From: Natrinema salsiterrestre
GTDB taxonomy: Archaea > Halobacteriota > Halobacteria > Halobacteriales > Natrialbaceae
Direction: 5' to 3'
DNA length: 64,000 bases
Assembly: GCF_029502005.1 (NCBI RefSeq)
Contig: NZ_JAMQOT010000001.1
Span: 496,001-560,000 of the forward strand
How positions within the stretch are numbered: position 1 is the first letter of the stretch; every line of letters begins with the position of its first letter. Shown here one piece after another: positions 1 through 64,000 of this stretch. The notes under the pieces were generated by a model. It saw only the letters and a program-made list of their open reading frames with translations, was not told the DNA's origin and ran no database searches. Both the position numbers and the translations under genes were made by a program.

Positions 1-9
1 AGCGGAGCA

Positions 10-1176
10 ATGAGTCAGGATATCTGCGTCGTCGTCCCGACGATCCGAGAGTACGAGTGCATGCGGTCGTACTTCGCGAACGCGCGCGATCACGGCTTCG
101 ACCTCTCGCGGCTGCACGTCGTGCTCGTCACCGAGGACTTCTGTGACACCGACGAGATGGAAGCGATGCTCGAGGAGGAGGGCGTTTCGGGCGAGGTCTT
201 CGACGGCAGTCGACGCGAGGAGTGGTACGCGGAGCACGACGTCGCCGAGTACGGCCACATCGTCCCGGCGGCGAGCCACGCCGAGACGAGCTTCGGCCTG
301 CTCTACATGTGGGCCCACGACGAGTTCGAGTACGGCTTCTTCATCGACGACGACACGCTTCCCCACGAGGATCAGGACTTCTTCGGGACGCACATGGAGA
401 ACATCGCCTTCGAGGGCGAGATCGAGGCGGTCTCCTCCGACGAGCAGTGGGTCAACGTCCTCTACCAGAACGCCGACGAACACGGTCTCTACCCGCGTGG
501 CTACCCCTATTCGGCGATGAACGAATCGGTCGAGACCGGGACGACCGAGATCGGGGGCGGCGAGGTCGTCGCCTCGCAGGGCCTGTGGACCAACGTGCCC
601 GATCTGGACGCCGTCCGCATCCTCATGGACGGCGACCTCGAGGGCCAGGCCCAGACGCGAACCTCGAGCGACGACTTCGGCGACGACTTCGTCGCCGCGC
701 GGCGCAACTACCTCACCGTCTGCTCGATGAACCTCGCCTTCCGACGCGAGGTGATCCCGGCCTTCTACCAGCTCCCGATGGACGACAACGAGTGGGAGGT
801 CGGCCGGTTCGACGACATCTGGTCGGGCGTCTTCCTCAAGCGCGCCTGCGACGTCCTCGGCAAGCGGATCTACAACGGCGCGCCCCTCTGTGAGCACAAC
901 AAGGCCCCTCGGAGCACGTTCGACGACCTCAACAACGAGGTTCCGGGCCTCGAGCTGAACGAACACCTCTGGCGGATCGTCGACGACGTCGGGTCGGACG
1001 CGGACGACTACGCCGAGGTCTTCGAGGCCATGGCCGACGAACTCGCCGGGGGCGACTGGGAGGAGTACAACAACGGCGCGTTCTTCAACTACGTCGGCGA
1101 GCACATGCGCGACTGGCTCGAGTGCCTCTCGGCGCTCGAGCGCACCGCAACGGTTGTGGAGAATCGACGCTTATAA
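10..1176 (+). CDS. GT75 (reversibly glycosylated polypeptide-like) glycosyltransferase
   Basis: 388 residues. The N-terminal half is a nucleotide-sugar glycosyltransferase fold opening with VVVPTIRE and carrying a metal/nucleotide-sugar DDD triad at residues 113-115 (FFIDDDTLP). Overall it resembles the RGP/UDP-arabinopyranose mutase family (GT75), often annotated in archaea as alpha-1,4-glucan-protein synthase. Plant members interconvert UDP-arabinopyranose and furanose; the archaeal substrate is unknown, so a mutase or transferase role in surface glycan synthesis is inference. It has no signal peptide or membrane segment and is probably cytosolic. It ends just before the iron-box promoter of the next gene, and two more glycosyltransferases follow within 5 kb. 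Its own promoter lies outside the window. Confidence 0.72.
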   Translation: MSQDICVVVPTIREYECMRSYFANARDHGFDLSRLHVVLVTEDFCDTDEMEAMLEEEGVSGEVFDGSRREEWYAEHDVAEYGHIVPAASHAETSFGLLYMWAHDEFEYGFFIDDDTLPHEDQDFFGTHMENIAFEGEIEAVSSDEQWVNVLYQNADEHGLYPRGYPYSAMNESVETGTTEIGGGEVVASQGLWTNVPDLDAVRILMDGDLEGQAQTRTSSDDFGDDFVAARRNYLTVCSMNLAFRREVIPAFYQLPMDDNEWEVGRFDDIWSGVFLKRACDVLGKRIYNGAPLCEHNKAPRSTFDDLNNEVPGLELNEHLWRIVDDVGSDADDYAEVFEAMADELAGGDWEEYNNGAFFNYVGEHMRDWLECLSALERTATVVENRRL

Positions 1177-1197
1177 GTATATTTAGGTTAGCCTAAA
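1171..1197 (+). promoter_or_regulatory. TATA box plus DtxR/Idr-type iron box 1
   Basis: A TTATAA box at 1171-1176 is followed by the palindrome TTTAGGTTAGCCTAAA at 1182-1197, then the ATG at 1202. The palindrome matches half-sites of the DtxR/IdeR/SirR operator family. Lying between TATA box and start codon, it would cover the transcription start of a leaderless mRNA, which suggests iron-dependent repression. The same 16-mer with one to three changes occurs at 5431 and 7652. Confidence 0.8.
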
Positions 1198-1201
1198 ACA
1201 C

Positions 1202-2335
1202 ATGACGAAGCAATACGATTCCACGGGACGGCGAACGTTCCTCGCCGGTTCGGCGGCGATCGGTACGGCCGGGCTGGCCGGCTGTACGGGTCTCATCGGC
1301 GGCGAAGACGAGGACGAAGACGGCGGCAACGTCTTCAATCAGATCGGTTCCGGGCGATCCGGTCGGGGCACGCCCGGCGGGACGCCGATGGCGGAGCTCC
1401 CCGATCTCGAGGGGGAACTGCACATCTACTCCGGTCGAAACGAGTTCCTCGTCGGAACGCTCATCAGCAGCCTCGTCGACGAGTACGACGACTTCGAGGT
1501 CGTCGGACCGCGCTACGGCGGCTCCGCCGATCTCGCGAACCAGATGGTCGAAGCGGGCTCGGGGACCGACGCGGACGTCTTCTTTACGGTCGACTCCGCC
1601 GCGCTCGGCGAGGTCGCGAACGAGGGGCTGTCTCGATCGCTGTCGGACGACGTCCTCGAGATGGTCCCCAGCGAGTTCCGGACCGATCAGTGGGTCGGCA
1701 CCTCCGGTCGAATTCGGACGATCCCGTATAATACGGAGGAATACTCCGAGAGCGACCTGCCGACGAGCATCGACGCTTACGCCGACTTCGAGGGCGACCT
1801 CGGCTGGGCCCCCTCCTACGGCTCCTGCCAGTCGTTCGTCACCGCGATGCGCATCCTCCAGGGCGAAGAGGAGACCCGCGAGTGGCTCCAGAGCGTCGTC
1901 GACAACGGAATCCAGGCCTATCCCGACGAACTGGCGGTCTGTCAGGCCGTTGCAGACGGCGAAATCGACGCCGGCTTCACGAACCACTACTACATCCAGC
2001 GAGTGCTCGAGGGATCGCCGGACGCGCCGATCGCCACGACGTTCACCGAGGGCGACGCGGGCGCGACCTTCGACGTCGCGGGCGCGACCGTCATCGACAG
2101 CACGGACGTCCCCGATCTGGCCGAGAACTTCATCCGCCACCTGCTCTCGGCGGAAGCTCAGGAGTTCTTCGCCGTGGAGACGTTCGAGTACCCGCTGATC
2201 CCCGAGGCCGAACCGGTCGGCGATCTGCCGTCGATCGACGAGCTGAACGTCCCGGAGGACATCGACCTGACCGAACTGTCCGACCTTCAGCCGACGGTGG
2301 ACCTGATGCGGAGCATCGACGGGATCAGCATCTAA
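1202..2335 (+). CDS. Iron ABC transporter substrate-binding lipoprotein (FbpA-like)
   Basis: 377 residues. The N-terminus has a twin-arginine signal with lipobox (RRTFLAGSAAIG, then LAGC at about residues 24-27), so it should be exported folded by Tat and lipid-anchored. A low-complexity Gly/Ser/Asp linker precedes a periplasmic-binding-protein type II fold like FbpA/FutA/thiamine-binding proteins (LHIYSGRNE). The NHYY pair near residue 260 matches the tyrosine ligands that bind ferric iron in FbpA. The start is fixed by the promoter/iron box immediately upstream. Its likely permease partner is at 7855-9489, separated by oppositely oriented genes; no ATPase gene was seen. Confidence 0.85.
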   Translation: MTKQYDSTGRRTFLAGSAAIGTAGLAGCTGLIGGEDEDEDGGNVFNQIGSGRSGRGTPGGTPMAELPDLEGELHIYSGRNEFLVGTLISSLVDEYDDFEVVGPRYGGSADLANQMVEAGSGTDADVFFTVDSAALGEVANEGLSRSLSDDVLEMVPSEFRTDQWVGTSGRIRTIPYNTEEYSESDLPTSIDAYADFEGDLGWAPSYGSCQSFVTAMRILQGEEETREWLQSVVDNGIQAYPDELAVCQAVADGEIDAGFTNHYYIQRVLEGSPDAPIATTFTEGDAGATFDVAGATVIDSTDVPDLAENFIRHLLSAEAQEFFAVETFEYPLIPEAEPVGDLPSIDELNVPEDIDLTELSDLQPTVDLMRSIDGISI

Positions 2336-2353
2336 GCTGTCCCCACTCTCCTC

Positions 2354-4567
2354 GTGATCCGCGATTCGCTTCGCCGCGTTCGGTCGTCGGAGTACGGTCC
2401 CGACCGAGTCCGTCGCGTCCACCTCGCCGCACTCGCCGTCGTCTGTCTCGCCGGCCTCGCAGTGGCGATACTCGCGACCGAGCTCTTTCCCTATCACTCG
2501 AGCAACGACGACGAGGGCGTCTACCTGCTGCAGGCCGCGTTGCTACTCGAGGGGCAACTCGAGATGCACGCCGGCGAGCTCGCCGACGCGTTCCGGCCGT
2601 GGTTTTTCGTTCAGGACGGCGGCCGACTCTATTCGAAGTACTCGCCGGTCATCCCCGCGATGTACGCCGTCTCGATGGCGCTGTTCGGCGAGCCGCGGGT
2701 GACGCTCGTCGCCGTCGCGGTGGGCAACACTGCGCTCGTTTACCTCCTCGGATCGATGGTGTTCGACCGATGGGTCGGCGTCGTCGCTGCGGCCGTCTTC
2801 GCCGCCGCCCCCATGACGCTACTGACGTCGTCGGTGTTTCTGCCGTACGCGCCGACGACGTTTCTGAATCTCCTCTTTGCGGTGTGGTACCTCCGCGGCG
2901 TCCGCACGGGGCGACTCCGCGACGCCGTCTCGGCGGGAGCGGCGATCGGGATCGCCTTCTTCGCGCGGCCGTACACCGCCGTCCTGTTCGCGCTCCCATT
3001 CATCTGTCACGCGGGCTGGTCCGTGCTGCGATCGGCTCGCGACCGCTGGTGGCAGCGGGGATTCCGACCGCTTCCGGACGCCGTTCGACGGAACGCCGCG
3101 ACCGCCGCGGTCGGACTGGCTCTCGTCGGGCTGACGCTCGCGTACAACGCTCGCGTCACGGGGTCGCCCCTCACCTTCCCCTACGCCGCGTTCGCCCCGC
3201 TCGACGGGCCCGGGTTCGGCCACCGCGAACTCCTCGATCACTCGCTGGAGTACACGCCGGCCGTCGCCCTCGAAGCGAACGGTGCCGCCCTCTGGTACTT
3301 CGCCACCCGGTGGTTCACCGCGGGCCTGCTGGGAACAGGCACCGCGCTGCTGGGGACGGCAGTCGCGCTGTGGCGCTGGCTCCCCGGTCGCGACGCCGAC
3401 AGCGAGCGCCGGAGCGATCGAACCGCGGGCCTGCTGATGGCCGCGCTCTTCGCCTCCGTGACGCTCGGGAATTTCGCGTTCTGGGGCAACTACAACGTCC
3501 ACGCCGGGATGGCCGATCCGACCACCGGGCTGCTCTCGAAGTTCGGCCCGTTCTATCACTTCGACCTGCTCGTCCCCCTCTCAATCTTCGCCGGGTTCGC
3601 CGTCGCCGTCGGGTTCCGGCGGTGTCGCGACGCCGCGCTCCGAAGCCGGATCGCCGCCGTCGCGTCGCCGCGAACGGCCCGCGCCCTCGTCCTCGCCGCC
3701 CTGCTCGTGAGCGTCCTCGTCGCCGGCGCGGCCAACGCCGCCCTCCTCTCGGCTCCGGTCGAGCGCAACGCCGCCCACACCGAGCGGTTCGAGTCGGCCT
3801 ACGAGCCGTTCGAGGACCGCGACCTCGAGAACGCGCTGATCGTCCTGCCGGCACCCTACGGCCAGTGGCAGAACCACCCGTTCCAGGCCCTTCGGAACGA
3901 CGGCGGCCTCGACGGGGAGGTGGTCTACGCGCTCGAGGGCTCCCCGGAACGCGATTTCGCCGTCCTCGACGCCTATCCGAACCGCGACTACTACCAGTAC
4001 AGGTACCGGGGCGCATGGACGGCCACGCCCGACGACGAGATCGTCGCCCAGATCGAACCGCTCTCGATCCGGTCGGGCGAGCGCCTCGAGGGGACCACCA
4101 CCGTCGGAATCGCCAGTCGCGTCGATCGGGTCCGCGTTCGCCTCGAGAACGATGGCGAGGTCGCGAGCTACACCGTCGCCAACCCCGACAGCGAACTGTC
4201 GGTCGGGTGGTCACTCGAGGGCGACGCGGCGGGCGGCCGCGACGGCGGGGAGAACGCTACTGACGCCCGCGGGAGCGTCGCGCTGAACCGATCGCCGAAC
4301 GAGACGGTATCGTTCGACGGGGCCGACGAGATCGTGCTGACGATCACCCAGGTCCAGCCGACGGGAGCGACGTACACCTACCGGCAGGAGGTGACCGTCC
4401 GTCCGACCGAGGAGGGCGTCGAGGCGATCTGGCCCCCCAAACGGACGGGCTGTCGGCTCGTCACCGACTGCGGCACCGAGGGGACCTATCTCCCCGACCG
4501 GCCGGAGACCCACAGCCAGTGGGAGACGTTCGAAACGCGACTCGAGCCGGCGCCTCGAGCGGACTGA
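2354..4567 (+). CDS. Multi-pass membrane glycosyltransferase, GT39/ArnT-like
   Basis: 737 residues with a GTG start 18 nt after the preceding stop, so probably co-transcribed with the iron-binding protein. A first membrane helix at about residues 22-42 is followed by an extracellular NDDEG motif (about 51-55), the position and kind of acidic motif used by GT-C enzymes of the PMT/ArnT/GT39 type, then about ten hydrophobic helices. The C-terminal ~250 residues are soluble and extracellular, ending in a Cys-containing beta-rich region. Such enzymes move sugars from dolichyl phosphate to acceptors outside the membrane. The acceptor here is unknown. Together with the dolichyl-P-sugar synthase at 4649-5398 it could form a donor/transferase pair. 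Confidence 0.65.
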   Translation: MIRDSLRRVRSSEYGPDRVRRVHLAALAVVCLAGLAVAILATELFPYHSSNDDEGVYLLQAALLLEGQLEMHAGELADAFRPWFFVQDGGRLYSKYSPVIPAMYAVSMALFGEPRVTLVAVAVGNTALVYLLGSMVFDRWVGVVAAAVFAAAPMTLLTSSVFLPYAPTTFLNLLFAVWYLRGVRTGRLRDAVSAGAAIGIAFFARPYTAVLFALPFICHAGWSVLRSARDRWWQRGFRPLPDAVRRNAATAAVGLALVGLTLAYNARVTGSPLTFPYAAFAPLDGPGFGHRELLDHSLEYTPAVALEANGAALWYFATRWFTAGLLGTGTALLGTAVALWRWLPGRDADSERRSDRTAGLLMAALFASVTLGNFAFWGNYNVHAGMADPTTGLLSKFGPFYHFDLLVPLSIFAGFAVAVGFRRCRDAALRSRIAAVASPRTARALVLAALLVSVLVAGAANAALLSAPVERNAAHTERFESAYEPFEDRDLENALIVLPAPYGQWQNHPFQALRNDGGLDGEVVYALEGSPERDFAVLDAYPNRDYYQYRYRGAWTATPDDEIVAQIEPLSIRSGERLEGTTTVGIASRVDRVRVRLENDGEVASYTVANPDSELSVGWSLEGDAAGGRDGGENATDARGSVALNRSPNETVSFDGADEIVLTITQVQPTGATYTYRQEVTVRPTEEGVEAIWPPKRTGCRLVTDCGTEGTYLPDRPETHSQWETFETRLEPAPRAD

Positions 4568-4648
4568 TCGGTGACGACGATGTCAGTTCGGGTCTGCGGA
4601 CGCGTCCGCCGAACACGACTCCGGAGTGTCGAAAAATGACCGCGACCG

Positions 4649-5398
4649 CTACTGCGACGGGCGGTGTGGCAGCTCGCGGAGCCGCTCCTCGAGCGAGACT
4701 TTGACGATCGACCGCGCGATTTCGAGGCCGCCTTGCAGCGGATCGAGCTTCGTCTGGCCGGCGCGCTCGCGGTACTCGATGGGGTGCTCGCGCACGTCGT
4801 AGCCCCGCATCAGCGGGCGGATCAGGAGTTCGGCCGAGAGCCCGGTGTTCTCGGTCCACTCGATCGATTCGACCACGTCGCGGCGGTAGGCCCGCATGCC
4901 GGTCGTCGTGTCGTGGACGCGAGTGCCCATCAGGACGCTCGCTGCCGCCGCGAAGACCTGATTGCCGAAGCGGTTGAACCCGGGCATCGCGTCGGCACCG
5001 TGGTAGAGCCGATCGCCGCTGACGACGTCGTGGCCGTCGTTGATCAGCGCGAGGAACTCGGGCAGTTGCTCCATCGGATAGGTGTCGTCGCAGTCGGTCG
5101 TGACGACGATCGGACGGTCGGGCTCGAGGATCGCCGCGCGGACGGCGACGCCGTACCCCTGCGGTTCCTGTTCGATGACCGTGGCACCGTGCTCGCGAGC
5201 GATCTCGGGCGTGCGGTCCGAGGAGCCGTCGACGCAGACGACCTCCGCCTTCCCGTCCGTGACGTCCTCGATGTCTGAGAGTACTTTGCCGATCGCTTCC
5301 TCTTCGTTGTAGGTCCCCATGACGACGCTGATGTCGTCGAAGGTGTACTCCTTCTCCTCGCGTTCGGCCGTCGTCTCGGTCTGCTCTCCGCTACTCAT
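4649..5398 (-). CDS. GT2 dolichyl-phosphate hexose synthase
   Basis: 249 residues. Classic GT-A fold of the DPM1/AglJ type: VVMGTYNEEEAIGKVL near the N-terminus, VCVDGSSDRTPEI, the TTDCDDTYP (DXD-like) motif near residue 100, and TGLSAEL plus RAGQTKLD towards the C-terminus. It has no C-terminal membrane helices, as in soluble dolichyl-phosphate mannose/glucose synthases. It should load a sugar from a nucleotide donor onto dolichyl phosphate for a membrane glycosyltransferase. A TATA box (5421-5430) about 27 nt before the ATG indicates a leaderless message, and an iron box abuts it upstream. Confidence 0.82.
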   Translation of the reverse strand: MSSGEQTETTAEREEKEYTFDDISVVMGTYNEEEAIGKVLSDIEDVTDGKAEVVCVDGSSDRTPEIAREHGATVIEQEPQGYGVAVRAAILEPDRPIVVTTDCDDTYPMEQLPEFLALINDGHDVVSGDRLYHGADAMPGFNRFGNQVFAAAASVLMGTRVHDTTTGMRAYRRDVVESIEWTENTGLSAELLIRPLMRGYDVREHPIEYRERAGQTKLDPLQGGLEIARSIVKVSLEERLRELPHRPSQ

Positions 5399-5420
5399 TG
5401 GCGGTACTCTCTGCCCGCCG

Positions 5421-5446
5421 TATTTATATTTTTAGGTTCGCCTAAA
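5421..5446 (-). promoter_or_regulatory. TATA box plus DtxR/Idr-type iron box 2
   Basis: On the minus strand AATATAAATA (5421-5430) lies about 27 nt before the ATG at 5398. TTTAGGCGAACCTAAA (5431-5446 as read on the minus strand) sits immediately upstream of it, at the BRE position. In boxes 1 and 3 the palindrome lies downstream of the TATA box, so the effect here could differ (activation, or blocking of TFB). Haloarchaeal Idr1/Idr2-type regulators are known to act both ways. Confidence 0.75.
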
Positions 5447-5463
5447 TCAGTGGCGGTCGGTAG

Positions 5464-7101
5464 TTACGCCGACTCGAGGACGTGATCCGCGGCCTTCAGC
5501 GCGAGCGCCGCGATCGTCAGCGTCGGATTCATCGCGCCGCCGGTCGGGAAGACGCTGCTCGAGGCGATCCAGCAGTTCTCGAGGTCGTGCGTCCGCAGGT
5601 CGGGGCCGACGACGCTCTCGGCGGGGTCCGTTCCCATACGGGTCGTACCCATGTGGTGGTTCGTCGGAACGGTGTTTTCGGGACCCTGCTGCCACTCGAT
5701 CTCGGCACCCAGCTCCTCGAAGACCTCCCGCTGGATCTCGTTCGCCCGCTCCATCGTCCGGCGCGCTCGATCGCCGACGGTCCAGTGAACGTCGGGGACG
5801 GGGTTGCCCCGATCGTCGGTCCGCTCGGGATCGAGCCCGACGTAGCTGTCCTCGCGGGGGAGCTGTTCGATCAGCGCGCCCATGGCGATGTGGGACCCGT
5901 AGTCGCCCCGGATCCGCTCGAGCAAGTCGTCGCCCCAGTCGTCGCCGGTCAGCGCCATGCCGACCGGCGAGGGGCCGGCGAAGTTGAAGAACTCGAGTTT
6001 GAAGGGCGCGTACTCCGCGTCGGCGTCGTCGTAGAACTGGTGGGACTCGCTGGTCAGGAAGCCCACGTGGTTCTGCCGGGTCGGCTCGTCGAGGACGCCG
6101 AACGTGCCCGCGAAGGAGTGTTCCATGAAGTACCGGCCGACGAGGCCGCTCGAGTTAGCCAGTCCGTCGGGGTAGCGACTCGACTCCGAGAGGAGCAGCA
6201 GGCGGGGCGTCTCGACGCCGCCGCAGGCGACGACGAAGGCGTCGGCCTCCTGCCGGTGGCGCTCGTCGTCCGGCGTGGCGTAGACGGCCGCCGAAATCGA
6301 GTCGGCGTCGTGCTCGAGGCGCTGGACGGGTGCGCGATCGATCACGGTCGCGCCCTCGCGCTCGGCGCGCTCGACGTGGACGGTCGCGTCGTACTTCGCG
6401 CCGGAGGGACAGACCGGGCGACAGGTGCCGTAGCCGACGCAGGCGCTGCGGTCGCCGTAGCTCTCCGAGTTGCGCGCGTTCGGCACGGAGTGCATCGCGA
6501 TCTCGAGTTCGTCGCAGGCCTCGGCGAACAGCGAGTCGCTGTAGGAGGGCGGGAACGCCGGCATCGGATGCGGCTCCTCGCGGGGCGGTGCGAAGGGGTT
6601 GTCGGCGGCCCCGGCGACCCCCAGTTCCCGCTCGGCTCGGGCGTAGTACGGTCGGAGGTCCTCGTAGTCGATCGGCCAGTCCGCGCCGACCCCGCGGACG
6701 CTCCGAGAGTTGAAATCGGCCTCGTGAAGGCGCATGACCATCCCCTGCCAGTGGAGCGTCGACCCGCCGACGCCCTTGACCCGGGCGCGGTTCAGCGGGT
6801 ACTGTCGGTCGCCCGACGCGGAGTACGCGTCGCGTTCGGCGTCGCCGTCCCAGACGTCCTGCCGATCGTACGACGGTCTGATCGCCCGTTCCTGTCTGGC
6901 GAGCCTGTCGGCCGGATCGAACCGCGGCCCCGCCTCGAGGATCACGACCTCGCGACCCGCCTCGGCGAGCCGATCCGCGACGATCCCCCCCGCGGGTCCC
7001 GCGCCGATCACGCAGACGTCCGCGTCCGCGACAGGCGTCCGGTCGGCGTCCGCATCGGTGGCGGTCTCCGCGGATTCGGCGGGCGGACGAGTCCCGCTCA
7101 C
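5464..7101 (-). CDS. GMC family FAD-dependent oxidoreductase (large subunit)
   Basis: 545 residues. The FAD-binding Rossmann motif VIGAGPAGGIVADRL is near residues 30-45. GGSTLHWQGM and the C-terminal NPTLTIAALALKAADHV block are typical of glucose-methanol-choline oxidoreductases, in the membrane-bound gluconate/sorbitol dehydrogenase branch. Four cysteines in the middle (CVGYGTCRPVC region) could form a metal or disulfide site. Its start overlaps the stop of the upstream gene (ATGA), which encodes the matching small subunit. The pair probably oxidises a sugar, sugar acid or alcohol and passes electrons to a cytochrome or quinone; the substrate cannot be read from the sequence. Confidence 0.85.
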   Translation of the reverse strand: MSGTRPPAESAETATDADADRTPVADADVCVIGAGPAGGIVADRLAEAGREVVILEAGPRFDPADRLARQERAIRPSYDRQDVWDGDAERDAYSASGDRQYPLNRARVKGVGGSTLHWQGMVMRLHEADFNSRSVRGVGADWPIDYEDLRPYYARAERELGVAGAADNPFAPPREEPHPMPAFPPSYSDSLFAEACDELEIAMHSVPNARNSESYGDRSACVGYGTCRPVCPSGAKYDATVHVERAEREGATVIDRAPVQRLEHDADSISAAVYATPDDERHRQEADAFVVACGGVETPRLLLLSESSRYPDGLANSSGLVGRYFMEHSFAGTFGVLDEPTRQNHVGFLTSESHQFYDDADAEYAPFKLEFFNFAGPSPVGMALTGDDWGDDLLERIRGDYGSHIAMGALIEQLPREDSYVGLDPERTDDRGNPVPDVHWTVGDRARRTMERANEIQREVFEELGAEIEWQQGPENTVPTNHHMGTTRMGTDPAESVVGPDLRTHDLENCWIASSSVFPTGGAMNPTLTIAALALKAADHVLESA

Positions 7102-7643
7102 GCGTCCGGCCCCCGTTGATAGCTCTCGAGGCCGCCCGGATGGCCCTGCGGGTTCTCGAGACCGACCAGTTCCCCGCCCGTCGGCGAGGTGTACAGTGCC
7201 AGTAGGAGGTCGTTAACGACGTAGTAGCGGATCCGTTCGCGAGCACTCCCGTCGGGGTTTTCCGCGGCGGTGTCCGCACCGACTTCGCGCAGGAATCGAT
7301 CCCGATCGTCCGGTGCAAGCGTCGGGAAGGGGTCGTCGTACCAGCTCTCGGCGAGGTCGTTCAGTTCCGCGACCGTCGCGTCCAGGGCCACAGCATGCGA
7401 TCGATCCTCGAGTCGTCCCTCGAGGAACGCGTCGACGAACGACGCCGTACCGGTGACCGCGCTGGGATAGACGACCTCGGCGGCCGCGACCATCGTTTCG
7501 CGAATCCGCTCGGTATCGACGTCGGCCGCCGAACCGCCGTCGTTCTCGGGGGTCGAACCGGGCGGGGCGACACAGCCCGACAGCGTCCCACCGGCCCCGA
7601 GTGCGGCCAGCGCGGCGACCGCGTCTCGCCTGGTCAGCTCCAT
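7098..7643 (-). CDS. Gluconate 2-dehydrogenase subunit 3-like Tat lipoprotein
   Basis: 181 residues. The N-terminus is a Tat-type signal with lipobox (LTRRDAVAALAALGAGG, then LSGC), so the protein is exported and lipid-anchored. The rest resembles the gluconate 2-dehydrogenase subunit 3 family, the small partner that Tat-exports and stabilises GMC-type large subunits. The GMC subunit itself has no signal, so hitch-hiker export is the likely reason for the pairing. The stop overlaps the start of the GMC gene by four bases. An iron box lies between TATA and ATG, so the operon is probably iron-repressed. Confidence 0.78.
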   Translation of the reverse strand: MELTRRDAVAALAALGAGGTLSGCVAPPGSTPENDGGSAADVDTERIRETMVAAAEVVYPSAVTGTASFVDAFLEGRLEDRSHAVALDATVAELNDLAESWYDDPFPTLAPDDRDRFLREVGADTAAENPDGSARERIRYYVVNDLLLALYTSPTGGELVGLENPQGHPGGLESYQRGPDA

Positions 7644-7651
7644 GTGAGCGG

Positions 7652-7676
7652 ATTAGGTGAACCTAAACCTTATACT
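7652..7676 (-). promoter_or_regulatory. TATA box plus DtxR/Idr-type iron box 3
   Basis: Read on the minus strand, AGTATAAGG (7668-7676) precedes TTTAGGTTCACCTAAT (7652-7667), and the ATG follows at 7643. The geometry equals that of box 1: the operator sits between TATA box and start. One arm carries a single mismatch. Confidence 0.75.
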
Positions 7677-7854
7677 CGTTGGAACGGGACGATTCGATAT
7701 CGAGGCGTAGTACCGGTCGAACGCGAAGGGGGGTCGTCCATCACGGCGAATCCGGACGCCCGGAGGAGAATCGCCAACTATTCCGTCGCGTCCGACCGAC
7801 TACCGAACACGCCCCACCGCTTGCGCACCCGGTACTACTACCGCTGACTCACCT

Positions 7855-9489
7855 ATGAGATCGCTCCGCTCACGACGACCCGAAACGACCGACGGACCGC
7901 CGCTCGGGCTGTTGCTCCTGTCCGGTGTCATCGCCGTGGGTATGCTGTTCCCGCTCACGTATCTCGTGTTCACGGCGACGACCGTCGACACGGCCCGGCT
8001 CTGGGAGATGCTCGTCCGTCCACAGACCGCGACAGTCGTAATGAACAGCCTTTTGCTAATGGCCGGCGTCACGGTGTCCTCGGCGCTGATCGGCGTTCCG
8101 CTGGCGTGGCTCACCGTCCAGACGGACATCCCCTTCCGCCGGTTCTGGTCCGTCGTCGCCGCCCTCCCGCTGGTCGTCCCGAGCTATATCGGTGCGTTCA
8201 CCTTCGTCTCCGCCTTCGGTCCGCGAGGCGAGTTCCAGTCGATTCTCGAGCCGCTCGGCATTCAGACGCTCCCGGAGATTTACGGCCTCCCCGGTGCGAC
8301 GCTGGTCATCACCCTCTACACCTACCCGTACGTCTACCTGACGACGCGTGCGGCCCTGCTCTCGTTCGACACGACGCTTCTCGACGCCGCCCGAACCCTG
8401 AACCACGATACGTGGTCGGCCTTCCGCCGCGTGACGCTCCCGCAGGTCCGCCCCGCCGTCGTCGCCGGCAGCCTGCTCGCAGCGCTGTACGCCGTCTCGG
8501 ACTTCGGCACGCCGGCGATCATGCGGCTCCCGGTCTTCACCCAGCAGATCTACGTCGAATACAGGAGCTTCGGCGTGGACTACGCGTCCTTCCTCTCGCT
8601 CCAGTTGCTCGCCATCGTCGTCGTCGTCCTCGTCCTCGAGTGGTACGTCCGACCGAACCGAACGGTTCAGGGCGACGGCTCGGAACGCTCGAGCGACCCG
8701 GTCGTCGAACTCGGTCGGTGGCGGTGGCCGGCGACGCTGATTCCCGCGAGCGTGACGGGGATCGCGCTGCTGGTCCCCCTCTGGATTCTCGGGCTCTGGC
8801 TCGTGACGGCCGATCCGGACGCGCGGCCCTCGCTGGCGTTCGAACTCGAGTACGCCCTCAACTCCGTGCTCGTCGCCGGCGGGGCCGCACTCGTCGCCGT
8901 GCTCGTCGCCGTGCCGGTCGCGTACGTGGCCGCCAGACACGAGTCGCCGCTGTCGACGATCTTCGAGCGGGCGACGTACGTCGGCTTCGCGGTGCCCGGC
9001 ATCGTCCTCGGCCTCGCGCTCGTCTCGTTCGCGACGAGCTACGACGCCCTCCTCGATCAGTACAGTCTCACGATACTGCCGGAACTCCACCAGACGATTC
9101 CGCTGTTAGTGTTCGCCTACGTCGTGCGATTCATGCCGCAGGCGGTCGGCTCGGTTCGAACCACGACGCTGCAGGTCGACACGAAACTCGTCGAGGCCGC
9201 ACAGACGCTCGGCGAGACGCCGCTTCGTACGTTTCGGAAGGTGACACTGCCGCTCATCGCCCCGGGTGTGACCGCCGGCGCGGCCCTCGTCTTCCTGACG
9301 ACGATGAAAGAGCTCCCCGCGACCTTGCTCCTCCGGCCGACCGGGTTCGAAACGCTCGTGACGATCATCTGGAAGGCACAGGGCGAGGCGTTCTTCCAGT
9401 ACGCGGTCATCCCCGCGTTGCTGTTGCTCGGCGTCTCCGGTCTCTCACTGCTCGTACTCCTCTCCCAGGGCGGCAGGGAAGGGCTCTGA
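7855..9489 (+). CDS. Iron ABC transporter permease, fused two-domain (FbpB-like)
   Basis: 544 residues with about 12 membrane helices. Two homologous permease halves each carry a cytoplasmic EAA-type loop contacting the ATPase: AARTLNHDTWSAFRRVTLP near residue 190 and AAQTLGETPLRTFRKVTLP near residue 455. Tandem fused halves are usual for ferric-iron (FbpB/SfuB) permeases. It should form the channel for the substrate-binding lipoprotein at 1202-2335. The two genes are 5.5 kb apart, separated by the membrane glycosyltransferase gene and three minus-strand genes. No ABC ATPase follows; the next gene is on the other strand. I saw no iron box directly upstream. Confidence 0.88.
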   Translation: MRSLRSRRPETTDGPPLGLLLLSGVIAVGMLFPLTYLVFTATTVDTARLWEMLVRPQTATVVMNSLLLMAGVTVSSALIGVPLAWLTVQTDIPFRRFWSVVAALPLVVPSYIGAFTFVSAFGPRGEFQSILEPLGIQTLPEIYGLPGATLVITLYTYPYVYLTTRAALLSFDTTLLDAARTLNHDTWSAFRRVTLPQVRPAVVAGSLLAALYAVSDFGTPAIMRLPVFTQQIYVEYRSFGVDYASFLSLQLLAIVVVVLVLEWYVRPNRTVQGDGSERSSDPVVELGRWRWPATLIPASVTGIALLVPLWILGLWLVTADPDARPSLAFELEYALNSVLVAGGAALVAVLVAVPVAYVAARHESPLSTIFERATYVGFAVPGIVLGLALVSFATSYDALLDQYSLTILPELHQTIPLLVFAYVVRFMPQAVGSVRTTTLQVDTKLVEAAQTLGETPLRTFRKVTLPLIAPGVTAGAALVFLTTMKELPATLLLRPTGFETLVTIIWKAQGEAFFQYAVIPALLLLGVSGLSLLVLLSQGGREGL

Positions 9490-9527
9490 GTCGCTTTCAG
9501 CGGTCGATCTCCGCTCCGACGATCCAC

Positions 9528-10229
9528 TTACGCACTCTCGAGCGGCTCGATCAGCGACGGATCGTCCGTCGCCGGATCGTTCACCGCCGTCGAGACGGGA
9601 TACGCGCGCATTCCGGCGGCGGAGTGGGGCTCGAGTAGCTCCCCCGGATCGTCGCCCGACAGCCACCGTCGCTCGGACTCGGGATCGAGGATCACGGCCA
9701 TCCGGTGGTGGAGGTCCGAGACGAGGTCGTTCGGCTCGGTCGTGACGATGGTAAACGTCTCGAGCGGCCCGCTGTCGGTCTCATCGTCGACCCCGCCGCC
9801 GAAGGCGTCGAGGCCGGTCTGGGTCGTCTCCGGCTCCCACCGTTCCCAGAGGCCAGCCATCGCGAACACGCGGTCGTCCTCGAAGCACACTCGGTACGGT
9901 TGTTTCCCGTCCGCAGTCTCGACCCACTCGTAGAACCCGTCCGCGGGAACGAGACATCTCCGGCGTTCGTACGCCTCCCGAAAACTCGGCTTCTCGCCGA
10001 CGGATTCCGCCCGCGCGTTGATCAGCCCGCCGCTGTCGTCGTCGGCCCACGACGGCACCAGCCCCCACTCGAGGTGCCGGAACGTCTCCGGCTCCTCGTT
10101 CGTGATCACCGGCAGCTCCTGTCCGGGAGCCACGTTGTAGCGAGGGGTGAACGCCGCGTCCCGAAACCGGGCGTCGAAGCGCTCCTCGAGGTCGTCCTGC
10201 TCGGCGACGAGCGTATAGCGACCGCACAT
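9528..10229 (-). CDS. SRAP (YedK/HMCES) abasic-site DNA-protein crosslink protein
   Basis: 233 residues. It begins MCGRYTL; the Cys left at the N-terminus after Met removal is the catalytic nucleophile that crosslinks abasic sites in single-stranded DNA. Conserved blocks follow: RYNVAPGQ, EWGLVPSWADD, INARAESVGEKPSFREAY, RRCLVPADGFYEW, FTIVTTEPN and HHRMAVIL (His at about 172). The length matches the family (about 220-240). It protects abasic sites at replication forks. It is monocistronic as far as can be seen. Confidence 0.93.
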   Translation of the reverse strand: MCGRYTLVAEQDDLEERFDARFRDAAFTPRYNVAPGQELPVITNEEPETFRHLEWGLVPSWADDDSGGLINARAESVGEKPSFREAYERRRCLVPADGFYEWVETADGKQPYRVCFEDDRVFAMAGLWERWEPETTQTGLDAFGGGVDDETDSGPLETFTIVTTEPNDLVSDLHHRMAVILDPESERRWLSGDDPGELLEPHSAAGMRAYPVSTAVNDPATDDPSLIEPLESA

Positions 10230-10408
10230 AGTCGGACTTCGGGCTGCCGGACCAAAGGAGTGTCCGGTCGCGGTCGGTCGCGATAGCGCGAAATACCGGA
10301 CGAAACGATCTCCGGTTACAGTAGTATGATGTCGTTACTCCGGTCCGAGCGACCGGTACGAGCCCCGTTACGATATCCGATCCCGGACGAGTCGATAGCG
10401 GGGTCATC

Positions 10409-10522
10409 ATGGACAACCGATACGAAATGGTGGTGTGTCAAAGCGGCAGTCTCGAACTCAGAGATCCGGATGACCCCCGCTGCTGGATCTCGACTGACTC
10501 CCCGGTCGAACTCGAGCGCTGA
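10409..10522 (+). CDS. Putative 37-residue microprotein
   Basis: An ATG-started frame of 37 residues ending in DPDDPRCWISTDSPVELER. The acidic composition and the DP(D/E)(D/N)PRxWI pattern resemble the C-terminus of small uncharacterised haloarchaeal proteins of about 60-80 residues. This could be a short member or the surviving end of one. It has no strong TATA box at leaderless distance. Supported only by composition and that resemblance. Confidence 0.4.
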   Translation: MDNRYEMVVCQSGSLELRDPDDPRCWISTDSPVELER

Positions 10523-10620
10523 CACGCTCCTCCCCCTACCCTTCCCTGTTGACGTTACCTTCGACCAGCGGCGGCATCGAGAGCCGTCTCTTCGGGACGT
10601 CCCGGTCGGAATCACGAAAA

Positions 10621-10769
10621 CGCCAGGACAGGGATTCGAACCGCGGTCGGACGTGGGCGCTCGGATCGTTCGCTGTGCGCGACCTCCCCGATTCAAATCC
10701 ACTTGTTGCGTTTCGTCGAAATCGCGACTCGCTCAGCTACGCATCGCTCGCCGGTCGATTTCGACAGAA
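10621..10769. repeat. Tandem att-like unit 1 (tRNA-Ser 3' end duplicate)
   Basis: It starts with CGCCAGGACAGGGATT, identical to the 3' terminus of the nearby tRNA-Ser(GGA), then diverges. It ends with a 64-nt block (10706-10769) that recurs with one mismatch at 10936-10999. That block has complementary ends (TCGAAATCG / CGATTTCGA). The layout is that expected of an old attachment site left by integration at the tRNA 3' end. Confidence 0.7.
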
Positions 10770-10849
10770 TATACCGTCAACTGTAACGGTTACACGCATT
10801 CGCCGCGCAGTCGCGGCGAATGCGTTCACTGACTTACAGTGACGGTATA
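10770..10849. mobile_element. 80-bp palindromic MITE-like element
   Basis: The outer arms TATACCGTCA...TGACGGTATA and CTGTAA/TTACAG are inverted repeats with a one-base bulge. The centre is a perfect 13-bp hairpin (10795-10824) with loop CAGT. It sits exactly between the end of tandem unit 1 (CGACAGAA) and the start of unit 2 (CGCCAGG). At the next unit junction (about 11000) these sequences join directly, so insertion into an existing array is likely. It carries no gene. Confidence 0.65.
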
Positions 10850-11000
10850 CGCCAGGACAGGGATTTGAACAGATGCGAGACGGTCGGCCTCACTCCGTTC
10901 GGCCGCGTGCGACTCGCGTGTTCACATCCTCTCGTTTGCGTTTCGTCGAAATCGCGACTCGCTCAGCTACGCATCGCTCGTCGGTCGATTTCGACAGAAA
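10850..11000. repeat. Tandem att-like unit 2 (tRNA-Ser 3' end duplicate)
   Basis: It starts with CGCCAGGACAGGGATTTGAA, the 3' 20 nt of the adjacent tRNA-Ser. A 65-nt variable part follows, then the same 64-nt block as unit 1 (10936-10999), ending where the real tRNA gene begins. The unit length (151 nt) equals that of unit 1 (149 nt). The T-arm pairing is not preserved, so this is not a second tRNA. Confidence 0.7.
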
Positions 11001-11081
11001 CGCCAGGACAGGGATTTGAACCCTGAATCCCAAAGGGAACACGCTTTCCAGGCGTGCGCCTTACCGTTCGGCCATCCTGGC
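11001..11081 (-). tRNA. tRNA-Ser (anticodon GGA)
   Basis: Minus strand, 81 nt without CCA. Acceptor stem GCCAGGA/TCCTGGC with discriminator G. Anticodon stem CACGC/GCGTG encloses loop CTGGAAA, giving anticodon GGA. A long variable arm (TTCCCTTTGGGATT) shows type II serine identity. T arm CAGGG-TTCAAAT-CCCTG. Two tandem copies of its 3' end lie directly beyond the 3' terminus, marking it as an integration target. Confidence 0.96.
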
Positions 11082-11128
11082 TCAGGTCATCCTAACCGCG
11101 TCCGTCGTTTAACTGTTACGAGATACGC

Positions 11129-11350
11129 CTATCTCTCCCCGCGATCGGCCGCCCGCGCGGCGAGTCGGGGCTCGAGCAGGTACGCGCCCGCTCCGGCACT
11201 CACGCCGACCAGCGATGCGAGCGCCAGCGCCTGGGTGATCGTCACGAGCGGGTCGACGAGCAGCGCGTAGCCCTGGACGAGCACCAGGAACGACAGGAGT
11301 CCGACGAGCCCCCACAGGAACGCGGATTTGGTTCGCGGGTCGATTCCCAT
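11129..11350 (-). CDS. Small two-helix membrane protein, unknown function
   Basis: 73 residues from the ATG at 11350, starting MGIDPRTKSAFLWGLVG. There are two hydrophobic segments (about 11-32 and 37-58), the second Ala/Val/Gly-rich, and a short basic tail. A longer in-frame extension upstream is basic and Ser/Arg-rich, unlike haloarchaeal proteins, so I chose the internal start. It lies 31 nt downstream of the RidA gene on the same strand and may be co-transcribed. I do not recognise the family. Confidence 0.68.
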   Translation of the reverse strand: MGIDPRTKSAFLWGLVGLLSFLVLVQGYALLVDPLVTITQALALASLVGVSAGAGAYLLEPRLAARAADRGER

Positions 11351-11381
11351 CCGCCCGGACGGGTAGCCGCTCACGCGTCCC

Positions 11382-11771
11382 TCACTCGTCCTGCTCGACG
11401 CTCGCGATGGCTTCGATCTCGACGCCGACACCCTTCGGGAGCGCGGCGACCTCGACGGCGCTGCGGGCCGGCGGCTGGTCGTCGAAGTAGTCGGCGTAGG
11501 CCTCGTTCATCGCGTCGAAGTCGTCGATGTCCGCGAGGAAGACGGTCACCTTGAGGACGTCCGCGTAGCTCGCGCCGGCCTCATCGAGGACGGCGTCGAG
11601 GTTGTAGAGGGCCTGGTTCGTCTGGTTCTCGATGGGTTCGTCGTCGAGCAGGTCGCCGTCGGCCGTCATGGGGATCTGGCCGGCGGTGAACACGAGCGAA
11701 CCGTTGCTGGTCGCCTGACTATAGGCACCGACCGCGGCGGGCGCGTCGTCGGTCTCGATGATTCTCTTCAT
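11382..11771 (-). CDS. RidA family reactive enamine/imine deaminase
   Basis: 129 residues from MKRIIETDDAPAAVGAYSQ. It shows the family signatures GAYSQATSNGSLVFTAGQIP, NLDAVLDEAG and the C-terminal RSAVEVAALPKGVGVEIEAIA, including the Arg that binds the substrate carboxylate. RidA hydrolyses 2-aminoacrylate and other reactive imines released by PLP dehydratases. A threonine/serine dehydratase gene (a source of such imines) lies about 4 kb away at 15792-17003, though not in the same operon. The start matches the usual family length. Confidence 0.93.
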   Translation of the reverse strand: MKRIIETDDAPAAVGAYSQATSNGSLVFTAGQIPMTADGDLLDDEPIENQTNQALYNLDAVLDEAGASYADVLKVTVFLADIDDFDAMNEAYADYFDDQPPARSAVEVAALPKGVGVEIEAIASVEQDE

Positions 11772-11833
11772 ACCCGACACCTCGCGCCGAGGCGGCTTAA
11801 AAGCGGGCGAAGTCGCGGTCGCGATGGGACGAT

Positions 11834-12127
11834 TCAGGCCGTCCGATCCCGCCAGACAGTCAGTAATGCCAATCCGAAGAACGTCATACAACAGGTCCAG
11901 AACAGAATCGCGGTCGACAACCCAATCGAGGTGGGAATCGAAACGAGCGTTCCGCTATACAAACCGATGACGAGATCGAAGCCGACCCAGCAGAGGAGCG
12001 CTGCGACGAAGTAATACCAGCTTCTGTGCGGATCGAACCGCCATTTGACCGCGAGAAACAGAACGAGACCGAACAGGGGAATCGAAAGATCCAGCGCTCT
12101 CGTTCCACCCCCGATCCACTCTAACAT
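11834..12127 (-). CDS. Small three-helix membrane protein, unknown function
   Basis: 97 residues. Hydrophobic stretches at about residues 13-28, 39-57 and 68-88 predict three membrane helices; WRDRTA forms a short positive tail. Acidic or basic soluble domains are absent. Codon use looks less GC-biased than the neighbours. I do not recognise the family; the regular hydrophobic pattern and a clean stop make it credible as a gene. Confidence 0.6.
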   Translation of the reverse strand: MLEWIGGGTRALDLSIPLFGLVLFLAVKWRFDPHRSWYYFVAALLCWVGFDLVIGLYSGTLVSIPTSIGLSTAILFWTCCMTFFGLALLTVWRDRTA

Positions 12128-12548
12128 CGGTTCGAACTGATACCCACCTCTTCATTACTCTTGTTATCTCGCTAACTAGTTGGCGAGGCTCGTCGAACGA
12201 GTGTGTGATAGTCGCGGTTCGCACACGGACCTGTCGCGAGTGCCGTGTTAGCGACACGGTCCTCGAGATAGTAGATCGGCAGTCGATACGGGAGTCACCG
12301 TTTCCCCGAATCGGCGGGCCGTGGCGCGGTTCGCCGCCGGCGAACCGCGAGACGAAGCTGCGCGTGAGCTTCGTGAATAGCGAGGGACCGGAGGCCCCTC
12401 GGACCGTTCGCGCGACAACGCCGCGCGAAGACGCAGGCGACAAACGAAGTCGATGCGTGGATCCGCGTGAGACCGAGTAGCGCCGAGAGTTGAGAGCCCG
12501 ATGTGGCGGTCTGTGAATCGGTAACCGGGAAAATCGCGAGATGTGCGG
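12128..12548. repeat. Intergenic region with structured dispersed repeat (partial copy)
   Basis: No convincing gene. At 12315-12380 lie two strong hairpins: GCGGTTCGCC-gcc-GGCGAACCGC (12326-12348) and ACGAAGCT-gcgcgtg-AGCTTCGT (12352-12374). This order (GC-rich hairpin after GGGCCG..., then a GTGAGCTTCGTGAA segment) recurs at about 41500-41570. I read it as a partial copy of the repeat family described at 41487 and 60780. Confidence 0.5.
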
Positions 12549-12866
12549 TCAGGACCCGCGCCACTTGTGGCCGCACTCGACGCAGGTGAACAGCCGAACC
12601 TCGTAGGAGCCGCCCGGCTTCGGCATCATCTCGGAGTAGGCGCGGTCGCTGTCGCAGTCGTCCGCCGGACAGGGCTCCTGCATCGTCTCGGTGGAGCCCT
12701 GAGTCGCGTCGGCCACGGCGGGTGCCCCGTCGTCCCGCTGTCCGTCCTGAGTCGCCATCGCTGATTCCGCTTGCGAGTCCCGCGGCTCCTCGTTCTCACA
12801 GGAGCGACACACCCACATGTCGCCCTCCGTGTGCATCATCGAACCACACTCGCCACAGAATTGCAT
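12549..12866 (-). CDS. TFS/RPA12/RPB9-type protein lacking the acidic tip
   Basis: 105 residues. The N-terminal zinc ribbon is FCGECGSMM...WVCRSCEN (C-X2-C, C-X2-C). The middle is a flexible acidic/Gln-rich linker. The C-terminal zinc ribbon is TFIIS-like and ends RLFTCVECGHKW. In active TFS the hairpin carries an Asp-Glu pair (SADE-type) that stimulates transcript cleavage. Here the hairpin reads MMPKPGGSYEVRL, with no Asp-Glu pair, and the first Cys pair is spaced C-X4-C. It probably binds RNA polymerase but should not promote cleavage; Sulfolobus TFS4 is a known inhibitory paralogue of this kind. Confidence 0.8.
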   Translation of the reverse strand: MQFCGECGSMMHTEGDMWVCRSCENEEPRDSQAESAMATQDGQRDDGAPAVADATQGSTETMQEPCPADDCDSDRAYSEMMPKPGGSYEVRLFTCVECGHKWRGS

Positions 12867-13026
12867 ATAAACGAAGAGACACGGTAGCCGGATATATGTG
12901 TTAACTTCCGATCCGTCGGACCCGCTATCTCGAGACGGCTCCTCCTCTTTGCGACCGCTACCGCTCGGCCTCGAGACCCGACTCCGAACTGGATTTCACT
13001 CGAGCCGCGACGATAAATCCACTACC

Positions 13027-13209
13027 GAAAACAATAGGTATAAGTTACAACGCAGTGACGATTAGATCGGAGGCTGCGTCTCCGGAACGGGGGCAGCGTA
13101 CAAATGCCCCGGGTGCTGACACACCCGAGACGCGGCTTCCAAACCCAGACCAGGGTTTCAGGAAGCATGATTCCGTACATTCTACCGGGATATAAACGTC
13201 CCGCACGAC
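13027..13209 (+). ncRNA. Structured RNA/leader element, copy 1
   Basis: Begins with a conserved promoter (GAAAACAATA then TATAAG at 13039-13044). Downstream fold: hairpin GGAG/CTCC with 7-nt loop; GGGGCA/TGCCCC; CGGGTG/CACCCG; a two-storey stem GCTTCC/GGAAGC enclosing AAACCC/GGGTTT; and CGGGA-tataaacg-TCCCG. Compared with copies at 31261 and 42221, loops vary while stems are kept. Pair-preserving changes occur in the second stem (A-T here, G-C in the others) and in the inner stem (A-T here, T-A in the others). It runs towards the zinc-finger gene at 13270. No known RNA family recognised. Confidence 0.7.
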
Positions 13210-13269
13210 AGCCGAATCGCCCGACACGAGTAGCGTCAACGTCAAAACCGGACTCGAGGCGCGATCCCC

Positions 13270-13464
13270 ATGCCTGACGACAGCGACCCGGTCGCGGACC
13301 GCCTGTCGTCCCAGCCCGACTGTCCGAACTGCGGCGAGCCGGTCAGCATCCTGACCTCGAGCAGGCTGTACAGGGGCACCGCCTACCCCTGTGGCTGCTC
13401 GGTCAATCCGGTTCTCCTCACGACCGATCCCGCCGACCGCGGACTGGGGACGGGGGACGAATGA
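13270..13464 (+). CDS. CPxCG zinc-finger microprotein (family A), copy 1
   Basis: 64 residues. Core PDCPNCGEPV, then GTAYPCGCSVNPV: two C-X2-C-like knuckles (CPNC and CGC) fit one zinc site. Acidic N- and C-termini, no signal peptide. The same family is encoded after the other two structured RNA elements (31493, 41924). Its stop overlaps the next start (ATGA), making a two-gene unit. Function unknown; haloarchaea encode many CPxCG microproteins, some with regulatory roles in biofilm and metabolism. Confidence 0.85.
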   Translation: MPDDSDPVADRLSSQPDCPNCGEPVSILTSSRLYRGTAYPCGCSVNPVLLTTDPADRGLGTGDE

Positions 13465-13604
13465 CCGGGCCTCGAGTCGCAGAGTCGAAGCGCTGTCCCG
13501 ACTGCGGGGCAGTGCTCCCGCTCCGCGATCCGCTGATCGGCTGGTGGCTCTGTGACGACTGCGAGCTCGGGGTCGACGAGAACGGCGAGCGAGTCGCGGA
13601 ATAA
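13461..13604 (+). CDS. CPxCG zinc-finger microprotein (family B), copy 1
   Basis: 47 residues starting MTGPRVAESKRCPDCGAVLP; the second knuckle WLCDDCELG completes a four-cysteine zinc site. It overlaps the preceding gene by four bases, so translation is probably coupled. A close homologue follows the same gene at 31681 (identical LPLRDPLIGWWLCDDC core). Too short for most gene finders, but its conservation in two loci supports it as real. Function unknown. Confidence 0.8.
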   Translation: MTGPRVAESKRCPDCGAVLPLRDPLIGWWLCDDCELGVDENGERVAE

Positions 13605-13846
13605 CCACCACTCGCGTCTTTGTGTGACGATCCGGGTGAATGCACAGCTTATACGCGTTTAGCCCGAACGGGTACTCGAGCGGTTTTGCACTGTCTCCTC
13701 CCGTAGCGGAACGAAGAGACTGATCGCGGAACGGTCAGCGGCCGATCACAGAATCAAATCCATGTCCGACCGTCGCGTCCGAACGACTCCCGGCGACCTG
13801 CTCGAATTCGCCCCGTCGAAAACACCCTCGTCAGCGTGGAGGAATC

Positions 13847-14941
13847 ATGGACCCCCCGGATCCTGAGGCGGTCGTTCCCGCGGCGGTCGATACGCTCCCG
13901 ATCAACTTCGCGATCCTCGACGAGGAGGGGACGATCCTGCACACGAACGAGGCGTGGCAGCAGTTCGGCGAGGCGAACGACATCGAACCCCGACCGGATT
14001 TCGTCGGCACCGACTACCTCGAGATCGCCGAGCGAGCGGAAACCGAACCCGGACGGGCCGCCGCCGTCGGGTTATCCGAGATCCTCGCGGGCGAACGGGA
14101 GCTGATCGAATTCGAATATCCGTGTCACTCGCCCGACGAGCGACGGTGGTTCCTCATGCGAGCGGCACCGTTTACCGACGGCGATCGACGGTACGTCGCC
14201 GTCGCACATTTCGATATCACCGACCGATACGAGTACCAGCGTCGGCTGGAGCAGTCCAACGAGCGCCTCGAGCAGTTCGCGTACGCCGTCTCCCACGACC
14301 TGCAGGAGCCGTTACGAATGGTCACGAGCTACCTGCGACTGCTCGAGGACAACTACGGCGACGAGTTCGACGAGGACGCCGCCGAGTTCGTCGAGTTCGC
14401 CGTCGATGGAGCCGAACGGATGCGGGAGATGATCGACGGCTTGCTCGAGTACTCGCGGATCGAAACCCAGGACGACCCGAGCGGACCGGTCGATCTCGAG
14501 GCCGTGCTGGACGACGTGCTGACGGATCTCGGCATTCGGATCGAGACCGCCGACGCAGACATCACCAGCGAGTCGCTGCCGACCGTCACGGGCGACGCCA
14601 GCCAGCTCCGGCACGTCTTCCAGAACCTGCTGGACAACGCAATCGAGTACAGCGGCGAGGAGGCCCCTCGAGTGCGGATTGCCGCGACGCTCGAGGGGGA
14701 CGAGTGGCTGATCTCAGTCAGCGACGACGGGATCGGGATCGACCCGGCGGACGCGGACCGGGTGTTCGAGATGTTCCAGCGCCTCCACGGTCAGGAGGAA
14801 CACGCCGGGACGGGGATCGGTCTCGCGCTGTGTAAGCGCATCGTCGAACGCCACGGCGGCGAGATCTGGGTCGAGTCCGACCTCGACGACGGAGCGACGG
14901 TCTCGTTTACCTTACCTGCGGAACGCGATCGTACCGAGTGA
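13847..14941 (+). CDS. PAS-sensor histidine kinase
   Basis: 364 residues, soluble. A PAS domain at about 15-128 (FAILDEEGTILHTNEAW; PFTDGDRRYVAVAHFDITD) is followed by a short coiled linker, then HisKA with phospho-acceptor His150 (SHDLQEPLRM) and a HATPase_c domain: N box around Asn260-264, DDGIGI at 293-298, GTGIGLAL at 321-328. No membrane segment, so the signal is cytoplasmic. No response regulator is adjacent, as is common in haloarchaea. The ligand of the PAS domain cannot be told. Confidence 0.92.
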   Translation: MDPPDPEAVVPAAVDTLPINFAILDEEGTILHTNEAWQQFGEANDIEPRPDFVGTDYLEIAERAETEPGRAAAVGLSEILAGERELIEFEYPCHSPDERRWFLMRAAPFTDGDRRYVAVAHFDITDRYEYQRRLEQSNERLEQFAYAVSHDLQEPLRMVTSYLRLLEDNYGDEFDEDAAEFVEFAVDGAERMREMIDGLLEYSRIETQDDPSGPVDLEAVLDDVLTDLGIRIETADADITSESLPTVTGDASQLRHVFQNLLDNAIEYSGEEAPRVRIAATLEGDEWLISVSDDGIGIDPADADRVFEMFQRLHGQEEHAGTGIGLALCKRIVERHGGEIWVESDLDDGATVSFTLPAERDRTE

Positions 14942-15068
14942 CGATCGCGCCCAGATCGGCCACGCGCCGTTTCGAACGAGATCGACGCCTGCTCTGCCCC
15001 TCCGCGTCTTCGCGATTCGGAAGCGGCCGGGTCCAAACAGATATTCGGACGCAATCCCACGTGTTCGT

Positions 15069-15758
15069 ATGGTCCTTCCGCTCGAGATGGGGTGGCGGCA
15101 GCTGTTGTTCGAGAACTGGCCGGTCGAGCCGGCCGTGATGGACGCCCACCTTCCCGAGGGGCTGGACCCCGACGAGTACGACGGCTCGGCGTGGCTCTCG
15201 ATCGTTCCGTTCGCCAACGTCGCCGTCCGACCGAAGGGAGTTCCCGAATCGCTCGGTATCCGGCTTCCCGAGCTCAACGTCAGAACGTACGTCACCCGCG
15301 ACGGAGTTCCCAGCGTTTACTTCTTCAGCCTCGACGCGCAGGGCATCGCGAGCGTACTCGGTGCCCGCGTCTTTCACCACCTGCCGTACTACTACGCGCG
15401 CATCTCGCTGGCGTGGGAGGACGGACGGGTCAAGTTCAGTAGCCGCCGTCGTCATCCGGGTTCGCGGCCGGCTCACTACGAGGCGACGTACTGGCCGACC
15501 GGCGAGCCGTTCTCGGCACCCGAGGATCCGTTCGGGACCTTCCTCGTCGAGCGCTATCGGTTCTACACGGAGGCGCAGGACGGTTCGATTCGATACACGG
15601 ACGTCGATCACGACCCCTGGACGCTGTATCCGGCCGCCGCGGAAATCGAGACGAATACGCTGTGGTCGGCACACGGGTTCGACCGACCGGACGCCGACCC
15701 GGTGTACTACTACAGTCCGGGCCTCGACGTGGTCGCATCGCGGAGCAACCGGCTGTAA
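15069..15758 (+). CDS. DUF2071 (YqjF-like) family protein
   Basis: 229 residues. Family features: the opening LLFENWPVEPAVMDAHLPEG, SIVPFANVAVRP, LNVRTYVTRDGVPSVYFFSLDA, and HHLPYYYARISL. DUF2071 proteins resemble the acetoacetate decarboxylase fold and are found in bacteria and haloarchaea without assigned reaction. Soluble, no signal. A divergent relation to the kinase upstream is not evident; 127 nt separate them. Function unknown. Confidence 0.85.
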   Translation: MVLPLEMGWRQLLFENWPVEPAVMDAHLPEGLDPDEYDGSAWLSIVPFANVAVRPKGVPESLGIRLPELNVRTYVTRDGVPSVYFFSLDAQGIASVLGARVFHHLPYYYARISLAWEDGRVKFSSRRRHPGSRPAHYEATYWPTGEPFSAPEDPFGTFLVERYRFYTEAQDGSIRYTDVDHDPWTLYPAAAEIETNTLWSAHGFDRPDADPVYYYSPGLDVVASRSNRL

Positions 15759-15791
15759 CCGTCCCGCCGACACGTTCCGACGTCCCCGAGA

Positions 15792-17003
15792 TCAGGCGAG
15801 CACGTCGACCTCGTACCCCGCCTCGCGGAGATCCGAGAGGAAGGCGTCGACGTGGTCGGGGCCGCGCATCTCGAGTTCGATCTCGACTTCGGTGTCGCTC
15901 ATCTCGACCTCGCGGGAGGTCCGGTCGTGGTGGATCGCGTAGATGTTCGCCCGGTGAGCGGTGAAGATGTCCAGCAGGTCCTCGAGCGCGCCCGGTCGAT
16001 CCTTCAGCACGGTCCTGATCTTCAGGTACCGCCCGGTTTCGACGAGGCCGCGGACGATGACGTTGGTGAGCGTGTTGAGGTCGATGTTGCCGCCGCAGAG
16101 CGCGGGGACGATGACCTCGCCTTCCTCGTAGTCGAAGTGCTCGAAGAGAACGGCGGCGAGCGCGACCGCGCCCGCGCCCTCGACGAGGGTCTTCGAGCGC
16201 TCGAGGAGGTAGACCAGAGCGACGGCGATCTCGGGATCGGAGACGGTGACGACCTCGTCGACGTACTCCTGAATGTGGGGGAAGGTCTGCTCGCCGACGC
16301 TGCGGGTCGCGATGCCGTCGGCGATGGTATCGACGCCGTCGAGGGAGACCCGTTCGCCCTTCTCGAGGGACGTCGCGGCGCTCGAAGCGCCCTCGGCCTG
16401 GACGCCGATGACGCGCGTGTCCGGTTTCTGCTCCTTGATCGCGGTCGCGATGCCGCTGATGAGGCCGCCGCCGCCGATGGGGACGACGACGGTTTCCACG
16501 TCGGGGCAGTCGTCGAGGATCTCGAGGCCGATCGTGCCCTGCCCGGCCATGACGTACTCGTCGTCAAAGGCGTGGACGTAGGTGCGGCCCTCCTCGCGTT
16601 CGATCTCGTGGGCTCGCTCGGCGGCTTCGTTGTAGTCTCGCCCGGAGAGGACGACCTCCGCACCGTAGCTTTTGGTCGCCTTGACCTTCGAGATCGGCGC
16701 GTGTTCGGGCATGACGATCTTCGAATCGACGCCGGACCGGGTGGCCGCGAGCGCGACGCCCTGCGCGTGGTTGCCCGCGCTCGCGGTGACGACGCCCGCG
16801 TCTTTCTGGTCCTCCGAGAGCGTCGCGATCCTGTTCGTCGCGCCCCGGATCTTGAACGCGCCCGTCCGCTGGAAGTTCTCCAGTTTCAGCCGGATATCGG
16901 CGCCGGTCATCGACGAATAGGTGTGGGAGTGCTCGAGCGGCGTGTGTCGGGACGTCTCCCGGACCCGCTCGCGCGCCTCGAGAATATCGGCGAGTTCGAG
17001 CAT
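15792..17003 (-). CDS. ilvA: Threonine ammonia-lyase with ACT domain
   Basis: 403 residues. PLP-fold II enzyme with the Schiff-base lysine Lys51 in NFQRTGAFKIRGA, the Gly-rich phosphate loop GGGGLISG, SAGNHAQGVA, and a C-terminal ACT domain (about residues 325-403, IRTVLKDRPGALEDLLDIF). It converts threonine to 2-oxobutyrate (also serine to pyruvate), the entry step to isoleucine. The short single-ACT form is usual for the catabolic/TdcB-like class. Monocistronic here. Its imine product is a known target of RidA-type proteins such as that at 11382-11771. Confidence 0.93.
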   Translation of the reverse strand: MLELADILEARERVRETSRHTPLEHSHTYSSMTGADIRLKLENFQRTGAFKIRGATNRIATLSEDQKDAGVVTASAGNHAQGVALAATRSGVDSKIVMPEHAPISKVKATKSYGAEVVLSGRDYNEAAERAHEIEREEGRTYVHAFDDEYVMAGQGTIGLEILDDCPDVETVVVPIGGGGLISGIATAIKEQKPDTRVIGVQAEGASSAATSLEKGERVSLDGVDTIADGIATRSVGEQTFPHIQEYVDEVVTVSDPEIAVALVYLLERSKTLVEGAGAVALAAVLFEHFDYEEGEVIVPALCGGNIDLNTLTNVIVRGLVETGRYLKIRTVLKDRPGALEDLLDIFTAHRANIYAIHHDRTSREVEMSDTEVEIELEMRGPDHVDAFLSDLREAGYEVDVLA

Positions 17004-17173
17004 ATTGCCGTCTACTCACCGGACAGTGTAAGGATTACTGTCGGAGACTGGGAAGGGCCATCGGCTGACCCCACCCGACCCCGACAGCGATGTGCCGTCA
17101 AACCTGGACAGCACGACAGGGAATACAGGGAATGCACGGCGTGTGACGTGCAACTGGAGAAGGGGACCGGGAG

Positions 17174-17181
17174 TATATAAA
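17174..17181 (+). promoter_or_regulatory. Orphan TATA box
   Basis: TATATAAA in the gap between ilvA and the cyclotransferase gene. No plus-strand coding frame starts at leaderless distance (about 17201-17207); an ATG at 17186 opens only a six-codon frame. It might drive a small RNA running antisense into the gene at 17261, or, since the motif is symmetric, a long leader for ilvA on the other strand. Confidence 0.3.
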
Positions 17182-17260
17182 TCTCATGCACCCGCGGCGA
17201 AAGTGAAACCGCAAGACAGCGCGGTGGTAGCGGTGGTGTCTGACGCGGGAAAGACGGGCG

Positions 17261-17677
17261 TCATTCGCGTATTTCTCCGACGACGGCAGTTCGCGAAACG
17301 AACGACTGAACGCGGTCGCGGAACGATCCGTCCCCGGGCCAGGTCACGTCGACCCCGAGTTCGTCCGGCTCACCGACGTAGATCCGGCACGGTTCCGCCG
17401 CGACGCCGGTCGCGACCGGGACCGCGACTCGGACGTAGAGTCCCGTACCGACCCCCTCGTAGCGATCGAGTCGAGCGAGGGCCGTCTCGTCGACCGCGAG
17501 CAGTCGGCCGTCGACGCTGCCGCCGGGCGCGAGCGTCGGGTACCGACCGTCGACACGGTGCAGACCCTCGAGCGTCGCAGCACCGACGAACGCGTCGGCT
17601 GCGTCGGATCGGGTCGTCTCGAGGACGGTCGAGAGCCGTTCCGGTTCGGTCAGGGTCCCGTAGACGAAGACGAACAC
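17261..17677 (-). CDS. Gamma-glutamylcyclotransferase-like (AIG2/GGCT fold) protein
   Basis: 138 residues from the GTG at 17677 (VFVFVYGTLTEPERL). The YGTL motif and the later RLDRYEG carrying the catalytic-type Glu are signatures of the GGCT/AIG2 fold, which cyclises gamma-glutamyl groups. A start further upstream (to 17776) would run into the promoter of the divergent gene at 17791 and add a basic Ser/Arg-rich stretch foreign to the family, so I prefer the GTG. Haloarchaea use gamma-glutamylcysteine as main thiol, which makes such a turnover enzyme plausible; the actual substrate is unproven. Confidence 0.82.
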   Translation of the reverse strand: MFVFVYGTLTEPERLSTVLETTRSDAADAFVGAATLEGLHRVDGRYPTLAPGGSVDGRLLAVDETALARLDRYEGVGTGLYVRVAVPVATGVAAEPCRIYVGEPDELGVDVTWPGDGSFRDRVQSFVSRTAVVGEIRE

Positions 17678-17790
17678 GCGAGCCCGTTTTCGGTCCGGCC
17701 CCTTGCTCGTAGTGCTTCGGTCGCGCTGTCGGCCGAACGTTCCGCGCGAATTACACAAAGCACTTATATGGAACATTAGAGGAATCTATC

Positions 17791-18843
17791 ATGAACCGCG
17801 AGTCCCTCCTGGCCGTCGCGACGCTCGTGGTCGTGATCGGTGCGGTCACGACCCTCGCCCTCGCCGGGGCCGTATCCGACCCCGCCGACTCCGAGACGGC
17901 GGCCGACGTCGAGCCCGCCGGCCACGTGTCGCTGACTGAGATCACGATCAGCGCCGACGAGGTCACCGGCGGCACCGCCACGCTCGCCGTCGATACGCAC
18001 CTCGAGCACCGCGGCAACCCTGCCGAGAACGTGACCGTCGTCCACCGGGCGACGGACACGGAGACCGGTCTCGTGGAGAACACCACGAAACGAGCGGTCC
18101 GGACGATGGACGACGACGCCGAGGTCGTCGTCTCGGATCGGCTCTCGATTCCCCGGGAGAGCAGTTACGAGATCGAGACGTTCGTCTATCGGGACGGAAC
18201 GCGGACCGAATCCGCCAGCCGCTCCGTCGACGGCGTCGATGCGCTGACGCCCGCCTACGCCGACACCGACGTCGAGTTCCACCGCTTCGGCGGCGGCGCC
18301 GGCGGGAGTCTGGCCGACGTCCCGGCGATCGGCTACTCCATCGCGTCGACCACCGACGACACGGCGACGCTGGAGGTCGACAGCTACCTCACGAACACCG
18401 GCGACGACACCGAATCCGATCTCGAACTCGAGGTGACCGCTCGCCAGTCGGGGTCGAACGTCGTCGCCGACGACGCGACCGTCGACCTCTCGGCGATCGA
18501 ACCCGGGAAGACCGCGCTGCCGACGGTCGAACTCGAGGTTCCCCAGGAGTACGACTACTACCTGGACGCGGTACTCTGGCGGGACGGCACCATCGTCGGC
18601 ACGAACCGCGCGGTCGCCAATCTCGGGCCGGGGTCGCTGTCCGTCGACGAAACGGCCAGCGACGGCGGACTCGAGGTGAGCGACTTCGAGGGCGGTTCGG
18701 ATCGACGGGCGGACGACGGCGCCGCAGGCGACGATTCCGGAGATGGCGGGGCCTCGAGCGCCGACGGAACGCCCGGCTTCGGCATCGCGGTCGCCGTCGC
18801 TGCACTGCTCGCGACGCTCGCACTCACACGGAGGTCCCAATGA
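17791..18843 (+). CDS. Secreted PGF-CTERM surface protein (DUF7490-like)
   Basis: 350 residues. N-terminal hydrophobic export segment (residues 5-27). Two tandem beta-rich domains follow, both of the form VSLTEITISADEV...ATLAVDTHLxHRGxxxENV and SIAS..TATLEVDSYLTNTG. Then comes a low-complexity Asp/Gly/Ser linker and a C-terminal TPGFG motif with a final membrane helix and RRSQ tail: a PGF-CTERM sorting signal, which archaeosortase A cleaves and lipidates. Surface-anchored, role unknown. Translationally coupled to the next gene (ATGA overlap). TATA-like CTTATATGG lies about 25 nt before the start. Confidence 0.82.
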   Translation: MNRESLLAVATLVVVIGAVTTLALAGAVSDPADSETAADVEPAGHVSLTEITISADEVTGGTATLAVDTHLEHRGNPAENVTVVHRATDTETGLVENTTKRAVRTMDDDAEVVVSDRLSIPRESSYEIETFVYRDGTRTESASRSVDGVDALTPAYADTDVEFHRFGGGAGGSLADVPAIGYSIASTTDDTATLEVDSYLTNTGDDTESDLELEVTARQSGSNVVADDATVDLSAIEPGKTALPTVELEVPQEYDYYLDAVLWRDGTIVGTNRAVANLGPGSLSVDETASDGGLEVSDFEGGSDRRADDGAAGDDSGDGGASSADGTPGFGIAVAVAALLATLALTRRSQ

Positions 18844-19217
18844 CTGACACACCCACATCGACACCGACGGAGACCGAGACGACGACCGACATCGAGGACG
18901 GATGGACGACCGATCAGCCGGACCAGCAGGAGGAGGAGACGTCATCGGCACCGGCCGAATCGAACGTCACCGCCGGAATCGATCCCCGCTCCGAGACGAT
19001 TCGCCGCTATCTCGCCTGGGGCGGACTCGGCGTCTGCTCGCTGCTGGCCGTCTTCGCGCTGATCCGGTTTTACGGAAGCGTCGGCGCGACCATCGACCTC
19101 TGGGTCGATCCGAAATACCAGCCGGTCATCCGCGCCGCGTTCAACCTCGCGGTCCTGCTGACGTCCCTGATCGGCGTGTCGCTACTGGTCCGAGAGCTGA
19201 GCGGTGAAAGCGACTGA
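18840..19217 (+). CDS. Small membrane partner of the PGF-CTERM protein
   Basis: 125 residues. The first ~60 are Thr/Glu/Asp-rich and disordered. Two membrane helices follow (about 63-82 and 98-117, LGVCSLLAVFALIRFYGSV and LAVLLTSLIGVSLLV). It overlaps the preceding surface protein gene by four bases. This gene pair appears as a unit in haloarchaea as far as I recall, so the two products probably work together at the membrane. Function unknown. Confidence 0.72.
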   Translation: MTDTPTSTPTETETTTDIEDGWTTDQPDQQEEETSSAPAESNVTAGIDPRSETIRRYLAWGGLGVCSLLAVFALIRFYGSVGATIDLWVDPKYQPVIRAAFNLAVLLTSLIGVSLLVRELSGESD

Positions 19218-19327
19218 CCGTCGGCGAGACCCCATCACACTGCGGTTCGATTGCGGTCGCTCGAGTCGCGGACGGCGTCTGCCGACGAGTGACGAAAAAG
19301 GAATCGAGGGACGCGAATCGGGGGCAG

Positions 19328-20476
19328 TTACCGGTCTTCCAGCGGGACGAACTCCTGATCCTGCGGCCCGGTGTAGCGGGCTCGCGGACGAATGAGGCGG
19401 TTGTCATCCTGGTACTCGAGGACGTGGGCGATCCAGCCGCCGACGCGGCTCATGGCGAAGATGGGCGTGTACATGTCGATCGGGATGCCGAGCTGGTAGT
19501 AGACCGAGCCCGAATAGAAGTCGACGTTCGGGGCGATTCCCTTCTCGACGAGGCCCTTCTCCTCGGTGAGGAACTGCTCGATGGTGGTCGTGTAGTTGTA
19601 CCACTTGTCCTCGCCGTTTTCGGCGAGTTCCTTGCTGCGCTCCTGGAGGATCGCCGCGCGGGGGTCCTTGACGTTGTAGACGCGGTGGCCGAAGCCGGGG
19701 ATGCGCCGGCCCTCGGCGGTCGCCTGCTCGACCCACTCGCGGTGGTCCAGTCCGCTCTCGTCGATCTCGATGAGGACCTCCATGACGTCCTGATTCGCGC
19801 CGCCGTGGAGCGGCCCGGAGAGGGCGCTGATGCCGCCGGTCACGGCGCTGTAGATGTCGGCCATCGTCGAGCCGATGACCATCGAGGTGAACGTCGACGC
19901 GTTCAGCCCGTGATCGGCGTGCAGGATCAGGGCCTGATCGAAGGTCTCGGCGGCGATGTCGTCGGGCTCCTCGCCGGTCAGCATGTAGAGGAAGTTGGCG
20001 GCGAGACCGAGATCGGGGTTGGGATCGACGGGCTCCTCGCCGAGTCGGTAGCGCTCGAAGGCCGCGAGCGCGGTCGGGATCTTGGCCGTGATGCGACGCC
20101 CCTTCCGAAGCGTCGCGTCGAGATCCTCGGGATCGGCGTCGTCTTCGGGTTCGTAGGCCGAGAACATCGAGACGGCAGTCCGGAGCGCGGCCATCGGCCG
20201 CTCGTCGGCGCCGGCGAGTTTCTCCATCGTCTCGAGCACGTCGTCGTCGACCTCGCGCTCGTCCATGAGCGCGTCCGTGAACGGCTCGAGCTCGTCCTCG
20301 GTCGGGAGGTGACCGTGCCAGAGCAGGTACAGCACTTCCTCGTAGCTCGCCCCGCGAGCCAGATCCTCGATCGTGTAGCCGCGGTAGATCAGCCGACCGG
20401 CGTCACCGTCGATCGAGCTGAGCTCCGATTCGGCAACCAACACGCCCTCGAGCCCTTTCTTGAGGTCGTCAGACAT
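19328..20476 (-). CDS. Citrate synthase
   Basis: 382 residues from MSDDLKKGLEGVLVAESELS. Signature blocks: AGRLIYRGYTIEDLA, LLWHGHLPT, the first catalytic His in HADHGLNASTFTS, SGPLHGGANQDVM, and PGFGHRVYNVKDPRA with the second His, ending near RPRARYTGP. It condenses oxaloacetate and acetyl-CoA to citrate in the TCA cycle. The length fits archaeal type (~375-385). An in-frame extension upstream reads through the promoter, so the ATG at 20476 is preferred. A palindrome lies 60-75 nt upstream (20536-20550). Confidence 0.95.
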   Translation of the reverse strand: MSDDLKKGLEGVLVAESELSSIDGDAGRLIYRGYTIEDLARGASYEEVLYLLWHGHLPTEDELEPFTDALMDEREVDDDVLETMEKLAGADERPMAALRTAVSMFSAYEPEDDADPEDLDATLRKGRRITAKIPTALAAFERYRLGEEPVDPNPDLGLAANFLYMLTGEEPDDIAAETFDQALILHADHGLNASTFTSMVIGSTMADIYSAVTGGISALSGPLHGGANQDVMEVLIEIDESGLDHREWVEQATAEGRRIPGFGHRVYNVKDPRAAILQERSKELAENGEDKWYNYTTTIEQFLTEEKGLVEKGIAPNVDFYSGSVYYQLGIPIDMYTPIFAMSRVGGWIAHVLEYQDDNRLIRPRARYTGPQDQEFVPLEDR

Positions 20477-20535
20477 AGTCGTGGATTTCGGACGCCAATG
20501 GAAAAGTATTATCGTTTGGCCGGTGCCGCCGGTCG

Positions 20536-20550
20536 ACACATCGGATGTGT
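20536..20550 (-). promoter_or_regulatory. Perfect palindrome upstream of citrate synthase
   Basis: ACACATC-G-GATGTGT, arms of seven, centred 67 nt before the start codon, in an AT-richer part of the 350-nt gap between citrate synthase and the MFS gene. A plausible operator, upstream of the probable TATA region. The regulator is unknown. Confidence 0.4.
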
Positions 20551-20828
20551 TCATTTTGCCGCTATCGCGAACACGTACGGGTGGTATTTTGCTCTTCCAA
20601 CGAACACATAGTCAGTCGATGCCCGGGCCGGTTACTGTAATCGTTTTTCGTTGAGATTCGTCCGAGTGCGGTATCCGGTCGGAAGGCCGAACGGACGCTG
20701 CGGACGGTTCGCAGTGAAACCCGAGAAGACGTCCACGAGGAAAACGATACGACGGACTCAGTCTCGACTGCAATCGCGACGTCGCGCCGCCATCCTTTTT
20801 GAACCACTTCGCCAAAGCACACCGAGTA

Positions 20829-22034
20829 ATGGATCGGTCCTACTGGCGGACGGTGCTGCTCGTCACGACGTGGCAGATCTCCGCGAGCATCTGTTACTAC
20901 ACGATCTTCGCCGCGACGCCGTTCTTTCGCGACGCGTTCGGACTCTCCCGGTTCTCGGTCGGACTCGTGGTCACCACGCTCACCCTCGGTTACGCGCTCT
21001 TTCTGCTCCCGCTCGGGGCGCTGACCGATCGGTTCGGCGAACGACTGACGCTGACGCTCGGCCTCGTCGGACTCGCGACGGGGACGGTCCTCGTCGCGGG
21101 AGCGCCGACGTACGCGCTGTTGCTCGCGGCCGTGTTCGTTCTGGGTTCGACGTACGGAATCGCGATGCCCGGGACGAACAAAGCGCTCTTCGACGCCATC
21201 GAACCGGGCCGCCAGAACCTCGCGATGGGGATCAAGCAGGTCGGGGTGACCGGCGGGAGCGGCATCAGCGCGCTCCTGATCACCGGCCTCGCGGGCCTGT
21301 TCTTCTGGCAGGCCGGCTTTCTCGTCGCCGCCGGCGTCGGCGTCGCCGTCGCCATCGGCTTCTACCTGCTCTACGCGAGCGACAGCGGGGACGGTGCCGC
21401 CGACTACCCCGATTTCCGAGCGCTGCTCTCGAACCGGCCGTACGTCGTGTTGACGACTGCCGGGCTTTTTCTCGGCGCAGCCCTGTTCACGACGACCGGG
21501 TACACCGTGCTCTACGTCGAGGAGTCGATCGGGGCGTCCGTCGGGTTCGCCGGCGTCGTCCTCGCGCTCGTCCAGCTGTTCGGCAGCGTCGGCCGCGTAC
21601 TGACCGGCTGGCTGAGCGACGTCCTGCCCGGGGAACCCCGCGTCAGAATCGGATTACTGCTCGTCGCGCAGTCGCTGGGCAGCGCCGCCATGTTCGTCGT
21701 CGTCGCCTCGACGACCACCGAACTCGGTGCCGCGATCGCGTTCTCCGCCCTCGGCTTCTTCGTTCTCGGCTACACCGGCGTCTACTACTCCGTCATGGCG
21801 ACGCTCGTTCGAGCCGACGAGATGGGCGGCGCGACCGCCGGCGGCCAGCTCGCGCTCACCAGCGGCGCACTCGTCGCCCCGCCGACGTTCGGTTACCTCG
21901 CCGATACGGTCGGCTACCGCGGCTCCTGGCTCTTCCTGGCCGCCGTCGTGACGATCGCGGCCGGCCTCCTGATCCGGGTCGTTCGGACGCAACCGACCGT
22001 CGCGGACCCCGCCGCAACCGAGACCGAAACGTGA
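20829..22034 (+). CDS. MFS transporter
   Basis: 401 residues, about 12 membrane helices. The first intracellular loop carries the MFS signature GALTDRFGERL, and the mid-loop GWLSDVLPGEPRVR repeats it at the start of the second half. The start MDRSYWRTVLL is chosen because the preceding in-frame Met adds a charged stretch before the first helix. It is a secondary transporter of the general 'permease' kind; the substrate cannot be predicted. The VOC gene downstream is on the opposite strand. Confidence 0.88.
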   Translation: MDRSYWRTVLLVTTWQISASICYYTIFAATPFFRDAFGLSRFSVGLVVTTLTLGYALFLLPLGALTDRFGERLTLTLGLVGLATGTVLVAGAPTYALLLAAVFVLGSTYGIAMPGTNKALFDAIEPGRQNLAMGIKQVGVTGGSGISALLITGLAGLFFWQAGFLVAAGVGVAVAIGFYLLYASDSGDGAADYPDFRALLSNRPYVVLTTAGLFLGAALFTTTGYTVLYVEESIGASVGFAGVVLALVQLFGSVGRVLTGWLSDVLPGEPRVRIGLLLVAQSLGSAAMFVVVASTTTELGAAIAFSALGFFVLGYTGVYYSVMATLVRADEMGGATAGGQLALTSGALVAPPTFGYLADTVGYRGSWLFLAAVVTIAAGLLIRVVRTQPTVADPAATETET

Positions 22035-22071
22035 CGACCGCACCGGTAGCTCCCGCCGCGTCCTCGGTGCG

Positions 22072-22446
22072 TTACTCGAGTTCTTCGACGAGTTCGACGA
22101 CGTAACCGTCCGGGTCCTCGACGAACGCGACGCGCACGCCGATGTGGTCCATCGTCGTCGGCTCCTCGTGGACCGGCGGATCCGCCCGTTCGACCAGTCG
22201 CTCGAAGGTCTCGTCGGTACTGTCGACGCCGACCGCGACGTGTGCCATCGATCCCGAATCGATTTCCGGTCCGCCCTCGGGGTCGTACTTGAACTGGAAC
22301 TCGCCGTGTTCGCCGCCGATATACACGTTTTCGACGCCGTCGTCGGCGGTGAACGACCAGTTCTCGTCCAGTCCGAGCGCATCGACGTAGAACTCGCGCG
22401 TCCGCTCGAGGTCCGATACCCACAGAGCCGTGTGAATGACGTCCAT
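22072..22446 (-). CDS. VOC family (glyoxalase/dioxygenase fold) protein
   Basis: 124 residues, one pair of beta-alpha-beta-beta-beta modules. Metal ligands typical of glyoxalase-type proteins are in place: His5 in DVIHTALWVSDLERTREFY, Glu near FQFKYDPEG, His in MAHVAVGVD, and Glu in the closing EDPDGYVVELVEE. It could be a lactoylglutathione-lyase-type isomerase, but haloarchaea lack glutathione, so the substrate is open. Confidence 0.85.
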   Translation of the reverse strand: MDVIHTALWVSDLERTREFYVDALGLDENWSFTADDGVENVYIGGEHGEFQFKYDPEGGPEIDSGSMAHVAVGVDSTDETFERLVERADPPVHEEPTTMDHIGVRVAFVEDPDGYVVELVEELE

Positions 22447-22535
22447 GGCCCGTAAAGAACGCCGGCCGTCAAAGGAGTACTGGCGCGGCTCGAAGCGGCT
22501 CGTCCGGTCCGGTGTCGCCGCGACGGGGCGGCACG

Positions 22536-23222
22536 TTACTGGCGTCGGTCGTCCGCGAGGATCGCGTCCATCAGCTTCGTCTGGGCCGCCGCCAGGTGTT
22601 CGGTGAACGTCGACCGGGCGACGCCGAGCTCCTCGGCGACGTCCGTCGCGTTCGCCCCCTTCGGGTAGTCGAAGTAGCCCATCTCGTGGGCCGTCTCGAG
22701 GATCTCCCGCTGTCTGCTCGTGAGCGCGTCCCTGTCGACGACGACCGGATCGGCCGAGCTATCTTCGTGGTCCTGGGTGAGTTCCTCGACGATGACGCCG
22801 TCGAAATACGCGCGCAGTTCGTCGACGATCTCCGCGATTTCGGCCAGCTCGAGGGTGCGAAAGGAGAGGAGCAGCGAGCCGTTCTGGGCGCGAACCGAGG
22901 AGAGCGGGGTTCCCGTTCGCTCGACGATTTCGCAGGCGCAGTCGGCCGTGCCATCGCGTTCGAATCGGTAGATCGACTCCCGGTCGTTGGACTGGACCGG
23001 GGTAAACTCGACGTCGTACTCCCCCTCGATCGAGGCGTCGGCGGAGACGCCGAACTCCTCGACGACCGTTCCGTCCGCCGTCGCCTGCGACGACCGAGAG
23101 ACGGAGTCGACCGGTTCGTCGGCACGCGCGGAGACGTCGGCCACCGGACAGTCCCCCGGTTCGTCGACGACGACCGTTGCACGAAAGCCCGTCATATCGG
23201 TCCGTACGATGACACGCGGCAT
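22536..23222 (-). CDS. HTH_10 (Bat-type) transcriptional regulator
   Basis: 228 residues from MPRVIVRTDMTGFRATV. The N-terminal ~150 residues form a sensor-like domain that includes a CACEIVERTG segment. The C-terminal ~55 residues are the Bat-type helix-turn-helix: LTSRQREILETAHEMGYFDYP, then AEELGVARSTFTEHLAAAQ. Such regulators are abundant in haloarchaea and are often fused to GAF/PAS sensors; the signal and targets here are unknown. Possible targets are the neighbouring sulfite-reductase operon or itself. Confidence 0.9.
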   Translation of the reverse strand: MPRVIVRTDMTGFRATVVVDEPGDCPVADVSARADEPVDSVSRSSQATADGTVVEEFGVSADASIEGEYDVEFTPVQSNDRESIYRFERDGTADCACEIVERTGTPLSSVRAQNGSLLLSFRTLELAEIAEIVDELRAYFDGVIVEELTQDHEDSSADPVVVDRDALTSRQREILETAHEMGYFDYPKGANATDVAEELGVARSTFTEHLAAAQTKLMDAILADDRRQ

Positions 23223-23325
23223 AACAGGGGCCGAGAATTCCCGCGGGATGAAAATTCTTCGCACGGGTGGCGCAGCGATCAGCGGACCGACGACGGGAGC
23301 GGTACGACAGGCCCCCGCCGGTCCC

Positions 23326-24570
23326 TCAACACCACTCCTCGTACTGGTGGACGCGGGCCGGGTTCAACGGTTCTGGCTCGCGATCCGTCCCGTCGTACGC
23401 CTCGCGGTGGGCATCGTAGGTGATTCCGACACTCGCCTCGGGGTCGAACTCCCGCGGAAGGATCGATTCCGCGCGTCGGCGGTTCCAGTCGGCCAGCGTC
23501 TCGAGGGCCGTCGGCCGATCGATCGCCGTCGTCTCGAGGGCAGTCGCCGCCCGCGTCCAGGCGGCCTCGCCGGTCTCGGTGCGGACGATCGCGGTCGTAT
23601 AGCCGTCGTCGCTGCCGACGTTGCCGACGCTGATGTCGGCCGCGTCGCCGACGAAGTCCGCGCACTCGTCGCAGCCGCGCAGTCCCGCCGCGTCGAACGC
23701 GTCGACGTCCGCCTCGAGGAGCGTCTCGCCGGTCTCGTCGACCGCGCGGAGCCGTCCCTCGCCGATGTCGAGCGTCTCGACGGCCGCGGGATCGACGTCG
23801 AACGACTCGAGCCGAGAGAGCAGGCGGCCGTGCTCGAAGCTACGAGTACACATCAGGGCGACGGTGAGCGCGATTGGATCGGCGGGATCGTGGTCGTAGC
23901 GGTCGAGCGCGGTGGCTCCCTGTATCATACACGGGGTGCCGACCAGCGCGAGCTCGGGATCGTCGGACCCGAGATCGCCCTCCGCGAGCAGCGCCTCGAT
24001 CCGCCCCAGGCCCATCGTCTGGGTGTAGATGCTGCCGCCGGCCGCGAGCAGGTCCTCGCGCGAGGTCGCCAGGAACGCCTCGCCGCGGAGCGGCTCGTCC
24101 TCGCGCTCTCGAGCGACGATCGCCCCGTCGAGCTCGCCGACCTCGATCAGTTCCGCGAGGAGTGCGGTCACGACGCCGCCGTCCTGCCCGGCGGCCGCAG
24201 CTTCCCCGTCTGCCCGCGCCGCGTAGGTAGCCGGCTCCTCGAGGGCGCGCTCCTCCCGCGCGAGCTCGAGGTGGCGCTCGTACCGGAGCCCGCTGCGGGG
24301 ACAGAAGTCCCAGCAGCGCGAGCAGCCGGTACACATCTTGACGAGGGTGGGTCGGCCCTCGTCCTCGTCGATGCCGATGGAGTCGGACGGGCAGGCGGCG
24401 ACACAGGAGGCACACTGGATACAGCGGTCGGCCTCGATGACGGCCTCGTCCAGATCGCGGAACCAGATCTTGCCGGGGGCCTCGGCAACGTCGCGGTCCT
24501 GCTCGCGCGGATCGCTCCCGACGCCCTTGACGCCCCGCTGAGGGACGCCCGGCTCGTGTGTGCCGCTCAT
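23326..24570 (-). CDS. FrhB/FpoF-like F420-interacting iron-sulfur flavoprotein
   Basis: 414 residues. Two N-terminal [4Fe-4S] motifs: Cys50, 53, 56, 60 (CIQCASCVAACP) and Cys80, 83, 86, 90 (CTGCSRCWDFCP). The FrhB N- and C-terminal domains follow (QDGGVVTALLAELIE; VGTPCMIQGATAL; GLRGCDECADFVGDAADISVGNVG). This family passes electrons between coenzyme F420 and iron-sulfur partners using FAD. Its start abuts the stop of the rhodanese-sulfite reductase gene (24570/24571), so the two are co-expressed. In methanogen Fsr the same FrhB-like and sulfite-reductase parts form one chain; here they are separate. I infer this protein is the F420H2 (or ferredoxin) electron input for the reductase. Confidence 0.82.
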   Translation of the reverse strand: MSGTHEPGVPQRGVKGVGSDPREQDRDVAEAPGKIWFRDLDEAVIEADRCIQCASCVAACPSDSIGIDEDEGRPTLVKMCTGCSRCWDFCPRSGLRYERHLELAREERALEEPATYAARADGEAAAAGQDGGVVTALLAELIEVGELDGAIVAREREDEPLRGEAFLATSREDLLAAGGSIYTQTMGLGRIEALLAEGDLGSDDPELALVGTPCMIQGATALDRYDHDPADPIALTVALMCTRSFEHGRLLSRLESFDVDPAAVETLDIGEGRLRAVDETGETLLEADVDAFDAAGLRGCDECADFVGDAADISVGNVGSDDGYTTAIVRTETGEAAWTRAATALETTAIDRPTALETLADWNRRRAESILPREFDPEASVGITYDAHREAYDGTDREPEPLNPARVHQYEEWC

Positions 24571-26976
24571 TCACCTCACCTCCGTTTCGATGGCGGGCGG
24601 GTCGCGCGCCGGCCCGTCAGTGACGATCTCTCGCAGGTCCGCGTTCGACGTGCGGCGAGTCCACTCGGTGAACGACTCGCCGGGCTCGCTGTCGGCGTCG
24701 TAGGCGAGCATCGTCGCTTTGACCACCCCGGGGACGTCGTCGATCGGTATCTTTCCGACGAGCCAGTCGATGAACTCGTCGTTCCCGAGGTCGCCGCCGA
24801 GGCCGAGGTCGGCCGCTCGCCCGGAGTCGTAGTCGTCTCGGTAGACCTCCCCGCGCAACCCGAAGTCGCCCAGCTGCGGTTGCGCACAGGAGGCCGAACA
24901 GCCCGACATGTGGATCCGGATCGCCTCGTGGTCGTCGGCGATCCCGGCCGCCTCGGCCCAGTCGTCCAACTCTCGGGCCCACCTGATCGCCCGGTTCTTC
25001 GTCTCGATGATCCCGTAGTTGCAGAACTCCCGCCCCGTGCAGGTGACGATCCCGCGCGTGAAGGGACCGGGATCGGGGCTGTACCGCTCGAGGAGCGGGT
25101 CCTCGAGAAGACGCTCGAGGCCGTCGTCGGTCAGATGCGGCACGAGGACGTTCTGGTTCGGCGTCAGGCGTAGCTCGCCGCCTCCCAGCTCGTCGCTCAG
25201 GGCGGCGAGGGCGGCGAACTCGTCGCCACCCATTCGGCCCGTCGGGACGTTCAGCCCCGCGTACGAGCGGCCGTCGGCCTGCTCGTGGACGCCGACGTGA
25301 TCGCCACGGTAGTCCGTCGTCAGGGTCTCGTCCGGTTCCTCGAACGCGAAGTCGGCGTAGGACTCGAGTTCCTCGCGGAACGCCTCGGGGCCGAACTCGG
25401 CGACGAGGAAGCGCAGGCGGTTGACCGCGGTGTCGAGGTAGCTGCCGTGGTCCGCGAACAGGTCGGCCATCGCGGCGACGAGGTCGTCGACCCGATCGGG
25501 TTCGACGAACAGATCGATGTCGCTCGCGACCCGGGGGCCGTCGGAGAGCCCGCCGCCGACTCGCGCGACGAACCCGTCGCGGCCGTCCTTGCGGGCGGGC
25601 GTCAGCCCGAGATCCTGAATGCTCGAGCGGGCGCAGTCCTCGTGACATCCGGTCACGCTGACCTTGAACTTCCGTGGGAGGTTCGCGTAGTGTCGATCGC
25701 CGAGGAATCGCTGACTCACCCGTTCGACGACGGGTTGGATATCGACGGTCTCGGCGGGATCGAGTCCGTCCGCGGGACAGCCGACGACGTTTCGCACCGA
25801 GTTCCCGCAGGCCTGCATCGTCGAGAGCCCGACCGCGTCGTAGCGGTCCCAGATCTCGGCGACGTCTGCGATCTCGATCCAGTGCATCTGGACGTCCTGG
25901 CGCGTCGTCACGTCGAGGTAGCCGTCGCCGAAGACGGGGTTCTGGTCGGGGCCACCGTACTCCTCCGGAGCGCGGGCGAATTCGTCGGCCACCTCGCCGA
26001 TCGTGCGGGCCTGCTCGGCGGTGAGGATACCGCCAGGGGAGCGGGTCCGCAGCATGAAGTACCCCCGTTGCTTCTGGTGGTAGAGTCCGATCAGCTTCAG
26101 GCGGCCGAGCACGTCCTCGCCCAGGTCGTCCACCATCGCCTCGAATCCCCCGTTGTCCGCGTAGTGGCGGACCTGCGCCTGTAACTCGACGGGATCCCAC
26201 TCGGGCGCTTCGGCGCGCACCCAGTCGGTCAGGCTCCCCTCGTAGAACGAGACGTCCTCGTAGCCCAGGTGTCGGAGCGCGACGAACGTGTGACTGAGTC
26301 GCCGCGCCGTGTTGCAGTAGAGGACGATCCGCTCGTCGGGCGTGAGCCCGTGCTCGGCGAGCAGTTCCTCGAGCGTCGCTTCGTTTCTGAGTCGACCCTC
26401 CTCGAGCAGGTCCTCCCAATCGAGGTGGACGGCACCCGGAACCCGCGACTGCTCGTACTCGGCGGCGGTACGGGTGTCGACCACGACGGCGTCGCCCTCG
26501 ACGGCGGCTTCGACCGTCTCGCGGTCGGCGATCGGGGCGTCCGCTCGTAGCTTCGCTTCATAGGGAGTCGGATCGGAAGACGGACGGTCCGTGCTGAGCG
26601 ATCCGTCCTCGCCGTCGCGCCACGCCTCGAGGCCGCCATCGAGCAGCGAGAGGCGGCCCTCGTGGCCGTAGACGAGGGCGGTCAGCAGAAACCGAGCCGC
26701 GAGCGCGCCGCCGTCATCGCCGTAGGCGACCACGGTGTCGTCGCGCTCGATGCCGGCCGCGGATAGGAGGGCCGCGAAGTCGTCGGCGGTCGGTAGTTTG
26801 CCGTCGACGACGCTGCTCGGATCGCGAAACCGATCGGCCGGGACGTTGACCGCACCCGGAAGGTGTCCCAGTTCTTCGTAGTCGCGTTCCTCGCGGACGT
26901 CGACGACGACCACCGACTCCGCGTCGCGATGGGCCTCGAGCCACGACGGCGAGACGATGTCGAGCGCGGTACTCAC
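24571..26976 (-). CDS. Tandem-rhodanese / siroheme sulfite (nitrite) reductase fusion
   Basis: 801 residues. Residues 1-125: rhodanese domain whose active-site loop has no Cys (AYGDDGGALAAR). Residues 145-255: second rhodanese with Cys221 in LYCNTARRLSHT. From about 260: two ferredoxin-reductase-like/siroheme repeats. The C-terminal half has the full siroheme-[4Fe-4S] ligands, C-X5-C (CTGREFC) and C-X3-C (GCSASC). The N-terminal half also has Cys pairs (ACGNSVRNVVGC and GCHEDC). An inactive/active rhodanese tandem is typical of thiosulfate sulfurtransferases. Together with the FrhB-like neighbour, the likely role is reduction of sulfite, perhaps from thiosulfate, to sulfide; nitrite is the alternative. 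Confidence 0.85.
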   Translation of the reverse strand: MSTALDIVSPSWLEAHRDAESVVVVDVREERDYEELGHLPGAVNVPADRFRDPSSVVDGKLPTADDFAALLSAAGIERDDTVVAYGDDGGALAARFLLTALVYGHEGRLSLLDGGLEAWRDGEDGSLSTDRPSSDPTPYEAKLRADAPIADRETVEAAVEGDAVVVDTRTAAEYEQSRVPGAVHLDWEDLLEEGRLRNEATLEELLAEHGLTPDERIVLYCNTARRLSHTFVALRHLGYEDVSFYEGSLTDWVRAEAPEWDPVELQAQVRHYADNGGFEAMVDDLGEDVLGRLKLIGLYHQKQRGYFMLRTRSPGGILTAEQARTIGEVADEFARAPEEYGGPDQNPVFGDGYLDVTTRQDVQMHWIEIADVAEIWDRYDAVGLSTMQACGNSVRNVVGCPADGLDPAETVDIQPVVERVSQRFLGDRHYANLPRKFKVSVTGCHEDCARSSIQDLGLTPARKDGRDGFVARVGGGLSDGPRVASDIDLFVEPDRVDDLVAAMADLFADHGSYLDTAVNRLRFLVAEFGPEAFREELESYADFAFEEPDETLTTDYRGDHVGVHEQADGRSYAGLNVPTGRMGGDEFAALAALSDELGGGELRLTPNQNVLVPHLTDDGLERLLEDPLLERYSPDPGPFTRGIVTCTGREFCNYGIIETKNRAIRWARELDDWAEAAGIADDHEAIRIHMSGCSASCAQPQLGDFGLRGEVYRDDYDSGRAADLGLGGDLGNDEFIDWLVGKIPIDDVPGVVKATMLAYDADSEPGESFTEWTRRTSNADLREIVTDGPARDPPAIETEVR

Positions 26977-27396
26977 GAGCGATCACCCGCGTCGTGATAG
27001 TCGGTATCCCGGTCCAATCGCGGCTCGAGCGGAACCCGACTTCCACCGCTCTGTCGGATATCCGATACTGTCTCGGTCATATCGTAGCTGGCGATAGCGG
27101 CCGAGACCCCTTTCAGCTACGCGTACGGGTAAGCAATACCGTAGCTCCCGAACGACGGCAGGCGGCCGTCGGGGTTACTGACAGTGTACTTACCCTTCGT
27201 ATGAACCGCCTTTATTGGTCGCTCGAGACGGACCGAGCCCATGGGAGGTCCTGCCCGGAGAGCCGCTTTCGGTGCGGATTGTCGCAGAATACAGCAATAA
27301 TTGCCGAATCGAAGCGGGGGAACGACGGACGCCGACGGTCGTGGTACCACGACCCTCGGAAGCCTTATCCCCGAATCGACCCTACGTTTGTTTGTA
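26977..27396. other. Intergenic region, no gene seen
   Basis: 420 nt between divergent genes. The right end contains CCTTAT at 27363-27368, a probable TATA element about 30 nt before the CspA start. The left end should hold the promoter of the sulfite-reductase operon. Frames that stay open here are basic and Arg/Ser-rich, unlike neighbouring proteins. No repeats or RNA fold stood out. Confidence 0.5.
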
Positions 27397-27591
27397 ATGG
27401 CAGAAGGTAACGTTGATTTCTTCAACGACACAGGCGGCTACGGTTTCATTTCGACGGACGACGCGGACGACGACGTTTTCTTCCACATGGAAGATGTTGG
27501 CGGTCCGGACCTCGAAGAAGGCACAGACATCGAATTCGACATCGAGCAGGCCCCCAAGGGTCCGCGCGCAACGAACGTCGTCCGACAGTAA
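27397..27591 (+). CDS. Cold-shock domain protein (CspA-like)
   Basis: 64 residues. The single OB-fold carries the RNA-binding motifs GYGFISTDD (RNP1-like) and DVFFHMED (RNP2-like), preceded by NVDFFNDT in place of the bacterial KWFN. It binds single-stranded RNA/DNA and acts as an RNA chaperone. Haloarchaeal members are strongly acidic, as here. A promoter at leaderless distance is visible. Monocistronic. Confidence 0.96.
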   Translation: MAEGNVDFFNDTGGYGFISTDDADDDVFFHMEDVGGPDLEEGTDIEFDIEQAPKGPRATNVVRQ

Positions 27592-27803
27592 GTTCGACGT
27601 CAGTTCGTCGCTTCTAGCGACGCTCGACTCACAGTTTTTATCGACACAGTACGCTCACACCAGCGACAGCGACTCGCCTGGGCAGTCACCGCTCCCGTGA
27701 GTGTCGTACAGAATTCGACGGATACTCGGCGACGAGCGGTCTCCGGCCGCCGAAGCGGCACGCGGCGCTCGGACGGAGACCGCGACGGAGACGGAGGGCC
27801 GAT

Positions 27804-28166
27804 CTAGAGCTTCTGGCCGAGTTTTTCGCGGCTGATGCGGACGCCGGTCGGGACGATCAGGATCTGATCGTCTCCCTTCCGGACGATGTCGCCGTCGACC
27901 TCTCGAGCGACCTGTCGGAGTTCGTCGACGATGTGTTCGACGGTGCTGTCCTCGGTTCGCAACCGCGTGATGTCCGCGACGACGATGTCGCCGTCGTAGA
28001 CGGCGTCTTTGATATCGATCGCATCGTTCTGACCGCTGACCTCCGCGATGTGTACCTGCATCGCCGCCTCGGCGGAGGCCGTCGAGACGTCATCGATGTT
28101 CAGTTCGGCGTAATCATCGACCGATCTGGACTGATTGCCGCCGAGAATTTTGCTCATGAGTCCCAT
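27804..28166 (-). CDS. sepF: Archaeal SepF, cell-division protein
   Basis: 120 residues. N-terminal amphipathic membrane-binding helix MGLMSKILGG, a short linker, then the compact SepF domain (VHIAEVSGQNDAIDIKDAVYDGDIVVADITRL ... DGDIVRKGDDQILIVPTGVRIS). Archaeal SepF dimers anchor FtsZ to the membrane at the division site and are essential in Haloferax. The length matches archaeal SepF (about 115-120). FtsZ is not in the window. Confidence 0.94.
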   Translation of the reverse strand: MGLMSKILGGNQSRSVDDYAELNIDDVSTASAEAAMQVHIAEVSGQNDAIDIKDAVYDGDIVVADITRLRTEDSTVEHIVDELRQVAREVDGDIVRKGDDQILIVPTGVRISREKLGQKL

Positions 28167-28357
28167 TGGCGGTATCCACCGCCGCCGCCAGTATAGTTCT
28201 TACGTCAGACACAGTCCCGTCCCCGATACCGTCCGGAAATCCGAGGGCTCGCGACCGCGATCGAACCGGTCGATCGGGACGCGACGGCGGGTCGTCGATC
28301 GCCGAGCCGCACCCGTCCTCCGTAGACTTTTGATTTCGTGAGACGTACGAGCGAGCG

Positions 28358-29125
28358 ATGACGTTCAGCATCTGTGTTCGCGAAGACTACGAGACCGAGG
28401 CCGGCGACCGGCACCGTCGGTTCGGCGTCGCGGTCACGACGCGGTTGCCGGGCGTCGGGACGCTCTGTCCGTTCGTCAGCGAACACGGTGCCGTCGCGAC
28501 CCAGAGTCTCGTCAACGTCGACCTCGGCGAGCGCGGGATCGCCTATCTCGAGGACGGACTGGCCGTGGACGACGCCCTCGAGGCACTTCTCACCGCCGAC
28601 GACGGTGCAGCACAACGCCAGCTCCACGGCGTCGATAGCGAGGCGACCTTCGCCTTCTCCGGCGACGAGTGCGTCGAGTGGTACGGCCACCGCGAGGGCG
28701 ACCACTACACCGTCGCGGGGAACATGCTGACCGGGGAAAGCGTGCTCGAGGCGACCGACGACGCCTACGCGGCGACCGCCGTCCACGATACCGTGGATCC
28801 GTCGACTGGCCCGAGCGCCGTGACGGAGGATACCGACACCGACCCGCTCGCGAAGCGCCTGATCGACGCGCTCGCGGCCGGCGACCTCGAGGGCGGGGAC
28901 AAACGCGAGGAGCTGTCGGTCCAGAGCGCGGCGGTGGTCGTCGAGACGACCGAATCTCACGTCGTGGAACCGCCGTACAACGACCTGCGGATCGACGCGA
29001 CCGAGACGCCGATCGCTGCTCTGCGGGAGACCTACGACCTCGCGACGCGGGGGTATCGGGACACCCTCGCGCAGTACGAGGGCGCGTACGAAGCCGACTC
29101 GCTGGCGGAATCCGCGGACCGGTAG
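28358..29125 (+). CDS. DUF1028 family Ntn-hydrolase-like protein
   Basis: 255 residues. MTFSICVREDY, then RFGVAVTTRLPGVGTLCPFV and GAVATQSLVNVDLGERGIAYLEDGL follow the DUF1028 pattern (major-facet: TFSI..D...G..GVAV.S...AVG...P.......GA.ATQ). The fold resembles N-terminal-nucleophile hydrolases and often accompanies peptide or pyrimidine breakdown genes in bacteria. A middle extension with VTEDTDTDPLAKRL is acidic. No partner gene is adjacent. The reaction is unknown. Confidence 0.87.
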   Translation: MTFSICVREDYETEAGDRHRRFGVAVTTRLPGVGTLCPFVSEHGAVATQSLVNVDLGERGIAYLEDGLAVDDALEALLTADDGAAQRQLHGVDSEATFAFSGDECVEWYGHREGDHYTVAGNMLTGESVLEATDDAYAATAVHDTVDPSTGPSAVTEDTDTDPLAKRLIDALAAGDLEGGDKREELSVQSAAVVVETTESHVVEPPYNDLRIDATETPIAALRETYDLATRGYRDTLAQYEGAYEADSLAESADR

Positions 29126-29224
29126 CTCGCTCGGGGAGGGGGTGCTCCGGTTCGGCACCGGAGAACTGGAAGAGAGGGCTCGAAACTAGCAGGCCTTTTT
29201 GTCTCCAGCAAGCCAATCGTTACC

Positions 29225-30016
29225 ATGGTGAGTTTCGAGGAGGAGCAGGCCGAAGCCAAAGCACTCGATCGGTTGCAAGACCTCGGGTTGTCCGCGTACG
29301 AAGCGCAAACGCTCATCAATCTCATACGGATCGGGACGGGAACCGCACAGGACGTCACGCAAATCGGCGGTGTGCCCCGGACTCGGGTGTACGAATCGGC
29401 GGAGCGACTCCACGAGTTGGGATTAATTGATATCCAGCACACGACGCCGCGAAAGTTCACCGTGATCTCCGAGGAAACGATCGTCCGACTGCTCAACATC
29501 CAGCGCGAGAACACGATTACCGAACTCGCGGAGTGTCTGGACGAGATCGGCCCCGCCCAGCCACAGCGCGAGCAGTTCGGCGTCTGGACGGTTACCGGAC
29601 GGGAGGCGGTGTCGTCCCGCATCGACGAGTTCATCGCCGACGCTGACGAGCGGATCGTCTACATGACTACCGACGAATTGCTTTCCGACGAGCACCTCGA
29701 CGAGCTTCGAGCTGTCACGGAGCGCGGCGTCGAGATCTACTTGGCGGGGATTTCCGAAAACGTTCAGGATCGAATCCAGGAATCGGTACCGGAAGCCGAA
29801 CTATTCGAAACCCTCTGGGAGTGGGAGGAGACGCCCGCCGGAAGCCTTCTGATCACGGACGAAGAGACGGCGCTCGTGAGCGCGCTCGTGGACGATACCG
29901 CCACCACCGAAGAGATCGAGGAGACGGCGATCTGGGGGTCCGGCGAGCGAAACAGTCTCGTCGTCGTTCTCCGGGCGATCTTCACCTGGCGACTCGACGG
30001 GAACCGGCCGTCGTAA
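29225..30016 (+). CDS. TrmB family transcriptional regulator
   Basis: 263 residues. An N-terminal winged helix (residues about 15-75, LQDLGLSAYEAQTLINLIRIG and GVPRTRVYESAERLHELGLI) with a short coiled segment leads into a TrmB-type regulatory domain of the phospholipase-D-like fold (REAVSSRIDEFIADADERIVYMTT). The sugar-binding C-terminal extension of canonical sugar-sensing TrmB is missing, so the ligand may not be a sugar. Targets unknown. It lies just upstream of HalOD1 on the same strand but 65 nt apart. Confidence 0.9.
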   Translation: MVSFEEEQAEAKALDRLQDLGLSAYEAQTLINLIRIGTGTAQDVTQIGGVPRTRVYESAERLHELGLIDIQHTTPRKFTVISEETIVRLLNIQRENTITELAECLDEIGPAQPQREQFGVWTVTGREAVSSRIDEFIADADERIVYMTTDELLSDEHLDELRAVTERGVEIYLAGISENVQDRIQESVPEAELFETLWEWEETPAGSLLITDEETALVSALVDDTATTEEIEETAIWGSGERNSLVVVLRAIFTWRLDGNRPS

Positions 30017-30081
30017 GGCGATCCAGTCATTCACCCAGAAAATCACACTAGACTTATCTCCGGAGACGCTGTGCGAAGAGT

Positions 30082-30387
30082 ATGGGAGGGGAACGAGAGC
30101 GAGACGGGGGCGGGCGGTCCACCAACTCGCGCGAGGTGCTATTCCGGCGAACGTACGATTGGTCGGCCACGGCAGCGAGTACGGCTACAGTCACCGCCCT
30201 CGCAACCCTCGAAGCGGTCGATCCGATGGAATTCTCCGACGTTTTCGGCGCTACGCTGTACGATTTCGTCGATCCCGAAGCGCTGGACGCGCTCGTCGAC
30301 GGCGAAGGGCACGTTATCCTGTCGTTCCCGATCGGCGACTATCGGGTACGGATCGACGGTGAGGAGTTGACGATCAGTCGCCAGTGA
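30082..30387 (+). CDS. HalOD1 output-domain protein
   Basis: 101 residues. A single HalOD1 domain: an ATVTALATLEAVDPMEFSDV helix region, an acidic LYDFVDPEALDALV segment and the terminal strands VILSFPIGDYRVRIDGEELTI. HalOD1 is a haloarchaea-specific output domain often fused to response-regulator receivers; here it stands alone, which is the commonest form. Function unknown; it probably mediates protein contacts in signalling. Confidence 0.85.
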   Translation: MGGERERDGGGRSTNSREVLFRRTYDWSATAASTATVTALATLEAVDPMEFSDVFGATLYDFVDPEALDALVDGEGHVILSFPIGDYRVRIDGEELTISRQ

Positions 30388-30642
30388 GGTCGCTACCGAT
30401 CTCCTCGCGGTTACTACGCACACATCGTTTCCGTTCAGTACGGCGGAGGCACCTGTCGGTTCATATGGTAGTTTAATCCGTGTTTTCCAAGACCTCCATT
30501 TTCCCAGCTGTAACATTCCGAAGGACGTAGCAACAGATTCCGGCTCATCCCTGTATAGCGGCACAAATCCACCAACAATTCGATCACTAGTCTAACTTAG
30601 AATACAACAAGTATTATACGGGCCATATGTCTCTGAACAAGT

Positions 30643-30909
30643 ATGAGCGGTGATGAGATAGGCAAACAGGGAGACGACCCCGTAGACAAATCGGAAGGCT
30701 TTGTGTCTTATTTGGTCACACTCCTCCAGATGTCCCTCGTTGGAGTTCTCGTTCTCACAGGCGTCGGATGGGGTGCCTATACCGTCGACCTCTGGTTAGG
30801 TACGGACTATCCGGTGACGAGATCCTTCGAGTACCTCCCATACCTGATTGGGCTTGCAGTGATTGTGTACCTTCTTGGTTATCTAAATGACCGGTGGACA
30901 TCGGCATAA
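30643..30909 (+). CDS. Small two-helix membrane protein in AT-rich patch
   Basis: 88 residues: an acidic N-terminus, then membrane helices at about 22-45 and 64-82. TATTATAC at 30612-30619 lies about 27 nt before the ATG, a clean leaderless promoter, which supports it as a real gene. Its base composition and that of the 250 nt before it (30388-30642) are clearly richer in A/T than the neighbourhood, with less GC-biased third codon positions, suggesting recent arrival. I do not recognise the family. Confidence 0.65.
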   Translation: MSGDEIGKQGDDPVDKSEGFVSYLVTLLQMSLVGVLVLTGVGWGAYTVDLWLGTDYPVTRSFEYLPYLIGLAVIVYLLGYLNDRWTSA

Positions 30910-31004
30910 CCCGTTCTAGCTCTGTTGGGATATTCGATAGATGATAGACATCTTAGAATCGAGTGGCTAACAAACTATAGTAGTACACCTGATGTACGAT
31001 CAGC

Positions 31005-31202
31005 ATGACTATCGAGACTCCGGAACCCGACTACGAACTCTTACGAGAAGGAGACATCTGGGTTGCAGTACACGTCGATTCCAGAATCGAATCACAAGGG
31101 GTCACACCCACGGAAGCAGTTGAAATGTCGTTTCCGGTCACCCCTATCGAGCCGCTCTTTCACCGATCGCTCTGTACGCAGCTGTGTGAACGCGCTTCGT
31201 AA
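31005..31202 (+). pseudogene. Truncated HicB-like antitoxin
   Basis: The first ~40 residues (LLREGDIWVAVHVDSRIESQGVTP, TEAVEM) follow the N-terminal strand-turn-strand of HicB/UPF0150 proteins, in which 'GxxWVA...G..SQG.T..EA...' continues as a helix. From residue ~43 the frame changes to unrelated sequence and the downstream helix and any DNA-binding domain are missing. No HicA toxin lies nearby. I read it as a frameshifted or truncated remnant in the AT-rich accessory patch; a short functional HicB-like protein is less likely. Confidence 0.55.
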
Positions 31203-31260
31203 ACCGTCAAACGGGTTCCGTACCGTCCCCCGGTCGAACCAGAGAAATAAATCCAATACC

Positions 31261-31438
31261 GAAAACAATAGCTATAAGTAACAATGCAGTGACGAGTAAG
31301 TTGGAGGCCACGTCTCCGATAGGGGCGTGCGTAAACGCCCCGGGTGTTAGAGCACCCGAGACTGGCTTCCAAATCCCCCTAAGGGATTCGAAGCCATGAT
31401 TCCGTACATTCTACCGGGATATAAACGTCCCGCACGAC
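31261..31438 (+). ncRNA. Structured RNA/leader element, copy 2
   Basis: It begins with the same promoter block (GAAAACAATA, TATAAG at 31273-31278). Stems: GGAG/CTCC with 7-nt loop; GGGGCGT/ACGCCCC (7 bp); CGGGTG/CACCCG; TGGCTTC/GAAGCCA enclosing AATCCC/GGGATT; CGGGA/TCCCG with loop tataaacg. Its stems are kept against copies at 13027 and 42221 while loops differ. It points at the family A microprotein gene 55 nt beyond its end. Confidence 0.7.
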
Positions 31439-31492
31439 AGCCGAATCGCCAGCCGCAACCAGCTTCGACGCCGGCCTCGAGGCGCGATCCCC

Positions 31493-31684
31493 ATGCCTGA
31501 CGACGACCCGCTCGCAGACCGCCGGTCGTCGCGTCCCGACTGTCCGAACTGCGGCGAGCCGGTCAGTATCGTGACCTCGAGCAGGCTGTACAGGGGCACT
31601 GCTTACCCCTGTGGTTGCTCGGTCAATCCGGTCTTGCTCACCTGCGACCCCGCCGACCGCGGACTGGGGACGGGGGACGAATGA
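31493..31684 (+). CDS. CPxCG zinc-finger microprotein (family A), copy 2
   Basis: 63 residues, PDCPNCGEPV ... GTAYPCGCSVNPV, about 85 % identical to the protein at 13270 by eye. The first copy has DTTDP-type and this copy DTCDP-type sequence near the C-terminus, adding one Cys. It overlaps the next gene by four bases exactly as in copy 1. The whole leader-plus-two-gene block is therefore duplicated within 18 kb. Function unknown. Confidence 0.85.
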   Translation: MPDDDPLADRRSSRPDCPNCGEPVSIVTSSRLYRGTAYPCGCSVNPVLLTCDPADRGLGTGDE

Positions 31685-31821
31685 CCGGGCCTCGAGCCGA
31701 GGGGTCCAAGCGCTGTCCCGACTGTGGCGCAGTGCTCCCGCTCCGCGATCCGCTGATCGGCTGGTGGCTCTGTGACGACTGTCTGCTCGCGGTCACCGAC
31801 GACGGCGAGCGGATCGAATGA
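31681..31821 (+). CDS. CPxCG zinc-finger microprotein (family B), copy 2
   Basis: 46 residues, MTGPRAEGSKRCPDCGAVLP then WWLCDDCLLAV: four cysteines in two C-X2-C knuckles. The core from CPDC to LCDDC is identical to the protein at 13461; the C-terminal tail differs. Translation is probably coupled to the preceding gene through the ATGA overlap. Function unknown. Confidence 0.8.
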   Translation: MTGPRAEGSKRCPDCGAVLPLRDPLIGWWLCDDCLLAVTDDGERIE

Positions 31822-31874
31822 GAGGGGGTCGCGAGTAGCCGACTGCGGTCGTCACCCCGCGGTCGGTTCGAAAC

Positions 31875-32354
31875 CTACCCGGCGAACTCGTAGAGTTCGT
31901 CGCCGACGTGGTGCAGCGAGTCGACGACCTTCCCCTCGCTGCCGACCATGTCCGCGCCGTCGACGCGAGCGCGGCCGACCGCGAGCACCTTCCCGTGGGA
32001 CTCCTCCGCGATGACGACCAGGTCGTCCGGCGAGACGTCGTCGGTCGCCTCGGTGATTCCCGGACGCATGATGTCCGCGCCGTCGCTGACGAACGAGACG
32101 GCCCCCGCATCGACCGTAACGAGTCGCTTCTCGGGATCGTAGGCGTTGGCTCCGCGGACCGTCAGGAACGGTTCCTCGTCGAAGTACGCGACCTGCGGTT
32201 CGCCGTCGATGAGGACGACCTCCCAGTCCGTCTCCTCGAACTCGACGCGTTCGTAGGCGTCGCCCGCCGGCGAGACGCCGAGCTGTTCCTCGAGGGTATC
32301 CTCCAGCTCGGATACCGCGTCGCTGCGGAGATGATGGCGAGATTTGACCTGCAT
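31875..32354 (-). CDS. PUA-domain RNA-binding protein (archaeal MCT-1/Tma20-like)
   Basis: 159 residues. The N-terminal ~75 residues resemble the pre-PUA domain (KSRHHLRSDAVSELEDTLEE...). The PUA domain follows, with LVTVDAGAVSFVSDGADIMRPGI and VIAEESHGKVLAVGRA. Eukaryotic MCTS1/Tma20 with this architecture binds the ribosome and helps release deacylated tRNA; the archaeal protein is a likely counterpart. Monocistronic. Confidence 0.88.
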   Translation of the reverse strand: MQVKSRHHLRSDAVSELEDTLEEQLGVSPAGDAYERVEFEETDWEVVLIDGEPQVAYFDEEPFLTVRGANAYDPEKRLVTVDAGAVSFVSDGADIMRPGITEATDDVSPDDLVVIAEESHGKVLAVGRARVDGADMVGSEGKVVDSLHHVGDELYEFAG

Positions 32355-32486
32355 GTCCGGGAGAACGAGCGGTCCGGAAATAAAAGGCCCGTTCCGGCGA
32401 CCGATCCCGCGAGTCGGTCGCCCTGACCGTCAGCGTCGGGAGAGGGTGTGCCAATCGCTAAGTTTCCCCACGCCGTCTGCCCGCGT

Positions 32487-32780
32487 ATGTGGCCATCCCG
32501 GACCCGAACGGAAACGGTCACCTGTCTCGCCTGTGGCACCGAGCGCCCGCGCGACGACGCTCGGGAGTACGACAAGCACGGCGACCGCTGGGACCGCGAC
32601 GACAAGACCTTCGAACACCTCTGCAAGTCCTGTCACAGCGACCTCTGTCACCACCCGCGGGGCGAACTCGAGGAACTGCTGGTTGACCTCGAGGCCGGCA
32701 GGCGGGACCGGGACGCGTTCCTCGCGGGCTATCTCTCGGCGGTCGAGGAGCGGTACGGCACGCTCGAGGAGGAGTCCTGA
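32487..32780 (+). CDS. DUF7562-like zinc-binding protein
   Basis: 97 residues from MWPSRTRTETVTC. Cysteine pattern: CLACG near the N-terminus, then CKSCHSDLCHHP, giving two C-X2-C pairs plus Cys/His. A long acidic C-terminal helix follows. No signal or membrane segment. It has the look of a haloarchaeal zinc-finger protein of uncertain role; the DUF number is from memory. An upstream in-frame ATG would add 13 residues through the gap, and I prefer the later start. Confidence 0.72.
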   Translation: MWPSRTRTETVTCLACGTERPRDDAREYDKHGDRWDRDDKTFEHLCKSCHSDLCHHPRGELEELLVDLEAGRRDRDAFLAGYLSAVEERYGTLEEES

Positions 32781-32872
32781 ACGGGGCCACGCGTCTCGAG
32801 GTCTCGAGCGAACCGACCGGCGGTGTCGGCGGTAGAAGACGAGCGGGCGACCCCCGTTCGCGTTCGCCGCGA

Positions 32873-34948
32873 CTAGCCGTCGGCGGGCGCGTTCCCGTCC
32901 AGCGGGGGCGTCACGGGCGAGTCGTCCATCGAAAATTCGAACCGGGCTCCCCCGTCAGTTCCCTCGGTGACGCGAACGCCCCAGCCGTGGCCCTCGGCGA
33001 TCCGACTGACGATCGCGAGCCCGAACCCGGTTCCGCTGTCGGCCGTGGTGTGACCGTACTCGAGGACGTCCTGACGCTCGTCGGGGGGAATCCCGGGGCC
33101 GTCGTCTTCGACGAAAAATCCGTCCGCGATCGTTCCGACCCGCACGTGGACGGTCCCGCCGCCGTGCTCGACACTGTTTCGGAAGAGGTTCTCGAGCAAC
33201 TGGAGTAACCGGTCCTCGTCGGCGACGATCGGCCGGTCGCCCGCGACCGTCAGCGACGCGGACCCGGTGTCGACGTGCGTCCACGCCCGGTCGACGACTC
33301 GCTCGAAGTCGACGCGATCGGTCTCGCCGATGGCCTGTCCCTCGCGGGCCAGGAGGAGCACGTCCTCGATGATCGTTTCGATGCGGTCGTGTGCGAGTTC
33401 GATGTCGTCGTGATACTCGCAGTCGACGTCTTCTCTGGCCGCCTCGAGATACCCCTGTGCGATCGTGAGCGGGTTCCGGAGGTCGTGGCTGACGACGCCC
33501 GCGAACTCCCCCAGCTGGTCGTTCTTTCGCCGGATTTCGCGCTCGCGCTTCTTGCGCCGGGTGACGTCGCGGGTGTTCAGCACGATGCCCTCGACGAACG
33601 GATCGTCGAGCAGGTTGCGGCCGACCGTCTCCACGTCTCGCCACTCGCCGTCGGCGTCCCTGATCCGGTACTCCTCCCGACCGGTCGCGGCCGGTTCCTC
33701 GAGGTCGTCGTGAAACGCCTCTCCGATTCGGGACCGGTCCTCGGGGTGGACGAACTCGCCGTAGGATCGACCCTCGAGCGCCGACGGGTCGTACCCCAGT
33801 ACGTTCGCGATCGACGGGCTCTGGTACCGAATGACGTTCTCGTCGTCGATAACCGTGATGAGGTCGGACGCGTTCTCGATGAGCGCCTGGTATCGCTGCT
33901 CGACGGCGTGCTGGTCCGTCACATCCCGAAGGAGGAGCAGTCGAAACCGGTGGTCGTTCGAGAGCCGCTGGACCTGAACGTCGAACAGGCGGCGCTGGTC
34001 GTCGGTATCGACGGCGATTTCGGTGTGCGCGGGCCGCGAATCGTCGCGGATGATGGACGTGACTTCGGGAAACACCGCTCCGATATCGCGGCCGACGATC
34101 GACTCGAGGTCGCCGTCAGAGACGTGCCTTCGAACGGCGGCGTTGACGTCTCGAACGCGGTCCGTTTCGTCGATGACGAGGAACCCGTCGCGCATGTTCT
34201 CGACGACCGCAGTGCGGGCGATCGGAGCGATATCCAGGAGCTGGTGGCGGGAGATCGCGACGGCGTACACGAGTCCGGAGACGACGAACGCGACCGGGGT
34301 GAAATCGAGGTTCCCTACCGGTCCCAGCCGGAGGAACCAGACGACGTTCGCCGCCAGCGGAACGAAGATGCCGAGCAACACCGCGCCGGCCTGCGCCCTG
34401 TAGACGCGGTTCGACCGGTAGATCGTTCTGAGCAGAAACCCGGCGCTGAGCGCGAGGAGGCCGTATAGATACAGGATGTGAACGTACCCCATGACCCCGA
34501 ACGTCCGATCGATCATGACGAGATCCGAAACGACGACCGTGTCGACGCGCTGGGTGTACAGGTTCCCATACTGCGTCGTGAACAGGACGAAGGCGACGAC
34601 CGGTTCGACGGCGAGCAAGAGGAGGGTTCGTCGAGACAGCAATCCCTCGTTGCCGGAGTAGGCGACGGCGAACGAGAAACACGAGAGCGACACTAGCACG
34701 GCCCCGACGAACGACACCGCCAGCCACGACAGTTTGGTCGGGACGCCCGCGCTCAGCAACTGCATGGCGTACGCACCGGACCAGAGCGCACAGCCGACGT
34801 TCAGGCCGACGAACGCACGGACGGTCGGTTCGTCCGTGCCCCCCGTCCACGCGACGGCGGTATAGACGGCCAGCCCACCCGCGAGGAGCATCGACAGGAA
34901 GAGCAGACCGACGTACGGGAGGATTTCGGGAGTGTACTGCCAGGTCAT
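32873..34948 (-). CDS. Membrane sensor histidine kinase (7TM-PAS-PAS-HisKA)
   Basis: 691 residues from MTWQYTPEILPYVGLLFL. Residues 1-225 hold seven or eight helices of the histidine-kinase N-terminal 7TM type (EPTVRAFVGLNVGCALWSGAYA). A PAS (FLVIDETDRVRDVNAAV), a second PAS (LITVIDDENVIRYQSPSI) with a PAC tail, HisKA with SHDLRNPLTIAQG, and HATPase_c (NLFRNSVEHGGG; DDGPGIPP; GTGFGLAI) follow. A longer upstream frame reads through the promoter of the divergent nuclease gene and is rejected. Senses an unknown signal at or in the membrane; no response regulator is adjacent. Confidence 0.9.
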   Translation of the reverse strand: MTWQYTPEILPYVGLLFLSMLLAGGLAVYTAVAWTGGTDEPTVRAFVGLNVGCALWSGAYAMQLLSAGVPTKLSWLAVSFVGAVLVSLSCFSFAVAYSGNEGLLSRRTLLLLAVEPVVAFVLFTTQYGNLYTQRVDTVVVSDLVMIDRTFGVMGYVHILYLYGLLALSAGFLLRTIYRSNRVYRAQAGAVLLGIFVPLAANVVWFLRLGPVGNLDFTPVAFVVSGLVYAVAISRHQLLDIAPIARTAVVENMRDGFLVIDETDRVRDVNAAVRRHVSDGDLESIVGRDIGAVFPEVTSIIRDDSRPAHTEIAVDTDDQRRLFDVQVQRLSNDHRFRLLLLRDVTDQHAVEQRYQALIENASDLITVIDDENVIRYQSPSIANVLGYDPSALEGRSYGEFVHPEDRSRIGEAFHDDLEEPAATGREEYRIRDADGEWRDVETVGRNLLDDPFVEGIVLNTRDVTRRKKREREIRRKNDQLGEFAGVVSHDLRNPLTIAQGYLEAAREDVDCEYHDDIELAHDRIETIIEDVLLLAREGQAIGETDRVDFERVVDRAWTHVDTGSASLTVAGDRPIVADEDRLLQLLENLFRNSVEHGGGTVHVRVGTIADGFFVEDDGPGIPPDERQDVLEYGHTTADSGTGFGLAIVSRIAEGHGWGVRVTEGTDGGARFEFSMDDSPVTPPLDGNAPADG

Positions 34949-35158
34949 GTCAGGGTGAGAGTCATCTGGATATTCCGACCCGAGCGTATACTGATTTCGG
35001 CCATCAACACGCCCGAAACCGGCTTGCGTTTCGCAATACGAAACCGACATATAAGTCACACGGTCCGGCCGTCCGGCCGGAACCCGGTCGCCAGCGCCTC
35101 GAGCCGATTCGATTCGCATCCCGACACGACTTTCACCCTCACGTCCGTAGCCATCGCC

Positions 35159-36457
35159 ATGAGTGACGACGCACAGGCCGACGCCGGTACGATAGACGGC
35201 CAAGGCCCAGTCGAAGTCTCGGAGGAACTCGCGCGCCATCTCGAGAACAAGCGCGAGGAGCTGTTCGAGAAGTTCGAACTCCGCGACGAGTTTCCGCCGG
35301 AGGTCCTCGAGGAGGCCGAAGCCCGAACGGAGGGCGTGACGGAAGAGATTCAGGACGAAATCGACGAGCGAAAGGATCTGCGCGATCTGACGACGTGGAC
35401 GACCGACCCGGTCGACGCGCAGGACTTCGACGACGCGATCTCGATCGAGGAGCGCGACGACGAGTACGTCCTCTGGGTCCACATCGCCGACGTGACCCAC
35501 TACGTCAACCCCGACACGGCGATGTGGGACGAGGCCGTCGAGCGCGGAAACACAGTCTATCTTCCCGGCTACACGGTCCACATGCTGCCGCCGGTGCTGG
35601 CCGAGACGGTCTGTTCACTGGTTCCCAACGAGGACCGACTGGCCCACACCGTCGAGATGCACCTCGACAAGGAGAACCTCTCCTACGAGAACATCGAGAT
35701 CTACAAGTCGGTCATCGAGTCCGACGAGCGGCTCACCTACACGCAGGCCGAAAACCGCCTCGAGGACTCCGACGCGCCCCTCCACGAGGAGAACGCGCTG
35801 GTCTACGACCTCGCCGAGCAGATGCACGAACAGCGCAAGGAGGACGGCTCCCTCGTCCTGAACCCGACCCGCGATCGGGCCCACACCATCATCGAGGAGT
35901 GCATGCTGAAGGCCAACAAGGCCGTCACGCACGTCCTGATGTGGGACCGCGGCGTCGAGGCCATGTACCGGGTCCACCCCCAGCCCAGCCCGGACGAGTG
36001 GTCCGAAGCCCTCCGGGAGATCCAGGACCTCGACGGGGTCTCGATCCCCGGCAGCACCTGGGACGACCCGCGGAAGGCCGTCAACGCGACGCTCGAGGAG
36101 GCCCCGGGCCGCCAGCTGGACAAGATCCAGTGGGCGGTGATGAAGGTGATGCCCCGGGCGCGGTACATGAACGACCCGTTCGGCGGCCACCACGCGCTGA
36201 ACTTCGAGATCTACGGCCACTTCACGAGCCCCATCCGCCGGCTCTCGGACCTGATCAACCACTGGATCGTCTACCAGAACGACGTCCCGGAGAACCTCAT
36301 CGAGCTCTGTGACCGGGCCAGCGACAAGCAGAAAGACGCCGAGCAGTGCGAGCGCGAGTACAAGACCTTCCTCCAGGAGGTCGGCCTCGATCCGGACGCG
36401 GTCAACAACCGCGGCATCGAAGTCGTCGACGAGAGCGAGGCCGACAAGACGCTGTAG
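35159..36457 (+). CDS. RNase R/RNase II-like exoribonuclease (RNB domain)
   Basis: 432 residues from MSDDAQADAGTIDG. The RNB catalytic core opens with DLTTWTTDPVDAQDFDDAISIE, carrying the clustered Asp residues that bind two Mg ions. Further blocks are WVHIADVTHYV, LPPVLAETVCSLVPNEDRLA, and HFTSPIRRLSDLINHW near the end. No cold-shock or S1 domain flanks the core, so it is the short haloarchaeal form. It is a 3'-5' exoribonuclease; haloarchaeal RNase R is the main such enzyme because these organisms lack the exosome. It is divergent from the kinase gene (211 nt between starts). Confidence 0.94.
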   Translation: MSDDAQADAGTIDGQGPVEVSEELARHLENKREELFEKFELRDEFPPEVLEEAEARTEGVTEEIQDEIDERKDLRDLTTWTTDPVDAQDFDDAISIEERDDEYVLWVHIADVTHYVNPDTAMWDEAVERGNTVYLPGYTVHMLPPVLAETVCSLVPNEDRLAHTVEMHLDKENLSYENIEIYKSVIESDERLTYTQAENRLEDSDAPLHEENALVYDLAEQMHEQRKEDGSLVLNPTRDRAHTIIEECMLKANKAVTHVLMWDRGVEAMYRVHPQPSPDEWSEALREIQDLDGVSIPGSTWDDPRKAVNATLEEAPGRQLDKIQWAVMKVMPRARYMNDPFGGHHALNFEIYGHFTSPIRRLSDLINHWIVYQNDVPENLIELCDRASDKQKDAEQCEREYKTFLQEVGLDPDAVNNRGIEVVDESEADKTL

Positions 36458-36478
36458 CGGTCTCGTCGATGGGCCGCT

Positions 36479-37369
36479 CTATCTCCGGTCTTCCGCTTCC
36501 GATTGCGATTCTCGGACTGTCAGTACGGGAATCGGCGACGTCCGAACGAGCTGTTCGGTGACGCTCCCGAGGAGGTATCGATCGAAGCCGGTCCGGCCGT
36601 GCGTGCCGACGACGACGAGGTCGATATCGTGTCCGTCGATATACGCGCAGATCGCGTCGTGGATCGACGGGCCGGCTTCGATCGTCTCGGAAACCGGGTC
36701 GACGCCGGCGTCTCCCGCGAACGACGCTGCGCCCTCGAGGATGGTCCTGGCACTCTCCTCGAGCGTCGTCAGCTGGATATCGCTCCGGACGTCGACGCCG
36801 AGACTCGTCGTGGTGATAACGGACAGGAGGTGGAGCGCCGCGTCCTCCGCATCTGCGATCTCGACCCCGACCGTGAGCGCCTCGCGTGCACAGTCGCTCC
36901 CGTCGGTCGGCACCAGCACATCGCGATACGGATAGGTGACCGACTCGCCGTCCGGCGTGAGTGTCAACACGGGGACGTCCGCCCGTCGAACGACGCGCTC
37001 GGTCGTACTGCCGAGCAGGAACCGCTCGAGACCTCGGCGGCCGTGGGTCGGCATAACGACGAGATCGATGGCGCGCGAGTCCGCGTAGTCGATAATCGTA
37101 CTGTAGGGGGTCCCCTGACGGACTTCGGAGACCGCGTTCACGTTCCGTTCCCGGGCGCGGTCGACGGCATCGCCGACGATTCGGTCGCCCTCCCGCTCGA
37201 GTACGTCGACGACGTCGCCTCGCATCCGGACGACGCTGTCTCTCGTCGTGTCTGCGACGTTGAGGACGTGCACTGTCGAATCGTGAGCGGCAGCGATGTC
37301 GAGGACGTGGTCGAACGCGACCGATGCGCCCTCGCTGCCGTCAGTGGGAAAGAGGATCTGGGTGTACAT
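36479..37369 (-). CDS. Tandem universal stress protein
   Basis: 296 residues, two UspA domains (about 1-143 and 150-290). Both carry the ATP-binding signature G-X2-G-X9-G-S/T: GRRGLERFLLGST and GRTGFDRYLLGSV, with FPTDGSEGA and VPTDGSDCA at the domain starts. Both sites look intact, so ATP binding by both halves is likely. Cytosolic stress protein, precise role unknown. Two small amphi-Trp genes follow leftward/rightward in the next kilobase. Confidence 0.93.
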   Translation of the reverse strand: MYTQILFPTDGSEGASVAFDHVLDIAAAHDSTVHVLNVADTTRDSVVRMRGDVVDVLEREGDRIVGDAVDRARERNVNAVSEVRQGTPYSTIIDYADSRAIDLVVMPTHGRRGLERFLLGSTTERVVRRADVPVLTLTPDGESVTYPYRDVLVPTDGSDCAREALTVGVEIADAEDAALHLLSVITTTSLGVDVRSDIQLTTLEESARTILEGAASFAGDAGVDPVSETIEAGPSIHDAICAYIDGHDIDLVVVGTHGRTGFDRYLLGSVTEQLVRTSPIPVLTVRESQSEAEDRR

Positions 37370-37391
37370 GGCGGAGCTCTTGACCCTCCAC

Positions 37392-37670
37392 TTACTCCTG
37401 AACGTCTAACGTCCCTTCCTCGGCAGTCTTCGCCTCTCGCCACCAGACGAGTTCGAACTCGATGCTCTGCTTTGCTTCCGTGTCCCCCTCGGACCAGTCG
37501 GATTCGCCCTCGAGTTTGAACGTGACCGGCTCGGTCGGGTCGAGTCGCACTCGCGTTCCGCCGAGTTCCAGCGTCAGATCACCGTCGCTGTCCAACTGGT
37601 CGGCCATCTCGCGGAGATCGGTAGCGATCTCCGCCCGAGACCGCTGTTCTTCGGTTTCGAGTTCGCCCAT
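37392..37670 (-). CDS. Amphi-Trp domain protein 1
   Basis: 92 residues from MGELETEEQRSRAEIATDL. The pattern of an alpha-helical start, then LTLELGGTRVRLDPTEPVTFKLEGESDW and KQSIEFELVWWREAK ending in paired Trp, is that of the amphi-Trp domain, a small amphipathic beta-sheet family of unknown function common in haloarchaea. A longer in-frame start would run through the promoter. A second member is divergently encoded 175 nt away. Confidence 0.82.
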   Translation of the reverse strand: MGELETEEQRSRAEIATDLREMADQLDSDGDLTLELGGTRVRLDPTEPVTFKLEGESDWSEGDTEAKQSIEFELVWWREAKTAEEGTLDVQE

Positions 37671-37845
37671 GCGGACTGCTATTCCGACGGGGACCATAAA
37701 TTCGGAGGGCTGTAGGGACACTGAACGTTCTCGCGGTCCGTCTCGGTTCCCCTACTGACTATCGGAGTGGCTCATCAGATACGGGACTGATACAGTTCCT
37801 GCGGAGAACGCACTTATGCGTGCAGACAGTGTACTGGAGCTCTGT

Positions 37846-38133
37846 ATGCCCGAAGAAGTCCTGTTCGAATCGGAGAGCGGCCAGACTCGAGAAGAAATAG
37901 CCTCGTATCTCCGCAGCGTCGCTGAGACGCTCGAGCGAGGCGACCCGGTCACGCTGAAATCGGGTTCCGAGTCCGTGACGATGGATCCGCCGGATCGCCC
38001 GACGTTCGAGGTCAAAGCCGAACGCGAGGGACCGGCAGACGGGTCCGGCGAGTTGAGCGTCGCGTTCGAACTCGAATGGGACGAGAACGGCAGTGAGGGA
38101 GAGGGAGAGAGCGACCGGTTGGAAATCGAGTGA
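37846..38133 (+). CDS. Amphi-Trp domain protein 2
   Basis: 95 residues from MPEEVLFESESGQTREE. Same architecture as the divergent gene at 37392: helix IASYLRSVAETLERG, strands VTLKSGSESVTMDPPDRPTFEVKAE, and SVAFELEWDE. It has a single Trp, and a Gly/Glu-rich acidic tail (EGEGESDRLEIE). A TATA-like CTTATG is at 37812. The two probably arose by duplication; divergent orientation suggests a shared promoter region. Confidence 0.8.
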   Translation: MPEEVLFESESGQTREEIASYLRSVAETLERGDPVTLKSGSESVTMDPPDRPTFEVKAEREGPADGSGELSVAFELEWDENGSEGEGESDRLEIE

Positions 38134-38152
38134 TCCGTCCGCAGGTGCTCGA

Positions 38153-38692
38153 CTACCGTTCGGAAAGCGACGTCTCGTAAACGTGCTCCTCGAAGCCCGG
38201 GCCCAGATCGGACGATCGCGTCCCGACGCGGTCGAACCCGCGCGATTCGTAGAACGAGATTCCGATATCGTTGGCGGCGAGGACGGCCAGTCGGAGCCGC
38301 TCGAACCCCGCCGAGAGCTCGGCTTCGAGGGCCTCGAGCAGCGCAGTGCCGATCCCGTCGTTCCAGCTGTCGGGCTCGACGTAGAGGCGGGCGAGGAACG
38401 CCACGGACGAATCTTCGGGCCAGGGGACTGCGTGAGCGAAGCCGTAATAGTCCGTCTCGTCCCCGGACTCGGGCATCGGCGGGTTCGTCGCGACGAGAAA
38501 CGCGGCGTCGTCGCGCCCGTTCGTATCCGTGATCGACGACTCGAGATCGCCGAACGCGTACCAGTCGTCGACCACCTCGTCGACCCGCTCGGATCCGAGG
38601 ACGTCGTCGTAGGCGGCGTGCCAGCTCTCGCGGGCGATTTCGTGGATGCCCCAGACGTCGTCGACCGTCGCTCGTCGGACGACTCGAGTCAC
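38153..38692 (-). CDS. GNAT family N-acetyltransferase
   Basis: 179 residues from the GTG at 38692 (VTRVVRRATVDDVWGIHEIARESW). Acetyl-CoA fold: LARLYVEPDSWNDGIGTALLEALE corresponds to the V/I-x-x-x-Y/V-(Q/R)-x-x-G-x-G/A pyrophosphate loop, then RLRLAVLAANDIGISFYESRGFDRVG. Typical for protein or small-molecule acetyltransferases; substrate unknown. An upstream extension is basic and reads through the promoter. Confidence 0.87.
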   Translation of the reverse strand: MTRVVRRATVDDVWGIHEIARESWHAAYDDVLGSERVDEVVDDWYAFGDLESSITDTNGRDDAAFLVATNPPMPESGDETDYYGFAHAVPWPEDSSVAFLARLYVEPDSWNDGIGTALLEALEAELSAGFERLRLAVLAANDIGISFYESRGFDRVGTRSSDLGPGFEEHVYETSLSER

Positions 38693-38888
38693 GTGGAACG
38701 GTATCACAGCGGCCGGTAAAAAGCGATGCCCGACCGCTATCGATCCGTTACGTTCGGTTCGCGATGAAGCCGGCGCTGTGATCCGTCGTATCGGTGACTG
38801 GTGTCTACTCGGGATCTCGTCAGCGGCGCGAAACGAAGATCGGTCAGCGTGCCGTTCGACAGGGGTCGAGAGAGCGGGACAGGGTGCC

Positions 38889-40133
38889 TTACTGGCGGAC
38901 GCGAGCGGCGACACCGCTCAGCAGGGCGATCAGCGCTGCACCGGCACCGAAGCCGGGGATGCTGTCGCCGCTACTGTCGCCCCCGTCGGTGCTCTCGTTG
39001 GTGCTGTCTCCGCCGTCGTCGGTGCTATCTCCACCGTCGTCCGTACTATCTCCACCGTCGTCGGTGCTGCCGCCATCGTCGTCGCTGTCCTGAATCGACA
39101 GCTGTCGCTCCGAGAAGTGGTTGACCGCCACGAGCACGTCGGCGCTCGCCGACGCGTCGCTCGACTGGGTCACCATGTATCGGGACTGATCGCTCCCGAT
39201 CGCGCCCTCGAGGTCGCTGCGCGAGGACGCCTGCGCGGCGGCCTCGCCGTCGACGGTCACCGAGAGGTCGTCGGCGCTCTCGACGCCGTCGATCGCGGCC
39301 TCGGAGACGCTCGTGATGACGACCGTGCCCTCGCTCTGGGAGCGTTCGACGGTCATTTCGAGTCGATCCCGACTCTCGTTGGACGTCTCGACCGCGATGT
39401 CCTGACCGTAGGTCGCGACGTCGGCGACGCGTTCGCCGTCGCGTTCCTCGGCGTAGACCTCGGCGGTCGCCGTGCCGTTGGCGATCATCCGTTCCTGCGC
39501 TTTCGCGTTCTCGTCGCGTTCGCCGTCCGCGTAGGAGCGGAAGACCAGCTTCGAGTCGCTTTTCAGGTCCGCCGTCACGTCGTCGTTCTCGTTGACGGCC
39601 ACCTCGCCGTCGCCGACCACGACGAACGCACCGGTGCGCTCGCCGCTGTCGACGACGACGCGGTCGTCGCTTTCCGCCTCGGCCGTCGCGTCGGCTCCGA
39701 GTTCGGCTTCGACGTACTGCGCCTCGTCGCCGGCGTCGACGGTCAGGATCCCGCGCTCGCTATCGTGGGCCGCCATCGAGGCGGACCCCTCGGTCGCGAT
39801 CTCGGCGCGCGTGCTGGACTGTGCGGCGATATCGAGGCCGACTCCGGAGAGGTTCGCCACGGCGTCGATCCCGATGTCCGCACCGATACTGGTTCGACTC
39901 TCGTGGTCGCTCTGCGAGGCGACGCTCACGTTCTCGAAGACCGTCTCACCGTCGACGCGATACTCGGTGACCGCGTTGCTCGAGGTGTCGAATTCGACGT
40001 GCGTGCCCGCGTAGGCACTACTCTCGCTCTGTTGGGAGGGCGATGCTGCGCTCGCACCCGCGCCGACGGCGGCGGCCGGGAGGGCCGCCGTCGCGACGAG
40101 GACGGCGAGTGCAACGGCTGTGATTCGATTCAT
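38889..40133 (-). CDS. PGF-CTERM surface protein with Thr/Asp/Gly repeat stalk
   Basis: 414 residues. A Sec signal at residues 1-28 (ITAVALAVLVATAALPAAAVG), then a beta-rich, Ala/Ser/Asp-rich ectodomain of about 310 residues with no Cys. A stalk with four 7-residue DDGGDST-like repeats (39001-39084 in DNA) leads to the C-terminal IPGFGAGAALIALLSGVAA RVRQ: PGF motif, membrane helix and basic tail, a substrate for archaeosortase A. Thr/Ser in the stalk are likely O-glycosylated. Role unknown; probably a cell-surface protein. Confidence 0.85.
   Translation of the reverse strand: MNRITAVALAVLVATAALPAAAVGAGASAASPSQQSESSAYAGTHVEFDTSSNAVTEYRVDGETVFENVSVASQSDHESRTSIGADIGIDAVANLSGVGLDIAAQSSTRAEIATEGSASMAAHDSERGILTVDAGDEAQYVEAELGADATAEAESDDRVVVDSGERTGAFVVVGDGEVAVNENDDVTADLKSDSKLVFRSYADGERDENAKAQERMIANGTATAEVYAEERDGERVADVATYGQDIAVETSNESRDRLEMTVERSQSEGTVVITSVSEAAIDGVESADDLSVTVDGEAAAQASSRSDLEGAIGSDQSRYMVTQSSDASASADVLVAVNHFSERQLSIQDSDDDGGSTDDGGDSTDDGGDSTDDGGDSTNESTDGGDSSGDSIPGFGAGAALIALLSGVAARVRQ
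39001..39084. repeat. Four 21-bp tandem repeats in the surface-protein gene
   Basis: Units start at 39001, 39022, 39043 and 39064, consensus GTGCTATCTCCACCGTCGTCG with one to five changes each. They encode the DDGGDST stalk in frame, so copy number can change without frameshift. Confidence 0.85.
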
Positions 40134-40296
40134 TTGCACTCGTCCGGTGACAGTGGCACGTAAAGGTCCTTCTGGCAGATCCGTCCAATCGTCCCGGGAA
40201 TCGGTCACCGGAACCAGGAGCTGTCCCCGTATCGTCGTGCCCTGAATGACTGTAGATTTCCGCTCGAGAAACGCTCCTCTGCGTCGGACCGACGAA

Positions 40297-41256
40297 CTAC
40301 CGCGAGATATCCTCGCCCTGGTCTTTGACGACTTCCTCGACTTCGTCGGCGGTCACGAGTGCGACGTCGCCGGGGATCGTCCGCTTGAGCGACGCCGTCG
40401 CCGCGGCGTACTCGAGGGCGGTCGGCACGTCGTCGCCGTCGAGCCGGCGGGCGATGAACGCGCCGGTGAAGGCGTCGCCGGTGCCGATCGGGTCGAGCGT
40501 GTCGGTCTCGTAGGCGTCGTGGTCGTGGACGACGCTGTCGTGCCAGCCGACCGCGCCCTCTGAGCCGCGGGTGACGACGACCGTCGTGAAGTCGTACTGG
40601 GAGCCGAGCTTGTGCGCGAGCTGTCGCGGGTCGCCCTCGAACCCGAGGACGGTCCGCGCGTCGCGGGCGGCGATCACGAGCACGTCGATTCCGGGGAACA
40701 GCTTCGTGAGGGTCTCCCGGGCCTCGTCGGGCGACCAGAGCTTGCGCCGATAGTTGAAGTCGAAGGCGGTCGTCGTCCCCCCCTTCCGGGCCGCTTTGAG
40801 CAGGTTGAGCGTCGTGTCTCTGAGCGTCGAGGAGAGCGCGGGCGTGATCCCGGTCGTGAAGAAGACCTTCGCGTCCTGAATGCGGTCGATGTCGAACTCC
40901 CGGGCCTCCGCCGTCGCGATGGCCGTGTTCTCCCGGTCGTAGATAACGTTCGTCCCGCGGGGCTTGCCCGCGTGCTCGAGGTAGTAGGTCCCCTGCCGGC
41001 CGCGGTGGCTCCAGACGACGTCGGCGTCGATACCGTGGCCGCGAAGCTCGCCGACGACGCGCCGTCCGAGCGCGGTCTCTGGGACCTTCGAGAGCCACGT
41101 CGCGGAAGCGCCCAGCCGATTCGCGGCGATCGCGACGTTGCTCTCCGCGCCGGCGGCGCGCACCTCGAACTCGTCTGCGTTCTCGAGGCGCTCGTGATTC
41201 GGCGGCGACAGCCGCAGCATCGTCTCGCCGAACGTGACGATGTCGCTTTCGCTCAC
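40297..41256 (-). CDS. kdgK: 2-keto-3-deoxygluconate kinase (PfkB family)
   Basis: 319 residues. The ribokinase/PfkB fold opens with VTFGETMLRLSPP. Substrate-binding residues AAGAESNVAIAANRLG, the QGTYYLE block, and the ATP/catalytic motif DPIGTGDAFTGAF (catalytic Asp in GTGD) are present. It resembles haloarchaeal KDG/KDGal kinase of the semi-phosphorylative Entner-Doudoroff pathway, which makes 2-keto-3-deoxy-6-phosphogluconate. No other sugar-catabolic gene is adjacent; the GMC dehydrogenase at 5464 could feed it but is far away. Confidence 0.88.
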   Translation of the reverse strand: MSESDIVTFGETMLRLSPPNHERLENADEFEVRAAGAESNVAIAANRLGASATWLSKVPETALGRRVVGELRGHGIDADVVWSHRGRQGTYYLEHAGKPRGTNVIYDRENTAIATAEAREFDIDRIQDAKVFFTTGITPALSSTLRDTTLNLLKAARKGGTTTAFDFNYRRKLWSPDEARETLTKLFPGIDVLVIAARDARTVLGFEGDPRQLAHKLGSQYDFTTVVVTRGSEGAVGWHDSVVHDHDAYETDTLDPIGTGDAFTGAFIARRLDGDDVPTALEYAAATASLKRTIPGDVALVTADEVEEVVKDQGEDISR

Positions 41257-41923
41257 GGCTCGACCCCCCGGATCGATCGACAGCGAACGGCAGTCTCTCC
41301 GTCGGTCATACGCGGCACAACGGTCGGCAATACTATAAGTTGTGGCGGTCGACGACGCGCAGGTGCGCTCGATCGACCCCGCCTGCGGCGGTCGATTCGG
41401 TCACGGAATCGGGTTCAAATCCGTGGCGATCGCACGAGCGAGGGGAAACAGTGTGTGCGGTAGTACTCCCGATTGGGATCCAACCTGCGGTGGCGCGCGC
41501 TGGGCCGCGGTTCGCTATCAGCGAACCGCGGCACAAAGTCGTGCGAGGTCTTCGTGAGCTTGTGAACGAAGGCGTGGAAGACGCGAAGCGTCTTCCTGTG
41601 GATGAACGAGCGAACGTAGTGGGCGAGTGAATCGGTTGGGGAGGGCGTGGCTCTCCGTGTTGCCAGTGTGAGGGAATCGCGTTCCTGATCTGGTCGGTTC
41701 ATCTCGAGCCCTCGCTGGCCGTTCGCCAGTATCGACCCCCTCGAGTCGCGTTTGCGGACCGAACGGTCGAATAGCGCACTGCCGACGGAGCGGTCGTCGC
41801 GGGGCTCGAAGCCTCCCCCCAGTGGCCTCGAGCCTCGCGATTCCGACGATCGCTGTCGACCGTCCGGCTTGCCGCCGCGACTCGAGGACGAGACGCGAGG
41901 GAACCCGATCCCTTGAGGCCGCG
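41257..41923. repeat. Intergenic region with dispersed repeat copy (41487-41666)
   Basis: No gene seen in 667 nt. 41487-41666 begins GCGGTGGCGCGCGC, has a 12-bp hairpin GCCGCGGTTCGC-tatca-GCGAACCGCGGC (about 41502-41531) and ends with GAGTGAATCGGTTGGGGAGG (41625-41644), continuing GCGTGGCTCTCCGTGTTGCCAG (41645-41666). The same start, hairpin position and end recur at 60780-60903. The flanks contain GC-rich non-coding sequence; 41402-41425 (CACGGA...TCCGTG) folds as a short hairpin. Confidence 0.6.
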
Positions 41924-42148
41924 TCAGTGTCGCGGCGTCCGATCGATGGTGCCCGGCAGCACCGAGCAGCCACAGGGTTCGGCGGTGCCGCTGCGCGGGC
42001 CGGTGACGGTCACGTTCGTGACGGACTCGCCGCAGACCGGGCAGTTGGGGAGCGAGAGCACCCACGGCTCGGGCGCCTCGCCCGTCTCGGCGGGCTCGGA
42101 CCGGTCGGCTCCGCTCGAGTCACCGCCCCCATCACCGTCGTCACTCAT
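41924..42148 (-). CDS. CPxCG zinc-finger microprotein (family A), divergent copy 3
   Basis: 74 residues from MSDDGDGGGDSSGADRSEP. After a ~38-residue disordered acidic head the core is PNCPVCGESVTNVTVTGPRSG, then TAEPCGCSVLPG, aligning with the proteins at 13270 and 31493 over the two knuckles (CPxCGExV ... GTAxPCGCSVxP). No family B gene follows it. It too lies directly downstream, on its own strand, of the structured RNA element (42221-42415). Confidence 0.8.
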   Translation of the reverse strand: MSDDGDGGGDSSGADRSEPAETGEAPEPWVLSLPNCPVCGESVTNVTVTGPRSGTAEPCGCSVLPGTIDRTPRH

Positions 42149-42220
42149 TGGGTCCTCCACGTGGCTCGTGGGCGCAGGCTCGAGCCGGAGCCGTCGCTAG
42201 TCGTCGGTGTTGATTCCACC

Positions 42221-42415
42221 GTCGTGCGGGACGTTTATATCCCGGTAGGATGTACGCGGTCATGGCTTTCGAATCCCGTGGTCGGGATTGGAAGCCAGTC
42301 TCGGGTGTCCTTAGCACCCGGGGCGTTTCGGGCACGCCCCCTCCGCTCGCGCGTTTGGAGCCGGCTTCCATTCTGCTTGTCACTACGTTAGTACTTATAA
42401 CTACTGCTATTTTCA
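42221..42415 (-). ncRNA. Structured RNA/leader element, copy 3
   Basis: Read on the minus strand: promoter GAAAATAGCAG with TTATAAG, then stems TGGA/TCCA with 7-nt loop, GGGGCGT/ACGCCCC, CGGGTG/CACCCG, TGGCTT/AAGCCA enclosing AATCCC/GGGATT, and CGGGA/TCCCG with the invariant loop tataaacg. It is the most divergent copy, including a ~12-nt insertion near 42350, yet every stem is intact. It leads to the microprotein gene at 42148. Confidence 0.68.
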
Positions 42416-42525
42416 AGGGAAGAAACGGGTAGCGTGGGCTCGAATCACGCCGGACTGAAACTATCCGGCTCGGAAATTACTGTGTACGGCGGTCTACGGC
42501 GATGTGGTTATAGGGAAAGCTTATT

Positions 42526-42554
42526 CATATACGTGCGTAAAGCGTTCGTATATG
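42526..42554 (+). promoter_or_regulatory. Inverted-repeat operator of the toxin-antitoxin operon
   Basis: CATATACG (42526-42533) and CGTATATG (42547-42554) are perfect inverted repeats with 13-nt spacing, the second overlapping the antitoxin ATG at 42552. TTATTCAT at 42521-42528 is the likely TATA box. Ribbon-helix-helix antitoxins bind such paired sites to repress their own operon. Confidence 0.6.
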
Positions 42555-42848
42555 TCCGACGCAGATACCGGAGCCGGTGACAACGGCCCGGAGATGGTTC
42601 AGATCAACCTTCGGCTGAGCAAAGCCTTTCTCGAGGACATCGACACAACGTGGAAGGAACAGGGGTTCAATTCCCGAAGCGAGTTCCTTCGGTACGCGGC
42701 CCGCGACGCGGTGACCCATCCCGAATTCTCTCGAGAGGGATGGAAGCAGATCGCGGCGAGCGAACACGAATTGCGGTCCGGGAGCGCGGAGTTGGTCTCT
42801 CGCGAAGACGTCGTCGAAATGATGGGCGGAGACGAGGATGACGAGTGA
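42552..42848 (+). CDS. Ribbon-helix-helix antitoxin
   Basis: 98 residues from MSDADTGAGDNGPEMVQINLRL. The core (VQINLRLSKAFLEDIDTTWKEQG, FNSRSEFLRYAARDAV) is a ribbon-helix-helix DNA-binding domain. The acidic C-terminus (SREDVVEMMGGDEDDE) is the probable toxin-binding tail. The stop lies 11 nt inside the toxin gene. The start is set by the operator overlapping the ATG. Confidence 0.87.
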   Translation: MSDADTGAGDNGPEMVQINLRLSKAFLEDIDTTWKEQGFNSRSEFLRYAARDAVTHPEFSREGWKQIAASEHELRSGSAELVSREDVVEMMGGDEDDE

Positions 42849-43122
42849 CGAGGAATGGACGTGGAAGTTCACGCCGCGCGCCGCCGACCAGTTCGATGGA
42901 CTCGAGCCACATACCCAAGATCGAATCGTTACGAAGCTCGATGAGGTCGTCAGTTCGGACTGGCGAGAGCCGGACGACTTCCTCGAGCCGTTGACTGGCG
43001 GACCGTTTTCCAAATGCCGTGTCGGACAGTATCGCCTCGCTTGCGTCCTCGATCACGATGTATCGATCCTCGAGATTCACCGGATCGAACATCGGAGCGG
43101 GGCGTACACTGCCGATGATTAG
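42838..43122 (+). CDS. RelE/ParE-type toxin
   Basis: 94 residues. Family pattern WTWKFTPRAADQFDGLEPHTQDRIVTKLDEV, then FLEPLTGGPFSKCRVGQYRLACVLD and ILEIHRIEHRSGAY, with the Arg-x-G-x-Y-R core of RelE mRNA interferases and a C-terminal Tyr. It should cleave mRNA on the ribosome when free of antitoxin. It overlaps the antitoxin gene by 11 nt. Confidence 0.88.
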   Translation: MTSDEEWTWKFTPRAADQFDGLEPHTQDRIVTKLDEVVSSDWREPDDFLEPLTGGPFSKCRVGQYRLACVLDHDVSILEIHRIEHRSGAYTADD

Positions 43123-43265
43123 GACTCGAGTTCAGAATACTGTCTCTCGCAGACCGAATGCGGCAGGTCTCCGCTCGCTCGATGGAGTAGACCACCACGT
43201 CGGCACGGTGTGACTCGACGGTCACGGTGACGTGAATGAGCACGGCGTGCGCGACGAATACCGAC

Positions 43266-44342
43266 CTACTCTCTGACACTGAGCGGCGACGTGACTGAGA
43301 CGACCGCGGTCTCGCGGTCCCGCTCGAGCCCGACATCCACCCCAAAGGCCTCGAGCAGTTCACACCGCGTCTCGACGTGCTCCGTCACGCTCGGCACGCG
43401 CACCTTCCCGCCCGCGATCGCGAGGAACGCGAGCAGCTGGTCGCCCATGTGCCGATCGACCGGGGCCGTCCCCTCGAGAAAGCGGTTCGCGGCGTCCGCG
43501 GCGTCTTCGCCGACGCGCTCGGCGGGCTTCCCGCGCTCGCCGAGGGCACTGAAGCCGGCGATCCCGGTCCCGTGGTCGACGCAGAGGACCAGCGCGGAGC
43601 CGGGCGACGGACTCGCGACGGTCCTTTCGCAACGCTCCGTCACTTCGAGCTCGGACACCTCGTCCAGTCGCTCGAGCGCGCCCTCCGCCTGTCGGTATGC
43701 AACGTCCCGATCAGCGAGCGATTCCGACTCGGTCGAGTAGAGTCGGAGTCCCTCGATCGAGCCGCGCTCGAGGAGGTCGATTCGCTCGAGGCTCGAGGGG
43801 GCGAGTCGGAGCGTCACGGTGCCGCCGCCGTCGGGGTAGAACCCGCGCCGATCGACCTCGCAGGCGGCCTGAATGCCGAAGCGACGAACCAGCGGAAGTT
43901 TCACGTACCGCAGGTAGTCCAGCGGCGGCGACCACGCCACGTCCGTCCCGCCGCTGACCGTCACCGACAGCGGGGACTCGAGGACCGTCGCCAGCGGCAA
44001 CAGGGCGTTGCACAGCAGCGTCACGCTGCCGGCCGTTCCGATGTCGACGGCGTAACTGCCGCCCGCGAGGTGCTCGCGGCCGCGCTCACTGTCGGCGGGC
44101 TCGAGTCCCGGTTCGAACACGACCGTCTCCGACCCGAGTTCGGCCCCCGAGACCTCGGCGTCACACAGGTCGGCCATCGTCTCCAGGACCGCGAGGTGTT
44201 GATGGCGCAGCCCGGGCGTCGATCGATCGCCGCGGACGTTCGCGAGGCGAACGGGCTCGGTCTCGAGGACCGACAGCGCGAGCGCGGTCCGGAGGAACTG
44301 GCCGCCGGCGCTCGAGCCGTCGAGTTCGCGAGGCGTCGTCAT
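43266..44342 (-). CDS. rtcA: RNA 3'-terminal phosphate cyclase
   Basis: 358 residues. Family blocks: DGSSAGGQFLRTALALSVL, NVRGDRSTPGLRHQHLAVLE, and the catalytic segment APVDRHMGDQLLAFLA, whose His becomes adenylylated. It makes 2',3'-cyclic phosphate ends from 3'-phosphates, substrates for RtcB ligase. RtcB is not adjacent. The length fits archaeal RtcA (about 340-360). Confidence 0.94.
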   Translation of the reverse strand: MTTPRELDGSSAGGQFLRTALALSVLETEPVRLANVRGDRSTPGLRHQHLAVLETMADLCDAEVSGAELGSETVVFEPGLEPADSERGREHLAGGSYAVDIGTAGSVTLLCNALLPLATVLESPLSVTVSGGTDVAWSPPLDYLRYVKLPLVRRFGIQAACEVDRRGFYPDGGGTVTLRLAPSSLERIDLLERGSIEGLRLYSTESESLADRDVAYRQAEGALERLDEVSELEVTERCERTVASPSPGSALVLCVDHGTGIAGFSALGERGKPAERVGEDAADAANRFLEGTAPVDRHMGDQLLAFLAIAGGKVRVPSVTEHVETRCELLEAFGVDVGLERDRETAVVSVTSPLSVRE

Positions 44343-44499
44343 GGGGAGGGATAGCGCCTCGAGTCACCTACCAGTGCCGACGACGGGTCGCGACGGGTCG
44401 CCTCGAGTCGGATGCTCGGAGGTGAGAATCGTTCGCACGTCCGCGAGCGGATCGTCAGCATCCGACCATTTATCTATGCGACGAACAGTAACTCAGTTT

Positions 44500-44883
44500 A
44501 TGTCCGATCTCGTTGAAGTGTTCGGAAATATAGAGGGCGCTGAGTTGCGCGTCGTCGCCACGCTCGGCTCGCTGGACTACGAGATCGAGTTCATACGGGA
44601 TGACGTCGACCGAATGTACGACGGTGGGGAGTTCGATCGCGCGCACAGGGACCTCGTCGCGAATCAGGTCTCGGCGGACGACTTCAAACGAGCCGTCGAG
44701 ATCGGCGACCTCGAGTGCCAACTGCTTCTCTACGAGGAGACGATCGTCTTCCTGTTTCCGTCCTCCCGATACGAGGGGATCTTCGCCTCGTTCGATCGGC
44801 GAAAGCCGTTCCCGCTGCTGGAAGTCGTGGATCACGCGGGCACCATCCCCCACCTGTCGGATGCCGCCTCCGACGGCGGCTGA
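44500..44883 (+). CDS. Haloarchaeal conserved protein, unknown function
   Basis: 127 residues from MSDLVEVFGNIEGAELRVVA. The TTTATCTA box at 44468-44475 is about 27 nt before this ATG, so I chose it as a leaderless start over the one at 44476. It has an alpha/beta composition, no Cys, and acidic character. The sequence has the look of a haloarchaeal DUF family (DUF7522 from memory, unverified). No operon partners. Confidence 0.68.
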   Translation: MSDLVEVFGNIEGAELRVVATLGSLDYEIEFIRDDVDRMYDGGEFDRAHRDLVANQVSADDFKRAVEIGDLECQLLLYEETIVFLFPSSRYEGIFASFDRRKPFPLLEVVDHAGTIPHLSDAASDGG

Positions 44884-45035
44884 CGCGTCCGTCCACCGTA
44901 CGGACGTTTCGGGCCGGATGGACGTCCGCGACGGCGTCGAGACCGACCACGAATCGTCCGCTCCAGTTGCGAATCGGATACCCTCGTTTCCGCTTGGTGA
45001 ACCTTTTCGGTGTTCGATTGGGGAGTAGAACGGAC

Positions 45036-46358
45036 ATGCGACTCTGGCGCGATCCGCTCCGGCGGCGATGGCTCCTCTGGGCGACGATGGGAACCCTCTT
45101 CCTGCTCGTAAACGTGAACCGGCTCTCGACCGCCGTGCTCTCCGAGAACCTCATGGCGGCGTTCGGGACGACCGGCGCACAACTCGGGACCCTACACGCC
45201 GTCTTCTTCTGGGTGTACGCCGTCATGCAGATTCCGACGGGCGTCCTCGCCGATCGGGTCGGGCCGCGAGTGACCGCCGCGACCGGCGCGGTAGTGATGA
45301 ACCTCGGCGTCGTCTGGTTCGCGCTCGCGGAGAGTTATCTCACGGCGACGCTCGCTCGGGGGCTCGTCGGGCTCGGCGGGAGCGTGATCTTCGTCTGTAT
45401 CCTCCGATTCTGTGCCAACTGGTTCCGCGCCGACGAGTTCGCGACGATGAGCGGCGCGACCTTCGCCGTCGCCGGCTTCGGCGGCGTCTTCGCGACGACG
45501 CCGCTCGCGCTCGGCGTCGAGGCGTTCGGCTGGCGCTCGACCGTCGGCTGGATCGGCGCCGTCGGCCTCGTGATGGCCGCCCTCGTGTTCGCGCTCGTCC
45601 GCGACTCGCCGGTCGACGCCGGGTTCGAGCGCATCGAGGGCGTCCCCGGACAGGAGACGCTCACGAACGCACAGCTCAAGGGCCATCTCGCGGGCGTCCT
45701 CCGCGATCGCTGGATCTGGGTCGTCAGCGTCATGCTGTTCTGTACGACCGGCGTGAACCTCACCCTGTTCGGGCTGTGGGGCGTGCCATACGTCGTCCAG
45801 ACCTACGACGTCTCGGTGACCACCGCCTCCACGCTGACCCTGCTCGGCGGCGTCGGCCTGATGGTCGGCCCGCCCGCCATCGGCTGGCTGTCCGACAGGC
45901 TCGAGAGCCGCGTCGGGTTGATGGTCGCCGGCGGCGCGTGTTACACCGTCTGTCTCGGTATCATCGCGGTCGTCGGGAACCCGCCGCTCGTGGTCGTCGG
46001 GGCCGTGTTCCTGCTCGCCGGCGTCATGCTCGGGACGTTCGTGCTCGGCTACTCGGTCGTCAAGGACCGCCATCCGAGCAGCGCGAGCGGCATCTCGACG
46101 GGGACGGCCAACGGCGCGGCCTTCCTGGGCGCAGCGATCTTCCCGACGGTGATGGGCTGGATCCTCGACACCTACTGGACCGGCGAGCTCGTCGGCGGCG
46201 TCCGGGTGTACACGGAGACCGGATACCGGATCGCGTTCGGGCTCGCCACCGTCGCCGGCGTGATCGCGTTCGTCTGCACGCTCTGGCTCTATCGACACGA
46301 CGGTGCGGCAACTCCGGAGTCGGACGGAGCGAGTCTCGAGAGAGTGAGCGGCGAGTAA
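45036..46358 (+). CDS. MFS transporter
   Basis: 440 residues, about 12 helices. First-loop signature GVLADRVGPRVTAATG after helix 2 and the second-half GWLSDRLESRVG. It resembles the broad ACS/NNP-like MFS branch (early LLVNVNRLSTAVLSENLMAAFG; RFCANWFRADEFATMSG), whose members carry organic or nitrogenous anions; the substrate is not predictable. It is convergent with mutL downstream (52 nt gap). Confidence 0.88.
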   Translation: MRLWRDPLRRRWLLWATMGTLFLLVNVNRLSTAVLSENLMAAFGTTGAQLGTLHAVFFWVYAVMQIPTGVLADRVGPRVTAATGAVVMNLGVVWFALAESYLTATLARGLVGLGGSVIFVCILRFCANWFRADEFATMSGATFAVAGFGGVFATTPLALGVEAFGWRSTVGWIGAVGLVMAALVFALVRDSPVDAGFERIEGVPGQETLTNAQLKGHLAGVLRDRWIWVVSVMLFCTTGVNLTLFGLWGVPYVVQTYDVSVTTASTLTLLGGVGLMVGPPAIGWLSDRLESRVGLMVAGGACYTVCLGIIAVVGNPPLVVVGAVFLLAGVMLGTFVLGYSVVKDRHPSSASGISTGTANGAAFLGAAIFPTVMGWILDTYWTGELVGGVRVYTETGYRIAFGLATVAGVIAFVCTLWLYRHDGAATPESDGASLERVSGE

Positions 46359-46410
46359 CGATTCACGACTGCACCCTGTCGACGATCCAAATCGGTCCCC
46401 GGGCGCGTTT

Positions 46411-48627
46411 CTACCCGTCGTGTCCGGGGTAGTCCCGCTCGAACCGGTCCTCGATCTCGCGCTCGTCGAACCGGACGATCACCGGCCGTCCGTGGGGACA
46501 GGAGTAGGGGTTTTCGCAGTCGTCTAGCGACTCGAGCAGGTCGACGACCGAGCCCTCGGTCAGCGACGTGTTCCCGGTGATCGACGGATAACAGGCCAGG
46601 TCCCCGAGGAACTCGTCGGCCATCGCGTCGACCGTCTCGGCACCCGCCTCGCGGTCGCCGGCGACGAACGACGCGAGGACGTCCCGCAACTGGTCCGGGT
46701 CGAGGGTTTCCTCGAGGACCGCGGGGACGGTCGTCACGGAGATCGTGCGGTCGTCGACCCGGTTGGCGTAGAACCCGAGCCGCGAGAGCGCCTCGCTGTA
46801 GTGGTCGAAGGCCTCGGCTTCGGCCGCGGTCAGCTCGAGTTCGACGGGCTCCGCGAGCGCCTGTGCGGTCGGGTCGTCGGCGACGGCCGCCTGCAGGCGC
46901 TCGTAGTTGACTCGCTCGTCGGCTGCGTGCTGATCGATCAGGACGAGCCCGTCGGGCGTCTCACAGACCAGATAGGTGTCGCGGAGCTGGCCGAGCACGC
47001 GGAGCGAGGGCAGCGAGTCGAACGCCGATCGCTCGCCCGTCGCGGCCTCGCCGGTCAGCGTCCGCTGTTCGGACGCGGCATCGAACTTCCGTGTGGCGGC
47101 GCGGTCGGAATCGACCCTCGAGTCGCCGTCCCCGGCCGAATCGTGTCGGCCCGAGTCCGGGCCGATCGCCGCCGAATCGGCGTCGGGACTGCGGCTCGCG
47201 TCGGAGGCCGTATCAGTGCTCGTCGACGTCGCGTTCGTCGTCGTCCGCTCGGGTGTACTCGACCGTGACGGAGCGCTCGAGGCTCGATCGGCCGCGGCGG
47301 CTTTCGAACCGCTCGAATCGGCACCCGAAGCCTCGTTTGCGGGGTCGGCGGTCGACGACTCGTCGTCCGATCCCTCGGTCGATTCCGGGGCATCGGCTCC
47401 GGTTCCCGTGTCACGTTCGCCGCCCTCCGATCCGTGAGCGGGCGAAGGGGTTTCTGCGCCGTGTTCGAGCGTCGTGAACTCCGTGCCGGGCGAATCGTCC
47501 TCGCTCTCGGTCTCGCGATCACCGGGATCGACTCGAGCCTCCCCCGGTGCCGATCGGCCGCGCGGGGCTCGCGATCGGAGTAGCCCGTGCTCGAGTAAGG
47601 CGTGCTCGACCGCGGCGTCGACCTGCCGGCGGACCGCGTCGTCGTCGTCGAATCGCACCTCCCGCTTGCGCGGGTGGACGTTCACGTCGACCGCGCCGCC
47701 GGGGACCTCGAGGAAGAGGGTGACGAAGGGGTAGCGGTCGCCGCCGAGTTGGGTCCCGTACGCGCCCATGATCCCCTCTCGCACGGCGTCGGCGGTCACC
47801 GCGCGGCCGTTGACGTAGGTCGCGAGGTAGTCGCGACTCGAGCGGTTCGTCTCGGGATGGGAGACGAGCCCGGAGACGGACTCGAGGGGGCCCGGCGGGA
47901 GGTCGTCGCCGTCGGCGTCGACCGGAATCATCGCCGACGCGACCTCGCGGCCGTAGACCGCCAGGACGGCGGCCTGGAGGTCACCTTGCCCCGTCGTCGA
48001 AAAGACCTCGCGGCCGTCGTGGGTCAGCGTGACCGCGACGTCGGGGTTCGCGAGCGCGTAGCGCGTGACGACGCGGTTGACGTGGGCGAACTCCGTCGCC
48101 GTCGTCTTGAGGAACTTCCGGCGAGCGGGCGTGTTGTAGAAGAGCTCCGCGATCTCGACGGTCGTCCCCTCCGGACAGCCCGTCGGCTCGACGGAGACGA
48201 CGTTGCCCCCCTCGTAGACGAGCTCCGTTCCCGCACCGTCCGCCCCGCGGGGCCGCGAGCGAATCGTCAGTTTCGACACCGAGCCGATCGTGTGCAACGC
48301 CTCGCCGCGGAACCCGAGCGTCGCGACGCCCGACTCGAGGTCCTCGAGTCCGTCGATCTTGCTGGTCGTGTGTTCGCGGACGGCCGCCCGGACGTCAGCC
48401 TCGGACATCCCCGCCCCGTCGTCGGCGACGCGAATCAGCTCCGTACCGCCCGCTTCGACGGTGACGTCGACGCTCGAGGCGTCGGCGTCGAGGCTGTTCT
48501 CGACCAGTTCCTTCACCGCGCTGGCGGGTCGCTCGACGACCTCGCCGGCCGCGATGCGGGCGACGGTGTCCTCGTCTAGCTGGTGGATGTCGGTGTCGTG
48601 CTGGGATGGGGTGCTCTCGTCACTCAT
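46411..48627 (-). CDS. mutL: DNA mismatch repair protein MutL
   Basis: 738 residues. GHKL ATPase at 15-340: IAAGEVVERPASAVKELVENSLDA, DDGAGM, TSKI, GFRGEAL. A disordered Ser/Thr/Asp/Ala-rich linker of about 190 residues (345-540) follows, then the dimerisation domain with the endonuclease motif DQHAADERVNYE. The C-terminal CENPYSCPHGRP matches the zinc/endonuclease-associated CPHGRP motif. It is thus the nicking form of MutL, as expected where MutH is absent. MutS lies about 4 kb downstream on the same strand, but not in the same operon. Confidence 0.95.
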   Translation of the reverse strand: MSDESTPSQHDTDIHQLDEDTVARIAAGEVVERPASAVKELVENSLDADASSVDVTVEAGGTELIRVADDGAGMSEADVRAAVREHTTSKIDGLEDLESGVATLGFRGEALHTIGSVSKLTIRSRPRGADGAGTELVYEGGNVVSVEPTGCPEGTTVEIAELFYNTPARRKFLKTTATEFAHVNRVVTRYALANPDVAVTLTHDGREVFSTTGQGDLQAAVLAVYGREVASAMIPVDADGDDLPPGPLESVSGLVSHPETNRSSRDYLATYVNGRAVTADAVREGIMGAYGTQLGGDRYPFVTLFLEVPGGAVDVNVHPRKREVRFDDDDAVRRQVDAAVEHALLEHGLLRSRAPRGRSAPGEARVDPGDRETESEDDSPGTEFTTLEHGAETPSPAHGSEGGERDTGTGADAPESTEGSDDESSTADPANEASGADSSGSKAAAADRASSAPSRSSTPERTTTNATSTSTDTASDASRSPDADSAAIGPDSGRHDSAGDGDSRVDSDRAATRKFDAASEQRTLTGEAATGERSAFDSLPSLRVLGQLRDTYLVCETPDGLVLIDQHAADERVNYERLQAAVADDPTAQALAEPVELELTAAEAEAFDHYSEALSRLGFYANRVDDRTISVTTVPAVLEETLDPDQLRDVLASFVAGDREAGAETVDAMADEFLGDLACYPSITGNTSLTEGSVVDLLESLDDCENPYSCPHGRPVIVRFDEREIEDRFERDYPGHDG

Positions 48628-48766
48628 AGTGGGATGGCGTCGGCACGAGAATCCGCACCGACGCGCCTGATGTGCTACGTACTCGTAGCGATGGCGGCTG
48701 GTTAGGTCTTACGTCCCGGATAGCGACGTCGGCTGTCACAAAAGCGATGGGTCGATAGTCGATCCC

Positions 48767-49567
48767 TCAGTCCTCGAGGCCGAGGTCCTGCGACATCGAG
48801 TTGCCGGCCCGCGGGACGCCCTTGGCGGTCACCGTCTCGCCGTTCATGAAGGAGGCCGCGGGACTGGCGAGGAACTGGGCGAGATCCGCGATCTCCTCGG
48901 CGTGGCCGATGCGGCGGTCGGTCTCCTCGCGGGGCGGCATGTCCTCGCTGTCGATGCCCAGCGTCTCCGCGACGCCGGGCGTCTGGATGAGGCCGGGGGC
49001 GATACAGTTGACGCGGATACCGTCCTCGGCCCATTCGACGGCGAGCGTCTCGGTCAGGCGGATGATCGCCGCCTTCGACGCGCCGTAGTGGCTCTCGCCG
49101 GGCGCGGCGTGCTGGCCGTTGACGCTCGAGAGGTTGATGATGACGCCGCCGTCGCCCTCGCGCATGACTTCGCCGGCGAGTTGCGTGCAGTGGACGGTGC
49201 TGTTGAGGTTGAGGTCGACGATGGTCTGCCAGCCGTTGGCGGAGATGTCCTCGAACGGCGCGACGAACTCCCCGCCGGCGTTGTTCACGAGGATGTCGAC
49301 GTCGCCGAACTCGTCGACGGTCTCGTCGACGAGGTTCTGGACCTGATCGCGCTCGCGGACGTTGCACTCGACGGCGAGCGCCGCGCCTGCATCGTCGTCC
49401 TCGTTGATCCCGTCGGCGACCGGCCCCACGCGGTCCATCGATCGGGAACAGATCGCGACGTTCGCACCGCTCGCCGCGAGCGTCTCGGCGATCGCCTGCC
49501 CGATTCCCTGACTCGCACCCGTTACGATAGCGGTCCTGTCGGAAACGTCGAAGTCCGGTTCGTGCAT
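48767..49567 (-). CDS. SDR family oxidoreductase
   Basis: 266 residues from MHEPDFDVSDRTAIVTGASQ. Classical SDR: TGASQGIG (NAD(P) binding), NNAG (residues about 90-93), catalytic Ser in NLSSVNG, and YGASK. The Lys and Asn of the tetrad are present. It is a general dehydrogenase/reductase; similarity to 3-oxoacyl-ACP or glucose 1-dehydrogenases does not fix the substrate. Alternative starts upstream add a Ser/Arg-rich head and are rejected. Confidence 0.9.
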   Translation of the reverse strand: MHEPDFDVSDRTAIVTGASQGIGQAIAETLAASGANVAICSRSMDRVGPVADGINEDDDAGAALAVECNVRERDQVQNLVDETVDEFGDVDILVNNAGGEFVAPFEDISANGWQTIVDLNLNSTVHCTQLAGEVMREGDGGVIINLSSVNGQHAAPGESHYGASKAAIIRLTETLAVEWAEDGIRVNCIAPGLIQTPGVAETLGIDSEDMPPREETDRRIGHAEEIADLAQFLASPAASFMNGETVTAKGVPRAGNSMSQDLGLED

Positions 49568-49662
49568 CGTGTTAACTGGTCGCCTACCGAACCATAGTTG
49601 TACCGATCCGACACGTACGCCCTCGGCCGATCGCGCGGTCCTGTCGGATCCACAGGCGTCGC

Positions 49663-51618
49663 TCATTCGCGGTCGTCGACCCGGGAGAACTCGAGGCGGA
49701 CCGTGGTCCCGTCCGGACCGGTCTCCTCGACGGTGATCGTGCCCCGCGAGAGCGTTACGATCCAGTAGACGAGCCAGAGCCCCATTCCGAGCCCGTGGTA
49801 GAGGGGCTCGACGGACTGGTCGCCAGTGAGAATTTGTGCCTCCTCCTCGGGGAGGCCGGGGCCGTTGTCCGTGATCCGTATCCGGACGGTTTCGGGCCGA
49901 CGATCGACGCGGAGCGCGACCGTCGCCGGCGATCGATCGCTGTAGGCGAGTCCGTTCTCCACGAGTTCCCGAATCGCCGTGTCGATGTCTGGGATCGCCG
50001 AGACCGTCGCCTCCGGCTCTCCCTCGAGCGCGAGCTCGGCGTCGGGGAAGTCCGCCCCGACGGTTCGAACCAATCGGCGGCAGAGCGGCTCGATATCGAT
50101 CGGCTCCGACGACGGACGCTCGCTCAGGAGGCGGACGATCGATCGGTGTTTGTCCGTGAATCCGAGCAGCTGATCCGTCTCCTCGATGATCGTTTCGGCG
50201 GCACCTTCGGTGGCGGTCGGCTGGTCGAGGAGCTGCTCGGCGGTCCCCCGGATGATACTCATCTGATTGGACAGGTTGTGACGCAGAACCCGATGTAACA
50301 CCCGGAGTTGCCGGGTCGCTTCCTTTCGCTCGGTGACGTCCTGCTGGAAGCCGACGTAATTCGTCACGTCGCCCTCGTCGTTCGCGACCGGCGCGATCGT
50401 GACGCGATTCCAGAACTCGCTTCCGTCCTTGCGGTAGTTGCGCAGTTCGACCGTGCTCGGTCGTTCGGCCTCGATCGCCGCGCGCAGCTCGTCGACCGGT
50501 TCGCGTTCGGTCCGATCCCCCTGGAGGAACCGACAGTTCCGACCGAGGACGTCGTCGCGCGCATAGCCGGTTAGCCGTTCGAACTGTTCGTTCGCGTAAA
50601 TGACGGGGTTGTCGTCGTCGGGCGCACTGAGGGTGATCCCGATCGGGGCCTCGTCGATCGCTCGGTTCTTTAATTCGAGTTCCTCCTGGCGCTCCGTTCG
50701 GTCGGTGACGTCGCGAACGAGCCAGAGCCGGCCGTACTGCTCGTCGTCGTCGCCCCGAACCGGCGTCGAATACACCTCGAACACCCGTCCGTCCTCGAGG
50801 ACGACCTCGTCGTGACCGGTTTCCGTCGCCCGATCGACCGGGGTCCCGTCGGGCTCGAGGACCGAATTCGGCTCCGCGAGCTGTGGACGGATGTGGTCGA
50901 AGACCGCCCCGTCACGGGACTCCTCGAGGACGTCCCGCGGGAGGTCCCACAGGTCGCGGAATTTCGTGTTCCACGAGAGCACGTCCCCGTCGTCGCCGAC
51001 GACGAGGACCCCCTCGGGCATCGCCTCCTGCTGGGCCTCGAGGAGCGACCGTCTCACCTCGAGTTCCCGTCGCCGTTCGGCCCGGCGGTGATTCCGCAGG
51101 GCTCGATGGACGACGTCCGCGACGTCGCCGGCGAACTGGACTTCGGCGTCGGTCCACTCGCGGCACTCTCCGAGCTGTTCGTGACAGACCATTCCGATCA
51201 CGTCGCCGTCGGCTCGGAGGGTCGCGTCCAGGAGCGAGTCGATCCCCGCGGGCTCGAGGTAGTCGGACGCCAGTTCCCGCGTCCGCGGATCCGAACGCGC
51301 GTCGACGGCGCTGATCGAGCGATGCGTTCGGAGCGCCTCGAAGTACGTCGGATACGCGGCGGCGTGCAACTCCGTCCCGGCGGTGTGGTCGTCCGTCCGA
51401 CTGTCGTACCGATCGACGCAGCGGACGTGATCGCCGTCGTCAAAGAGCCAGATACTGGCGAACGTGCAGCCGACCGTTCGAGCGGCCGTTTCCGTGATCG
51501 ATCGCACCGCGTCGTCGAAGTCCCCGTCGACGACAGTCTCCTCGCGCATGAGGTCGAGGACCGCCTCGTGGTGGCGGTGATCCCGCTGCCGGTCGCCGTC
51601 CCCGTTCTCGACTGTCAT
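49663..51618 (-). CDS. GAF-PAS-LOV histidine kinase (blue-light sensor)
   Basis: 651 residues from MTVENGDGDRQRD. GAF (about 30-180), PAS (195-310), then a second PAS with the LOV signature: GRNCRFLQG with Cys362, RNYRKDGSEFWN, NYVGFQQDVTE (residues 320-432). Cys362 is the position that forms the FMN-cysteinyl adduct in light. HisKA-like helices follow with His447 (LRHNLSNQMSIIRG) and HATPase (RELVENGLAYS; DNGPGLP; GLGMGLWL). It should sense blue light through flavin plus one or two other inputs. No response regulator adjacent. Upstream frame extension rejected. Confidence 0.9.
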   Translation of the reverse strand: MTVENGDGDRQRDHRHHEAVLDLMREETVVDGDFDDAVRSITETAARTVGCTFASIWLFDDGDHVRCVDRYDSRTDDHTAGTELHAAAYPTYFEALRTHRSISAVDARSDPRTRELASDYLEPAGIDSLLDATLRADGDVIGMVCHEQLGECREWTDAEVQFAGDVADVVHRALRNHRRAERRRELEVRRSLLEAQQEAMPEGVLVVGDDGDVLSWNTKFRDLWDLPRDVLEESRDGAVFDHIRPQLAEPNSVLEPDGTPVDRATETGHDEVVLEDGRVFEVYSTPVRGDDDEQYGRLWLVRDVTDRTERQEELELKNRAIDEAPIGITLSAPDDDNPVIYANEQFERLTGYARDDVLGRNCRFLQGDRTEREPVDELRAAIEAERPSTVELRNYRKDGSEFWNRVTIAPVANDEGDVTNYVGFQQDVTERKEATRQLRVLHRVLRHNLSNQMSIIRGTAEQLLDQPTATEGAAETIIEETDQLLGFTDKHRSIVRLLSERPSSEPIDIEPLCRRLVRTVGADFPDAELALEGEPEATVSAIPDIDTAIRELVENGLAYSDRSPATVALRVDRRPETVRIRITDNGPGLPEEEAQILTGDQSVEPLYHGLGMGLWLVYWIVTLSRGTITVEETGPDGTTVRLEFSRVDDRE

Positions 51619-51816
51619 CGAGTCATGCCATGTTTCGTATCGGATGGAAAGAACCTTCGGGCCGGTTCGGACCGGTCGGGACTCGAGTCGATGTCCCTGA
51701 GCGCACCGCTCGGCCAGTGGCGGCCGTCGTGGCCCCGTCTCCCGGCCCGGTGAAAGAGCTAAGTCCCGTCCGGTGGTCCGTTCCACGTCGAACGCGGCGA
51801 CGGAGTGGTCCACGAT

Positions 51817-52011
51817 ATGAGTACCTACACCGTCGAGATCCCGGACGGGACGGAACGCGGAATTCGGATCCAGTGCAACGACCACGGCGAGTCCGAGGAG
51901 TTCCAGCCGGGGTATCGAAGAGTCACGTTCCACTGCGAGGACTGTGGCCGCGAGATCCAACTCGAGCTCACTCATCTCTCCGAGTGGCGGGATCTGGGCG
52001 AACTGTGCTGA
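51817..52011 (+). CDS. Small Cys-containing protein, unknown function
   Basis: 64 residues from MSTYTVEIPDGTERGIRIQC. Cysteines: QCNDHG, then CEDCGREI and a terminal Cys; the CEDC knuckle plus Cys/His at the N-terminus could hold zinc. It is a compact beta-rich domain with acidic charge. No family recognised. It is divergent from the LOV kinase gene (198 nt apart) and convergent with mutS. Confidence 0.62.
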   Translation: MSTYTVEIPDGTERGIRIQCNDHGESEEFQPGYRRVTFHCEDCGREIQLELTHLSEWRDLGELC

Positions 52012-52092
52012 CGGTCCGGCAACGAACCGCCCGGACGCAGCGATCGGCGCCGGAGGGCGGCCGCTCGAGTCCGGTTCCCGACCCGCTCGCGG

Positions 52093-54789
52093 TCACTCCT
52101 CGAGTCGCTCCTGTAACTCCTGCACCTTCGAGACGAGTTCGATCGGCGGCGTCGTGTTGACGTCGAGCGACTCGAGGTCCGCGAGCACGGCCTCGGTTTC
52201 GGGATCGACCGATTCGGCCTCGGCGTCTGGCTCCATCGGCCCGCCATCGGTCGACGCCGCCTGCTCCTGTGGCCGCTCTGTAGCCTGCCCCTGCGTCTGC
52301 ATCGTCCCGCTCCCCAGATCGAACACCGCCTGAACGGGCTCGCTCGACGCACCCCCCTTGGCCTCGATCGCCTTCTCCTCGCGCAGGCGCTCGAGGACGT
52401 CTCTCGAGCGGTCCACGACGGGATCCGGCACGCCGGCGAGATCGGCGACGTGGATGCCGTAGCTCCGATCCGTCGGACCGTCGCGGACGGTCCGGAGGAA
52501 GGTCACCTCCCCGTCCCGCTCGTCCGCCGCGACGTGGACGTTGGCGACGCGGGGGAGGTTCTCCGCGAGCCCGGTCAGTTCGTGGTAGTGGGTCGCAAAG
52601 AGGGTCTTGGCCTTGACCTCGTTGTGGAGATACTCCGTCGCGGCCCACGCGATCGAGATGCCGTCGTAGGTCGCAGTGCCGCGTCCCACTTCGTCGAGGA
52701 TGACCAGCGAGTCCTCGGTCGCGGTGTGGAGGATGTTCGAGAGTTCGCTCATCTCGACCATGAACGTCGAGCGCCCCTGCGCGAGTTCGTCCAGCGCGCC
52801 GACGCGGGTGAAGATGCCGTCGACGACGCCGATATCGGCGTTCTTCGCCGGGACGAAGCTCCCGATCTGGGCGAGCAGGACGATACAGGCGACCTGTCGC
52901 ATATAGGTGGACTTCCCGGACATGTTGGGTCCAGTGACGACGAGGAAGCCCCGATCTCCGTCCATACGGACATCGTTGGGAACGAACTCCGTCGTCTGCT
53001 CGACGACCGGGTGCCGACCCTGTTCGATCTCGAGTCGGTCTCCCTGGTGGAGCTCCGGCTGGATCCAGCGGTTCTCGGCCGCGTGCGTCGCCAGACTCGC
53101 CAGCGCGTCGACCGTCGCCAGCGCCCGCCCGACGGTCTGCAACAGTTCGGCCCGCGCGGCGACCTCGTCGCGGAGTTCCTCGAAGAGGTCGTACTCGAGG
53201 TCGCCGCGTCGCTCCTCGAGGCGCAGGATCTCGCGTTCCTTCTCCTCGAGTTCGTCGGTCGTGAAGCGCTTGGAGTTCTTCAGCGTCTTGAGCTCCTCGT
53301 AGTGATCGGGGACGCCGTCGGCGGCGGATTTGCCGACCTGAATGTAGTAGCCGTCGGTCTTGTTTCGGTCGACGGTCACGTGGCTCAGGCCGTATTGTGA
53401 CTTCTCGCGGTCGGCGAGCGTGTCGAGCCACGATTTGATCTCCTCGTGGCGATCGATCACCTCGTCGAGGTCGTCGTCGTAGCCGTACCGGAGGAGTTCA
53501 CCCTGCGTCACCGTCGACGGCGGCTCCTCGGCGATGGCCTCTGCGAGCGTCTCCCGCAACTCCCGTGCGAGGTCCCGGTCCGGCCGGTCGACGATCTCCG
53601 AGAGCGGCGAGTCGGCGAGCTCCGGATTCGACGCGATGATATCGGCCGCCGCGGGCAGGACCGCCAGCGTCTCCCCCACGGCGAGCAGATCCCGCGCGTC
53701 CGCGCTGCCGTGGGTCGCCTTCGACGCGAGTCGCGCCAGATCGTACGCCTCGTCGAGCGCGTCCTGAAGCTCGTCGCGGGCGAGCGCCGCCGTCGAGAGC
53801 GCGGCGACGCTTTCCTGGCGCTCCTCGAGCGTCGCAAGCGAGCGCCGGGGTCGCTGGAGCCACTCCTTCAACAGCCGGCCGCCGGCGCTGGTCTCGGTGT
53901 GATCGATCGTGTCGAACAGCGACCCGTCGCGCTCGCCCTGCATGGTCTCGGTGAGCTCGAGGTTGCGCTGGGTTGTCGCGTCCAGCGTGACGTGATCGTC
54001 GCCGTGGTGGGCCTGAATCCGGGTCATCGAGGCGAGCACGCCCGCGCCGGTCTCCTCGACGTAGGCGAGGATCGCTCCGGCCGCTGCGACGGTCGGCTCA
54101 CCGACCGCCAGCCGGTCGACGGTCTCGGTACCGAACTGCTCGCGGACCGCGTGATCCGCCCGCTTGGGCGCGAACGACTCCGTCTCGTGAAGGGTGAGCG
54201 TCGCGTCGACCCGCTCTCTGATTTTCGTCACCAGTTCGTCGTCGGATCGCACGTCCGGTCCCGGCAGCACTTCGACGGGATCGAACCGGTACAGTTCCGT
54301 CAGCGCGTCGTCGGCGTCGGCGGCGTCCGCGACGAGGAATCGGCCGGTCGTCACGTCGGCGAAGGCGAGGCCGTACTCGGGGTCGTCCCCGCTCGAGCCG
54401 CCGGCGCTCCCGCCGCCGTCGACGACCGCCGCGAGGTACTGGGCGTCGGCGTCGCTGGTCTCGAGGAGGGTGCCAGGCGTCACGACGCGAACGATTTCGC
54501 GAGCGTGGCCGGACTCCGTCTCGTACTGGTCGGCGACGGCGACGCGGTAGCCCCGTTCGACGAGGGCCTTGAGGTAGGGCGTCAGGTCGTCGAGCGGCAC
54601 GCCGGCCATGGGATAGGAGGAGCCGTGGGAGGACTTCTGGGAGACCTTGAGATCGAGTTCGTCGCTGACCCGTTCGGCGTCCTCGCCGAAGAACTCGTAG
54701 AAATCGCCACACTGCATCGCCAACAGGTCGGCGTCAGTTCCCTCTTTCAGGGAGAAGAACTCTCCGACGATACCGGTCGCCTCGGTCAT
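52093..54789 (-). CDS. mutS: DNA mismatch repair protein MutS
   Basis: 898 residues from MTEATGIVGEFFSLKEGTD. Mismatch-recognition domain with the Phe-x-Glu wedge in GDFYEFF (residues about 30-36). ATPase domain: P-loop VTGPNMSGKSTYMRQ, then DEVGRGTATYDGISIAWA (Walker B and D-loop) and TLFATHYHELT. The C-terminal ~100 residues include a Gln/Ala-rich linker and a short helix-turn-helix tail for dimerisation. It is the canonical MutS1-type protein, working with MutL encoded 4 kb downstream. Confidence 0.96.
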   Translation of the reverse strand: MTEATGIVGEFFSLKEGTDADLLAMQCGDFYEFFGEDAERVSDELDLKVSQKSSHGSSYPMAGVPLDDLTPYLKALVERGYRVAVADQYETESGHAREIVRVVTPGTLLETSDADAQYLAAVVDGGGSAGGSSGDDPEYGLAFADVTTGRFLVADAADADDALTELYRFDPVEVLPGPDVRSDDELVTKIRERVDATLTLHETESFAPKRADHAVREQFGTETVDRLAVGEPTVAAAGAILAYVEETGAGVLASMTRIQAHHGDDHVTLDATTQRNLELTETMQGERDGSLFDTIDHTETSAGGRLLKEWLQRPRRSLATLEERQESVAALSTAALARDELQDALDEAYDLARLASKATHGSADARDLLAVGETLAVLPAAADIIASNPELADSPLSEIVDRPDRDLARELRETLAEAIAEEPPSTVTQGELLRYGYDDDLDEVIDRHEEIKSWLDTLADREKSQYGLSHVTVDRNKTDGYYIQVGKSAADGVPDHYEELKTLKNSKRFTTDELEEKEREILRLEERRGDLEYDLFEELRDEVAARAELLQTVGRALATVDALASLATHAAENRWIQPELHQGDRLEIEQGRHPVVEQTTEFVPNDVRMDGDRGFLVVTGPNMSGKSTYMRQVACIVLLAQIGSFVPAKNADIGVVDGIFTRVGALDELAQGRSTFMVEMSELSNILHTATEDSLVILDEVGRGTATYDGISIAWAATEYLHNEVKAKTLFATHYHELTGLAENLPRVANVHVAADERDGEVTFLRTVRDGPTDRSYGIHVADLAGVPDPVVDRSRDVLERLREEKAIEAKGGASSEPVQAVFDLGSGTMQTQGQATERPQEQAASTDGGPMEPDAEAESVDPETEAVLADLESLDVNTTPPIELVSKVQELQERLEE

Positions 54790-54896
54790 ACTCGGTGACT
54801 GTCCGTCCACCGCAAAAACCCTGCGGGATCCGCAGTGAAAGTAGTCGATCGCTCACCGACGACCGCGTGGCTTCGATCGGTCGCCGGCCGCCGGAC

Positions 54897-55226
54897 CTAG
54901 TACAGCGTTCCGCCGAGCGGCACCGACACGTCGTCGTCCGGCGACACTAACACGGGATACCCTTCATCGCTGGGAACGCCGACGGTCAGCGCCTCGGATT
55001 TGAAGCCGGCGATCCGCACCGATCCGAGGTTCGTTGCACAGAGTACCTGCCGACCGACCAGATTGGCGGCGTCGTAGTGGTGATCCAACTGGCCGGCGGA
55101 CTGGATCTCCTCGTCGCCGAGGTCGATCCACAGCTTGGTCATCTCCGGCTTCTCGGCTTCGGGGAACGATTCGGCCTCGATCACTTCGCCGACCTCGATC
55201 TCCACGTCGAACGGACTCTCGACCAT
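54897..55226 (-). CDS. CsaA/tRNA-binding (EMAP-type) domain protein
   Basis: 109 residues from MVESPFDVEIEVGEVIEAESF. OB-fold tRNA-binding domain: FPEAEKPEMTKLWIDLGDEEIQSAGQL, then LVGRQVLCATNLGSVRIAGFKSEALTVG. Free-standing forms of this length belong to the CsaA family, proposed to bind tRNA or act as chaperones. A longer upstream start is rejected because of its charged non-family head. Confidence 0.88.
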   Translation of the reverse strand: MVESPFDVEIEVGEVIEAESFPEAEKPEMTKLWIDLGDEEIQSAGQLDHHYDAANLVGRQVLCATNLGSVRIAGFKSEALTVGVPSDEGYPVLVSPDDDVSVPLGGTLY

Positions 55227-55330
55227 GTGCCCCGATATCCCCGCACCGAAAATTAGGTGTCGGTTCCCGAGTCGACGCGTCCGGCAGAGGTATATGACGC
55301 GCGCCGTGGTAAGAGCCACCGACTCCAGCC

Positions 55331-56125
55331 ATGTCCGATCCTCGCGATCATCGCGTGCTGATCCCGGTCGACGTCCTCGAGGGCCAGAGCGTACCGGCGA
55401 CCATCGTCGACGCGTTCGCCTCGATTCCGGTCGTCCTGCTCGCCTATCGCGAACTCCCGGACCAGACCGGGACCGATCAGGCGCGCGAGCAGTACGGCGA
55501 CCGCGTCCGGGCCGAAGTCGACGAGCTCCGGGCGGTGTTCGAAGACGCCGGCTGTGACGTCACGACGCGAGTCGCGTTCACCCACGACCGACTGCAGACG
55601 TTCGAACGCGTCGCGGTCGACGACTCGTGCGACGCCGTCCTCTTGCTCAACCCGGCACCCGTCCTCGAGACGGTGCTCGTCGCGATCCGGAGCGACGTCA
55701 CCGTCGAGCACATCGCTCGACTACTCTCCACGATCCTCACCGGAACCGACCTCGAGCTGACCCTCTTCCACGCCGCATCGGACGAGGACGGACGTTCTGC
55801 AGGGGCGGAGCTGCTCGAGACGGCGCGGTCGGAGCTGATCGCTGCGGGCGTCGATGCGGACCGTATCGACGGCACCGTCGTCGTGGACGACTCGCCGACG
55901 GACGCCGTTCTCGAGGCCGCAGCCGACCACGATCTCCTCGTCGCGGGCGAGAGCCGCCCGTCGGTTCGTCGCTTCGTCTTCCGCGACCGCGCCGAACGGC
56001 TGGCCCGCCGGACGGTCGATCCGGTGCTCGTGGTTCGGGGGGAGTACCTCGAGGCGGCGGGCGGTGGAGAAACGGGGGACGGAAAGAGCGGGGAGGAAAC
56101 GGTCGACGGCGAGGGCGGCGAATAG
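55331..56125 (+). CDS. UspA-like protein paralogue (USP-like, transporter-associated)
   Basis: 264 residues: two USP-like halves (HRVLIPVDVLEGQSVPATI; then LELTLFHAASDEDG...DRIDGTVVVDDSPTDAVLEAAADHDLLVAGESRPS), the second ending RRTVDPVLVVRGEYLE. The G-X2-G-X9-G motif is degenerate. It resembles the protein at 56141 (about 30 % by eye, shared 'VL.P...LEG.SV' start). A Gly/Glu-rich C-terminal tail. Convergent with that gene. Likely a regulator or accessory to amino-acid transport. Confidence 0.75.
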   Translation: MSDPRDHRVLIPVDVLEGQSVPATIVDAFASIPVVLLAYRELPDQTGTDQAREQYGDRVRAEVDELRAVFEDAGCDVTTRVAFTHDRLQTFERVAVDDSCDAVLLLNPAPVLETVLVAIRSDVTVEHIARLLSTILTGTDLELTLFHAASDEDGRSAGAELLETARSELIAAGVDADRIDGTVVVDDSPTDAVLEAAADHDLLVAGESRPSVRRFVFRDRAERLARRTVDPVLVVRGEYLEAAGGGETGDGKSGEETVDGEGGE

Positions 56126-56140
56126 CGACCGGCCGGACGG

Positions 56141-56857
56141 TCAGTCGCGGCGTTCGACCGTATCGTCGCGTTCCTCCACCCGCCGAACGACGAGCACTGG
56201 CCCGACGGATTCCGCAGCGACCTGTTCGGCCTCCTCCCCGAAGACGAGCGACCGGAGCGACGGCGCCCGTTCGCCCATGACGATCGCGTCGTGGCCGATC
56301 GCGGCCTCGACGAGCGCCTCGAGCGCGGGTTGGTCACCGGCGAGTTCGGTCTCCACGTCGATACCGCGCTCGGAGAGGCTTCGGGCGGCCGCCTCGAGTG
56401 ATTCCCGGCCGCCGGATTCGTCGTCGGTCGCGAGAAAAAGCGTGACGCCGATCTCGCGGTCGCCGACCAGTTCGGCGGCGAACGAGCAGAGCCGATCGAC
56501 GGCGACGTCGCCCGTTAGCGACACGAGGAGGCGATCGATCGGCCCGGTCACGCCCGTGATCGCGTAGGCGTCCGCCCCCGTCTCCGCGGCGACGCGATCG
56601 ATCGTCTGCTCCCGGTCGTGCGTGAACACGAGGCGGTGATCGGCGCGGCCGCCGGCCGCCTCGAACTCCGCCGTGAGGTCGACGAGGGCGTCGGTCGCCC
56701 GCTCCTCGTACTGGAGTCGCGCCTGGTCCGGCGGCGTCTGCTCGGGCAGGACGTGGTATCCCAGCACGGTCACGTCCAGCGGCGCGAGCAGCGTCGTCAG
56801 CCCGGCCGAGACCGATTCCCCCTCGAGTATCGCCAGCGGCACGAGGACGCGCGTCAT
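56141..56857 (-). CDS. UspA-like protein coupled to the amino-acid permease
   Basis: 238 residues from [20 protein letters not shown]. Two USP-like halves; the second ends GERAPSLRSLVFGEEAEQVAAESVGPVLVVRRVEE. Its start codon shares one base with the permease stop (TGATG), so the two are translated together. Such a Usp partner is frequent after haloarchaeal APC transporters and may regulate them. A long frame that runs on upstream into the next genes is a shadow and is not used. Confidence 0.8.
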   Translation of the reverse strand: MTRVLVPLAILEGESVSAGLTTLLAPLDVTVLGYHVLPEQTPPDQARLQYEERATDALVDLTAEFEAAGGRADHRLVFTHDREQTIDRVAAETGADAYAITGVTGPIDRLLVSLTGDVAVDRLCSFAAELVGDREIGVTLFLATDDESGGRESLEAAARSLSERGIDVETELAGDQPALEALVEAAIGHDAIVMGERAPSLRSLVFGEEAEQVAAESVGPVLVVRRVEERDDTVERRD

Positions 56858-58278
56858 CAGAGCGCCCCCTTCAGTGTCACGTCGCGAGCGTAATAGGCGT
56901 ACCAGCCGGCCGCCGCGACCATGATCGCGATTCCGGTGAGCTGTGAGACGGGCTGCATGAACCCGATCAGGGCGAAACTGGCGACCGCACCGATCGCCGG
57001 AACGGCCGGGTAGCCCGGCACCCGGAAATCGGGGTCGTACCACGCCGGCTCGTCCCGGCGCAGGGCGAGCAGCGCCACGCAGATCAGTCCGTACATGATG
57101 AGGTGGAGGAACGAGGCGACCTCGGCGAGGAGTTCCACGCGGCCGGTCGCGACCAGGACCAGGATCGGCCCGCCGGCCAGCCCCAGCGCGACGTGTGGCG
57201 TCCCGTACCGGAGGTTGATGCGACTCGCCCGCCGCGGTAACAGGGCGTCGCGAGAGACGGCGTAGATGGCTCGAGAGGTGCTGAGAACCGACGCGTTGGC
57301 GCTGGACATCGTCGCGAGCAGCCCGCCGAAGACGATCGCGAACGCGCCGATCGGGCCGAGGTAGTGGCGGCCGACGTCGACCATCGCCGTCTCGCCGAAC
57401 TCGGAGAGCTGATCGGCCCCGAACGCACTGGTCGCGACGAAGATGGTCACCACGTAGAGGAGGCCGACGACGAGCACCGAGCCGACGATCGACAGCGGCA
57501 GGTTTCGGCCGGGATCTTTCATCTCGCCGGCGACGGTCGCGATCTGCGCGAAGCCGAGATACGACGTGAACACGAGCGCCGCCGTCGTCAATACGGGCAT
57601 CGTACCGAACGGTGCGAACCGCTCGGGAGCTGCCGAGTCGCCGATCAGTCCCACCGCATCGAGGCCGCCGTAGCCGAGAAAGAAGACCAGGATCGAGAGC
57701 AACAGGACGACGATTCCGTTCTGGAGCTTCGCCGCGTTTTCCGTCCCCGTCACGTTCAACACGGTAAAGCCGGCGCCGAACAACAGCGCCAGCGGAATGA
57801 CGAGGCCGTCGCCGACCGCGATCCCGACTTCGGCGAGCGTGTCGACGGCGTAGTAGCCGAAGCCGACGAGGTAAAACGCCGTCGCGAACACCAGTCCGAA
57901 CCACAGCGACAGCCCGACGACCGCCCCGGCGAGCGCGCCCAGGCCGCGGGAGATGAAGTAGTAGCCGCCGCCGCTTTTCGGCATCGCCGTCGCGAGTTCG
58001 GCCGTCGGGAGTGCCACCAGCAGCGCCACGACCGCACCGATGCCGAACGACGCCGCCGCGGCCGGTCCGGCCCGCCCGGCCGCCAGCCCCGGAAAGACGA
58101 AGATACCCGCGCCGATCATCGTTCCGATCCCGATGGCGAGGCCGCCGGTGAGCCCGAGGGTCCGCTCGAGTTCGGCGTCGTCGGTGATCGTCGCGTCGTC
58201 CGTCTCGACCGTCGGTTCGACCTGCGGGGACTCGCCCTCGATGTTGGTTCCACCAACCGACGACGGGCCGCTGTCCAT
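56857..58278 (-). CDS. APC family amino-acid permease
   Basis: 473 residues, about 12 helices. Helix 1 has the unwound substrate-binding motif [19 protein letters not shown]. Further blocks: [32 protein letters not shown] (with Glu) and [20 protein letters not shown]. It imports amino acids or amines by proton or sodium symport; the exact substrate is unknown. A disordered acidic N-terminus of about 40 residues is cytoplasmic. The Usp gene follows with a one-base overlap. Confidence 0.92.
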
Positions 58279-58374
58279 ACGATAACATGACTCGCGCCAG
58301 AGTGTTAGTACTACTGTTACGTTCGATGACTGTCGTCGGAACGATACTGCGACCGGCGAACGGTCTCGAGCGAG

Positions 58375-59349
58375 CTATTCGATTCGTTCCGCGGCCAGCA
58401 GCGACAGGCTCTCGTCCTCGTCGTCGGCCGCGTTCGGAACCGCGAGCATTACTTCCTCGATCCCGACATCGACGTACTCCGCGAGGCGGTCGCGAACCTC
58501 GTCGGGCGTTCCCGTCGGTGCCGTCTCGAGGTATCCCGAGAGGAAGAACTCCCGCGGGTCGGCAGGGTCGTCGGGCAGGAACTCGGACCGGAACGCCTCG
58601 CGCTTTTCCTCGGCCGCCGCGGTCGTCTTGCCGACGAAAACGAACAGCTCGGCGGACTTCCGGATCTCGTCGTAGCGGTCCTCGCTCTCGCAGTGCTCCC
58701 GCAGGACATCGAGTTTCTCCGCAAACCCGTCCGGCTCGAGCGTTCCGTAATTCCAGCCGTCGGCGAGCTCGGCGGTGTAGCGCAGGGTGAACTCCTCGCC
58801 GCCGCCGCCGATCCAGATCGGCGGATGGGGATCCTGGACGGGTCGGGGTTCGCAGAACGCGTCCTCGAGGTCGACGTCGAGGTGTTCGCCCTCGTGGCTG
58901 TACGTCTCCTCGGTCCAGAGCCCCCGTACGATCTCGATCGTCTCGGCGAGACGCCGGAGCCGTTCGGCCGGTGGTTCCCGGAACTCGTAGCCGAAGCGGT
59001 CGTACTCGTCGGCGTACCAGCCGCCGCCGAGTCCCAGCTCGAGCCGCCCGTCGCTCAGCCGATCGACCGTCGCGCCCATCTTCGCGAGCAGCGCCGGATG
59101 ACGGTACGACTGGCTGGTGACGAGGCTGCCGAGCCGTACCCGGTCGGTCGCCTCGGCGACCGCGCTCAGCGTCGTCCAGCACTCCTGTGTCGCACGCCGC
59201 GGGTCGCCGATCCACGACTGGAAGTGGTCCTCGAGCCAGACCGCGTCGTAACCGAGCGCTTCGGCCTCGAGTGCGGTGTCTCGAACCGTTCCGACGTCGG
59301 TCCCGTACTGCGGGAGAACGATTCCGACGTCGAGGTCGGTGACAGTCAT
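58375..59349 (-). CDS. LLM-class (F420-dependent) flavin oxidoreductase
   Basis: 324 residues from MTVTDLDVGIVLPQYGTDVGT. Luciferase-like TIM barrel: YDAVWLEDHFQSW, GSLVTSQSYRHPALLAKMGATVDRLS, LGLGGGWYADEYDRFG, PHPPIWIGGGGEEF. Short archaeal members of this group usually use F420. The start overlaps the ThiDN stop by four bases, so it belongs to the thiamine operon; a role in making or breaking a pyrimidine or thiazole precursor is inference. Confidence 0.86.
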   Translation of the reverse strand: MTVTDLDVGIVLPQYGTDVGTVRDTALEAEALGYDAVWLEDHFQSWIGDPRRATQECWTTLSAVAEATDRVRLGSLVTSQSYRHPALLAKMGATVDRLSDGRLELGLGGGWYADEYDRFGYEFREPPAERLRRLAETIEIVRGLWTEETYSHEGEHLDVDLEDAFCEPRPVQDPHPPIWIGGGGEEFTLRYTAELADGWNYGTLEPDGFAEKLDVLREHCESEDRYDEIRKSAELFVFVGKTTAAAEEKREAFRSEFLPDDPADPREFFLSGYLETAPTGTPDEVRDRLAEYVDVGIEEVMLAVPNAADDEDESLSLLAAERIE

Positions 59350-60707
59350 TTCGCTACCTCGGTCGCCAGCGCCAGCGTTCGATCCGCGAGCGTCTCCGGA
59401 TCGGCGGCGACGAGTTTCACGAGCGCCTCCTTGCCGACCTCGCCGCGGTCGACGACGGCGACCGGGGGCTCGTCCCGGTCGGCGAAGGCCTGCCGGGCTC
59501 CCCAGCCCATCGTGCTCCCCTCGGTCTCCCTGATCTCGTCGGGTTGTTTCCGACGATCGTACTCGGCGACGGGCCACTCGAGCGCCTCGAGCGCTCCCTC
59601 CACGTCCGCGTCCAACCGGCAGTTAACGGCAAACCGAAGCTCGGGGACGAACTCCCGCGCCGACAGGAGGAAGCGGGCGACGTGGCTCGAGGCTCCGAAG
59701 CGAACGCCGCGATTCGGCTGGACGCCCGAGAGCGTTCGGGTGATCCGCCCCTCGACGGCGGCGACTTCGGCGACGGAGTCGGCGTAGGGGGTCGCGCCGG
59801 CGACGTTCATCCCGACCTCGGGAACGAGCGCCGACACGTCGGCGTCGACGAACCGGTCGACGACGGCCTGGACTTCCTCGGCGGTCAGCTCCCGGGTTGC
59901 CTCGTTTCGGAGCGACACCATGTGGTTGACCGCGCCGTGGCCCTCGCCGACGTCGTAGTAGTAGCGGACCGCGCGGGCGAGGAAGTCGGTCGCCCCCTCG
60001 ACTGCGACCTCGAGGGACTCACCCTTCGCGAGGCGGGCCGCGATCGCGGCGGCGAGGGCACAGCCGGAGCCGTGCGTCGCGTCGGTGCCGACCCGCGGGT
60101 GTTCGAACGTCCGAACGGTGTCGTCGGTGACGAGCACGTCTGTGACTGTCTCTCCCGGGACGTGGCCTCCTTTCACGAGAACCGCGTCGACACCCGTCTC
60201 GAGGATCGCCTCGCCGCCCTCGCGGGCGCGTTCCTCGTCGGTCACCGCGACGTCGGTCAGGACCTCCGCCTCGTCGGCGTTGGGCGTCGCCAGCGTCGCC
60301 TCGCCGAGCAGGTCCTCGTAGGCGCGTTCGGATTCGGGCTCGAGCAGCCGGTCGCCGGAGGTCGCGACCATGACGGGGTCCACGACCAGCGGGAAGTCGA
60401 ACCCGCGGGCGCGGTCCGCGACCGTTTCGATGACCTCGGTCGTCGCGAGCATCCCGGTCTTCGCCGCGCCGACCGCGAAATCGTCGGTGACCGCCTCGAG
60501 TTGCGCCTCGATCTCCTCGAGCGGCAAGACGTGCGAGGACTCGACCCCGCGGGTGTTCTGGGCGGTGACGGCGGTGATCGCCGAGGTGCCGAAGACGCCG
60601 TGAGCGGCCATCGTGGCGAGATCTGCCTGGATCCCCGCGCCGCCGCCGGAGTCGCTGCCCGCGATCGTCAGCGCGACCGGCCGGCCGTCGGGTGCTGGTG
60701 TTCTCAT
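59346..60707 (-). CDS. thiDN: Bifunctional hydroxymethylpyrimidine (phosphate) kinase - ThiN fusion
   Basis: 453 residues. The N-terminal ThiD (about 1-265) of the ribokinase fold has LTIAGSDSGGGAGIQADL, DPVMVATSGDRLL, and THGSGCALAAAIAARLA. A linker helix leads into the C-terminal ThiN domain (about 280-450, SALVPEVGMNVAGATPYA; GVRFGASSHVARFLLSA), which in archaea couples HMP-PP and thiazole phosphate in place of ThiE. The fusion is usual in archaea. It overlaps the LLM gene (ATGA). Confidence 0.93.
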   Translation of the reverse strand: MRTPAPDGRPVALTIAGSDSGGGAGIQADLATMAAHGVFGTSAITAVTAQNTRGVESSHVLPLEEIEAQLEAVTDDFAVGAAKTGMLATTEVIETVADRARGFDFPLVVDPVMVATSGDRLLEPESERAYEDLLGEATLATPNADEAEVLTDVAVTDEERAREGGEAILETGVDAVLVKGGHVPGETVTDVLVTDDTVRTFEHPRVGTDATHGSGCALAAAIAARLAKGESLEVAVEGATDFLARAVRYYYDVGEGHGAVNHMVSLRNEATRELTAEEVQAVVDRFVDADVSALVPEVGMNVAGATPYADSVAEVAAVEGRITRTLSGVQPNRGVRFGASSHVARFLLSAREFVPELRFAVNCRLDADVEGALEALEWPVAEYDRRKQPDEIRETEGSTMGWGARQAFADRDEPPVAVVDRGEVGKEALVKLVAADPETLADRTLALATEVAK

Positions 60708-60779
60708 AGGAGGGGGTATTCTCGGGTTATACTAAGCGGTGATGGTCAGCCACGGTGAGAATCCGCCACGTTCTACCGG

Positions 60780-61073
60780 CGGTGGCGCGTGCGGAGCCGC
60801 AGTGAGTGGATACGAACTGCGGCTCAAACCCACGCGAGGGATGAGCGAACGCCGGAGGCGTGAGCGAATCGGCTGGGGAGGGCGTGGCTCTCCGTGTTGC
60901 CAGCACGAGTAGACGGATAGTAATCGGCCGTGACTTTCCCACTGACGTGGCTGTAATGAGTACCACTCCCTCCCCAGCCGATTCGCTCGTTCACCGTGTT
61001 CACTCGCTCATCCCTCGCGTGGATTCGAGTCGCGATTCGCTGATCACTCATCGCGACTCCGCACGCGCCACCG
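60780..61073. repeat. 294-bp giant inverted repeat (dispersed repeat family)
   Basis: The left arm 60780-60882 and right arm 60968-61073 are imperfect inverted copies of about 103-106 nt (CGGTGGCGCGTGCGGAG at the outside, CGAATCGGCTGGGGAGGG at the inside) around an 85-nt centre. Each arm has its own internal hairpin: GAGCCGCAG/CTGCGGCTC in the left, GAGTCGCGA/TCGCGACTC in the right; the bases differ but pairing is kept. The left arm plus the adjoining centre continues as CGTGGCTCTCCGTGTTGCCAG, the same as at 41645-41666. No gene inside. It fills most of the 427-nt gap between ThiDN and the next gene. Confidence 0.72.
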
Positions 61074-61134
61074 CATACCGGCCGGCCGGACCGAAACAGC
61101 TCGAGTCCGTCGAAAAACGGGCCACTCGGCGTCG

Positions 61135-62175
61135 TTACAAATCGGCGTCGTCGGACGCCCCGGCCGCCAGTTCCGCGTACGCCGCCCACGACGGATCGAC
61201 GGCTGGATGCTCGAGCCGGTCCCCGTCCACGACCACCGCTCCGCCCTCGTCTCCCGTGGCTTCGACGCGCCCGATTTCGGCGACCGGCGTGTTCCGATCC
61301 TCGAGCGCTCCTCGAACAGCAGCAACGCCGTCGGGATCGACCGCGATCAGCAGTGACCCGCAACTGGTCGCCGCCCAGGGGTCGAACTCGAGGGCCGCAC
61401 AGACCTCGCGGACGCCGGGGCGCATCGGAACGGCGTCGCGATCGATCTCGAACCGGACGCCAGCGCCGTCGGCCATCTCGTTGAGCGCGCCCGCGAGGCC
61501 GCCTTCGGTCACGTCGTGCATCGCCCGCACCGGCCCCGCGGCGGCCGCCGTGAGGGCGTCGCGGACGGCGAACACTTCCTCGAGGCGGTTCTGAGCGGTG
61601 GCGATCGCGTCGTCCGGGAGGTCGATTCGATCGCCGTAGAGTGTACTCAGCAGGCCGACGGATTCGACTGCGGGGCCGTTCGTCAGGAGGAGTCGATCGC
61701 CAGGACGGGCTCCGTCGGGACGGACGATATCGTCGTGATCGCCGACGCCCATCGCGGTGGCCGCGCCGACCCATGGGTGTGAAATGTCCCCGTAGCGGGC
61801 CGTATGCCCCGTGATGATCGAAACGCCGAGGTCCGCACACTCGGCGTGGATCGTCTCCCAGATCGTCGCGAACTCGTCGTCGGTCAGCCCCTCGGGGAGG
61901 GTGAAACAGATCGAGAGATGCGACGGGGCCACGCCGCTGACGGCCACGTCCGCGAGGATGAGGTCGAGCGCGAAGCGGGCCGCCCGCTCGAGGCCCAGCG
62001 CGGGGAGGATCGAGACCGGATCCGTGGCGGTGACCAGCGCTCGCCCGCCGATATCGAGGACGCCGAAGTCGACGCCGTGGGTGGGACCGAGGGCGACGTC
62101 GTCGCGGTCGGCACCCAGATTCGGTGCGATGTGGCGGTCGAAGAACGCCCGATCGATTTTTCCGAGATCGCTCAC
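61135..62175 (-). CDS. AIR synthase-fold protein (PurM/HypE/ThiL-like)
   Basis: 346 residues from the GTG at 62175 (VSDLGKIDRAFFDRHIAPNL). The fold shows DRDDVALGPTHGVDFGVLDIG, the TDPVSILP metal/ATP block, LADVAVSGVAPSHL, ITGHTARYGD, MHDVTEGGLAGALNEMA. It is closest in pattern to HypE and similar ATP-using AIR-synthase-like proteins; without hydrogenase genes here, HypE itself is unlikely. It neighbours ThiDN, and this pair is seen in several haloarchaea, so a thiamine-linked kinase role is possible. A TTG start further upstream is less likely; GATAAG lies 25 nt before the GTG. Confidence 0.78.
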   Translation of the reverse strand: MSDLGKIDRAFFDRHIAPNLGADRDDVALGPTHGVDFGVLDIGGRALVTATDPVSILPALGLERAARFALDLILADVAVSGVAPSHLSICFTLPEGLTDDEFATIWETIHAECADLGVSIITGHTARYGDISHPWVGAATAMGVGDHDDIVRPDGARPGDRLLLTNGPAVESVGLLSTLYGDRIDLPDDAIATAQNRLEEVFAVRDALTAAAAGPVRAMHDVTEGGLAGALNEMADGAGVRFEIDRDAVPMRPGVREVCAALEFDPWAATSCGSLLIAVDPDGVAAVRGALEDRNTPVAEIGRVEATGDEGGAVVVDGDRLEHPAVDPSWAAYAELAAGASDDADL

Positions 62176-62430
62176 GTTCGCTGGAACCGGGTCGGTCGTC
62201 TTATCCGTGGTGATTCGTCGGTACAATCGATCCCCAGTACATAATTAAACATATATGTGTGATAATATATACGGGTCCCGCGTTGTGCACCCACCTCACA
62301 TGATCGGTTACGTACCCAACAATGTGGGTAAGACGACTATTGGGCAGTAGTTACAACGTAACTTGACAATCGTGAATACTGATATATTCGGTCCACTTCC
62401 GAGCGGAGAAAGCGGGGGCAGCGGGGCACC
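62176..62430. other. AT-rich intergenic region with divergent promoters
   Basis: 255 nt, notably AT-rich in the middle (ATATATGTGTGATAATATATA around 62252-62272). It should hold both promoters: towards the AIR-synthase-like gene (GATAAG at ~62200) and towards the H-NOX gene (GATATATT about 62379-62386, some 48 nt before the start). A hairpin ACCCA-acaatg-TGGGT lies at ~62317-62332. No gene seen. Confidence 0.5.
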
Positions 62431-63090
62431 ATGCACGGGATAATTCTGAAGACCCTGCAGGCGTTCGTCGTCGATACCTACGGCGAGGACGCCTGGCTCG
62501 CAGTGCAAGCGGAGGCCGACATCGAGGAGAAAGTCTACGTGCCCGTCACCGTCTATCCGGACGGCGACGTCTACGAGATCGCGCGGACCGCCGGCGAACT
62601 CACCGACCAGAGTCCGCGGACGATCCTGACCCAGTACGGAGAGTGGGTCGTCCCGGCGCTGCTCGAGACCTACGATCTCCACATCGACGACGAGTGGGAG
62701 GGACTGGAACTCATCGCGAACATCCAGCAGTTCCACACGTCGCTGCGGACGCGGGACATGACGACGCTGACGACGCCCCGAATCCGATCGGAACGAATCG
62801 ACGAGAACCGGGTTCGGATCACCTACGACTCGGACCGAAAGCTGTGTGACGTCGCCCGCGGCGCGATCCAGGGCGTCGCCGAGCGCTTCGACGAGGAACT
62901 GATCGCGGAAGAGCGAACCTGTATGCACGAGGGAGCCGAGGAGTGCCAGTTCGACATCCGGCGGAACGTGGCCAGAGACGCCGAAAGCGAACGAGATCCG
63001 CAGTCGGATACCGAGACCGAATCGAAAACCGGGTTCGAGTTCGAGTCCGAACCACCGGCCGACGCTCCCAGCGGGGGAACGAATGACTGA
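62431..63090 (+). CDS. H-NOX heme gas-sensor protein
   Basis: 219 residues. The domain covers about 1-182: MHGIILKTLQAFVVDTYGE opening, the proximal heme ligand at His102 (IANIQQFHTSLRTR) and the propionate-binding Y-x-S-x-R motif at 132-136 (YDSDR), the same positions as in well-studied H-NOX proteins. A pair Cys164/Cys172 could bind zinc or sense redox. The acidic tail of about 37 residues is disordered. The stop overlaps the start of the transducer gene by 8 nt, as for a sensor that signals to a chemotaxis transducer in trans. It senses NO, CO or O2; which gas cannot be told from the sequence. Confidence 0.92.
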   Translation: MHGIILKTLQAFVVDTYGEDAWLAVQAEADIEEKVYVPVTVYPDGDVYEIARTAGELTDQSPRTILTQYGEWVVPALLETYDLHIDDEWEGLELIANIQQFHTSLRTRDMTTLTTPRIRSERIDENRVRITYDSDRKLCDVARGAIQGVAERFDEELIAEERTCMHEGAEECQFDIRRNVARDAESERDPQSDTETESKTGFEFESEPPADAPSGGTND

Positions 63091-64000
63091 GTCGACGGCA
63101 GCCACCGACGACACGTCGGCGCTCCCGACGGCGATTCAGTCCGACACGCCGATCGGGTTCGGCGTCGCGATCGCGCTGGCGGGACTGGTCGTCGTCGCCG
63201 TCGCCGCAGTCGCACTCGGGGAGCTGGCGACCGCGCCCCTCGGCGTCGGAATCGCCGGCGTCGTCGCGACGGGCGGGAGCGCGGCCGCGATCGCCGCCGT
63301 CTCGGACGCCCGATCCGCACCGCGTCAGCGCGACGAGCTCCGCGAGGGGATCGCCGACGTGACCGACCGGACCGCCCGTCTCGAGAACGAGGAGTACGAC
63401 GTTTCGTTCGCGACGGATCGGGACGACGAGTTCGGCGCGCTCGAGGACGCGCTCGCCGGGATTCGGAACCGACTCGCGGCGGGCGAGCAGACTGACCGAT
63501 CGCTGGACGAACTCGAGAGCACGGTCGAGGCACACGCCGAGACGACGCGAGCGGTCGCCGCGGGCGACCTCACCCGACGGTTCGAGCAACGCGGGACCCA
63601 CGACGCGATCGACGAGTTGGCCGGCAACTCCAACGCGATGCTCGCGGAGATCGAGGACACCTTCGGGACGTTGAAATCGTTCTCCGGCGAAACCGTCACC
63701 TACAGTCGCGAGCTCAAAACGAGCATGGAGACGGTGCGGGCGGAGGGCGAGCGCACGAGCGAGGCGCTCACCGAGGTCGTCGCGGACAACAGGGAGCAGA
63801 ACGATCAGCTCCAGACCGTCGCGACCGAAATGGAATCGTTCTCGACGACGATCGAAGAGATCGCCGCGACCGCTTCCGAGGTCGCCGACACCGCCGACAG
63901 GACCGCCAGAGTCGGCCAGGAAGGGAGCGAGGCCGCGGGCAACGCGATCGAGGGAATGGCCGTGATCGACGCGGAGACCGAACGCACGCTCGAGGAGATC
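63083..64000 (+). CDS. Methyl-accepting chemotaxis transducer (partial, runs off window)
   Basis: 306 codons are visible, no stop. The start ATG is inside the end of the H-NOX gene (ATGACTGA overlap), so co-translation is likely. Two hydrophobic segments at about residues 26-47 and 52-75 form a short membrane hairpin with almost no extracellular loop, so it has no external sensor. A HAMP-like helix pair (LENEEYDVSFATDRDDEFGALEDAL) and a further HAMP/coiled region lead into a methylation-helix-like coiled coil (SEALTEVVADNREQNDQLQTV; IEEIAATASEVADTAD). The signal therefore must come from another protein, the H-NOX being the obvious candidate. The hairpin/signalling tip is beyond the window. 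Confidence 0.88.
   Translation, partial: MTESTAATDDTSALPTAIQSDTPIGFGVAIALAGLVVVAVAAVALGELATAPLGVGIAGVVATGGSAAAIAAVSDARSAPRQRDELREGIADVTDRTARLENEEYDVSFATDRDDEFGALEDALAGIRNRLAAGEQTDRSLDELESTVEAHAETTRAVAAGDLTRRFEQRGTHDAIDELAGNSNAMLAEIEDTFGTLKSFSGETVTYSRELKTSMETVRAEGERTSEALTEVVADNREQNDQLQTVATEMESFSTTIEEIAATASEVADTADRTARVGQEGSEAAGNAIEGMAVIDAETERTLEEI

Follow-up and report, generated by a model that had tools for sequence, protein, structure and literature searches.

A multi-copy mRNA leader with two mutually exclusive pairings next to the start codon is a candidate translational switch in Halobacteriales

Here, we describe a structured mRNA leader of haloarchaea in which two mutually exclusive pairings, those of strand B with strand A and of strand B with strand C, are conserved through covariation. 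Three copies lie in the window (the whole 64-kb stretch of the Natrinema salsiterrestre genome that was analyzed). From 5' to 3', the element consists of a TATA box, strand A, a linker of 1–17 nt, hairpins H2 and H3, strand B, an inner hairpin H4, strand C, the AUG, and hairpin H5. H3 adjoins H2, and B adjoins H3, with the A-B helix closing a three-way junction around H2 and H3; the inner H4 is a feature of the Natrialbaceae, and H5 starts ~20 nt past the AUG. Strand B is complementary to C as well, and the final base of C touches the AUG. In the Natrialbaceae, the TATA box has the context CAGTAGATATAAGT, and 67 of the 78 elements of this family have it starting 29–31 nt 5' of strand A; given this spacing of ~30 nt, the RNA is expected to start within a few nucleotides of A. 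The element is probably a 5' leader that runs from promoter to start codon, ~100 nt in length, or ~140 nt with its coding-region part. Most likely, it acts in cis to switch translation and represents a new class.

A first-pass annotation, made from the letters of the window, had placed a structured element at 13027–13209 (+), 31261–31438 (+), and 42221–42415 (–). All three positions were borne out by covariance-model matches at 13065–13207 (+), 31299–31436 (+), and 42223–42373 (–), and a broader model, R2, found these three elements in the window and no more. The promoter block, the hairpins, and a downstream CPxCG gene are common to the three copies, and the zinc-finger genes start 55–73 nt beyond the element ends of the first-pass annotation, in agreement with the 55–75 nt proposed there. 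The outer bounds, however, need to be redrawn: the first ~40 nt are promoter DNA, with the RNA of copy 1 probably starting at ~13065–13068, and the last ~45 nt fall within an unannotated small ORF that precedes the zinc-finger gene. We also saw the two paired changes that had been reported, GGGGCA/TGCCCC versus GGGGCGT/ACGCCCC in H2 and AAACCC/GGGTTT versus AATCCC/GGGATT in the inner H4. These local stems stand, but the long-range A-B main helix and the B-C alternative had been missed. When folded against dinucleotide shuffles, copies 1 and 2 gave z-scores of –5.2 and –4.9, respectively, with 0/200 shuffles as good.

In copy 1 (+ strand), the TATA box (TATAAGT, 13039–13045, in the conserved context above) is followed by strand A (GGAGGCTGCGTCTC, 13069–13082), which can form a 14-bp pairing with strand B (GAGACGCGGCTTCC, 13127–13140), the strand that is common to both alternative helices. 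Between A and B lie H2 (13089–13110, GGGGCA..TGCCCC, with a conserved AAA in its loop) and H3 (13111–13126, GGGTG..CACCC). The inner H4 (13141–13158, AAACCC..GGGTTT) is followed by the B-complementary strand C (GGAAGC, 13161–13166), the last base of which adjoins the AUG of the small ORF (MIPYILPGYKRPARQPNRPTRVASTSKPDSRRDPHA, 13167–13277). H5 (13186–13203, CGGGAT-ATAAAC-GTCCCG) is contained within this ORF, whose stop overlaps by 8 nt the start of a gene for a 64-aa CPxCG..PCGC zinc-finger microprotein (13270–13464). A second small CPxCG ORF (13461–13604, 47 aa) overlaps the preceding stop in an ATGA. Copy 2 (+ strand) has its TATA box at 31273–31279 and its structured element at 31299–31436 (A 31303–31316, B 31358–31370, C 31390–31395, and H5 31415–31432); its small ORF (31396–31500, 34 aa) overlaps by 8 nt the start of a 63-aa CPxCG..PCGC zinc finger (31493–31684), the end of which shares an ATGA overlap with a second small CPxCG ORF (31681–31821, 46 aa). 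Copy 3 (– strand) has a TATA box at 42393–42399, a structured element at 42223–42373 (A 42369–42358, B 42302–42290, C directly before 42263, and H5 42244–42227), and a 40-aa small ORF (42141–42263) that overlaps by 8 nt the start of a 74-aa CPxCG..PCGC zinc finger (41924–42148). We noted that the second small CPxCG ORFs of copies 1 and 2 contain RCPDCGAVLPLRDPLIGWWLCDDC, and that this second ORF has a relative elsewhere in the genome, located after the PadR-like ORF1 that one of the divergent leaders precedes (L183, C23:302387). A TFS/RPB9-like zinc-ribbon gene (PF02150; 12549–12866, – strand) lies directly upstream of copy 1.

The initial count of three fell well short for the genome, which has 28 strong copies and three divergent ones, as derived from DNA and covariance-model searches. 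A DNA similarity search of the source genome returned 27 copies, and a covariance model built from them (R1) returned 28, with a gap in E-value from 5e-20 to 0.014; this and the other E-values are rough, the models being short-calibrated. The broader R2 added the three divergent members (L182–L184; G000 C11:861892-862037, C23:302387-302529, and C11:769668-769794), two of which lie ahead of PadR-like winged-helix ORFs. At E ≤ 0.001, R1 matched 103 of 293 Halobacteriales genomes, with matches in 16/16 of the genus and 47/63 of the family. R2 matched all 38 genomes from outside the family that were re-tested, with up to 20 copies each, these genomes having been picked mostly for their R1 match. 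In a phylum-wide sample of 148 genomes, 13 matched, every one of them from Halobacteriales, and no match was found outside this order. The exact H5 string is present in Natrinema, Natrialba, and Halopiger. A search of haloarchaeal genomes with a covariance model, which had been suggested as a check, thus gave matches across Halobacteriales and covariation in the larger set. The link to CPxCG genes applies to the Natrialbaceae and not class-wide, the RNA class extending to other genes. Two members are apparently decaying: L021 has a truncated small ORF and a degenerate zinc finger, and L192 has lost its start region.

The first-pass reading of a riboswitch-like structured leader with base-pair-preserving changes is strongly supported, both by the covariation in the larger set and by the existence of a second, alternative pairing beside the start codon. 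For the 27 copies from the plain DNA search, the covariation score was 0.128, compared with 0.093 when shuffled (0/500). Among 47 diverse members, in which covariation is partly selected because the remote ones came from a pairing-rewarding model, both sides vary in 27 of 29 pairs, and the score was 0.403 versus 0.131 when shuffled and ≤0.074 in slid controls; under a tree-keeping null, 14 of the 29 pairs had p<0.01, with ~0.3 expected. The 27-copy test and the B-C pairing are free of this model-selection effect. In an alignment-free test, the members' own A-B (z –14) and own B-C (z –8) duplexes beat 20,000 of 20,000 reshufflings, and the advantage held within the Natrialbaceae alone. Of 149 members, 118 had a strand C with a perfect 5-mer match to the B of the same element, compared with 64 (maximum 79) when C strands were reassigned, with a mild bias in the B-C test from taking the best-pairing start codon where several existed. 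Changes in all three strands at once occur in L050, L051, L072, and L073 (A GAAACC, B GGTTTC, C GAAACC), in Haladaptatus (GAAGACC-type strands), in L152 and L174 (ACAACC with GGTTGTCTC), and again in L098. G-U cells outnumber A-C cells about twofold (141:62 and 78:35), an excess that favors a sense RNA over a DNA palindrome. The B-C pairing and the TATA spacing serve as independent checks since neither is part of the covariance model.

We also compared the computed stabilities of the two folds. With parameters for 1 M NaCl and 37°C, as opposed to molar KCl, the A-B fold (C single-stranded) was more stable than the B-C fold (A single-stranded), the median advantage being 5.7 kcal/mol in the Natrialbaceae and 7.4 kcal/mol outside this family. 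In many copies, no more than a few kcal/mol separate the two folds, and the mean probabilities in the free ensemble for the Natrialbaceae were 0.60 for A:B and 0.33 for B:C. Because A-B was computed as the stabler fold in most members, B-C may be rare or may depend on an additional, unseen factor. From these energetics, A-B, in which the AUG is free, would be the default ON state, and B-C might be an inducible OFF state.

The element continues into the coding region, with codons 8–13 contributing a hairpin or a sequence motif to it. In the Natrialbaceae, the motif is the loop of hairpin H5. Across the class, this loop is conserved as AUAAAC or CUUGAA/CAAGAA. In 72 members from outside this family, ORF bases +25 to +37 hold the motif CTTGAAnnTnnCG or CAAGAAnnTnnC(G), the Natrialbaceae counterpart of which is TATAAACGTCCCG. 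Base 27 is A/T in 72/72 of these members, base 29 is A in 71/72, base 36 is C in 63/72, and base 37 is G in 68/72, with close Haladaptatus paralogues making up about a third of the set. Outside the Natrialbaceae, some members have a strong H5 stem (CGGGA-CTTGAAAC-TCCCG); that of the SWIM type is weak. R1 covers the coding motif, hence some selection is possible; the CTTGAA/CAAGAA forms differ from the R1 consensus, and in several members R1 aligned no bases at the motif. The G+C content of the third base is 0.00 at codon 9 and 1.0 at codon 12, compared with ~0.6–0.7 further along the ORF. In L090 and L097, where strand C shares bases with the AUG (ATGACGACC), the distance of the motif is constant to strand C, not to the AUG. 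Moreover, a compensatory change in H5 (GGGAU..GUCCC to GAGAC..GUCUC) alters the amino acids from PGYKRP to PRHKRL. The first-pass annotation had raised the possibility that conservation follows a coding frame (ATGATTCCGTACATT) instead of the stems. This frame is probably a genuine one, with a stop that overlaps the zinc-finger start, but its codons 7–12 are constrained as RNA. Purely coding conservation was rejected on the basis of the non-synonymous H5 compensations, the third-base bias at codons 9 and 12, and the motif distance that is fixed relative to C.

In the Natrialbaceae, the ORF that starts at C is unannotated and ~31–60 codons long (typically 36–40), with a MIPYILPGYKRPAR-like start and then an Arg-rich, variable sequence. 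In 57 of 64 cases, the end of this ORF and the start of the zinc-finger gene have 4 or 8–11 nt in common, compared with a mean of 38 and a maximum of 49 upon shuffling the intervening region, a statistic qualified by the ease with which GC-rich DNA holds reading frames open. The start-to-start distances between the two genes take 26 different values, none of which is a multiple of three. The stop/start overlap suggests that the small ORF and the zinc finger are probably coupled in translation, as a candidate bicistron; termination-reinitiation at such overlaps has been proven for 9/9 Haloferax pairs (PMC6728339). The zinc finger itself has the pattern CPxCG-x(~18–20)-PCGC and a length of 47–90 aa. 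Comparison with Pfam, NCBIfam, and the PDB returned nothing above cut-off, and an AlphaFold model was of a confidence too low to use (pLDDT 68).

Outside the Natrialbaceae, the leader precedes genes for SWIM zinc-finger, PadR-like, RAMP-superfamily, TFIIB-repeat (TFB-like), and other small Cys-rich proteins. As a common theme, the genes under the leader encode small proteins that bind zinc or regulate transcription, and they often lie on plasmids. On Haladaptatus plasmids, leaders with SWIM zinc-finger genes adjoin divergent MarR/ArsR/HTH genes. These SWIM members comprise L079–L102, L133–L167, and L198–L200, with 27–30 matching places on one plasmid; in three of three regions viewed, the SWIM gene was divergent from a small MarR/ArsR/HTH gene, with differing palindromic operators around the TATA box. 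A further plasmid operon under the leader encodes a ~146-aa Cys-rich protein and a RAMP-superfamily protein (L150, L151, L159, L173, L176, and L179; plasmid matches H21–H30) and adjoins HNH, ArsR, or AAA genes; its RAMP protein is perhaps akin to type IV or III CRISPR effectors. We also noted an ORF1 with a TFIIB repeat under one leader (L144, genome G289; PF00382, E 2e-8), and a leader whose small ORF overlaps the start of a tyrosine-recombinase-like gene (L190, genome G024).

We consider it likely that the leader controls translation initiation in cis via two mutually exclusive folds. In the ON fold, the 5'-terminal A would pair with B over 12–14 bp around H2/H3, leaving C and the adjoining AUG free. 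In the OFF fold, B would pair with C instead, the final base of which lies at the AUG, and initiation would be hindered. The H5 hairpin or motif, at a fixed distance downstream and inside the ORF, would belong to the same element. In the Natrialbaceae, the ribosome would enter at the leader AUG, translate the Arg-rich ORF, and reinitiate at the overlapping CPxCG start; the switch would thereby set zinc-finger output. Switching in the cell, the assignment of the ON fold, and translation as the controlled step are what we infer. Since unrelated downstream proteins share the RNA, the signal is more likely to be a ligand or ion common to all, or a single conserved RNA-binding factor, than the individual product acting back on its own leader. 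The switch might respond to a protein: a conserved RNA-binding protein or an encoded zinc protein would bind H2/H3 or the H5 loop and shift A-B to B-C. We regard this version as a real possibility, if short of probable; many leader ORFs encode small Cys-rich proteins of a nucleic-acid-binding kind, and the conservation of the H5 loop resembles a protein site, but the products (SWIM, PadR, RAMP, TFB, and CPxCG) are so unrelated that autoregulation cannot serve the whole class, and the low-confidence zinc-finger model also counts against it. More doubtfully, the RNA itself might sense a small ligand or ion and toggle between A-B and B-C, with an obligatory coding hairpin, and would then be a new haloarchaea-wide riboswitch class that has expanded into ~30 parallel operons in a single genome. 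Zinc is offered as an example of such a ligand since many products bind zinc.

Readings with no switch at all are less probable. The fold may simply present the AUG, with the downstream hairpin pausing the ribosome and the C-B match a mere folding aid, which would help leadered mRNAs that have no Shine-Dalgarno site. Consistent with this constitutive role, C strands such as GAAACC, ACAACC, and GAACCC have no Shine-Dalgarno match, and the coding motif at +25 to +37 falls near the mRNA entry side of the initiating ribosome. That haloarchaeal initiation often disregards Shine-Dalgarno sites (PMC8241225) counts in the same direction. We nevertheless think it unlikely, because it leaves unexplained why B goes on matching A as well as C in lineages where all three strands have changed. 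A small RNA acting in trans on mRNAs with matching B or C strands is improbable, even though the element has its own promoter, a compact fold, and A, B, and C strands that resemble each other among its many copies: nearly every element examined runs straight into an ORF, with C at the start codon and the motif inside the ORF. Least credible is a feature of the DNA, be it a set of operator palindromes or a mobile-element terminus. The element is a dispersed multi-copy repeat, and in the Haladaptatus plasmid members the TATA box does lie between palindromic operators, but synteny is kept at orthologous copies, the pairing strands lie 3' of the TATA box, and G-U exceeds A-C. The earlier suggestion of a mobile RNA element end was not upheld, given that orthologous copies retain flanking synteny between species and copies in the same genome share no flanks; in an unsystematic look, no target-site duplications were noticed at the element ends, and the conserved unit spans from the promoter into coding sequence. 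Three further candidates were rejected. A terminator or attenuator would not fit, as none of the stems in the elements inspected is followed by a U-run, nor would Shine-Dalgarno masking, as C strands like GAAACC and ACAACC are not Shine-Dalgarno-like. As to a virus origin, none of 20 viral contigs that carry the exact H3 palindrome gave a convincing covariance-model match (best E 0.0017), and the SWIM protein was absent from phage records.

The first-pass annotation recognized no known family, and indeed a search of Rfam 15 gave only tRNAs and chance sub-threshold microRNA matches; literature searches found no description of the leader element. As of 2021, the Thermococcus fluoride riboswitch was the only experimentally determined natural archaeal riboswitch (PMC8241225). 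Similar to that riboswitch and to bacterial translational riboswitches, the element is a 5' leader with a conserved junction and two pairings that exclude each other, of which one involves the translation start. Unlike them, it adjoins the AUG and masks no Shine-Dalgarno site, reaches into the coding region, occurs in ~30 copies in a single genome, and has no Rfam match. We suggest that it works like a translational riboswitch or a protein-responsive leader; as ligand binding is hypothetical, we withhold the riboswitch label. Ribosomal-protein leaders (PMC7247131) are likewise structured mRNA leaders that control translation of the following genes, control that is predicted here; the genes under the present leader, by contrast, do not encode ribosomal proteins and are mutually unrelated. 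The Halobacterium salinarum brz-brb operon (PMC2253796, PMC3184054), as far as its description goes, similarly encodes, on one mRNA, a CPxCG zinc finger of ~60 aa together with a small basic protein. By that description, brz precedes brb, whereas the leader operons have the basic ORF first and the zinc finger second, and the parts of the description available to us mention no structured leader. Haloferax volcanii CPxCG microproteins (PMC10716476, PMC6562870) are also very small and have two C(P)xCG-type motifs; the leader-linked family differs in its CPxCG..PCGC spacing, in being tied to the leader and small ORF, and in matching no Pfam/NCBIfam model at cut-off.

Structured leaders have been stated to be not typical in haloarchaea (PMC4983044). 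The class described here, which occurs widely within the order, with up to ~30 copies per genome and its own promoters, is a strong and testable counter-example to this statement. It brings to light a hidden small ORF in each operon and suggests a mode of regulation for a large family of unannotated zinc microproteins. Through one shared RNA, it connects chromosomal zinc-finger genes with plasmid regulators (SWIM, PadR, and RAMP-type), and it opens a route to RNA-based gene control in archaea.
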